In this document: positions 1-35,940 of the stretch, piece after piece
Numbering within the stretch: position 1 is the first letter of the stretch
How the letters are laid out: each line of letters begins with the position of its first letter
Origin: an uncultured Verrucomicrobiales bacterium
Lineage (GTDB): Bacteria; Verrucomicrobiota; Verrucomicrobiia; Verrucomicrobiales; Akkermansiaceae
Length of the DNA stretch: 35,940 bases
Assembly: GCA_937944055.1 (NCBI GenBank)
Contig: CALDZJ010000075.1
Location: 1-35,940, forward strand
Direction: 5' to 3'
Made by a program: the position numbers and the translations under genes
The notes under the pieces: model-generated
Database searches by the model: none
Told to the model about the DNA's origin: nothing
Seen by the model: the letters and a program-made list of their open reading frames with translations, nothing else

Positions 1-150
1 GTCCTCCAAGGAGGTAAATTTGCCGACTTCATCGATGCCCATACCGAACTCTTCGACTACATCGAGAGCTACTACAATCATCACCGGAAACACTCCTCAA
101 TTGGCTATAAAACTCCGGTCCAATTCGAAAACCTCTACTACCAAAACTAA
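1..150 (+). CDS. IS3-family transposase OrfB, C-terminal end (5' truncated by window edge)
   Basis: The reading frame is open from the first base and stops at TAA 148-150. The last ~50 residues contain the motif YYNHHRKHSSIGYKTP, characteristic of the C-terminal part of the DDE integrase core (rve/rve_3) of IS3-family OrfB transposases. The catalytic DD residues lie outside the window; what is visible is the region after the final catalytic Glu. It would catalyse excision and integration of the insertion sequence. It reads straight into a terminal-repeat-like sequence and then a broken restriction gene, so the IS appears to have landed in that gene. Family assignment is confident; the exact subgroup cannot be decided from this fragment. 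Confidence 0.9.
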   Translation, partial: VLQGGKFADFIDAHTELFDYIESYYNHHRKHSSIGYKTPVQFENLYYQN

Positions 151-183
151 CCAACAAGTGGTCCAGAAAATCCTTGCACCTCA
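1..183 (+). mobile_element. Right end of an IS3-family insertion sequence
   Basis: After the transposase stop at 150 there are only 33 bases before hsdR-like coding sequence resumes. This segment (151-183) ends in CACCTCA. Read from the outside inward on the other strand it begins TGAGGTGCAAGG and continues TTTTCTGGACCAC, which resembles IS3-group terminal inverted repeats with their TG...CA ends. The boundary at 183 is inferred from the terminal CA and from where the hsdR frame restarts. The left end and any 3-4 bp target duplication are outside the window. Confidence 0.7.
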
Positions 184-526
184 GAACTCCGCAGCAAGCG
201 CGAGCTGATTGAAAAATTTATTGATAGTAATCTTCCCAATCTCACAAACGCTGCCGAGATCCCTGACGCTTTGGAAGACTTTTGGGAACAAGAACGCGTG
301 GCCGCCTTCGATTCGCTCTCCAAAGAAGAAGGCCTCAATCCCGAGAAACTCGGGATCCGTCATCGACTGCTACGTCTACACCGGCAAAAAGCCCGAAAAG
401 GAACCGGACATCGTAGGTTTCATCGACAAGCCTCTCGGCATCCTCGACCGAGAGCCCACCAGCAATCGTATCTTCGACAAAGTGATCACCTTCGTGACAA
501 CCTTTATCAAAGGCATCGCGGCCTAG
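184..526 (+). pseudogene. hsdR: Type I restriction enzyme R subunit (HsdR) C-terminal remnant, frameshifted
   Basis: Immediately after the IS end, frame 1 encodes ELRSKRELIEKFI, followed by a segment ending GLNPEKLG. This matches the C-terminal helical domain of HsdR, the translocase/endonuclease subunit of type I restriction-modification systems. Around 345-357 the homology jumps to frame 2, continuing SVIDCYVYTGKKPEKE and ending TFIKGIAA at TAG 524-526, again HsdR-like. One frameshift (net +1) therefore separates the two halves, and the 5' part is cut off by the IS3 element. No hsdM or hsdS is visible downstream. The fragment is almost certainly non-functional. The family call rests on recognised residue patterns, not a search. 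Confidence 0.75.
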
Positions 527-600
527 CAATCCGCTCCTAAGCCGCTCAAGGACAAAGCTCTTAACACTTGTTTTTTCAGTGAATCTGCGCAGTCTTTGGG

Positions 601-3600
601 ATGCGTTGTTTTCACCCTTCGATGCTGTTCAGAAACCTATCGGGGACCGGCTTGGCTGGAGCCCACATTTTTGCAGCTCTTCTTCTCTCTTTCACGAATC
701 CGGCCTCAGGCGTGGAGCGGATCCAGCTTCCCTCTACTCAGGCCATTTCAAAGGACGGCAAGACGCTGATTTTTGCTTGGGCCGGGGACATTTGGACTTC
801 TTCAATTACGGGAGGAGAAGCTCAGCGTCTCACACACCACCCAGCCGAGGATGAGAATCCTAAAATCTCCCGTGATGGTGAATCGATCTTTTTCAACTCA
901 AATCGCAGCGGGTCGAATCAGGTTTTTCAAATCCCGATACAAGGCGGGAGCCCTCAGCAGATCACCTTCCACTCTGAAGGAAGCTTCCTCGAAGACGTGC
1001 ACCCCTCGAAGGACTTCATCTTAGTCAGCGGGCGACGCGATCATGCGGGGCGGCGGCCGAGCCGATTGCTTGAAAAAGCCACAAACCCAGGCCGTGACGA
1101 GCGGCTCCTCTTTAATGCCGATGCCCGTGGCGGCCGCTACTCACCTGATGGGACAAAGGTTCTCTTCCTCCGCGGCGGCGCTCCCACTTACCGCAAGGGC
1201 TATCGCGGCTCTCAGGCTGGCCGTATCTGGCTCTACGACCGCACGCAGAACTCCTTTAGCGAAACGATTAAGGACGAAAGCGGTTGCCGCTATCCGCTCT
1301 GGGCCCCTGATGGAGAATCCTTTTACTACGTGAGCGGCCGCTCTGGCTCCTTTAACATTTGGCATCACCGCTTCGGCCAGCCAACAGATCGCCAAATCAC
1401 TCAGCACCTCAATGATAGCGTCCTCGCTCCGACCCTCTCAAGAGATGGCTCCACCTTGATCTATCGCCACCTCTTTGACCTCTACTCTCTATCCACACAA
1501 AAGGACTCCCGTGCCTCTAAACTCTCACTCTACCATCGCAGCACGCTAGCGCACCCAGCGCAGGAATCCTTCAATCTCAACTCTACCCAAGATGCCACCG
1601 TGACCGCCTCTGGCCTAGAGTGGGCCTTCAGCGCGGGAGGGGAAATCTGGGCCATGGATACGGTGCTCAAAGAACCACAACGCCTCACGGACTCCCCCGC
1701 CTTAGAAGCTGATGTCTCATTCACGAAGAACGGGAAATTCCTCTACTATCAAAAGGACAATGGCGTGAGCGCAAACTACTGGCGCATGTCTAAGATCAAT
1801 GCCACCGACTTTTGGTGGACGGCCACGCAAGTTCAGCACGAGCCAGTGACGCAGGGCGCTCAGATGAAGTGGGGCTTCCAGCTAAGCCCCGATGAGAAGC
1901 AGATCAGCTATATCGAGTACCCCGGCACGCTTTGGATCGCCAACGCAGATGGCTCTGAAGCGCGTAAACTCATCGAGAAAGGCAGCGCAGCATCTTACGT
2001 TTGGTCTCCGGATGCTTGTCACCTCGCCTACTCCCTCTCTGATGAGAACTATAACCGGGATATCTATATCATCGCCACTGACGGTAAAAGTGAACCCGTC
2101 AATATCTCGCGCCACCCCGATACAGATTCTGAGCCCCGCTGGTCACCTGATGGTAAAATCCTAGCCTTCACAGGCCGTCGCCACTCGACCAGCACGGACC
2201 TCTTCTTCGTCCACCTGACGCGGGAGAGCCACTTCCGTAGCGAGCGTGACTCCCGCATCGAGTCAGCACGGAAAGCAATGCAGAAAGACCCCGCTTATCA
2301 GAAAAAGGACCCCAAGAAAAACACCGCAAAAGAAGACAAAGGAGACAAAGAAGAAGGGCTCGGCAAAAAAATCCTGAAAGGATTGGGGATCGCTAAAAAG
2401 GCAGAAAAAAAGAAGAAAAAAGATCATCATAAGCAAGGGCCACTCGATCTGGATGAGCTCCACAAACGCATCCAAAGGATCCCCGTAAATGGCCTCAATA
2501 TGAATCAACTCCGGTGGATGCCGGACTCAAAAAACATCACCTTCCAATCAGGCGGGAGCATCTACCAAGTGGAGGCTAAAGCCGGGGCTAGGCCGACCGT
2601 CATGAGCAAGGCAAACGGAACGATCGTGCGCTACGACGAAAAGGATAAAATGTACCTCCTCTCTAGCGGCTCCCCCGCCCGCTTCTCAAAAGGCCGCCTC
2701 AGCAAATACTCATTTAACTTCCCCTTCACGCGGGACCGCCAGCAGCATCAGCGCATGGGCTTCCGTCAAGCTTGGCGCACCTTGAGAGATTACTTCTACG
2801 ATCCTCGCCTCAATAATCGCGACTGGGAAGAAGTGCGGATGAAGTATGAACTCGCCGCGGCCCAAGCACCCACGAAGGAAAGCTATGCCCGTGTCATGGC
2901 ACTCATGCTTGGCGAGCTGAATGCTTCACATATGGGATTCTCCCCTAACCGTTTCCCTAAGGAATGGCGCTTTGATGAAGCTTGGCGCAGCGACACTCCC
3001 CATTTAGGAGTGCGGCTTGATGAGACTCGTCGCGTCAGCTACGTCCACCCGAATGGCCCGGCAGACCGACCAAAAAGCAGACTAGAAATCGGCGATCTCT
3101 TACTCAAGGTCGATGGCAAGGCCCTCCGCTCAGACCTCTCACTCACGCAAATGCTCAATGGCCGCCTAGACCGTGACATTATCCTAACAGTCAAAGCTGC
3201 CAAGGATGAGTCAGAACGAGAGGTCACGATCCGCCCTATCAGTCACGGCCAAGCCCGCGCGCTCGCAAATACCGCACATCTCGATGAGCGAAAGACCAGG
3301 GTGGAAAAAGCAAGCAAAGGAAAGCTCGGCTACCTGCACGTAGCTCGCATGAGGTGGGATGAGTTCGAGAAATTCGAGCAGCACATTTACGAGCGCGGCG
3401 CTGGGAAAGATGGCCTGATCATTGATGTCCGAGATAATGGCGGCGGAAACACCGCTGACCACCTTCTCACCGTCCTCACTCAGCCCCTCCACGCCTACAC
3501 CATCGGCCGGAATGGCAGCATCGGCTATCCGCAAGATCGTAGCGTTTACGCCAACTGGACGAAGCCCATCGTAGTGCTTTGTAATGAGAACTCCTTCTCC

Positions 3601-3930
3601 AATGCCGAGATCTTCGCCCATGCCATTAAGACCCTGAAACGCGGAAAAGTCATCGGCATCCAGACCGCAGGTGGAGTCATCTCGACCGGCTCCGCAACGA
3701 TCCTAGATCTCGGCCGCCTCCGCCTCCCTGGCCGTGGCTGGTTCCTCCCGAATAACGGGCAAGACATGGAACTCTACGGAGCGATTCCGGATGTCATCAT
3801 CGACGTCCAGCCAGATGATCTCCCCAGCGGAAAAGACCCTCAGCTGGACAAAGCGATCGAGGTCCTAAATCAGGAAGTCAAGGAACGCAGCCAGAAACTG
3901 GCCCCGCCCATCTACCGCTCACAGCGCTAA
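601..3930 (+). CDS. Tricorn protease homologue (S41 family, exported)
   Basis: This 1109-residue protein has a signal-peptide-like N-terminus (hydrophobic stretch at residues ~19-32, ending NPASG). Then come repeated WD40/PD40-like beta-propeller blades (SPDGTK, APDGES, SPDACH and SPDGKI motifs), a lysine-rich segment at ~565-620, a PDZ domain (~795-880, with HLGVRLDE and GDLLLKVDGK) and an S41 protease domain. The Tricorn catalytic residues are visible: Ser776-His777 (NASHMG), nucleophile Ser1000 in NSFSNAEIFAHA, and Glu1057 in MELYGAIPD. Tricorn enzymes are large peptidases that degrade oligopeptides; the exported form would act in the periplasm. Met8 (622) is an alternative start. It stands alone, with a pseudogene upstream and a convergent gene downstream. 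Confidence 0.9.
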   Translation: MRCFHPSMLFRNLSGTGLAGAHIFAALLLSFTNPASGVERIQLPSTQAISKDGKTLIFAWAGDIWTSSITGGEAQRLTHHPAEDENPKISRDGESIFFNSNRSGSNQVFQIPIQGGSPQQITFHSEGSFLEDVHPSKDFILVSGRRDHAGRRPSRLLEKATNPGRDERLLFNADARGGRYSPDGTKVLFLRGGAPTYRKGYRGSQAGRIWLYDRTQNSFSETIKDESGCRYPLWAPDGESFYYVSGRSGSFNIWHHRFGQPTDRQITQHLNDSVLAPTLSRDGSTLIYRHLFDLYSLSTQKDSRASKLSLYHRSTLAHPAQESFNLNSTQDATVTASGLEWAFSAGGEIWAMDTVLKEPQRLTDSPALEADVSFTKNGKFLYYQKDNGVSANYWRMSKINATDFWWTATQVQHEPVTQGAQMKWGFQLSPDEKQISYIEYPGTLWIANADGSEARKLIEKGSAASYVWSPDACHLAYSLSDENYNRDIYIIATDGKSEPVNISRHPDTDSEPRWSPDGKILAFTGRRHSTSTDLFFVHLTRESHFRSERDSRIESARKAMQKDPAYQKKDPKKNTAKEDKGDKEEGLGKKILKGLGIAKKAEKKKKKDHHKQGPLDLDELHKRIQRIPVNGLNMNQLRWMPDSKNITFQSGGSIYQVEAKAGARPTVMSKANGTIVRYDEKDKMYLLSSGSPARFSKGRLSKYSFNFPFTRDRQQHQRMGFRQAWRTLRDYFYDPRLNNRDWEEVRMKYELAAAQAPTKESYARVMALMLGELNASHMGFSPNRFPKEWRFDEAWRSDTPHLGVRLDETRRVSYVHPNGPADRPKSRLEIGDLLLKVDGKALRSDLSLTQMLNGRLDRDIILTVKAAKDESEREVTIRPISHGQARALANTAHLDERKTRVEKASKGKLGYLHVARMRWDEFEKFEQHIYERGAGKDGLIIDVRDNGGGNTADHLLTVLTQPLHAYTIGRNGSIGYPQDRSVYANWTKPIVVLCNENSFSNAEIFAHAIKTLKRGKVIGIQTAGGVISTGSATILDLGRLRLPGRGWFLPNNGQDMELYGAIPDVIIDVQPDDLPSGKDPQLDKAIEVLNQEVKERSQKLAPPIYRSQR

Positions 3931-4064
3931 AGACGAGAACACGGATAGCACACTGATTCTCCCCCTCTTGGATCTTGCCAACTTTGCAGACCCTGCGGAG
4001 TATGGACTCTAGTTCGAACAGGCCTCCCGCCCACTCGATTACCTGATGCAGTAAAAAACGCTAC

Positions 4065-4670
4065 TTACTTTCTTCTGCGTAGTCCTAGGAAACCGAGTCC
4101 GCTCAGACCTAAGAAGAAGAGGGACGATGGCTCTGGAATGCGAGCGAACTCCAAATCAGCTACTAAGTCGATAGGCTGATCTGATCGTCCATCAAGGCCT
4201 ACCGTGAAGCCGAATGTCGCCGCGTATTGGATGGCAGTCTTCCCCTCGATCAGAAATTCCTCTGAGACATTTTCAAAAGAATTCGAGGTAATATCATACA
4301 AAGTTTCATCATTAAACGAACCCAAGCGAACCCCGTTCCCAGTCCAATCATTCACTTCTCCAGGGCGATTTCTCCCATCCAAGATATAACTTACGTCAAC
4401 AGCTTGATTAAAGCCGAATGAAATTGATCCAGCCCCCCAAACCCCGAATCTTTCCGCAAAGTTCACACCCGCTTCCTTGTAGACGCCATCACCTTCGATG
4501 GTTAGCACCAGATTGGGTGAGTAAAATCCTAGATCATAAACTCCATTAATAGAGTCTGAATCGTTAAACCCCTGCGCCTCAAAGAAAGTTTGCAAGGAAG
4601 TTTGGGCGTTGGATTGGGATATTAAGACCATTCCGGCGCACGAAAGGGGTTTTTTTACGGATTTTTTCAT
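4065..4670 (-). CDS. PEP-CTERM sorting-signal protein of unknown function
   Basis: This exported protein of about 201 residues ends in IPEPSSLFFLGLSGLGFLGLRRRK. That is a classical PEP-CTERM tail: the PEP motif, a ~16-residue hydrophobic helix and an Arg/Lys cluster. Such proteins are recognised by an exosortase and linked to exopolysaccharide production or surface anchoring in Gram-negative bacteria; no exosortase is in this window. I chose the ATG at 4670 (MKKSVKK...) because it starts a signal peptide ending near SNAQ; an in-frame ATG at 4688 would add six residues. The middle region is rich in Gly, Asn and Asp, probably beta-structured, and not recognised. An AT-rich stretch at ~4760-4850 upstream probably holds the promoter. 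Confidence 0.85.
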   Translation of the reverse strand: MKKSVKKPLSCAGMVLISQSNAQTSLQTFFEAQGFNDSDSINGVYDLGFYSPNLVLTIEGDGVYKEAGVNFAERFGVWGAGSISFGFNQAVDVSYILDGRNRPGEVNDWTGNGVRLGSFNDETLYDITSNSFENVSEEFLIEGKTAIQYAATFGFTVGLDGRSDQPIDLVADLEFARIPEPSSLFFLGLSGLGFLGLRRRK

Positions 4671-4688
4671 AATTAAGGGATCATTCAT

Positions 4689-5062
4689 TGCGTCGTCGTA
4701 ATTTTTTGTAAATTACCGCGCACGAAATGAGATCAAGCTAATGCCCCACACACCCAAAACCGTCAATTTAAATCAATCACTTTAAAATATATAATAAATA
4801 ATGATTAATTTAATTAATAAGTTATTTAAGTATAAAACATAACTTTAATTTCACTGATTGTTCGACAAGATGACAAGAGACTGAATCTAGCCCAGTCTTG
4901 GCCCCTTCTTAACTGAGCTGCTCTGCACGGTTTTAGAAGGAGAGTGGGTGAAGTGGTAACAGAGGAAGGTGGCTTCCGGTTCTGCTTGGCCGCATTAATC
5001 TGCTGCAGCGGATCATCCCTGATCATTCCTAAGCACTCAGGCGATGATTCTTTGATAAAAAA
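4689..5062. other. Intergenic region between PEP-CTERM gene and tRNA-Leu
   Basis: About 370 bases with no convincing gene. The part at ~4770-4850 is strikingly AT-rich (runs of TTAATTTAATTAAT type) compared with its GC-rich surroundings, and probably carries the promoter of the leftward PEP-CTERM gene. The stretch next to the tRNA has TTTTTT just past the tRNA 3' end (on the minus strand), which may end its transcript. An 87-codon open frame here overlaps the tRNA and has no protein-like features. Confidence 0.5.
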
Positions 5063-5145
5063 TACCTCCGGCCGGGATCGAACCGGCACGACCTAGGGTC
5101 AATGGATTTTAAATCCACAGCGTCTACCAATTCCGCCACGGAGGC
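5063..5145 (-). tRNA. tRNA-Leu (anticodon UAA)
   Basis: The minus strand folds as a class II tRNA of 83 nt. The 7-bp acceptor stem is GCCTCCG with CGGAGGT, including one G-U pair, and the discriminator is A. The D-arm contains TTGGTAGACGC, and the anticodon arm is GTGGA/TCCAT around the loop TTTAAAA, giving anticodon UAA (plus-strand 5109-5111). A long variable arm (TTGACCCTAGGTCGT) and the T-arm GCCGGTTCGATCCCGGC follow. CCA is not encoded. A T-rich run follows the 3' end. Type II structure plus UAA makes leucine unambiguous. Confidence 0.97.
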
Positions 5146-5326
5146 CTCTCATTGCTGAAAGTTGGCAGAGTCTTTGACAGAGTGCGGGACTTGGCAAGTC
5201 TGTTTGCAATCCAGTTTCAAGATTCAGTTTCATTCCCTAAAAAATGCCTCCTCCGGCTCGAGTTCCGCCTTCTTCCCTCGCTATTAAAACTCGACGCTTC
5301 TGCCCCATCATTCAGACTCCTTGACG

Positions 5327-6472
5327 ATGTCGATGAATCCACGCGGTGCTGCCTTTCTCGGTGCCGCAGTGGCTCTGACAGTCGCAGGCTTACTTCTGAT
5401 CGATGGGGTCCTGATCTCACTGGGAGTGGCGGGCTTTCTCCTCATCATCATTATCATTATTTTTGGCCGCTGGAACCTCTCCCGGATCGAGCTACAACTC
5501 AGTGCTCCGAGCCGCGTTTTTGCGGATACCCCCTTCGACTTACATCTCACTCAGCACAATCGGCGTCAACTCTTCGACGCCTACGGAATAGAGCTCCAGC
5601 TCCGCCTCTCAAAAACTGCTGCAATCCATTCACACGCCGCTTGGACCGCGGCCCGTTCATCGTCCACAAGTAAGCTGCGCGGATCCATTTCCAGACGGGG
5701 AGCCGCTTCCCAACACCCCTGCACCCTTTCTTCATCTTTTCCGCTTGGCCTTTTCTGCTTCCGTAAGAAAACGAGCGCAGCACAAGAAATTCTCGTTTTT
5801 CCAAAGCCTCTCGTTCCGCAAGAATTCTTCGCCAATGGGGAGTTCGATGACGCTTGGAATGGCGAGGGACACCAAGCGGGAGATGCCCCGGGAGAGCCTC
5901 GTGGCCTCCGCCCCTATCGCCCCGGCGACCGAGCAAAGCAAATTCACTGGCCCTCCACGATCCGCTCTCTCACGCGGGGGCGCAGCCCACGGGTGCGCGA
6001 GTATGATCCACCCGGCCTCCGCCCACGGGAGGCCACCGTGCTCTTCCATAGTTTTGGCACGGATCACACCCTGATCCGCACGGATCTCTTTGAGCGGGCT
6101 CTCTCGCTGGTCTGCGGCACTCTGAGGCACCTGCGCGGCATCGGCGTCCCCACCAACCTGCGCGCTGATTTTCTCGCTTGGAGAGAGCAAGCAAGTTTTC
6201 ACTCGAGCGCTTGGAGCGAGACTCTCACTCTGCTGGCTCGTGCCCAAAGAGCGCACGATACTGAGGCCCACGATTTGGTCTCAGAAATTGATTCTCTCCC
6301 GGCCGAGCGAGCCTTAGTCATCATTTCCGATATGCCACCAGAGGCTTGGCGCCACATTCTCCCAGCCCGCAAGGTCCTCATCGTAGATATCCAGCAACAC
6401 CGCTACCGTAAGAGGGATCTGAGTTTCAGGCCGAAGCCTAGCTCTCCAAAAAAAACCGGCATCAGGAGCTGA
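5327..6472 (+). CDS. DUF58 domain protein (MoxR-associated type)
   Basis: This 381-residue protein opens with two hydrophobic segments (residues ~8-50, including a run of six isoleucines) that anchor it in the membrane, followed by a cytoplasmic region. The DUF58 hallmark GLRPYRPGDRAKQIHWPSTIR appears near residues 195-215, and a VWA-like strand (RALVIISDMP) lies near 325. DUF58 proteins usually sit beside a MoxR AAA+ ATPase and a transglutaminase-like membrane protein and are thought to help assemble or fold metal-dependent or envelope proteins. Neither partner is next to it here, which is unusual. The start at 5327 is preferred over TTG 5321; neither has a Shine-Dalgarno sequence. Confidence 0.85.
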   Translation: MSMNPRGAAFLGAAVALTVAGLLLIDGVLISLGVAGFLLIIIIIIFGRWNLSRIELQLSAPSRVFADTPFDLHLTQHNRRQLFDAYGIELQLRLSKTAAIHSHAAWTAARSSSTSKLRGSISRRGAASQHPCTLSSSFPLGLFCFRKKTSAAQEILVFPKPLVPQEFFANGEFDDAWNGEGHQAGDAPGEPRGLRPYRPGDRAKQIHWPSTIRSLTRGRSPRVREYDPPGLRPREATVLFHSFGTDHTLIRTDLFERALSLVCGTLRHLRGIGVPTNLRADFLAWREQASFHSSAWSETLTLLARAQRAHDTEAHDLVSEIDSLPAERALVIISDMPPEAWRHILPARKVLIVDIQQHRYRKRDLSFRPKPSSPKKTGIRS

Positions 6473-6492
6473 ACTCCTAAGAATTTAGCGCG

Positions 6493-6711
6493 ATGCTTTC
6501 CGCCGGAGTGAGGGAGGGCGGAACCTCTCTGGCAGCGCCTCCCTATTCAAGAAAAATGGGGGCCACGCTGGCAGTGCTTTGCGCTCTTTTCATGCTTTGC
6601 GCTCTTTTTTTAATCGAGAATCTCTACCACCACGCGGCGATTTTGGCGGCGATTTTGCTCGTTGGTATTTGGGACCATCGGCTCGGCAAGACCTACCCCG
6701 CGCGACTTTAG
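6493..6711 (+). CDS. Possible small membrane protein overlapping the ompA-type gene antisense
   Basis: This 72-codon frame begins 20 nt after the DUF58 stop and encodes two hydrophobic segments (ATLAVLCALFMLCALFLI and AAILAAILLVGIW). It could be a small membrane partner of DUF58. However, its last ~100 bases lie opposite the conserved C-terminal end of the OmpA-domain gene, and its first segment comes from a 16-bp sequence repeated at 6575-6590 and 6593-6608. I recognise no family. It may be a chance frame. Confidence 0.22.
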   Translation: MLSAGVREGGTSLAAPPYSRKMGATLAVLCALFMLCALFLIENLYHHAAILAAILLVGIWDHRLGKTYPARL

Positions 6712-8835
6712 GCGATCTTCTTTAATCCCTTTCTCGATGAGGAAATCTTGCAAGGCCTTTGCGCGTTGCTGACTCAAGCGGAGGTTGCCCTCCGCGCTAC
6801 CGAGATCACATGTGTGTCCGATGATTTCAAAGCGGGCTTCTGGGAAAAGTTGGAGGACCTTCTGCACCTGAGTGAGGACGCGGGCTTGCTGAGCGGTGAC
6901 ATCTGCCTCGCCTTTGGCGTAACGGACGGGATCGATCTTTGCGGTTTCGCGTTTGAACTGGTTGAGCTGCTTGTTGGCCACCGTGGCACTGATTTGGAGC
7001 TTTCCTAGGTCTGCCCGGGTCTTCTTTAAATCGGCCTCACGTTTCGCCAAATCGGCAGCGAGCTTTTCCTTTTCTTTCGTAAGCCGTTCTAGGTCTTTGC
7101 TGAGGTCGGGCTTCTGGGCCATTTCGCTTAGTTTCGCCACTTCAGCACGCATCTTTTTGAGCGCATCATCTCGCTGCTTTATTTCGCCGCTGAGCTTGGC
7201 TTTTTCCTTTTCCATCGCGGCGGCTGCGCTGTCGAGATTTGCATAATCTCTCTCTAGCTTTTTTGCTTTGCTCGCTGCTGCCTCGGCCTTTTTTAGCGCG
7301 ATTTGTGAGTTGGCGAGGGATTTGCGCAGGGTCTGGCTTTCGGCCATGATCTTCTGGCTCTCCGCAGAGAGTTCCTCCTTCTTAGCGAGGTTCATCATCG
7401 CTTCCTTCAGCTTTGTGCCCGCATCGAGGTGAGCAGCCTGCGCTTCCTTCAACTGCGTATTTAAAAGGTCACGTTCATCGACTAAGGCTTCGATTTTTTG
7501 GCCCAGTTCTGCGGCTTCCTTGATTTCACCAGCGTTCTGAGCCATTTGCTCGTTCAGCGCATCCATCTCAGCTTTGCTTTTTGCGACTTGCTCCTTTTGG
7601 GAGTCGAGCTGTGCGCGTAGGTCGGCATTTTGCTTTTGAAGCTGGGCGCTTTTCTCCGCTCTTTTACGAGTTTCGGCGAGCTCCACTTGGGTTGATTTGA
7701 GGAGATCGCGAGATTTTAAGAGCTCTTCTTGCGCCCTTACGATTGTTTGAGCGAGTTCATCACGCTCGGTTGTGAGGGCTTGTTTCTGCTCTCCGAGGCG
7801 AGTCACCTCCGCCATGGCGTTCTTATTTTTGGCGAGCTCTTCCTGCATCGCGCTGATGCTTTTTTGAACGGTCGCAATCTCTTTTTGCAGGGCGCTTTGC
7901 TTCTGGGTAAGAGTGGTATTTTCTTTTTTGAGGCCCTGAGCATTTGCGGTGCTTTCTTTGAGTTTCTTTTTCAAGTCATCACGCGCTTTGATGAGAACTG
8001 GGACGTCGAGCGAGCGCTTCATCTCGGCCGCTAGATCAGCACGCAGAGCGTCTAATTCCTTTCCCCGGGTGGCCAAGAGTCCCTTCAGGCGGTCTTGCTC
8101 GCTCTTCAGTTTTTCTGCGGTGGCCATCACTCCTTTGCTATGGGCTTGCTCGACTTTGAGCTTCCGTAGATTGATTTCTTGGGCGGCCAGTTTCTCCTTA
8201 AGCGCGCTCGTCTCCTTCTCTAGGGCGGCGACCCGCTCCTGGGCTTCTTGCTGTCCTTTTTCAGCCTTTTCCGCGCGGGCCATCAGGCCTTGGAGCTTGC
8301 CAAGAAGAGCATCCCGCTCACCCCTGATGGTCTGCAACTCACCGAGCATGGTGGCATTTTTTTCTTCCTGATCTTTCAGGGAGGCCTCGAGAGATTTTCC
8401 CTTTGCTTCGAGTTGCTGCACTCTCAGGACTTGGGCTTTAGCGACGAGGAGATTCTGCCTCTCTTGGTAAAGTTCATTACGCAAATTAGTAAGATCCTGC
8501 TTTAAAAGGGTCTGACCCGCAGCCTTCTCTTGCCCCTTCTTAGCCTCGGCCGTTTTAAGTTGCGCGGTGACCTCGCGGAGGCGGCCTTGCAATTCCTTAA
8601 CCTTACTGGATTGATCCTCGACGACGGGGCGATTGATCAGCGCAGCGTATTCCTGCTGCAGCTTCCCATAGTCCGCTAAGGTGCGCCCAAAATCAGCCTC
8701 AAGAGTGATCACGAGATCAATGAGGCGCTCGCGATCTTTTTGGATTTTCGCGATTTCTTCTCCGCCCTCGTGCGCACTCAGCTGGGGTAGCACTTGCAGA
8801 GCAAGCACCATGCAAAGCGTCAAAATATTCTTCAT
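6610..8835 (-). CDS. OmpA-domain envelope protein with very long coiled coil
   Basis: The protein is 741 residues from ATG 8835, chosen because it starts a signal peptide (MKNILTLCMVLALQVLPQLSA). An in-frame upstream ATG at 8904 would bury that signal behind 23 residues. Residues ~30-625 are an almost continuous heptad-rich coiled coil dominated by Lys, Glu, Ala, Leu and Gln. The last ~110 residues form an OmpA-like peptidoglycan-binding domain, with GHTCDLGSAEGNLRLSQQRA and NRRQNRRVVVEI. It probably spans the periplasm, holding peptidoglycan with the C-terminal domain while the rod reaches a membrane or partner. It is monocistronic, divergent from the TPR-redoxin gene across a ~350-nt gap. 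Confidence 0.88.
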   Translation of the reverse strand: MKNILTLCMVLALQVLPQLSAHEGGEEIAKIQKDRERLIDLVITLEADFGRTLADYGKLQQEYAALINRPVVEDQSSKVKELQGRLREVTAQLKTAEAKKGQEKAAGQTLLKQDLTNLRNELYQERQNLLVAKAQVLRVQQLEAKGKSLEASLKDQEEKNATMLGELQTIRGERDALLGKLQGLMARAEKAEKGQQEAQERVAALEKETSALKEKLAAQEINLRKLKVEQAHSKGVMATAEKLKSEQDRLKGLLATRGKELDALRADLAAEMKRSLDVPVLIKARDDLKKKLKESTANAQGLKKENTTLTQKQSALQKEIATVQKSISAMQEELAKNKNAMAEVTRLGEQKQALTTERDELAQTIVRAQEELLKSRDLLKSTQVELAETRKRAEKSAQLQKQNADLRAQLDSQKEQVAKSKAEMDALNEQMAQNAGEIKEAAELGQKIEALVDERDLLNTQLKEAQAAHLDAGTKLKEAMMNLAKKEELSAESQKIMAESQTLRKSLANSQIALKKAEAAASKAKKLERDYANLDSAAAAMEKEKAKLSGEIKQRDDALKKMRAEVAKLSEMAQKPDLSKDLERLTKEKEKLAADLAKREADLKKTRADLGKLQISATVANKQLNQFKRETAKIDPVRYAKGEADVTAQQARVLTQVQKVLQLFPEARFEIIGHTCDLGSAEGNLRLSQQRAKALQDFLIEKGIKEDRLKSRGVGLAEPMVPNTNEQNRRQNRRVVVEILD

Positions 8836-9183
8836 CATTAGTAAGGTCAGATTCACAAAATCCCAGAAATGAAACAAGAGGATTCCAGCCAACTGCCCTG
8901 CCAACTAGGAAGCGCAGCAAACGTTATATTTAAGTATCCTTAGGCAATTTACATTCTGCATTTTTCAGGGATCTCTCCCGTGTTTTCTTTGGACTCGTTT
9001 TCTTTGATTGCTCTCGACCTGCGGGTGAGGAAATCCAAGCTCTCAAAAGAGAAAAAAAACGAGCATTCAAGAATTTGAGTGTATCATCTGGAAAGTCTTC
9101 AAGCATTCCTGACTTCTGTGATTGTGAATCTTTTTTCTAATTTTCAACTCAGCTGCCGATCGCATTTTTTTGACCAAGCTTCC
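8836..9183. other. Divergent intergenic region
   Basis: This 348-base gap lies between two divergent starts (8835 leftward and 9184 rightward). It is less GC-rich than the genes and contains runs of T and A, for example AAAAAAAA near 9050. No Shine-Dalgarno, RNA fold or repeat stands out. It should hold both promoters, but I cannot place -35 and -10 boxes with confidence. The rightward frame stays open back to 9079, but those codons do not look like protein and would mask the signal peptide. Confidence 0.45.
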
Positions 9184-11436
9184 ATGATTCGATTATTCAT
9201 TCTTCCTTTCATCTTTAGCACCCTCCTCGCTCAAGACCCCCGCCAAGAGGTCAAAGAAGGTCACTCCCACAACGGCCACGCTTTCAATGAAGGCCCGCGC
9301 CAAGCTGGGCCGCTCATGGGAAACACCGGAGACGTTCACCTCCCCATCACCACCACTTGGGATCAAGGGCAGGCTTACTTTGACCAAGGCTTAGGCCAGC
9401 TTCACGGCTTCTGGTATTATGAAGCCGAGCGATCCTTCCGCGCCATCCTCGCGCACGATCCCCACTGCGCTATGGCCTACTGGGGACTCGCTCAGGCGAA
9501 CTACGAGAACGAGAAACGCGCCAAGGAATTTGCCAAAAAAGCCGCCGAGCTCATCGAAAAGAAGCCCGTTTCAGAACACGAGAAAGCCTACCTCGAAGCC
9601 GAGATCGCCTTCTATGATGACGAGAAGGAAAAAGATGCCACCAAGCGCCGTAAGAACTTTCTGAAAGCCTATGAAAATCTCATTCTCGATTTCCCGGACG
9701 ATATCGAGGCAAAGGCCCTCCTCGTCTGTCGCCGCTGGCAGTTCGACAGCTACCACGGCATCCCCATCACAAGTTACGTAGGAATGGATGCCATTCTCGA
9801 ACAAATCTTTGCGAAAAAACCTCATCACCCTGCCCATCATTACGCGATCCACCTCTGGGACTATCGGCGACACGAACAGGCTCTAGACTCCGCTGCCAAG
9901 CTGGGACTGACCGCGCCTCAAATCGCTCACATGTGGCACATGCCAGGGCACATTTACTCGAAGTCTCAGCGCCATCACGATGCCGCATGGGCACAGCAAG
10001 CCTCCGCCCGTATCGACCACGCCCACATGCAAAAATGGTTCCTGCTCCCTGACCAAATCCATAATTACGCTCACAATAATGAATGGCTATCTCGCAGCTT
10101 TTCTTACCTTGGTAAGATCCGCGCCAGCATCGATATGGCAAAATCCCTCTTAGCCAACCCGCGTCACCCCAAGCTAAATCACCATGCCAAAGGCTCCACC
10201 CGCGAGGGCCGTAAGGCCCTCATCAGAATTCTCGAAGAAGCCGAACTCTGGCAAGAAGCCCTAGAAACCGCCCGGTCCCCGTGGCTCGAAGAGCTCCCAA
10301 AACCCCAAGATGACCTCCCCCGCCTCCGACTCATCGCAATCGCCCACTTTAACCTCGGTCAGCAAGTTCCACTCAGAGAGAGCATCCAATCGATCGCCCA
10401 GCTCCACGAAAAAGTCCTCACAAATCAAAACGAGGCGAAGAAAAAAGCGGTCGAAAAAGCAACAGCGAAGAAAAAGACAGAAGAAGAAATCAAAGAAGCT
10501 GAAAAAAAAGCGCACGATCAATTTCAAAATCACGTCAACAAATTCGAGAACACCCTCACTGAGTTGCGGGGCTACCTCGCCGCCATGAATGGTAACTTCC
10601 AGAAAGCAAATGAAGCTCTCAAAAAACGCCCCTCGCAATTCTCGCCCATGCTCCGCCAACTCGCGTATGGCGATCACGAAAAAGCCGCAAAAACGGCCCG
10701 CAAGCTGATCGAGAAAGATGAGCAAAAATCCCTCCCTCTCGCTCAAGCAATTCACACCCTCTACCACGCCAATAAAGAGGATCACACTTGGAAGAAGGGC
10801 TTTGAAAAACTTCGCTCATTCTCCTCCGAGGTGGAAATTAGCTCCCCGATCTTCGCCCGTCTTGCTCCCATCGCCGAAGAACTCGGATACCCTCATGATT
10901 GGCGCCTAGCTCACACTCCTGCCGAGGATCTCCTCCCGCGTCCCTCGCTCGATCAACTCGGCCCACTCCACTGGACCCCACCAGCAGCTCCTGCCTTTTC
11001 CCTCCCCGACCAAAATCAAAAATCCATCTCACTTTCAGACTACCACGGCAAGCCCGTCATCGTCGTCTTTTACCTCGGTGCAGGCTGTCTGCACTGCGCC
11101 GAGCAGCTCACCGCGATGGCCGACCGCTACCATGATTTTGAAAAAGCAAAACTCCCCATCATCGCAATCTCCACCGATGAGATTCCTAAGCTGAAAGACT
11201 CCCAAGAGAATTACGCAAAAGGCACAATCCCCTTCCCCATCATCTCCGATGCTCCGAAGACGATCTTTAAAAAATACACCGCTCATGATGACTTCGAGAA
11301 TCAGCCCCTGCACGGCACCTTCGTCCTCGATGCTCAAGGCCGCATTCTCTGGTCAGACATTTCCGCTGACCCCTTCATGGAAATTGACTTCCTCATCAAA
11401 GAATCACAGCGACTTCTCGCTCTCCACAAATCATAA
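9184..11436 (+). CDS. Exported TPR protein fused to a thioredoxin-fold (AhpC/redoxin) domain
   Basis: This is a 750-residue protein whose start at 9184 gives a signal peptide (MIRLFILPFIFSTLLAQ). Residues ~60-480 are alpha-helical repeats of TPR type (for example HDPHCAMAYWGLAQANYENE), with many His residues in the first half (HSHNGH, HMWHMPGHIYSKSQRHH). A charged Lys/Glu helix at ~415-450 precedes more repeats. Residues ~600-750 form a redoxin/AhpC-TSA domain (PAFSLPDQNQKSISLSDYHGKPVIVVFYLGAG) with a CXXC-type active site, Cys635-Leu-His-Cys638. It probably acts in the periplasm as a thiol oxidoreductase linked to a protein-binding scaffold. The substrate is unknown. Similar architectures occur in Planctomycetes and Verrucomicrobia, as I recall. 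Confidence 0.85.
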   Translation: MIRLFILPFIFSTLLAQDPRQEVKEGHSHNGHAFNEGPRQAGPLMGNTGDVHLPITTTWDQGQAYFDQGLGQLHGFWYYEAERSFRAILAHDPHCAMAYWGLAQANYENEKRAKEFAKKAAELIEKKPVSEHEKAYLEAEIAFYDDEKEKDATKRRKNFLKAYENLILDFPDDIEAKALLVCRRWQFDSYHGIPITSYVGMDAILEQIFAKKPHHPAHHYAIHLWDYRRHEQALDSAAKLGLTAPQIAHMWHMPGHIYSKSQRHHDAAWAQQASARIDHAHMQKWFLLPDQIHNYAHNNEWLSRSFSYLGKIRASIDMAKSLLANPRHPKLNHHAKGSTREGRKALIRILEEAELWQEALETARSPWLEELPKPQDDLPRLRLIAIAHFNLGQQVPLRESIQSIAQLHEKVLTNQNEAKKKAVEKATAKKKTEEEIKEAEKKAHDQFQNHVNKFENTLTELRGYLAAMNGNFQKANEALKKRPSQFSPMLRQLAYGDHEKAAKTARKLIEKDEQKSLPLAQAIHTLYHANKEDHTWKKGFEKLRSFSSEVEISSPIFARLAPIAEELGYPHDWRLAHTPAEDLLPRPSLDQLGPLHWTPPAAPAFSLPDQNQKSISLSDYHGKPVIVVFYLGAGCLHCAEQLTAMADRYHDFEKAKLPIIAISTDEIPKLKDSQENYAKGTIPFPIISDAPKTIFKKYTAHDDFENQPLHGTFVLDAQGRILWSDISADPFMEIDFLIKESQRLLALHKS

Positions 11437-11529
11437 GCGGTCGCCCCATCAGCATCTGATTCACCCACCCACCCCTCTGGCTCACTCCCCCGTCTTGACC
11501 AAATCCCCTCCGATGCTACCCCTTTCCAC

Positions 11530-11886
11530 ATGGCAAAGGTCACCATCTATCACTTCAATCATTGAGGCTCATCTGACAATGCCTTGGCGGTCGCCAAGGA
11601 ACTCGGAGTCGATCACGAAGTCATCCTCTACATCAAAACCCCGCCCGATGCAGCCACCCTCTTCAAAATCGTGACCGCCCTCGAGGACCCGGTCCAGGAT
11701 CTCGTCCGCAAAGACGCTAAATTTAAAAAACTCGGCCTCAACCCTGATGACTTTATCGACAACCCCAATGCCGTCGTCGATATCCTCGTCAAACACAAGC
11801 AGCTTCTCCAGCGCCCCATCCTCGTAAAAGGCGAGAAAGCCATCATCGGCCGGCCGAAGGCGCGCATCGTCGACTTCCTCACCTAA
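11530..11886 (+). CDS. ArsC/Spx-type thioredoxin-fold protein, probable selenoprotein (Sec12 encoded by TGA)
   Basis: An ATG at 11530 begins MAKVTIYHFNH, then TGA at 11563-11565, then GSSDNALAVAKELG in the same frame, running to TAA 11884-11886 (118 residues with Sec). It aligns with ArsC: His8, position 12 (the catalytic Cys of E. coli ArsC) as TGA, YIKTPP near 38-43, Arg60 (VRKD), Arg95 (LLQRPILV) and Arg108 (IIGRP). These match E. coli Cys12, Arg60, Arg94 and Arg107. Arg16 of the ArsC CX3R motif is Asp here, so arsenate may not be the substrate. A perfect hairpin 16 nt after TGA supports selenocysteine. Annotation pipelines would start it at TTG 11584 and lose the active site. The alternative is a nonsense-mutated gene, but every other conserved position is intact. 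Confidence 0.8.
11582..11599 (+). promoter_or_regulatory. Candidate bacterial SECIS hairpin
   Basis: CCTTGGC (11582-11588) pairs perfectly with GCCAAGG (11593-11599) around the four-base loop GGTC. The stem starts 16 nt after the in-frame TGA and the loop begins 23 nt after it. Bacterial SECIS elements lie directly 3' of the UGA inside the coding region, have a small apical loop and carry G in the first loop positions; the E. coli fdhF loop is GGUCU. The bulged U of fdhF is absent. The stem also encodes in-frame ALAVAKE, so it is under a double constraint. Confidence 0.7.
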
Positions 11887-11902
11887 CCATCCCCCTCAGA
11901 TC

Positions 11903-12352
11903 GTGTTCGGTAAAATCTTCATCCTCTTCATCCTCGTCCCCCTTGCCGAGCTCTACCTCTTCATGACCTTAGGAAAGCAGCTCGGCTTTCCACAGACCAT
12001 CGCCATCATCATCGTGACCGCCCTGATCGGTGCCGCTTTGACAAAATCGCAAGGCATCCGTGCCATGCAAAAACTCCAACAAGCCACGAGCTCTGGTAAA
12101 CTCCCCGCGCGCGAAGCCTTCGATGGGATCATCATCCTCCTTGCTGGAGCCGTCCTCATCACCCCCGGCTTCCTCACAGATGCCATCGGCTTCCTCCTCC
12201 TCGTCCCGCCCATCCGCTCCCTCCTCGCCGCCTACTTCGGCGAAAAACTAAAATCCAAAATCCAAGTCACCACCCCCGGCAATCCCGGAACCCCAACGCA
12301 CAACCAAAAACCAAAGTCCCAACTCGATGATGGAAATGTCATCGACGTTTAA
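11903..12352 (+). CDS. fxsA: FxsA family membrane protein
   Basis: This 149-residue protein with a GTG start at 11903 has three hydrophobic helices (residues ~4-20, 28-50 and 75-110). It carries the FxsA pattern: PLAELYLF near the start, a GAALTKSQG segment and GAVLITPGFLTDAIGFLLLVPPIR. FxsA is an inner-membrane protein; E. coli FxsA over-expression relieves F-plasmid exclusion of phage T7, and its normal function is unclear. The hydrophilic tail (residues ~120-149) is variable in the family. It starts 16 nt after the ArsC-like gene and 24 nt before the zinc peptidase, so the three are probably co-transcribed. Confidence 0.9.
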   Translation: MFGKIFILFILVPLAELYLFMTLGKQLGFPQTIAIIIVTALIGAALTKSQGIRAMQKLQQATSSGKLPAREAFDGIIILLAGAVLITPGFLTDAIGFLLLVPPIRSLLAAYFGEKLKSKIQVTTPGNPGTPTHNQKPKSQLDDGNVIDV

Positions 12353-12376
12353 AAAACAAGACCTTAAAAAAGAGAA

Positions 12377-13264
12377 ATGCGTTTAGAAAATCAGAGAGAA
12401 AGTCAGCACGTCGAGCGCCGCCGCGGCGGCAAAGGAAAGCGCGCCGCGATGGGCGGAGGACTAGGAGCCATCATCATGGCCATCATCGCCATCTTCGTCA
12501 TGAAGCAACCCGCCTCACAGGTGATTGGCCAAATGGTCCAAAACCAGAACCAAGGCCCACAATCAGGGCCCAGCAAAGCACTCAGTCCCCGACAAGAAGC
12601 CATCGACAAATTCGTCCGCCAAGTCAAAGGCTCCACCGAAGAAGTATGGACCCAGCTCTTCCGCCAAGCAGGAGCACAATACCGCATCCCAAAACTCATC
12701 AACTACGATGGTATGACCCGCATGAAAACCGGCGGCGTCGCTGACTCCCGCATGGGCCCATTCTACGTCCCAGATGAAGAAACCATCTATATCGACACCT
12801 CATTCTTCGACCAAATGGACCGTGACCTTGGCGGCGGCGGAGACTTCGCATACGCCTACGTCATCGCACATGAAGTCGGTCACCACATCCAGAAACTCAC
12901 CGGAAAAACCTCCTTCGTCCACAACCAGAGAAAACGCCTCTCCCAAGCGGAATATAATCGCCTCTCCGTCCGCCTAGAACTCCAAGCAGACTTCTACGCA
13001 GGCGTTTGGGCACACCACGCCAATCAACAAAAACGCCGCCGCGATGGGAGAAACCTTCTCGAAGAAGGAGACATCCAAGAAGCCATGCGCTCCGCCAGCG
13101 CCATCGGAGATGACACCCTCCAACGCAAGGCTGGCCAACGCGAAAGACCAGAAACCTTCAGCCACGGCACCTCCGAGCAACGCATGCGCTGGTTCATCAA
13201 AGGCATCCGCAGCGGTGACGTCAACCAAGGAGACACCTTCAACATCCCCTACAGCCAACTTTAA
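12377..13264 (+). CDS. Membrane-anchored neutral zinc metallopeptidase, YpfJ family
   Basis: The protein has 295 residues. After a basic N-terminus with an RRRGGKGKRAAMGGG motif comes one transmembrane helix (residues ~28-43, GAIIMAIIAIFVM), then a Gln/Pro-rich linker and a periplasmic domain. The zinc motif is His165-Glu166-Val-Gly-His169, followed by the third ligand region ELQADFYAGVWAHH. The AxxxxxYxPxxxxIYID segment (MGPFYVPDEETIYIDTSFF) is also typical of the YpfJ/putative neutral zinc metallopeptidase family. Substrate and physiological role are not established. The gene lies 24 nt downstream of fxsA and only 3 nt upstream of the next gene, so an operon is likely. Length and motifs fit the family well. 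Confidence 0.92.
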   Translation: MRLENQRESQHVERRRGGKGKRAAMGGGLGAIIMAIIAIFVMKQPASQVIGQMVQNQNQGPQSGPSKALSPRQEAIDKFVRQVKGSTEEVWTQLFRQAGAQYRIPKLINYDGMTRMKTGGVADSRMGPFYVPDEETIYIDTSFFDQMDRDLGGGGDFAYAYVIAHEVGHHIQKLTGKTSFVHNQRKRLSQAEYNRLSVRLELQADFYAGVWAHHANQQKRRRDGRNLLEEGDIQEAMRSASAIGDDTLQRKAGQRERPETFSHGTSEQRMRWFIKGIRSGDVNQGDTFNIPYSQL

Positions 13265-13267
13265 CCC

Positions 13268-13753
13268 ATGGCCGCCCCCAAGGAAGTCGCAGAACCTCAC
13301 AAAGAACTCCGCTTCACCCGTGCGAACCAGGCCCAGAACTTCATCATCCTCGCCGCCGTCGGCCTCGCCTTCACCCTCCTCCTCACCATCACCTGGCTCA
13401 TGGGCCACCCAGACTTCTCTTGGTGGATGCCCCTCATCCCACTCACTCTCAGCATCCTCATCGCACGCCTTGCCACCCGCTGCGCCCGCCACGCCTACAT
13501 CATCCTTACCCCCTTAGGCATCGAAATCTTCCCCCTCGTTAAACCCGAAAAAAACCTCAATCTCATCTACTGGACCCAGCTCGAAGACGCCGAATTTGAT
13601 CCCCACCTCAGCACACTCAAGCTCCACTACAACGCCGAAAAAACCGCCGGTGCCATCCTCTCCCTAAAACCCATCCCCCCCAAAAAACGCCCCCTCCTAC
13701 AAAAAGCCATCAAAGGCCGCCTCCCCACCACAGAGACCAAGCCAAGCCCCTAA
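13268..13753 (+). CDS. Small two-helix membrane protein of unknown function
   Basis: This 161-residue protein starts 3 nt after the YpfJ-type gene stop, which suggests co-transcription and coupled translation. It shows two hydrophobic helices (residues ~25-46, FIILAAVGLAFTLLLTITWLM, and ~52-68), then a predicted beta-rich soluble part (HAYIILTPLGIEIF, LNLIYWTQLEDAEFD) resembling the layout of bacterial PH-like domains with N-terminal helices. The C-terminus is basic and Pro-rich. I do not recognise a specific family; the PH-like suggestion rests only on pattern and spacing. Confidence 0.7.
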   Translation: MAAPKEVAEPHKELRFTRANQAQNFIILAAVGLAFTLLLTITWLMGHPDFSWWMPLIPLTLSILIARLATRCARHAYIILTPLGIEIFPLVKPEKNLNLIYWTQLEDAEFDPHLSTLKLHYNAEKTAGAILSLKPIPPKKRPLLQKAIKGRLPTTETKPSP

Positions 13754-13825
13754 AAGCCCCCTCCCACCCCGCAAGCCGCACAATAACCGGTTTCCCTAGC
13801 CAAATTTCCTGCTAGTCTCCCCTCC

Positions 13826-14710
13826 GTGTCCGCGCTTAAAGCTTATCTAAAAAAACAACAAGTCCTCGTCGACGACGCCCTTAACAAATTCCTTCCCCGC
13901 GTCACCGTCCGGCCAAAGACCGTCCACCAAGGCATGCGCTACTCCATCTTTGCCGGTGGTAAACGTCTCCGCCCCATCCTCACCCTCGCCGCCGCGGAGG
14001 CCTGCGGAGGCGAAATTGAAAACGCCCTCCCCCCCGCCTGCTCCGTCGAAATCATGCACACCTACTCCCTTGTTCATGATGACCTCCCCAGCATGGATGA
14101 TGATGACCTCCGCCGCGGCCGCCCCACCTCCCATAAAGTCTATGGCGAAGGCATGGCCATCCTCATCGGCGATGCCCTCCTCACAGAAGCCTTCACCGTC
14201 CTCGCCCACACCCCACCCACCCAGCGCTACACCCTAAAAGACATCCTTCTTGAATTCTCCGAGTGCGGCGGCTCAAAAAAACTCATCGGTGGGCAAGTTC
14301 TAGACCTCGAAGGTGAAGGAAAAGACCTCACCAGAGCCCAGCTCGTCCGCATTCACGAAAACAAAACCGCCGCCCTCCTCACCACCTCCCTCCGCCTCGG
14401 CGGCATGACCGCGAACGCCACGGTCCGCCAACTCGATGCCCTCACCACCTTCGGCTACAACCTCGGCCTCGCCTTTCAAGTCATCGACGACATCCTCGAC
14501 GTCACCCAATCCACCGAGCAACTCGGCAAAACCGCCGGCAAGGACCAAGCCGTAGACAAAGCCACCTACCCCGCAATCTTAGGCCTCGATAAATCGAAAA
14601 AAGAAGCCGCCCGCCTCACCAAAAAAGCCCTCAGCTCCCTAGAAATCTTCGGCAAAAAAGCCCAACACCTCGAAGCCATCGCCCACTACCTCCTCGACCG
14701 CGAATTCTAA
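13826..14710 (+). CDS. ispA: Short-chain polyprenyl diphosphate synthase (farnesyl/geranylgeranyl type)
   Basis: A 294-residue, all-alpha isoprenyl synthase with a GTG start at 13826. It carries GGKRLRP (45-50), the first Asp-rich motif DDLPSMDDDD (residues 85-94) followed by RRGRPT, and the second Asp-rich motif VIDDILD (219-225). These bind Mg2+ and the diphosphates. The two-residue insertion in the first motif (DDxxxxD) and the size match bacterial FPP/GGPP synthases of the IspA type. It condenses IPP with allylic diphosphates in the cytoplasm to feed quinone, carotenoid and undecaprenyl pathways. Product chain length cannot be fixed from sequence. It lies 72 nt after the preceding gene, and no dxs or xseB is adjacent. 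Confidence 0.92.
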   Translation: MSALKAYLKKQQVLVDDALNKFLPRVTVRPKTVHQGMRYSIFAGGKRLRPILTLAAAEACGGEIENALPPACSVEIMHTYSLVHDDLPSMDDDDLRRGRPTSHKVYGEGMAILIGDALLTEAFTVLAHTPPTQRYTLKDILLEFSECGGSKKLIGGQVLDLEGEGKDLTRAQLVRIHENKTAALLTTSLRLGGMTANATVRQLDALTTFGYNLGLAFQVIDDILDVTQSTEQLGKTAGKDQAVDKATYPAILGLDKSKKEAARLTKKALSSLEIFGKKAQHLEAIAHYLLDREF

Positions 14711-14718
14711 CCCGTGGC

Positions 14719-14735
14719 GGAGACCTCCGGTCTCC
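14719..14735. repeat. Hairpin GGAGACC-TCC-GGTCTCC
   Basis: A perfect 7-bp inverted repeat around a three-base loop lies just after the ispA-type stop, between two convergent genes. It could end transcription from either side, but no T-run follows on either strand, so a classical intrinsic terminator is not supported. The GTCTCC core recurs in the tandem repeat 40 nt further on. Confidence 0.5.
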
Positions 14736-14773
14736 AAGCCCCAACCTTACCCCTCAACCCAGCACCTCATCAC

Positions 14774-14807
14774 GGAAGGGCCGTCTCCAGGGAAGGGCCG
14801 TCTCCAG
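14774..14807. repeat. Tandem 17-bp direct repeat
   Basis: GGAAGGGCCGTCTCCAG occurs twice in perfect head-to-tail copies (14774-14790 and 14791-14807) in the convergent gap between the ispA-type and photolyase-like genes. The GTCTCC core is shared with the hairpin at 14719-14735. It may be a fragment of a dispersed intergenic repeat family, but no further copies stand out in this window. Confidence 0.7.
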
Positions 14808-14898
14808 ACTACCCACCACAAAAACCAAAGCCCCCAAGTTCCGTGCCCTCAGCGTATTCCCTGGTTCAAAATCTCCCCTACCCATCCCCGCTTCCCCC

Positions 14899-16065
14899 TC
14901 AAAACAACATCCCACTCCCACCCCTCTCAAAAGGAAACTCCCCCGTCTTCATCTTCCCCTGCAACTTCTTCCAAAACCCAAAAAATCCCCCCTTAGCAAA
15001 CCCCCGCAAATACCGGTCCTCCGCCCGAACCACCAAATTAAAATCCAAAGTCCTAACCTCCCCCACCCAATCTCTTAAATACCCCACCTCCGGCCGCATC
15101 CCCACCACCCCCTTCACCCCATTTTCCTCAGCCCACTCAATCAGGCTACCAACCCTCTCAACCCTCACCCCATAGTGCTTCTCCACCCGCCGCACCACCT
15201 CATCCAACGCCCTTCCCAACCACTCCCGCTGCAAAGCCGACCTCTCCAAGCCATCCTCAGTCACCACAATCCTCCCCGGCTTCAGCCCACCCAAAACCGA
15301 ACTCTCCGGATTCAAATCCTCCTCATGAATCCACAGCACAAAGCCCTCCTTTGGTAACTCATTCTCCGGAAGATCCACCCTCGTAACCTCCGCCCGCTTC
15401 ACCCCCTCCGGCATCAAAGCCACCGGACTCTCCAACACCTCAAGCCCGCCCGAATCTAACAAATCTGGATGCAGATACTTCTCAATATTCCCCCGCCTCG
15501 GTAAATACGTTTTCCCAGGCGTTTGCAAGCCCGCCACCCACCTCCAAGAACACACATTCGAAGCCGGATCAAAATCCAACAAATGATCCTCAAAAAACTT
15601 CGCCCCCAACTCCCAAGGCAAGCTCGCCACATGCACCCAATACGCCGCGAACCACATCCGCGCATGATTGTGCAAATACCCCGTCTCCCGCAGCTCATCT
15701 GCAAAGCCATTCATCACCCCCACCGGTCCCCGCCCTTCCCGAATCGCCCCCGCCCCCTCAAGCTCTTTAATCCCCCCCAAGTACTCATCCCAAACCTGCG
15801 GCCTCAGCGAAAGCCACCCCTTCCAATAGCATCGCCAATAAACCTCCTGCCGAAACTTCTCCACCGTCGAAGCAGCATACCTAACCAAAGGAGCCTCCGC
15901 CACCTCCCACTCCGTCACCAGCCGATGCCGAATCGCCGCCGACAAACAAGAAACATTCCCATGCCCCGGCACCACCTGATTCCGATCCCGCCCATACCTC
16001 CCACTCACCCCCACGAAGCTCTCCAACTGATCAAGTGCCTCCTCCCGAGTCGCCGCAAAATTCAT
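14899..16065 (-). CDS. Photolyase/cryptochrome-like FAD-binding protein with apparently reversed domain order
   Basis: The protein is 388 residues from ATG 16065. Residues ~20-200 match the photolyase FAD-binding domain: YGRDRNQ, then HNHARMWFAAYW (132-143), then DFDPASNVCSWRWVAGLQTPGK (164-185), the stretch around the FAD N5 contact. The usual N-terminal alpha/beta antenna domain is missing in front. Residues ~240-345 instead look like one: FVLWIHEEDLNPES resembles LWFRRDLRLxDNP, and a helix-strand-helix pattern (WLGRALDEVVRRVEKHYGVRVE, LIEWAEENGVKGVVG) follows. Function is light-dependent DNA repair or light sensing by family; specificity is unknown. Its start overlaps the stop of a 30-codon frame as ATGA. 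The coding strand is G-rich, opposite to its neighbours. Confidence 0.75.
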   Translation of the reverse strand: MNFAATREEALDQLESFVGVSGRYGRDRNQVVPGHGNVSCLSAAIRHRLVTEWEVAEAPLVRYAASTVEKFRQEVYWRCYWKGWLSLRPQVWDEYLGGIKELEGAGAIREGRGPVGVMNGFADELRETGYLHNHARMWFAAYWVHVASLPWELGAKFFEDHLLDFDPASNVCSWRWVAGLQTPGKTYLPRRGNIEKYLHPDLLDSGGLEVLESPVALMPEGVKRAEVTRVDLPENELPKEGFVLWIHEEDLNPESSVLGGLKPGRIVVTEDGLERSALQREWLGRALDEVVRRVEKHYGVRVERVGSLIEWAEENGVKGVVGMRPEVGYLRDWVGEVRTLDFNLVVRAEDRYLRGFAKGGFFGFWKKLQGKMKTGEFPFERGGSGMLF

Positions 16066-16154
16066 ACCCCCACCATCACCCCATCCCTCATCTCCGCAAT
16101 CTCCGATCCTCCCCAAAAATACCATTTCATAAAACCATAACCTTCCAGCGCCAC
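16062..16154 (-). CDS. Possible 30-residue upstream ORF coupled to the photolyase-like gene
   Basis: A GTG at 16154 is preceded by AAGGAG six bases upstream (plus-strand CTCCTT 16161-16166), one of few good Shine-Dalgarno sequences here. The frame encodes VALEGYGFMKWYFWGG and ends in a TGA that overlaps the photolyase ATG as ATGA (16062-16065), the arrangement of translational coupling. The peptide has no recognised family. It may be a leader peptide, or the signal may be chance in a G-rich strand. Confidence 0.35.
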   Translation of the reverse strand: MALEGYGFMKWYFWGGSEIAEMRDGVMVGV

Positions 16155-16204
16155 CAATATCTCCTTGCTAATCTCTCTCCGAATCAGCGACCATTCTAAA
16201 TCGC

Positions 16205-16894
16205 ATGAAAAAAACAATCTCTTTTCTCGCCGCCATCTCCCTCTTTGCTCTCTCATCTTGCACCCCATCTCTCAACGAAGAGCAAAAAACAAAAATCACC
16301 TCAGTCGCCATCGCCACACCAGAAGTCAAAACAGAAGCCTACCAAGCGCCATCAGGCGGAAGCGACGCAGCCCGCAGTGCCGCATCCGGAGCTGGCGTCT
16401 ACGGTGGCATAATCGGAAGCGTAGTCGGAAGTCTCGTTGGCGAGGCCATCCATGCCACCCAGAACGCGTCATTCAAAAAATCCAGCAGCTCACACTTCGA
16501 TCAAATCGCCAAAAACACCCCATCCGATCTCAACTCAACCCTGAAATCGAATCTCACCGCATCCGTTAAAACCGACCCCTTTTTCGGCCCTCGCCTTCGC
16601 TCGTCGTCACCCTACAACTTCCAATCCAGCGTCCAAAGCCACGGCCTCCGGCGCACCGGAAAAGACACCAACGGACAAATCCTTCTTAGCCCAAGCATTA
16701 CCACCCTCATCGGCCTCGCCCAGCCGGAAGGAAAAAACCTCCTCTCTCGAGCCGTAGTCGGCACCAGCCCAACCAAAGCAACCATCGCTCAATACGCTCA
16801 GAACAAAACCCTCCTCCAAAAGGCCTACTCAGAAGCCACCCAAAACGCCTCCCAAAAGTACTCCGCAATCCTCGCTAAAACCTCCAAAAAATAA
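16205..16894 (+). CDS. Putative lipoprotein with glycine-rich membrane-like segment
   Basis: A 229-residue protein begins MKKTISFLAAISLFALSSC: a signal peptide with a lipobox ending at Cys19, so probably acylated and membrane anchored. Residues ~55-85 contain a Gly/Ala/Ser-rich stretch (SGAGVYGGIIGSVVGSLVGEAI) like the glycine-zipper segments of small envelope lipoproteins. The remainder is rich in Ser, Thr, Asn and Lys with no recognised fold. It is divergent from the photolyase-like gene across ~50 nt and followed by the repair pair. Function is unknown. The confident part is export and lipidation. Confidence 0.75.
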   Translation: MKKTISFLAAISLFALSSCTPSLNEEQKTKITSVAIATPEVKTEAYQAPSGGSDAARSAASGAGVYGGIIGSVVGSLVGEAIHATQNASFKKSSSSHFDQIAKNTPSDLNSTLKSNLTASVKTDPFFGPRLRSSSPYNFQSSVQSHGLRRTGKDTNGQILLSPSITTLIGLAQPEGKNLLSRAVVGTSPTKATIAQYAQNKTLLQKAYSEATQNASQKYSAILAKTSKK

Positions 16895-17006
16895 TCCCCC
16901 CCCAACCAAGCCCCCAAAAACCTCTACACCCCCGCACGATCCCCCCTCACCCAAGCAAAGCCTCAATTCTCTAACAATCCTTCCATCATTAACTCAAATG
17001 AACTAT

Positions 17007-17020
17007 TGTTCACTTGAACG
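17007..17020 (+). promoter_or_regulatory. LexA-like operator touching the radical SAM start codon
   Basis: TGTTC-ACTT-GAACG directly abuts the ATG at 17021. It matches 9 of 10 positions of TGTTC-N4-GAACA, a pattern I recall as the LexA motif reported for Verrucomicrobia; I could not check this. It overlaps a larger imperfect palindrome (16994-17017) with arms TCAAATGAAC and GTTCACTTGA around TATT. A repressor bound here would block initiation. The downstream genes are of a DNA-repair type, which makes SOS control plausible. LexA itself is not in the window. Confidence 0.45.
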
Positions 17021-18271
17021 ATGGAACTTCAAAAGAAACTCGAAATCCTAGCCGACGCCGCCAAATACGACGCCTCCTGCGCCAGCTCCGGCGCCACGCG
17101 AAAAGACTCCACCTCCGGCAGCGGAATCGGCTCCACCGGCGGCACCGGCATCTGCCACTCCTACGCGCCCGATGGCCGCTGCATCTCCCTTCTCAAAGTC
17201 CTCCTCACCAATCGCTGCCTCTACGACTGCCACTACTGCATCAACCGCCGCTCCTCCAACGTTCAACGCGCCGCCTTCGCCCCTGCCGAAGTCGTCAAAC
17301 TCACCCTAGACTTCTACAAACGCAACTACATCGAGGGCCTCTTCCTCTCCTCCGGCATCATCCGCAATGCTGACCACACCATGGAAATGGTCATCGAAGT
17401 CGCCCGCTCCCTGCGCGAGGATCACGACTTCCGCGGCTACATCCACCTCAAAACCATCCCCGAGGCCTCCGTCGCCCTCATCGAAAAAGCCGGCCAGCTC
17501 GCCGACCGCATCTCCATCAACATCGAACTCCCCTCAGAAGAATCCCTCAAAAAATTCGCCCCAGAAAAATCCCTCAAACGCACCCGCCAAGCCATGGGAA
17601 AAATCCGCCACCGCGTCGAAAATGCCAAACAAGTCCGCCGCGAAAAATCCCCCGCTGCCAAAAAATCCTCCGAATCTAAATTCGCCACCGGCCAAAGTAC
17701 GCAAATCATCGTAGGTGCCGATGCCTCCACCGACCAAACCTTCCTCAAACGCTCCACCGACCTCTACTCCAATTTTAAGCTCAAACGCGTCTACTACTCC
17801 GCCTTCTCTCCCATCCCCCACCCCTCCGCCATCCTCCCCCTCCAAGCCCCTCCCCTCATCCGCGAGCACCGCCTCTACCAAGCCGACTGGCTCATGCGCT
17901 TCTACGGATTCCAGGCCACCGAAATCGTCTCAAATGACCTCCCAAACCTCGACCTAGATCTCGATCCCAAGCTCTCCTGGGCCCTCCGCAATCGACACCT
18001 CTTCCCCATCGATCTCAACCGCGCTGATAAACTCCTCCTCTACCGCATCCCCGGCCTCGGCATCCGCAACGCTGACCGCATCCTAAAAATCCGACGCTTC
18101 ACCGCCATTCGCATCACCGACCTCATCCGCCTCCGCGTCTCCCTCAAAAAAATCCTCCCCTTCATCATCACCCCCGACCACCACCCCAACACCCGCGAAC
18201 TCGACCACGACAACCTCCGCGCCCGCTTCGCCCCCAAACCAAAACAACTAGAACTCAAACTCACAACATAA
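17021..18271 (+). CDS. Putative DNA modification/repair radical SAM protein (TIGR03916-like)
   Basis: A 416-residue radical SAM enzyme whose 4Fe-4S motif is Cys66-LYD-Cys70-HY-Cys73. Further cysteines precede it (DASCASSG, GICHSYAPDGRC). The core barrel follows (EGLFLSSGIIRN, GYIHLKTIPEAS, DRISINIELPS), with a Lys-rich insert at ~195-220. The C-terminus has a helix-hairpin-helix DNA-binding motif (LNRADKLLLYRIPGLGIRNADRILKIR). This layout matches the family named putative DNA modification/repair radical SAM protein, which is usually paired with a DUF4130/uracil-glycosylase-like protein; exactly that pair occurs here, 24 nt apart. The reaction is not known. A LexA-like box abuts its start codon, so damage induction is likely. 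Confidence 0.88.
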   Translation: MELQKKLEILADAAKYDASCASSGATRKDSTSGSGIGSTGGTGICHSYAPDGRCISLLKVLLTNRCLYDCHYCINRRSSNVQRAAFAPAEVVKLTLDFYKRNYIEGLFLSSGIIRNADHTMEMVIEVARSLREDHDFRGYIHLKTIPEASVALIEKAGQLADRISINIELPSEESLKKFAPEKSLKRTRQAMGKIRHRVENAKQVRREKSPAAKKSSESKFATGQSTQIIVGADASTDQTFLKRSTDLYSNFKLKRVYYSAFSPIPHPSAILPLQAPPLIREHRLYQADWLMRFYGFQATEIVSNDLPNLDLDLDPKLSWALRNRHLFPIDLNRADKLLLYRIPGLGIRNADRILKIRRFTAIRITDLIRLRVSLKKILPFIITPDHHPNTRELDHDNLRARFAPKPKQLELKLTT

Positions 18272-18295
18272 CCCAGTAACCCAATAACCATCCCC

Positions 18296-19210
18296 ATGCT
18301 CACCCTAACCATCGCATCCCACTTCCCCGACTGGCGCACCAAAGCCCGCGCCCTCCTCCGCGCCCAGATCTCACCATCGGAAGTCCTCTGGCAAGCCCCC
18401 GGCCAAGCCTCCCTCTTCGATTCGCCCATCGACTCCCCCTCGCCAATTCCACCTCCAAAATGCTCCCCGCCTCAAATCCCACGCGACTTCCTCACCATCG
18501 CCCAAACCATCTCCCACCACGCCTCCCCCGACCGCTGGGCCCTCCTCTACCAAACCCTCTGGCGTCTCACCCATGGCCGCGAAAAAAACCTCCTCAAAAT
18601 CCCCTCCGATCCCACCATCGCACGCCTCCATAAAATGCGCAAAGACCTCTCCCGCGACATCCACAAAATGCACGCCTTCGTCCGCTTCAAAAAAACCGGC
18701 GAAGACCCCGCCACCGATCGCGAACAATTCATGGCATGGTTCGAACCTGATCACCACATCATGCCCCTCACCGCCCGCTTCTTCCAAAAACGTTTCACCG
18801 GCATGGACTGGACCATCTTCACCCCCACCGGCTCCGCCACCTGGGATGGCAAAAACCTCCACCTCGGCCCCGGCGTTGAAAAAGTCGAGGTCCCTGAAGA
18901 AGAACTCGATGCACTCTGGCGCGGTTACTACAAAAGCATCTTCAACCCCGCCCGTCTCAAAACCAAAGCCATGCAGGCCGAGATGCCTAAGAAATATTGG
19001 AAAAACCTCCCCGAAGCCGACCTCATCGAGTCCCTCATCGCTGAAAGCCAAAGCCGCGTCCAAGAAATGCATCAAGCTCCCCTCCAGCCCCCCACCAGCG
19101 GCGGCCAAAACCCCTACCTAAAACACCTCCACGAACTCACCTCATCTGAAGAAAAGCTCAACGAGCCCTCAGACCCCTCGGGGGGCCCCTCCGCCCAGCC
19201 TCAGCACTGA
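18296..19210 (+). CDS. TIGR03915/DUF4130 family putative DNA repair protein
   Basis: A 304-residue protein with the DUF4130 pattern: the middle carries HKMRKDLSRDIHKMHAFVRF, EQFMAWFEPDHHIMPLTARFF and RFTGMDWTIFTPTGSATWDG, and the C-terminal part has LWRGYYKSIFNPARLKTKAMQAEMPKKYW and LPEADLI. This family is found beside the radical SAM repair protein, as here. In many bacteria it is fused to a C-terminal family-4-type uracil-DNA glycosylase domain. That domain is absent: the protein ends in a Pro/Ser-rich tail soon after LIESLIAESQ. It may act with a separate glycosylase. The biochemical role is unknown; partnership with the upstream gene is inferred from context. Confidence 0.85.
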   Translation: MLTLTIASHFPDWRTKARALLRAQISPSEVLWQAPGQASLFDSPIDSPSPIPPPKCSPPQIPRDFLTIAQTISHHASPDRWALLYQTLWRLTHGREKNLLKIPSDPTIARLHKMRKDLSRDIHKMHAFVRFKKTGEDPATDREQFMAWFEPDHHIMPLTARFFQKRFTGMDWTIFTPTGSATWDGKNLHLGPGVEKVEVPEEELDALWRGYYKSIFNPARLKTKAMQAEMPKKYWKNLPEADLIESLIAESQSRVQEMHQAPLQPPTSGGQNPYLKHLHELTSSEEKLNEPSDPSGGPSAQPQH

Positions 19211-19216
19211 TAAAGT

Positions 19217-20509
19217 TTACCGGACCGGCAGACTAGGATCCCCAAAAAGATTCAACTCACACATCCCCTGATGATAAGTCGCAGACTTCTCAGCATCCTT
19301 TGCCATGCCCGCCTTCGAGATCGCCAGCGCGATCCCCGCCGTCACCTCCTTCTCCCCTAGTGCCGCCACCCAAAAGGAAGCCATCGTCTGCGTCGTCCCA
19401 TCCAGTTTCCCCTCCAGCATCATAAGCGGAAAGTCCTCATTCGGATTATGGAAATGCGGCTTCCCCTCCCGCGCTGGGGCCACAATTAGCACCGCACCAC
19501 CCCCCGGCTGCCGTAACATCGCCTCCGTAATACACGGATCCTGAGCCGCATCAAAATGCCCCGTAAAGCAAGACACCGTCGTCATCACCAAAGCCCGCTT
19601 ATTGCTCAATTTCTCAACATGCTCATAAGTAAAAATCTCACCATTTTCTAATTGCCACATATCCACCAACCCATGCCCGTGAATGTGCCATTTATTAATC
19701 ACTCCTTCAGAAAATTTTGCGCTCAGATTCTCCGTACTTAAATCAAAATCCCCCTCCTCACCCTCTGCATCCCAAGAAGTGAAGTCATTAAAGAAAAAAG
19801 AAACCTTCCCCTCCGGCCACGCTGCTGGAATCAGCTCCTTACCACTCTTTAAAACCTTCGCGTAAGCCCCGCGCACCTCACACGTCAGAGCCAGCTCCCC
19901 CTCCTCATCTCCCGCGAGGTAGGCCTTCACCTTCTCGCCATAAGCCATTACCTCCTCCACCGTCCGCAGCGGAATCCGGCCGATAGCAGTCGTCCCATCC
20001 GGATAAATCATCGCCGCACGATCCTCCTCAAACTCCCCATAAATCCCATCCCCATCGAGATCCCAACTCGTCGGGCTTAAAAAATAAACATCGGTCGGGA
20101 TGTCCGTATCATTCCCCCACATATTCTTGTGATAAGTATCCCGATCAGGAATCAGCCCACCCTCCGGCGTGCTATCCCCACCTAAAATCACCGTATCAAA
20201 ACCCTCCTTGTCAATGTGCTCCCGCACACAAAGCCGAATCTTATTTTGCAAATCCCCATGCTCATACTTCTCCGCAATCTCATCAGTCCCCACCACCTTC
20301 ATCGGCGTCCCCTGCTCCCCCCGCATCTCCGCATAAGCCAACCAAGCCTCCCGTAAGGAAGGCGGACTCACCAAGAGCACTTTTGTCTCTTCCTTCTCTT
20401 CTACCACCTCTTCTCCAAGCTCTTCCGCACCCTTCTCTGTATCAAGTTCAGAATCAGCAAAAGCCCACCCAAAAAAACCCAAACAAACACTTAAAGAAAT
20501 CAATTTCAT
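19217..20509 (-). CDS. Exported cysteine peptidase of the C25 (gingipain-like) type
   Basis: A protein of 430 residues from the start near 20509, chosen because it opens a signal peptide (MKLISLSVCLGFFGWAFA); an in-frame GTG lies upstream at 20557. Residues ~136-200 carry PTDVYFLSPTSWDLDGDGIYGE and AIGRIPLRTVEEVMAYGEKV, typical of the C25 pro-catalytic region. The catalytic dyad is likely in HIHGHG (His277/279) and SCFTG (Cys314), and the end NLFGDPSLPVR is the classic C25 closing motif. Unlike gingipains it has no long propeptide, adhesin domains or sorting tail. It probably cleaves proteins in the periplasm or outside the cell. It is convergent with the repair operon, only 6 nt apart. Confidence 0.82.
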   Translation of the reverse strand: MKLISLSVCLGFFGWAFADSELDTEKGAEELGEEVVEEKEETKVLLVSPPSLREAWLAYAEMRGEQGTPMKVVGTDEIAEKYEHGDLQNKIRLCVREHIDKEGFDTVILGGDSTPEGGLIPDRDTYHKNMWGNDTDIPTDVYFLSPTSWDLDGDGIYGEFEEDRAAMIYPDGTTAIGRIPLRTVEEVMAYGEKVKAYLAGDEEGELALTCEVRGAYAKVLKSGKELIPAAWPEGKVSFFFNDFTSWDAEGEEGDFDLSTENLSAKFSEGVINKWHIHGHGLVDMWQLENGEIFTYEHVEKLSNKRALVMTTVSCFTGHFDAAQDPCITEAMLRQPGGGAVLIVAPAREGKPHFHNPNEDFPLMMLEGKLDGTTQTMASFWVAALGEKEVTAGIALAISKAGMAKDAEKSATYHQGMCELNLFGDPSLPVR

Positions 20510-20671
20510 CATCAAATTTTCGATCACAAAGAACCCGTCCCCCTCTCTCAACAACACAGAAAATCAACGGCCCTAAATTTGCCTCGACCATCTCACCGAT
20601 CACCCAAAATCCAAGAAAATATTACCCACCACCACGCGGCATCGGCCCGATCTCCTATCTCAGAACTCCTA

Positions 20672-20709
20672 TAAAAAAAAATCCCCCACCCGTAAACGAG
20701 TGGAAGATT
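20672..20709 (-). terminator. Rho-independent terminator of transketolase
   Basis: On the minus strand, just past the transketolase stop, AATCTTCCACTCG pairs with CGGGTGGGGGATT across a TTTA loop. The stem is 13 bp including several G-U pairs, and a run of nine T follows. Strength, position and T-run fit an intrinsic terminator for the leftward tkt transcript. Confidence 0.88.
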
Positions 20710-20737
20710 TGAAAAAATGCCTAGATCCTACGCGAGC

Positions 20738-22711
20738 TTAACTCAGAGCCTTCACCAGACCTTCCGCATTGATTCCCAGCTCGTCCATCACGACATTCCC
20801 GGGAGCCGAAATACCAAAACGATCAATCCCTATCACAGAGCCCTCAAGGCCCACATACTTATACCAAAGTCCGGTCACACCCGCTTCGATCGCCGCACGC
20901 TTCGTGCACGACGCTGGCAGAACCTCCTCTTTGTAAGCCTCTGACTGACGGTCGAAGCGCTCCAAACACGGAGCCGAAACCACGCGAGCTCCCCCGCCGA
21001 GTTCCTCCGCCGCCTTGAGCGCGTGCTCCACCTCCGAGCCCGTCGCAAGAATGATGCACTCCAGCGCACCTTCCTCCTTTTTCAAAATGTAAGCGCCTTT
21101 CGCAACTCCGTCACGACGATCTTGCACCGACGCGATCTCATTCAAAGACATCACCTTTTGACGACTCAAGATCAGAGCCGTAGGCCCATCCACCCGCTCC
21201 ATCGCGCAGACCCAGGCCCCCGCCACCTCCTCTTGGTCTCCCGGGCGGATCACATCGAGATTCGGAATCACCCGCAGACCACTCACAGTCTCAACCGGTT
21301 GATGAGTCGGCCCATCCTCACCCACTCCTACCGAATCGTGCGTGAAAATGTAAGCCACCGGAAGCTTCGCAAGACCCGCAATCCGGATTGCAGGGCGCAA
21401 GTAGTCCGCAAAGACACAGAAAGTTGCACCACTAATACGGAAGAGTCCATCATAGGCGATCCCATTACAAATCGCGCCCATCCCGTGCTCCCGAATGCCG
21501 AACCAAATGTTTCGCCCAGACGGATCCTGCGCAGAAAAATCGCCTCCCTCTTTTAAGTAGTTCTTCGTGGATCCATAAAGATCCGCTGATCCAGAAATCA
21601 CCGAAGGCATCACCTTCGCCACCGCATTGATCACCACTCCGCCAGAACCCCGCGTGGCATCCGCATAGTCCTCTGCAAATTCCGGAATCTGCGCCGAGAG
21701 ATCAGTCGGCACCACCTTAGCCACCGCATCCTCTAGCTCACTTGCCAAGTCCACATTCGCCGCGGCCCAAGCCTCATAAGTAGCCTGCCACTCTTGAAAG
21801 ACAGCGGCCTTAGCCTCGCTCTGGGCTGCAAAATAAGCGCGAGTCTCATCAGACACATAAAAATGCTCCTCAGGCAGTCCCAGCCTCTTGCGAGCCTCCT
21901 CCGCAAATTTTGCGCCCCCCTCACCGTGAGCGGAAGCAGTGCCAGCCACTTCAGGAATCCCACGGCCAATCTCGGTTTTAGCAATAATGACCGAAGGCTT
22001 TCCACTGCTGGCCTTAGCCGCATTAAAAGCCTCAAGGAAGACCTCCATATCATGGCCATCCACCGTCACTGCATTCCACCCCAATGATTCAAAATACCTC
22101 TCCGTATCCCAGCCCTGAGTCTTATCAGCCATCGCATCCAGGGTCACATCATTCGAGTCATAAATCAGGATAAGGTTATCTAAGTGATTATGCCCTGCGA
22201 AGGCGATGGCCTCCTGCGCCACCCCTTCTTGAAGACAGCCATCACCGGCCAACGCCACCACATGATGATCGAAGATCGTATGATCAGCGGTATTGAAACG
22301 AGCCGCCGCACGCTTCCCAGAAAGAGCGTATCCCACCGCATTTCCCACCCCTTGCCCCAACGGGCCCGTCGTTGCCTCCACTCCCTCCGTCTCATCAAAC
22401 TCAGGGTGCCCCGGCGTGATCGAGTGTAATTTGCGAAAATCCGCGACATCTTGGCCCGTCACCTTAAAGCCAGCAAGATGCAGCCAGCTATAAATAAACA
22501 TTGAGCCATGACCCGCAGAAAGAATGAAACGATCACGGTTTAACCACTTCGGAGCTGCCGGATTAAATCGCAAAGCCTCACCAAAAAGAACCGCGCCCAT
22601 ATCGGCGCAGCCAAGCGGGAGACCAAGATGGCCGGAAGAGCAAGCATGGATGGCATCGATCGCCAATCCGCGAGCTTCGGCCGCAACTCTAGAAAGTGCT
22701 TCAGTATTCAT
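20738..22711 (-). CDS. tkt: Transketolase
   Basis: The 657-residue length is typical. The N-terminal thiamine diphosphate domain has [20 protein letters not shown] and [18 protein letters not shown]. The TPP/Mg motif is [13 protein letters not shown] followed by YDSNDVTLD, and HGEGG follows. The middle pyrimidine domain carries [31 protein letters not shown] and the [14 protein letters not shown] segment, and the C-terminal domain has [10 protein letters not shown]. It transfers two-carbon ketol units between sugar phosphates in the cytoplasm (pentose phosphate pathway). It appears to be a single-gene transcript with its own strong terminator. No Shine-Dalgarno sequence precedes the ATG at 22711. 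Confidence 0.96.
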
Positions 22712-22857
22712 CTGGAACTAAACTCCCTAAATCACGCCCTTCAATCAAGCCGTAATACAGGCGAGATCCCGCCCCAGCCTCTCCATGATCTCGGATTCTT
22801 CAGATTTCCCCCAAGAAATCCTTCACCCCTTCCCTCCCATCAGCCACTCTCTCCCAC

Positions 22858-23409
22858 GTGAATACTCACCCACTCCCCCCCGATCTTGAAAAAAAGATCA
22901 TGCTCGCAGACCCCTCCCTTCGCGATGGCCACTTTAATAAATCCGTCGTCCTCCTCGCCGAGCACACCCCAGAAGAAGGAGCCTTTGGCCTCATTCTCAA
23001 CCACCCCTCCGGGCAAAAAGTCGGCGACCTCATCTCTGACTCAGAATTTTCAGACCTCCATCAACTCCCAGTCCACCTCGGCGGCCCCGTCGCGCGTGAT
23101 CAACTCACCTTCGCAGCCTTTTGGGAGCAAGACTCGCAGCTCGGCTTTGCCACCCGCATTTCAGTCGATGAAGCAAGAGCCTACTTCGCTCAGCCGAACA
23201 CCCTCGTCAAAGCCTTCGCCGGCTACTCCGGCTGGTCAAAAAACCAACTTGAAGATGAGGTCGAACAAAAAGCATGGACCATCATCCACCCAGAAACCGA
23301 GCTCCTCACCCTCCCTCATGACACCTCCCTCTGGAAAAAACTCCTCAGTGAAATTTCCCCCTACCACCGCATCCTCGCCGATGCCCCAGACGAACTTTTA
23401 GCGAACTAA
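22858..23409 (+). CDS. YqgE/AlgH family protein
   Basis: A 183-residue protein with a GTG start at 22858. It shows the conserved AlgH/YqgE features: an early MLADPSLRDGHFNKSVVLLAEH, then GAFGLILNHP near residue 43, HLGGPV near 77, and FAGYSGWSKNQLEDEVEQKAW at ~124-144. The family forms a compact cytoplasmic beta-rich fold. It was first linked to alginate control in Pseudomonas, but the molecular function remains unclear. Length and motif order match the family throughout. It is divergent from tkt and followed 72 nt later by the exported glycosidase, with no obvious operon link. Confidence 0.92.
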   Translation: MNTHPLPPDLEKKIMLADPSLRDGHFNKSVVLLAEHTPEEGAFGLILNHPSGQKVGDLISDSEFSDLHQLPVHLGGPVARDQLTFAAFWEQDSQLGFATRISVDEARAYFAQPNTLVKAFAGYSGWSKNQLEDEVEQKAWTIIHPETELLTLPHDTSLWKKLLSEISPYHRILADAPDELLAN

Positions 23410-23481
23410 GAAAACTCTCGTACCACTGCGAAAAAGCGAGCTTGCCCGGCACCGCGGCACTTTCCTAGAATACGTGATTCC

Positions 23482-25368
23482 ATGAAAAAAATCGCGTCCT
23501 CGCCCCTTTCACTCACCATCCTGGCTCTCATCACCTTTTCGCCAGCATTCGCCCTCCCCCCGAGAGTAGATGGCGATGGCTCTATTCGCATCACCGGGGC
23601 CCACACCCAATGGCAACCAGTCACCCTCACACTCGCTGGCCCCTTTGCCAGAGAGGATGACCAAGAGCCGAACCCCTTCCGAGACTACGCCCTCTCCGTC
23701 ACCTTCACTCACAGCTCAGGCTCGCCAGAATACCACGTCCCCGGCTACTTCGCGGCCGATGGCCAAGCCGCAGAAACCTCCGCCAAATCTGGCAATCAAT
23801 GGCGCGCTCATTTCTCGCCAGACCTCCCCGGCGAATGGACCTACACCACCACCTTCCTCAGCGGAAAAGACATCGCCCTTCACCCTCCCAGCCACTTTCC
23901 TGACACAGAAGTCCAGACCCTGAAAAACTTCCATCAATCGGGCAGCATCACCATCCAGCCCACCCCCAGCACCGCCCCCGGCTTCTACGCCGAAGGTCGC
24001 CTAAGCTACGTTAAAAAACCCTACCTCCAATTCGCCGGCTCACAGCGCTACTTCCTAAAAGCCGGGGCAGATGCTCCAGAAACCCTTCTCGCATACGTCG
24101 ACTTTGACGACACCTTCGCGCTCAAAAAAAACGCCCCCCTCAAGCACTACAAAGCACACCTTCAAGACTGGAAACCAGGCGATCCCACTTGGAAAAACGG
24201 CAAAGGCAAGGGCCTCATCGGCGCCCTGAACTACCTCTCCACAAAAGGAATGAACGCCTTCTCCTTCCTCCCTTACAACGCCGGAGGAGATGGCGATAAC
24301 GTTTGGCCCTTCACCTCCCGAGATCAAAAATTCCACTACGATTGCTCCAAGCTCGATCAGTGGAACATCATCTTCACCCACGCCCAGACCAAGGGCCTTT
24401 TCCTCCATTTCAAACTCCAAGAAACCGAAATTGATGACCTCAGAATCAACAGCGACCAAAGCCAAAAAACAGGCCCCGTCCCCACCTCGCTGGATGACGG
24501 CGAACTGGGCCCCGAGCGGAAACTCTATTGCCGTGAAATCATCGCCCGCTTCAGCCACCACCTCGCCCTAAATTGGAACCTCGGCGAAGAAAACACCCAG
24601 ACCACCAAGCAGCAAATGGAGATGGCCCACTATCTCCGCGCCCTCGATCCCTACCAACACCACCTCGTCCTCCACACCTACCCACAAGAGCAAGATAAAG
24701 TCTACCGCCCCCTCCTCGGAGTAGAAGCCCTCACCGGAGTCTCACTGCAAAACTCCGCGCTCAAGGACGTCCACTGGCAAAGCGTCAAATGGCGCCGCGC
24801 CTCGATGAAAACAGGCCATCCGTGGTGCATCGCATTTGATGAACCCGGTGATGCCGAAATCGGCGTCCCCCCAGATCCTGACTACCCCGGCATGCCTCAG
24901 CATCATCAAGGCCCCACAATCCACCAAACCCGCAAATGGGTCCTTTGGGGGAACCTCCTCGGCGGAGGCTGGGGCGTAGAATACTACTTCGGCTATAAAC
25001 TCCCCCAAAATGACCTCGTTTGCGAAGACTGGCGCTCCCGCGACCAATCATGGACCTACGCCAAACACGCCCTCGACTTCTTCCGAGAGCAAAACATCCC
25101 CATCCACACCATGAATCCTAAGCCAGAGGCCGTCGGCAATCCCGAAAAAGGAAACAAAACCTACTGCCTTTCCGGGGAAAACATCCACATCCTAGGCTTC
25201 CCCGATGGCGGCACCGCCACCCTCACACTCCCCAAAGGAAAAAACCCGAAAACAATCCAATGGTTCAACCCCCGAAATGGTGACATGACCAAGCCCACCC
25301 CGCTCGGAAAGCTCAGCATCACCTGCCCCGATCACCATGACTGGATCGCCCTCATCCGCACTCACTAA
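23482..25368 (+). CDS. Exported glycoside-hydrolase-like protein with DUF5060 and collagen-binding-type domains
   Basis: A 628-residue protein with a signal peptide (MKKIASSPLSLTILALITFSPAFA). Residues ~45-150 match a DUF5060-type beta-sandwich (NPFRDYALSVTFTH, YHVPGYFAADG, WRAHFSPDLPGEWTYTTTF). The middle is a TIM-barrel glycosidase-like region (FLKAGADAPETLLAY, LNYLSTKGMNAFSFLPYN, LFLHFKLQETE). Candidate acidic catalytic residues are Glu369/370 in NWNLGEENT and Glu454 in FDEPGD. The C-terminal ~90 residues resemble the putative collagen-binding domain that closes such enzymes (WFNPRNGDM). Substrate is unknown; a secreted polysaccharide-degrading role is likely. It stands alone, without PUL-type transporters or sulfatases, and a SOUL gene follows. 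Confidence 0.82.
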   Translation: MKKIASSPLSLTILALITFSPAFALPPRVDGDGSIRITGAHTQWQPVTLTLAGPFAREDDQEPNPFRDYALSVTFTHSSGSPEYHVPGYFAADGQAAETSAKSGNQWRAHFSPDLPGEWTYTTTFLSGKDIALHPPSHFPDTEVQTLKNFHQSGSITIQPTPSTAPGFYAEGRLSYVKKPYLQFAGSQRYFLKAGADAPETLLAYVDFDDTFALKKNAPLKHYKAHLQDWKPGDPTWKNGKGKGLIGALNYLSTKGMNAFSFLPYNAGGDGDNVWPFTSRDQKFHYDCSKLDQWNIIFTHAQTKGLFLHFKLQETEIDDLRINSDQSQKTGPVPTSLDDGELGPERKLYCREIIARFSHHLALNWNLGEENTQTTKQQMEMAHYLRALDPYQHHLVLHTYPQEQDKVYRPLLGVEALTGVSLQNSALKDVHWQSVKWRRASMKTGHPWCIAFDEPGDAEIGVPPDPDYPGMPQHHQGPTIHQTRKWVLWGNLLGGGWGVEYYFGYKLPQNDLVCEDWRSRDQSWTYAKHALDFFREQNIPIHTMNPKPEAVGNPEKGNKTYCLSGENIHILGFPDGGTATLTLPKGKNPKTIQWFNPRNGDMTKPTPLGKLSITCPDHHDWIALIRTH

Positions 25369-25417
25369 GTCCCCAGATCCCACTTGCACATTTCTGAAAC
25401 GCGACTTCCCTGAAAGA

Positions 25418-26011
25418 ATGAGAAAACTCCTCGCCCTCCTCCTCCTCGCCGCCTCTCCATCTTGCGTTGCAGACCCCGCCACCACTGACAATACCGCCGC
25501 TCAACAAGCCAGCTACACCCCAGAGGCCCCCCTTCCAAAAAACTGGCCCGCCCCCGGCCCCTACCAGCAAGTCAGTGAAAAATCTTACCCCAACTACCGC
25601 GCAGCCGTCACTAATGGCTCCAGCGGCCTCGCCTTCTGGACCCTCTTTAACCATATCAAAAAGAAAGACATCCCCATGACCGCCCCCGTCGAAATGAAGA
25701 TGAGTGAAGCAGGCGAAAACATGAAAAAACTCAACATGGCTTTTCTCTACCAAAATCCCCAAGTCGGTAAAACCGGCCCCGCCGGAAAAAAGATCGAAGT
25801 CAAAGACCTCAAGCCCACAAAGGCCCTCAGCTACGCCTGGATGGGTGACGACTCCCAAGCCCAAATCAAAATCGCCAAAACCGCCCTCACTGCCGCCCTC
25901 AAGAAAAAAGGAATCACCGCCACCTCCTTCCGCCTCCTCGGCTACAACGGCCCCGGCACCCCGCGAAAAAAACGCAGCTATGAGCTTCAAGCACTCCTCC
26001 CCAGCAAGTAG
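25418..26011 (+). CDS. SOUL-family heme-binding protein, exported
   Basis: A 197-residue protein from ATG 25418, which opens a signal peptide (MRKLLALLLLAASPSC). The Cys after ASPS may be acylated, but the lipobox is poor. The SOUL fold is indicated by YQQVSEKSYPNYRAAVTNGSSGLAFWTLFNHIKKKDIPMTAPVEMKM in the middle and LLGYNGPGTPRKKRSYELQ at the end. SOUL proteins bind heme or tetrapyrroles; the periplasmic role is unknown. The frame remains open upstream to 25337, overlapping the previous gene, but those codons do not look like protein. It is 49 nt from the glycosidase stop. Confidence 0.85.
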   Translation: MRKLLALLLLAASPSCVADPATTDNTAAQQASYTPEAPLPKNWPAPGPYQQVSEKSYPNYRAAVTNGSSGLAFWTLFNHIKKKDIPMTAPVEMKMSEAGENMKKLNMAFLYQNPQVGKTGPAGKKIEVKDLKPTKALSYAWMGDDSQAQIKIAKTALTAALKKKGITATSFRLLGYNGPGTPRKKRSYELQALLPSK

Positions 26012-26026
26012 GATCCCCGCATCACC

Positions 26027-26449
26027 ATGATGCTCACCGACCCCGTCAATATCAATTTCCACTGCCCTCCGATCGACCCACTCGGCAAGGATGAGGTCAT
26101 TGGAAAACTCCGCTTCCTTCCGGACCATGTCGACCTTTCTTGGCGCATGAAGGGCAATGTCTTCACCGGCGGGAAAAGCGAAATGATCACGATCGATCTC
26201 CCCTACGGCGAAATCGAACACGTCGAACTCGTCAAAAAATGGTGGAAGATCCGCAAGCTCATTTTCCGCGTCTCTAATCCCAAGCTCCTCGGAGAAATCC
26301 CCGTCGCTAACATGGGAAAAATAATCATGGAAATCGACGACCGCTCACGCCAAGAAGCCGAGAAACTAGAATCTCTCATCGACTTCAAGCGCTCCATCTT
26401 CCTACTCGATGCCCAAGAAGAACGGCTCAAATCAATGCGCGAAAACTAA
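26027..26449 (+). CDS. Conserved-looking hypothetical cytoplasmic protein
   Basis: A 140-residue protein starting 15 nt after the SOUL gene stop, so probably co-transcribed. It has no signal peptide or membrane helix. The first ~95 residues look beta-rich, with alternating hydrophobic strands (GKLRFLPDHVDLSWRMKG, MITIDLPYGEIEHVELVKKWW, KLIFRVSNPKLLGEIP) that would suit a PH-like or GRAM-like barrel. The last ~45 residues form a charged helix (RQEAEKLESLIDFKRSIFLLDAQEERLK). I do not recognise the family, and the PH-like reading is only a guess from pattern. Coding character is good. Confidence 0.65.
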   Translation: MMLTDPVNINFHCPPIDPLGKDEVIGKLRFLPDHVDLSWRMKGNVFTGGKSEMITIDLPYGEIEHVELVKKWWKIRKLIFRVSNPKLLGEIPVANMGKIIMEIDDRSRQEAEKLESLIDFKRSIFLLDAQEERLKSMREN

Positions 26450-26509
26450 GGAATCCATTTCCTTTTCAAGTTGACCTCACACCCAAGTCGGCAAGAAAAT
26501 CACCCTCCC

Positions 26510-28783
26510 ATGAAACGCCTCCTCCTGAGACTCCCCCTCTGGGCTTCCCTCTGGGCTTCCCTCTGGAGATTCCTCTGGGCATTCCTCTGGGCTTCCCTCT
26601 GCCCCGCCCTCCTCGCACAGGAAAAGCAAGCCAGCGATCAGCTCTCCAAATCCACCTCAGGGAAATATCAGATCGAGCTAGCTCCAGACCCCAATCACTA
26701 CTTTCAGCTCCTCCGCTCCCGTGACTTAATCAACTGGACACTGGTCGATATTGGCAAATCTTCCGAGGCTCCCCTCACCCTCCAAGACAGCATCCTCCCC
26801 CGCAACCACGGCTTCTACCGCATCGATCGCATCCCCCTGAGCGAAGCTCGCGATAGTGATGGAGACGGGCGCAGCGATCTCACCGAACTCTCCGCACAAC
26901 ACGCCCTCAATGCCGCAGATCCCATCCCCTCTCAAGATGGTGATATTTTTCTCCCCTCGCAGGCCCGCTTTGACCAACTCTCAAAACGCGATAACTTCCC
27001 CGGCGCGCAAAATGTCAAAGAGGTCAAATTCCTAATCACCAACATTCGCACGAAGCCCGAGCTCTACTTCCTCAACATCAACCGCCACCAACACCACTTC
27101 GACTTCGCCACCCAAATCCTCGATTTCCCCCCGAGCTTTCACTTTTTCAGCTCCCAAACCTACATCAGTAACACCAACCGGCTAAACCTCGCCGGCTCCC
27201 TCGTCTCACACGAGAACTACACCGCCCCCGATGGATCAAAGGGGATTTACACCCTCGAATTTTGGCCCACCGATCCCGTTGCCTTCGAGTTTATCGAACT
27301 CGCTTACAATCTCGTCTCTCAAAACGCCCCCTTCATCAACCGCCTCGCCTATCACGCTCCCAGCGAGACCCAACGGCAAGTCCAGCGCAGTCAGCAAGCC
27401 AAATTCCAAGCCTCCGCCATTCACACCATCGAGACCGATGACCTCTTCTCTAACACAACCTTCCAAGCGATGAACCAGCAAGAGGCCTTCGGCCGTCTCA
27501 TCATCGCGAACAGCAGCCAAACCCTCTCCGCCCGAGACATCGTCATCTTCAAAAACCTCCCCAATGACCTCACCTTCGTCTCAGGCATCATCACCGAGAT
27601 TCCGCAAACTCCCCTCTCCCACGTCAACCTAAAGGCCCAACAAAATAACACCCCTAACGCCTACATTGCTGACGCTGCAAACCACCCAGAAATCGCCCCC
27701 CTCATCGGCCAAAACGTCTTCTACCGAGTCTCACCCGAGGGCTTTGAAATCCGCCCCGCCACTCCCAGCGAGGTCCAGAACCACTTCGAATCGATCCGCC
27801 CAGCCGCCCCCAGCTTCCCCCAGCGCGATCTTGGAGAAAGACTCATTCGCCCTCTCTGGCTCTTCGGCTTCAGAGAGAGCGCAGCATACGGCGCTAAGGC
27901 CGCCAACCTCGCCGAGCTCGGCGCCGTCATCGGAGACCTCGCTCCAAAAGGCTGGGGCATCCCCCTCTCATTTTATGATGAATTCATGAAGCATAACGGC
28001 TTCTACACTGAAGCGGAAAGGATGCTCGCCCATCCAGATTTCCAAAACAACCCCGCCACCAGAGCCAGCATGCTCAAGGAGTTCCGCAGACGGATTAAAA
28101 AAGAAAGTAATATGCCTCCGTGGATGTACGAAGCCCTTACGACTTTACAAAATGACTTCCCCGCCGGCCTTACCCCACGGCTCCGCTCCAGCGCCAATGC
28201 CGAGGACAGCAGCAACTTTAATGGAGCCGGACTCTACGACTCCTTCACCCACCATCCTGATGAAGGCCACCTCAGCAAAAGCGTCAAGCAAGTCTACGCC
28301 AGCCTCTGGAACTACCGCGCATACGAGGAACGGGAATTCTACCGCATCGACCACCTCACCTCCGCCATGGGCATTCTCGTCCACCCAAACCAGAAAAAGG
28401 AACAAGCAAACGGAGTCGCAGTGGCTCGAAACATCTTCGACCCAAATTGGGAGGGCTACTACTTCAACATCCAAGCTGGCGAAAACCTCGTCACGAACCC
28501 TGAGGCCAACTCCGTCCCAGAAGAACTCCTCGCCGCGAACTTCTTCGGCAACCCAGAAATCGAGCTGCAATACATTCGCTTCTCCAACCAAATCCCCGAG
28601 GGAGAAACCATCCTCACCCGGGAGCAAATTTTAGAGCTCGTGACCCAGCTTAAAAAGATCAACACCCACTTCCGCCCCCTTTACGGGCAGCTCTTTAATC
28701 CGAACTTCGCAATGGAGATCGAATTTAAAATCACCGAATCCGGCCAGCTCTCAATCAAGCAAGCACGCCCCTACGTAAACTAG
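26510..28783 (+). CDS. Exported protein with phosphohistidine swivel and PPDK/PPS-type ATP-grasp domains
   Basis: A 757-residue protein from ATG 26510, which begins an unusual signal peptide built from a 12-bp repeat and ending LLAQ. Residues ~30-110 include DSDGDGRSDLTEL, an EF-hand or TSP3-like Ca2+ loop. Around 365-390, TPLSHVNLKAQQNNTPNAYI is the swivelling phosphohistidine domain, with His371 as the phospho-acceptor. Residues ~460-757 match the PEP/pyruvate dikinase ATP-grasp region (YGAKAANLAELG, RLRSSANAEDSSNFNGAGLYDSF, NPNFAMEIEF, LSIKQARPY). In PPS and PPDK the ATP-grasp comes first, and a PEP barrel is present. Here the order is reversed, no barrel is seen and the protein is exported. 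Function is unknown. Its stop overlaps yaaA convergently. Confidence 0.8.
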   Translation: MKRLLLRLPLWASLWASLWRFLWAFLWASLCPALLAQEKQASDQLSKSTSGKYQIELAPDPNHYFQLLRSRDLINWTLVDIGKSSEAPLTLQDSILPRNHGFYRIDRIPLSEARDSDGDGRSDLTELSAQHALNAADPIPSQDGDIFLPSQARFDQLSKRDNFPGAQNVKEVKFLITNIRTKPELYFLNINRHQHHFDFATQILDFPPSFHFFSSQTYISNTNRLNLAGSLVSHENYTAPDGSKGIYTLEFWPTDPVAFEFIELAYNLVSQNAPFINRLAYHAPSETQRQVQRSQQAKFQASAIHTIETDDLFSNTTFQAMNQQEAFGRLIIANSSQTLSARDIVIFKNLPNDLTFVSGIITEIPQTPLSHVNLKAQQNNTPNAYIADAANHPEIAPLIGQNVFYRVSPEGFEIRPATPSEVQNHFESIRPAAPSFPQRDLGERLIRPLWLFGFRESAAYGAKAANLAELGAVIGDLAPKGWGIPLSFYDEFMKHNGFYTEAERMLAHPDFQNNPATRASMLKEFRRRIKKESNMPPWMYEALTTLQNDFPAGLTPRLRSSANAEDSSNFNGAGLYDSFTHHPDEGHLSKSVKQVYASLWNYRAYEEREFYRIDHLTSAMGILVHPNQKKEQANGVAVARNIFDPNWEGYYFNIQAGENLVTNPEANSVPEELLAANFFGNPEIELQYIRFSNQIPEGETILTREQILELVTQLKKINTHFRPLYGQLFNPNFAMEIEFKITESGQLSIKQARPYVN
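26537..26600 (+). repeat. 12-bp tandem repeat encoding the signal-peptide core
   Basis: Five consecutive 12-bp units start with CTCTGG (CTCTGGGCTTCC at 26537, 26549 and 26585, diverged copies at 26561 and 26573), followed by a partial unit at 26597. They encode successive LWAS-type tetrapeptides and form the hydrophobic core of the signal peptide. Being a multiple of three, copy changes would lengthen or shorten the helix without a frameshift. Confidence 0.9.
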
Positions 28784-29562
28784 CTGCTCACCCCTTCTTT
28801 CCGTAAAAAGACCAGCGTGCCATCTCCAGAATCGCCCCTCGAGAAACGGTAACCCGCCGTCTTGAACTTCTCTAAATCCCTCGCCTCCGTGAGGCCATTA
28901 CGGACGATAAAATCCGCCATCATCCCCCGCGCCTTCTTCGCATAAAAAGAAATGATCTTAAAAGCTCCCTTCTTCTCATCCTTAAAAATAGGCGTGATTA
29001 ACTCACCCGCTAGCTCCCCTTTCTTCACCGCTGAAAAATACTCGTTAGACGCCAAATTCACCACAAAGTCAGAACCCGATTTTTTCAAATCCGCATTCAA
29101 AGACTTCGTCAAAGCGCTCCCCCAAAATTCATACAAATTCTTACCCCGCCCATTCGGGAACTTTGTCCCCATCTCCAGCCGATACGGCTGCATCAGATCT
29201 AAGGGCCGCAGCACCCCATAGAGCCCTGACAAAATCCGGACCTGCTGCTGCGCCCTCGCAAAATCCTCCTGAGACCACTCAGCCAGCGTCATCCCCTGAT
29301 AAACATCTCCCGTGAAAGCTAAAATCGCAGCTCGTGAGTTCTCCTTCGTAAAGTCCCTCTCCCAACTCGCGAAGCGATCATGATTCAACTGCGCCAATTT
29401 ATCACTGATCGACATAAGTTGCCCGACCTCCTCAACCGATAAACTCCGCAATTGAGAAACTAACTCCGCCGAATCATCCACAAAGCGCGCCTTAGTGGCC
29501 CGTTTTGTCAAAAGCGGCGACTCATAATCCAGAGATTTAGCAGGAGAAAGAAGGACGATCAT
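28780..29562 (-). CDS. yaaA: Peroxide stress protein YaaA (DUF328)
   Basis: The protein is 260 residues from ATG 29562, which gives the canonical MIVLLSPAKSLDYES start; an in-frame frame extends upstream to 29592 but is not conserved-looking. Family motifs are visible: LLSPAKSLD, FTGDVYQGM, ILSGLYGVLRPLDLMQPYRLEMGTK, NLYEFWG, NLASNEYF and FKIISFYAKKARGMMADFI. In E. coli YaaA lowers free intracellular iron and protects DNA from hydrogen peroxide; the fold binds DNA. Its stop codon is shared with the convergent upstream gene across a CTAG (28780-28783). It is divergent from glmM across a gap containing a palindrome with a T8 spacer. Confidence 0.95.
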   Translation of the reverse strand: MIVLLSPAKSLDYESPLLTKRATKARFVDDSAELVSQLRSLSVEEVGQLMSISDKLAQLNHDRFASWERDFTKENSRAAILAFTGDVYQGMTLAEWSQEDFARAQQQVRILSGLYGVLRPLDLMQPYRLEMGTKFPNGRGKNLYEFWGSALTKSLNADLKKSGSDFVVNLASNEYFSAVKKGELAGELITPIFKDEKKGAFKIISFYAKKARGMMADFIVRNGLTEARDLEKFKTAGYRFSRGDSGDGTLVFLRKEGVSS

Positions 29563-29602
29563 TTCACTGAGAATCCTGCCTCCCCTACCCAAAAAAGCAA
29601 CC

Positions 29603-29622
29603 TGTTCATTTTTTTTTGAACA
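29603..29622. promoter_or_regulatory. Inverted repeat TGTTCA-T8-TGAACA between yaaA and glmM
   Basis: TGTTCA (29603-29608) and TGAACA (29617-29622) are perfect inverted copies separated by eight T. The element lies 40 nt upstream of each divergent start. Its arms resemble half-sites of the LexA-like box at 17007, but the spacing is wider. It could be a regulator site shared by yaaA and glmM, or a small hairpin. Confidence 0.35.
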
Positions 29623-29666
29623 AAGCCCCCCCGCATGGTAAAGCAGCGCCTCCTCTTCACAAAATC

Positions 29667-31010
29667 ATGGCTGAACTATTTGGAACCGATGGCATCCGCG
29701 GCGTTGCCAATCAATACCCCATCACCCCAGAAGTGGCGCTGCGGATCGGCCGCGCCGTCGCCCGTGTCTTAAAAGCTCAGCACAGCGATCAGCATAAGAT
29801 CGTAATTGGGAGAGACACCCGCATCTCCGGCGAGATGCTCCAGACCGCCCTCAGCTCAGGCCTCATCAGCGAGGGCGCACAAGTCATCCTTACCGGCCCC
29901 ATTCCCACTCCAGCCGTCGCGCACCTTACGAAATCTCTCGCCTGTGACGCCGGCATCATGCTCACCGCCTCACACAATCCCTTCACCGATAACGGGATCA
30001 AAATCTTCGGCCCTGATGGATATAAATTAAACGATGCTCTCGAAGAGGAAGTTGAAAAGATCATTCTCGCCTCAGAGCTCAGCCCCCCCAGCAATCCTCG
30101 CCTTGGTGAGGCCCTCCCCCTGAGCGATGCCCCCGCTCGCTACCTCGAATTCGCAAAATCCGCGATCGCTGGGAAAAATCTCGCAGGGCTGAAGGTCGTC
30201 ATCGATTGCGCCCATGGAGCTGGCCACCTCGTCGGCCCACTCATCCTCCAGGAGCTCGGCGCAGAAGTCATCACCCTCGGTGCCTCACCAGATGGCTACA
30301 ATATCAATAAAGACCACGGCTCTCTCCACCCTGAAAAGGCAGCCCAGCTTGTCCTAGAAAATGGGGCAAACCTCGGCATCTGCCTCGATGGTGATGCCGA
30401 CCGCGTCATCTTTATCGATGAACACGGCGAGGTCATCAGCGGCGACCGCGTCCTCTGCCTCAGCGCCATCGCCCTCAAGGAAAGGGGCCTCCTTAAAAAT
30501 GACACCCTCGTCGCCACCGTGATGAGTAATCTCGGCCTGCGTGACGCCCTCAGCAAGCACAGCATCGCCCTCCAGCAGACTCAAGTCGGAGACCGCCATG
30601 TCCTCGAACGCATGCGCAGCGGCGACTTCAACTTCGGCGGAGAAAATTCCGGTCACCTCATTTTCTCCGACTTCGCCACCACTGGAGATGGCATTGTCAG
30701 CGCCCTCATCCTCCTCTCCATCATCAAAGAATCCGGCAAATCTCTCGCAGAACTCGCCCAGTGCATGGAAGAATATCCCTCCGAGCTCGTCGCCCTCGCC
30801 GTGAAAGAAAAGCCTCCGCTCCATTCCGTCCCCGCCATCAAAACCGCGATGGATGCCGCAGAAAATGACCTCGGCGACCAAGGGCGCATCCTCGTACGCT
30901 ACTCCGGCACCGAAAAAAAACTCCGCATCCTCGTCGAGGCCAAGGAAGCCCGCGCTGCCAAATTCCACTGCAAGGCCATCATCGAAGCAGCCAAAGCCAG
31001 TATCGCCTAA
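29667..31010 (+). CDS. glmM: Phosphoglucosamine mutase
   Basis: A 447-residue protein from ATG 29667, which gives the canonical MAELFGTDGIRGVAN start. The active-site phosphoserine is Ser102 in TASHNPFTDNG, the Mg loop is DGDADR (Asp241, 243, 245), the sugar-binding GGENSGHLIF lies near 335, and the C-terminal phosphate loop is VRYSGTEKKLR. It interconverts glucosamine-6-phosphate and glucosamine-1-phosphate in the cytoplasm for peptidoglycan and LPS precursors. The next two genes encode a GlmU-type acetyltransferase domain and GlmS, so this is an amino-sugar operon: 46 nt to the next gene and 107 nt to glmS. Confidence 0.96.
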   Translation: MAELFGTDGIRGVANQYPITPEVALRIGRAVARVLKAQHSDQHKIVIGRDTRISGEMLQTALSSGLISEGAQVILTGPIPTPAVAHLTKSLACDAGIMLTASHNPFTDNGIKIFGPDGYKLNDALEEEVEKIILASELSPPSNPRLGEALPLSDAPARYLEFAKSAIAGKNLAGLKVVIDCAHGAGHLVGPLILQELGAEVITLGASPDGYNINKDHGSLHPEKAAQLVLENGANLGICLDGDADRVIFIDEHGEVISGDRVLCLSAIALKERGLLKNDTLVATVMSNLGLRDALSKHSIALQQTQVGDRHVLERMRSGDFNFGGENSGHLIFSDFATTGDGIVSALILLSIIKESGKSLAELAQCMEEYPSELVALAVKEKPPLHSVPAIKTAMDAAENDLGDQGRILVRYSGTEKKLRILVEAKEARAAKFHCKAIIEAAKASIA

Positions 31011-31056
31011 ACCCCAACCTCAGCCCAACCTCAGTCCCAAGACCCCCAAATTCCCC

Positions 31057-31716
31057 ATGTCTCTCTGGCCTCTCTCCTCTGATAAATCTCAACTCCACCT
31101 CGCAGGCCGTAGCCTCGCCGAGTGGGAAACCCTCCTCGGTAAAACCTTCGACCTCACCCATCCATGGGATCTCCTAGACCTCAATGCTGAGCTCATTGCG
31201 CAAATCACCGACTGGCCCGGGCACCCCGCGATCCAGCTCGGCGACGACGCCAGAGTCATCATCGGTGAAGGGACGAAGATCCTCCCCGGCGTCTTCATCG
31301 AGGGCTCCATCATCATCGGAAAAAACTGCAAAATCGGGCCAAATTGCTACCTCCGTGGCTCCACCTCGATCGGCCATCACTGCCACGTCGGCCAAGCAGT
31401 CGAAATTAAAAACTCCATCCTCGCCCACGGCGCCTCCGTCGGCCACCTCAGCTACCTTGGTGACTCCTACCTCGGCGCAAAGGCTAACCTCGGCGCTGGC
31501 ACCATCACCTCTAATCTCCGCCATGATGGCTCTAACCACCGCTCAGAAGTCGCAGGCCAACTCATCGACACTGGCCGTCGGAAATTCGGCGCGATCATTG
31601 GCGATGGCGTCCACACCGGCATCCACACCTCGATCTATCCTGGCCGTAAACTCGGCCCCGGCACCTCGACCCTGCCCGGAGCAGTCGTCTCTAAGGACCT
31701 TCACGAAGCTCCCTAA
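31057..31716 (+). CDS. GlmU-type left-handed beta-helix acetyltransferase (no uridyltransferase domain)
   Basis: The protein has 219 residues. The N-terminal ~55 (including THPWDLLDLNAELI) resemble the linker seen in GlmU-like sugar nucleotidyltransferases. From ~60 a hexapeptide-repeat beta-helix runs to the end (ARVIIGEGTKILPGVFIEG, IGKNCKIGPNCYLRG). It contains the GlmU acetyltransferase signature VGHLSYLGDSYLGAKANLGAGTITSNL, whose His corresponds to the catalytic His363 of E. coli GlmU. It likely acetylates glucosamine-1-phosphate or a related sugar. The pyrophosphorylase domain is missing, so uridylylation must come from another protein. Placement between glmM and glmS supports a role in UDP-GlcNAc supply. 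Confidence 0.82.
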   Translation: MSLWPLSSDKSQLHLAGRSLAEWETLLGKTFDLTHPWDLLDLNAELIAQITDWPGHPAIQLGDDARVIIGEGTKILPGVFIEGSIIIGKNCKIGPNCYLRGSTSIGHHCHVGQAVEIKNSILAHGASVGHLSYLGDSYLGAKANLGAGTITSNLRHDGSNHRSEVAGQLIDTGRRKFGAIIGDGVHTGIHTSIYPGRKLGPGTSTLPGAVVSKDLHEAP

Positions 31717-31823
31717 TCACAAATCTTTTCGAAGCTCCTAAAAACTGCTACCAAGCAGCCAGAAAGCTCTTCAACTCCCCTCTCTTTTCTTACACTTAAC
31801 CCATCCACTCTACCACAGAACTC

Positions 31824-33656
31824 ATGTGCGGAATCGTAGCATACTCAGGCTCTAGACCAGCCCTCCCCGTCCTCCTCTCCGGCCTCAAACGTCTCGAATA
31901 CCGAGGCTATGACTCCGCCGGGGTCGCCGTCGCCACACCAACAGACATCACCATTCGCAAAGCAAAAGGAAAGGTCTCAGAACTCGTGAATCTCCTTAGC
32001 GAGGAATCCTCTCTCGAGAGCTCCACCACCGGAATCGCCCACACCCGCTGGGCCACTCACGGCCCCCCCACCCAGGAGAACGCCCACCCTCATGCCGGTG
32101 GTAAAAACGGAATCGCCCTCGTTCACAATGGCATCATCGAAAACCACCGCGCCCTCCGTGATAAGCTCAAGGCCGATGGATACACCTTCCTCTCCGAGAC
32201 TGATACCGAGGTCCTCGCCCATCTCGTAGACTCACTTTATCAAGGAAACCTCACTGAAGCCGTCATCGCTGCACTGAAGGAAGTCGAAGGCACCTTTGGC
32301 ATCGCCGCCATGGCACACGCCGAGCCCGGCACGCTCGTAGTGGCCCGCCGTGGCTCCCCCATCGTTCTCGGCCTTGGAGAAAAAGAGACCATCGTCGCCT
32401 CAGACGCCTCCGCCATCATCAAGCATACCCGCCAAGCCATCTACCTCGATGATAACGACATCGCCACCATCAACGGAAGCGACCTCGACATCCGCACCCT
32501 CGACTCCGGCACCGTGACCCGTGAGGCATCCGAAATCGACTGGTCATCAGACGCCGCTGAAAAAGGCGGCTATGAGCACTACATGCTTAAAGAAATCTTC
32601 GAGCAGCCAGAAGCCATCAGCAACTCGATCCGGGGCCGGCTCGATCATGAGCGCGGCAGCGCCCTGCTCTCCGGCCTGAATCTCACACCCCGTGAACTCG
32701 CCGAGCTCCACCGCGTCCTCATCGTAGGCTGCGGAACCTCCATGAATGCAGGCCTCGTGGGTGAATATGCCGTCGAGGACTTCGCCGGAGTCCTCGCAGA
32801 AGTCGAGCAAGCCGCCGAGTTCCGCTACCGGAACCCCATCGTCAACCCCTCTGACCTCGTCGTCGCCATCTCACAATCGGGCGAAACCGCAGATACCCTC
32901 GCCGCCGTGCGCGAGGCCATTGACAAAGGCGCCCTCGTCTCCGGGCTCGTCAATACCGTCGGCTCCACCATCGCCAGAGAAACAGGCCGCGGAGTCTACC
33001 TCCACGCCGGTCCTGAAATCTCAGTCGCCTCCACCAAAGCCTTCACCTCACAAGTCTCTGTCCTCCTCATGATGGCGCTGAAATTTGCCCGCTCCCGCCG
33101 CATGTCACGCGAGGCTGGCCTCCAAATGGTCAGAGAAATCGAAGCCATCCCAGCCCTCGTCCAGCAAGTTTTAGATCAGAACGATGCCATCGCCAAAGTC
33201 GCAGAGCGCTACCTTGACCAGACCAGCGCCTTCTTCATCGGCCGCGGCTACATGTATCCCGTCGCGCTTGAAGGAGCCTTAAAACTTAAGGAAATCTCGT
33301 ACATCCACGCTGAAGGATACCACGCCGCAGAGCTCAAACATGGCCCCATTGCCCTCCTTGAAGCAAGTGTCCCAGTCATTGCGCTCTGTAATGATGGGCC
33401 CGGTAAGGATAAAACCCTCGGGAACGTCGCCGAGTGCCAAGCCCGTGACTCACGCGTCCTCGGAATCGTCACCAAGGGAGACCGTGAAGCCATCGCAACG
33501 GTCGATGACTTCATTGAGGTTCCGGCTTGTCCACTTCACACCGCAGTCGTCCCCAGCACGGTCGCACTTCAGCTTCTGAGCTACCACATCGCACGGCTCA
33601 AAGGCTGCCCGATTGATCAACCTCGCAATCTTGCGAAGTCAGTCACCGTGGAATAG
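31824..33656 (+). CDS. glmS: Glutamine-fructose-6-phosphate aminotransferase (isomerizing)
   Basis: The 610-residue length is the family norm. The N-terminal glutaminase starts MCGIVAYSG, where processed Cys2 is the nucleophile, followed by RLEYRGYDSAG, THTRWATHG-like (AHTRWATHGPP) and the GTFGIAAM segment. Two SIS isomerase domains follow (GCGTSMNAGL, SQSGETADTLAA; GRGYMYPVALEGALKLKEISYIHAEGY), ending PRNLAKSVTVE. It makes glucosamine-6-phosphate from fructose-6-phosphate and glutamine, the first step of UDP-GlcNAc synthesis. It lies 107 nt after the GlmU-type gene. I see no glmS ribozyme in that gap. No Shine-Dalgarno sequence is evident. Confidence 0.97.
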   Translation: MCGIVAYSGSRPALPVLLSGLKRLEYRGYDSAGVAVATPTDITIRKAKGKVSELVNLLSEESSLESSTTGIAHTRWATHGPPTQENAHPHAGGKNGIALVHNGIIENHRALRDKLKADGYTFLSETDTEVLAHLVDSLYQGNLTEAVIAALKEVEGTFGIAAMAHAEPGTLVVARRGSPIVLGLGEKETIVASDASAIIKHTRQAIYLDDNDIATINGSDLDIRTLDSGTVTREASEIDWSSDAAEKGGYEHYMLKEIFEQPEAISNSIRGRLDHERGSALLSGLNLTPRELAELHRVLIVGCGTSMNAGLVGEYAVEDFAGVLAEVEQAAEFRYRNPIVNPSDLVVAISQSGETADTLAAVREAIDKGALVSGLVNTVGSTIARETGRGVYLHAGPEISVASTKAFTSQVSVLLMMALKFARSRRMSREAGLQMVREIEAIPALVQQVLDQNDAIAKVAERYLDQTSAFFIGRGYMYPVALEGALKLKEISYIHAEGYHAAELKHGPIALLEASVPVIALCNDGPGKDKTLGNVAECQARDSRVLGIVTKGDREAIATVDDFIEVPACPLHTAVVPSTVALQLLSYHIARLKGCPIDQPRNLAKSVTVE

Positions 33657-33679
33657 ACCCCACAAGGAGCGGCAGAAGA

Positions 33680-33706
33680 GCCGAAGAGCCGAAGAGCCGA
33701 AGAGGA
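33680..33706. repeat. Three tandem 9-bp repeats (GCCGAAGAG)
   Basis: GCCGAAGAG occurs three times head to tail in the 56-nt gap between the convergent glmS and L,D-transpeptidase stops. It is a simple-sequence tract with no clear function; it could vary in copy number between strains. Confidence 0.85.
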
Positions 33707-33712
33707 ACTCTC

Positions 33713-34447
33713 CTAATTTGTATAAGTCGGCGCCTGATGCTGGGTGAAGAAATCATCCGTCAACGCCATCATCTTATCCGGATTTCCTGGGAAAGGAGAA
33801 GCATCGGGAGGGCGTGGAATATTACGCCCAATCGTAGCATCTTCCGGCTGGCTCCCTGAGATTGAGATCGGCGTCCCCACACTCACAAGGCGGAAGAACT
33901 TAGGCGCCACGTTTTTATGCATCCGGAGACAACCACCAGAAGCCGGGAAGGGCTTCATCCAACCCGTATGAAAACCATAACCAGTCTTAAAGCTACACCA
34001 GTAAGGCATCGGAGTCCCTTTAAAGCCCCAACCCGCTGGCTTATTCTTTAATTTCACCCCGTGAACTTGGTCTCCCTTGATCGCATAACCATGCGTATTC
34101 GCACGGTAGCGATGAGTCTTCGCATTGATACGGAAATTACCGCGCGGAGTAGGTGATGAGCTCTTACCCACCGTCACCGGCATGACCAAGAGAGGCTTAT
34201 TGCCCTCCATCACATAGGCCATTTGATTTGAAAGCGAGACCTTCACGTGGACCTTTGAGCGATTGCTCGGCAAACTTGCGGGGAGATTGTAATTCTCATA
34301 AACCTTCATCGCGGCGGCCATCGTCCCTCCTCCAGAAGGAGCGGCAGCCGAACTGAGCGGAGAACAAGAAGTCGCGAAAAAGCTCGTCGCCACAGAAGCA
34401 GCAAGGACACACGAACGGAACAGGAATTTTTTCAGGGGGGATTTCAT
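33713..34447 (-). CDS. L,D-transpeptidase (YkuD domain) lipoprotein
   Basis: A 244-residue protein whose signal peptide ends in the lipobox FATSC, so Cys28 is probably lipidated. After a Ser/Ala/Gly linker, residues ~65-200 form a YkuD domain (KVHVKVSLSNQMAYVMEG, VTVGKSSSPTPRGNFRI). The catalytic site is His160 (GYGFHTGW) and Cys173 in SGGCLRMHKN, with Arg175. Such enzymes make 3-3 peptidoglycan cross-links or attach proteins to peptidoglycan in the periplasm. The C-terminal ~45 residues are Pro- and Asp-rich and outside the fold. It is convergent with glmS and lies downstream of the interrupted outer-membrane gene. Confidence 0.92.
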   Translation of the reverse strand: MKSPLKKFLFRSCVLAASVATSFFATSCSPLSSAAAPSGGGTMAAAMKVYENYNLPASLPSNRSKVHVKVSLSNQMAYVMEGNKPLLVMPVTVGKSSSPTPRGNFRINAKTHRYRANTHGYAIKGDQVHGVKLKNKPAGWGFKGTPMPYWCSFKTGYGFHTGWMKPFPASGGCLRMHKNVAPKFFRLVSVGTPISISGSQPEDATIGRNIPRPPDASPFPGNPDKMMALTDDFFTQHQAPTYTN

Positions 34448-34502
34448 ACCAGCGCAAGGATAAATCCCTTTCTCGAAAGGTCCAGATCTTTGGAGCCCGC
34501 CG

Positions 34503-35228
34503 CTAGAAGCTCATCTGCAGCGCCACCCCCACATCGCGCAATCTCCAATAAATCGCGCTGACTGAGAGATTGCTAGAAAGCCGCTTTGTCAAAGTAAGGT
34601 GCGTATCAGTCCCGCTAAATTGAACCAATAATGAAACTTGCTCATGGAGAAGATTCAGACCCGCGATTGGGCGCAGCTCATTTAGCTCATCAATCCAAAC
34701 CAAGCCAGCATAAGGAGCAGGAGTGATTTGCCAAAATTTTTGCTGAGGAAAAGCCTTACTGATCGTCGCAAAATAGGAGCGCGAACTCACGGCCTCACCA
34801 CGAAAGGTAAAATCATCCACACTCGTTCCAAAAATCACAGCAGGCCGCCAACCCGCGGCATCTTCTGTGACGAGACGATAGGTCAAAGTTGGATCAAGCT
34901 CGTCAGTCAAAGGCCGATAATCCAGCCCTATTCCCAGATCACTCGTCGCCCAATACTTAAAGCTTAAGAAAGCCCTCACAGAATCTCCCAGCTCCGGGAG
35001 CCACCTCCCAGTGAAGGAAAACTTAGTCTGAGTTGATGCGCCACTCACGGTGCCGCCTGAGCAAGGTCACAAGGGTCAAGCCGGGACCTGAGAGACCACA
35101 TTCCCCACAAGCTCGGACTCCGTCGCCCCAAGCATCACACCATAATCTAAGCCCTCACCCGCTGCCTTACCCAGCAAACACAAAATCAAAGTCGCTAAAA
35201 CAATCATAAATCGCCCCCGCTCCATCAT
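34503..35228 (-). pseudogene. Outer-membrane beta-barrel-like protein interrupted by two in-frame TGA codons
   Basis: From ATG 35228 the frame gives a signal peptide (MMERGRFMIVLATLILCLLGKAAG) and GLDYGVMLGATESELVGN, then meets TGA at 35078-35076 and another TGA at 35069-35067. The same frame then runs on to 34503 with 180 further residues of amphipathic beta-strands (ASTQTKFSFTGRW, FLSFKYWATSDLGIGLDYRP, LSVSAIYWRLRDVGVALQMSF ending in Phe, as in many outer-membrane proteins). A separate downstream start (GTG 35048) would give a barrel without an export signal. Most likely this is one gene broken by stop codons; selenocysteine or readthrough is possible but less likely. Family not recognised. 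Confidence 0.55.
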
Positions 35229-35466
35229 CTTCCCAGCACCAGAGACCTCGAAAATTCGGGAGGACTCAGACCCTACGTGAAAGCCACCAAGGGCCTCGGT
35301 TTTTCTTAGCTCACGGAACATAAGAAAGGAATGACATCTTTCTCAGTCGCGTAACAGCCTTTTAATAACCCCACTGCGCCCCCCAACTCGACTCATCCCA
35401 TTGAAAAAATGGTCACCATTTCCAGATTGCTCAAAGCGGCCCGATAGGACTCATTAAGGACCTGCC

Positions 35467-35940
35467 ATGCCCGATACCCCTTCCCCTACGCTCAAAGCTG
35501 CCGTTCATATTGGGGCCAGCCATGCCTCGATGATCATTCTTCGCGTCGCCGAAGACGGCAGTGAAGAGCGCGTCGATTTCCTCGAAAAAAACATCCCCCT
35601 CGGGCGCGACATCTTTGGCCACGGCCGCATCCAATCCTCCACCATCGAGCAAGCCGTCAAAGTCATTCGAGGCTTCCAAGACTCCCTCGCCGACCTCGGC
35701 CTCAGCGAGATTCCCGTCCGCGCCGTCACCACCAACACCCTTGAAGAAGCCTCAAACTCCGAGGTCTTCCTCAACCGCCTCCAAATCGCCTGCCGCTGGC
35801 ACTTCGACCCACTCGATGATGGCGAGATGACCCGCCTCGTCTTCCTCAAAACCCGCCGCCGCCTCCGTGACACCCCCTCGATGCAGAAGCGCAACACCAT
35901 CGTGGCCCACGTTGGCCCCGGCAATGCGCGCCTCATTCTC
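35467..35940 (+). CDS. Ppx/GppA-family phosphatase, N-terminal part (runs off window)
   Basis: The frame is open from ATG 35467 to the window end (158 codons). It follows the N-terminal ASKHA half of exopolyphosphatase/pppGpp phosphohydrolase: AAVHIGASHASMIIL (phosphate loop 1), IPLGRDIFGHGRI, a TTNTLEEASNSEVFL segment like the ATSAxREAxN motif, then DDGEMTRLVFL and VAHVGPGNARLIL (loop 2). Typical family members have DIGSNS and DIGGGS at the loops. Here both lead Asp are His, and the Gly-Gly-Gly-Ser core is altered, so catalysis may be lost or changed. It is divergent from the interrupted outer-membrane gene across ~240 nt. Confidence 0.75.
   Translation, partial: MPDTPSPTLKAAVHIGASHASMIILRVAEDGSEERVDFLEKNIPLGRDIFGHGRIQSSTIEQAVKVIRGFQDSLADLGLSEIPVRAVTTNTLEEASNSEVFLNRLQIACRWHFDPLDDGEMTRLVFLKTRRRLRDTPSMQKRNTIVAHVGPGNARLIL

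Follow-up and report, generated by a model that had tools for sequence, protein, structure and literature searches.

An ArsC-family gene with an in-frame TGA

The window, i.e., the whole stretch of 35,940 nucleotides that was analysed, carries a gene of the ArsC family whose reading frame is interrupted by a TGA (Table 1). The initial annotation had described a frame broken solely by a TGA at codon 12, the catalytic Cys12 position of E. coli ArsC. Translation gives exactly one internal TGA, at this codon, and the alignment with E. coli ArsC agrees. With Cys placed at the TGA, the query matches Pfam ArsC with 47.4 bits (cut-off 24), and the motif at the Sec position of the window protein is UGSS (UxxS). 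The standard code gives just a 100-aa ORF in this frame, and annotation can easily miss the gene. The locus would be a clear example of a gene for a selenoprotein in which the ORF read with the standard code begins beyond the active site. TGA is an ordinary stop elsewhere, as had also been stated: it terminates the ORFs ending at 6472 and 19210, so the code of the genome is not reassigned.

Table 1. Features of the putative Sec-ArsC locus, with their coordinates in the window
Feature	Coordinates	Strand	Remarks
Sec-ArsC gene, predicted 118-aa ArsC-fold selenoprotein	11530..11886	+	ATG start, TAA stop, predicted Sec at codon 12, protein without Cys
In-frame TGA, predicted selenocysteine codon	11563..11565	+	Catalytic Cys12 position of ArsC; conserved at the aligned codon in homologues
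Putative bacterial SECIS-like hairpin	11582..11599	+	16 nt after the TGA; 7-bp stem CCTTGGC/GCCAAGG (arms 11582-11588 and 11593-11599), loop GGTC (11589-11592)
Truncated 100-aa ORF in the standard code	11584..11886	+	TTG start, without the active site; from the ORF list

A search of 58 genomes (that of the window and 57 relatives) gave matches in 28, namely the window's own genome, 24 close homologues (70-85% identity) and three distant Cys proteins (22-29%). A second match of 19 residues in one genome (L049) was omitted. All 24 close homologues among the 57 relatives have one TGA each, at the aligned codon 12. A scan of GTDB confirmed 263 relatives, of which the best 80 were kept and examined; every one of these 80 loci has the TGA at codon 12, and 79 of the 80 orthologues have no Cys. 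Such conservation at the aligned codon in both sets excludes a TGA due to chance. At column 12, homologues carry either Sec or Cys, and the Sec frames show no second stop, in keeping with the earlier view that the gene is not decaying. The titles of the 80 loci, mostly MAG labels that may be wrong, are Akkermansiaceae, Roseibacillus, other Verrucomicrobiales, Acidimicrobiales or Acidimicrobiia, 'Candidatus Microthrix' and one Pirellulaceae. Judging from the titles of the nearest loci, the host of the window would be a relative of Akkermansiaceae (Verrucomicrobiota). A scan of IMG/VR for viral relatives matched 52 stretches and confirmed none. Among plasmids, 3032 records match and none reaches 60% identity; the matches listed have 35-39% identity and are mostly annotated arsC.

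The downstream hairpin and the Sec machinery of the host

The genome of the window (2.59 Mb, 108 contigs, 92% complete) was searched for selA, selB, selC and selD, as the initial annotation had proposed. It contains SelA (E 1e-122), SelB (307 bits, cut-off 242), SelD (380 bits, cut-off 125) and a tRNA-Sec (59.2 bits, gathering score 47), called by ARAGORN as tRNA-SeC with anticodon tca (UCA). SelA was found in 24 of the 25 genomes with a Sec-ArsC gene (own included) versus 13 of the 33 relatives without one, the sole Sec-ArsC genome without a match being G001, which is 86% complete. For a further group of Sec-ArsC loci, whose titles are for the most part Acidimicrobiia or related names, SelA is present in 20 of 24 genomes. 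The SelD of the window's genome (L011:1501-2430, C45) is itself a selenoprotein candidate, with one in-frame TGA, located in the motif CGGUASK.

The perfect 7-bp hairpin with a GGUC loop that had been noticed past the TGA was found at the expected distance. Its loop presumably resembles that of E. coli fdhF. In the alignment of the window with the best 80 of the 263 GTDB loci, the loop GGTC is conserved in 81/81 rows. In these rows, the codon of Val21 is always GTC (81/81, versus 44.5% elsewhere in the same genes) and that of Ala20 always GCG (77/77, versus 30.4% elsewhere), the remaining four rows having Thr ACG. The stem was compared with 500 shuffles over 79 distinct rows: paired cells reach 97.3% (93.7% in shuffles), double-changed cells 22 (4.6 in shuffles) and the covariation score 0.203 (0.134 in shuffles), and no shuffle was as high for any of the three. 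Three stem pairs show a double change and seven further pair types occur, values that 18 and 13 of the 500 shuffles, respectively, also reached. Kinship may inflate covariation relative to shuffles; a control with the stem slid, which retains kinship, gave 0.003-0.133.

Folding of the single hairpin is mildly unusual (z -1.26 over 61 nt; 22/200 shuffles equally good). Rfam recognised no family at the hairpin and, in the window, just one tRNA. Fold energy by itself was rejected as proof of a SECIS, this z not being exceptional, and the case rests on the comparative evidence. Over 42 nt and 60 mononucleotide shuffles, the mean fold z is -1.61 for Sec rows with the GGTC type (n=95), -0.58 for those with a CGTG-type loop (n=13), -1.58 for other Sec rows (n=14) and -0.22 for Cys rows (n=51). 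GGTC was found at the loop position in none of these 51 Cys rows, 11 of which are Spx-like. Four of the 51 retain six of the seven stem pairs; they are the close row L161 (loop GGTT), whose predicted fold nevertheless differs from the hairpin, and three distant rows.

This comparison identifies the hairpin after the UGA as a predicted bacterial SECIS. The Sec machinery of the genome, the conserved TGA, the conserved GGUC loop, the covarying stem and the Cys homologues devoid of that stem and loop together designate the gene, as far as sequences can tell, as one encoding a selenoprotein in which a conserved Arg triad accompanies Sec12. The SECIS, located just past the UGA, would recruit SelB with Sec-tRNA, allowing codon 12 to be read as Sec. 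A frame with a single in-frame TGA and a standard ORF that begins downstream of it could also arise if arsC were a pseudogene in decay, if the sequence contained an error or if UGA were reassigned genome-wide. However, these explanations have a practically negligible probability given the identical TGA and the lack of a second stop in both sets of homologues, the two ORFs of the window that end with TGA and the Sec machinery. Selenocysteine insertion at codon 12 of a protein using an ArsC-type nucleophile is very probably the correct reading, an appraisal that leaves arsenate aside.

Active site, family and possible substrates

Among the 122 Sec rows, His8 is conserved in 121 and Arg60, Arg95 and Arg108 in all, as the initial annotation had proposed for the window protein; Ser15 is present in 81/81 rows of the main clade. 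The four window residues align with His8, Arg60, Arg94 and Arg107 of E. coli ArsC, in which His8 and the Arg triad act on arsenate. The window protein thus shares with this glutaredoxin-dependent enzyme (1i9d) the fold, His8, position 12, Ser15 and the three Arg positions. It differs from it by Sec instead of Cys, by an Arg16 that is not conserved, by a score below the TIGR00014 cut-off and by the lack of any ars context seen.

The Asp found at the Arg16 position had been taken to suggest a substrate other than arsenate. This argument does not hold, since Asp is one of several residues at a widely varying position: the 81 Sec orthologues (window and best 80 of 263) have K (33), T (13), D (12), Q (9), R (7), V (4) or others (3). 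Arg16 is thus present in 7/81 main-clade Sec rows, versus 25/29 Acidimicrobiia Cys rows and 9/10 Cys rows of the window's phylum.

An AlphaFold2 model with Cys at position 12 has a mean pLDDT of 87 and a pTM of 0.79. The best Foldseek match of this model is 3rdw, a 'putative arsenate reductase' (E 5e-9), and the third is E. coli ArsC 1i9d, which ranks first in the sequence comparison; Spx structures match too. The protein 3rdw, which we take to be YfgD-type, has a similar length and the GRP motif at Arg108; it has Cys rather than Sec and is 33% identical. With Cys at position 12, TIGR00014 arsC gives 86.5 bits, under its curated cut-off of 106.05. The Cys orthologues L161 and L164 also score below it (98.9 and 98.8 bits), and the plasmid ArsC L229 above it (141.9 bits).

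By analogy with E. coli ArsC, Sec12 would lie where helix 1 of the thioredoxin-like fold begins and provide the attacking selenolate; Arg60, Arg95 and Arg108 could bind the oxyanion under attack, and His8 would be close by. In a protein devoid of Cys, the regeneration of oxidised or adducted Sec would require a thiol or redoxin from outside. As to a glutathione partner, the Pfam GSH-synthetase domain, which also matches in B. subtilis, passes its cut-off in 32 of the 58 genomes, mostly weakly (61.9 bits in the window's own genome) and in one case strongly (227 bits).

The neighbours of the gene in the window encode an AhpC/TSA-domain protein, FxsA, a Zn-peptidase, a polyprenyl synthetase and one protein for which the search gave no match. 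The long protein encoded upstream (9079-11436) has its AhpC/TSA redoxin domain at the C-terminus, behind a TPR match below cut-off. Farther away, Rfam places a tRNA gene at 5063-5145 on the minus strand, and the adjacent ORFs 17021-18271 and 18296-19210 encode what we presume to be a radical-SAM pair of the DNA-repair type. In a neighbour scan of the 80 loci (best of 263), limited to four ORFs or fewer per side, with many loci ending early and clusters judged from the first 150 residues, no cluster occurs in more than 15 of the 80 loci, and no ars gene was recognised by eye in the 25 largest clusters. None was recognised by eye either around three Cys orthologues or in the regions of genomes with two Sec-ArsC copies. 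The arsenite exporter ACR3, to which the exporter comparison was confined, has no match in the window's own genome (92% complete). It was found in 11/25 Sec-ArsC genomes versus 11/33 others, one below-cut-off match being counted on each side, i.e., without association.

Two other readings accept Sec insertion. A transcription regulator of Spx/YffB type, with Sec as a redox switch, would share the ArsC-like fold superfamily, to which the match of Spx structures with the model and a TIGR01617 (Spx/MgsR) score of 40.8 bits could be related. However, this score misses the cut-off of 75.05 and is half that of TIGR00014, the motif is UxxS rather than CxxC, and Arg60 and Arg108 are kept. Such a regulator is thus very improbable. 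The initial label 'ArsC/Spx-type' stands for its ArsC part, by Ser15, Arg60 and Arg108, and falls for its Spx part, as Cys, Asn and Phe occupy these positions in the two Spx-like rows used for comparison; the predicted protein is classified as ArsC-type and not Spx-type. In the other reading, the protein is an orphan oxidoreductase of YfgD type, whose substrate would be a different oxyanion or an oxidised compound of sulfur or selenium. This is suggested by the lack of ars genes among the recurring neighbours and near the three Cys orthologues, by the absence of ACR3 from the genome and its lack of association, by the TIGR00014 score and by 3rdw as top structural match. The near-invariant His8 and Arg triad speak against it, and its chances are somewhat short of even. 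Arsenate, favoured by the intact anion site, would be the likeliest single substrate, with a chance that we put at about one half. As no arsenic genes were found alongside, the label 'arsenate reductase' of the Sec-ArsC family becomes testable.

Relation to published selenoproteins and exchange of Sec and Cys

The Sargasso Sea paper of 2005 reports an 'arsenate reductase' with 14 sequences and the motif UXXS (COG1393) among new selenoproteins (PMC1088965), and the GOS paper of 2008 reports 'ArsC 1' (pfam03960, UxxS) with 77 sequences from 23 samples and 784 Cys homologues (PMC2398784). Both agree with the mention, in the initial annotation, of Sec-containing ArsC-like proteins from marine metagenomes. 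The UxxS ArsC selenoprotein is also carried in a 2022 review (PMC9312934) and in a 2026 review, which describes the functions of such selenoproteins as largely uncharacterised (PMC13188914). By description, the window gene fits the proteins of 2005 and 2008. It belongs to the ArsC family and has the TGA at the catalytic Cys position, the UxxS motif, a downstream SECIS-like hairpin with a G in a small apical loop, homologues with Cys at column 12 and a host with Sec genes. What differs here is that a host lineage is inferred and that hairpin covariation and Sec/Cys exchange are added. The string 'Verrucomicrobi' is absent from the main text of the four papers and, among the matches listed for selenoprotein literature on Verrucomicrobi or Acidimicrobi, no title or abstract start concerns a Sec-ArsC gene there. 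The present comparison adds that Sec and Cys were exchanged repeatedly within Acidimicrobiia, that the hairpin occurs in two types and that the Sec clade has lost Arg16, points for which no priority is claimed.

The class of host G440, which is titled Acidimicrobiales, was represented by 296 genomes, of which 100 gave a match. Identity ranges from 74% (TGA) to 56-60% for the Cys forms L161, L163 and L164, which have TGC at codon 12 and no GGTC, and lower. Among 41 Sec rows of class Acidimicrobiia, 14 have the GGTC hairpin, 13 another one and 14 neither. The second SECIS-like hairpin, with a stem around GCAATGC/GCATTGC and a loop CGTGA or CGTGC, replaces the GGTC type in L156-L160, L162, L165, L167, L171, L175, L176, L178 and L189. 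The 14 rows with neither hairpin mostly have the motif UG[KQ][SA]R and are spread over more than one place on the tree, with L191/L196 and L195 apart from the others.

This tree includes 124 rows (82 Sec, 42 Cys) and 118 columns. The main clade of 81 rows is represented by 41 (the window and alternate rows of the 80) and the 11 Spx-like rows by two; L049 and L068, the latter a weak second match in one genome, were dropped. Of the 121 inner branches of the tree, 45 are open, and long branches meet. The Sec/Cys label needs seven changes on it, at least three of them by the starred branches. The Cys row L164, with Val16 as in its Sec kin and without the hairpin, lies inside a Sec clade (supports 90 and 95), beside the Sec row L167. 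This nested position suggests that L164 is likely to result from a reversion from Sec to Cys accompanied by hairpin loss. For Sec versus Arg16, there are three independent pairs by starred branches (seven over all), and b takes the same direction in 1.8 of the 3 on average; significance is impossible with such numbers.

Rows from Verrucomicrobiota are placed among those from Acidimicrobiia, with supports of 84-91 and no star, and the Cys homologues of Verrucomicrobiota are at most 39% identical (even sample, 387 genomes of the phylum). Taken together, these two observations make a transfer between the phyla likely, in either direction. A joint reading, which we regard as tentative and rather doubtful, is that Sec-ArsC is a redox family without a tie to arsenic, which Acidimicrobiia and Verrucomicrobiota would have exchanged and whose members would have switched between Sec and Cys more than once. 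The more nucleophilic selenolate could have made Arg16 dispensable, the SECIS could have been built more than once (GGUC and CGUG-loop types), and L164 would be a reversion. The occurrence of both Sec-containing and Cys-containing orthologues in the two phyla provides a natural experiment on the replacement of Cys by Sec, including gain and loss of the SECIS and relaxation at Arg16.

Four Acidimicrobiia genomes harbour a pair of Sec-ArsC genes that diverge from each other, with identities to that of the window of about 50% and 35-40% (loci L181, L182, L183, L184 and L185). No SECIS was recognised for the second copies in these genomes. In three of the genomes, 2 to 8 kb separate the paired copies; in the fourth, they lie on separate contigs.
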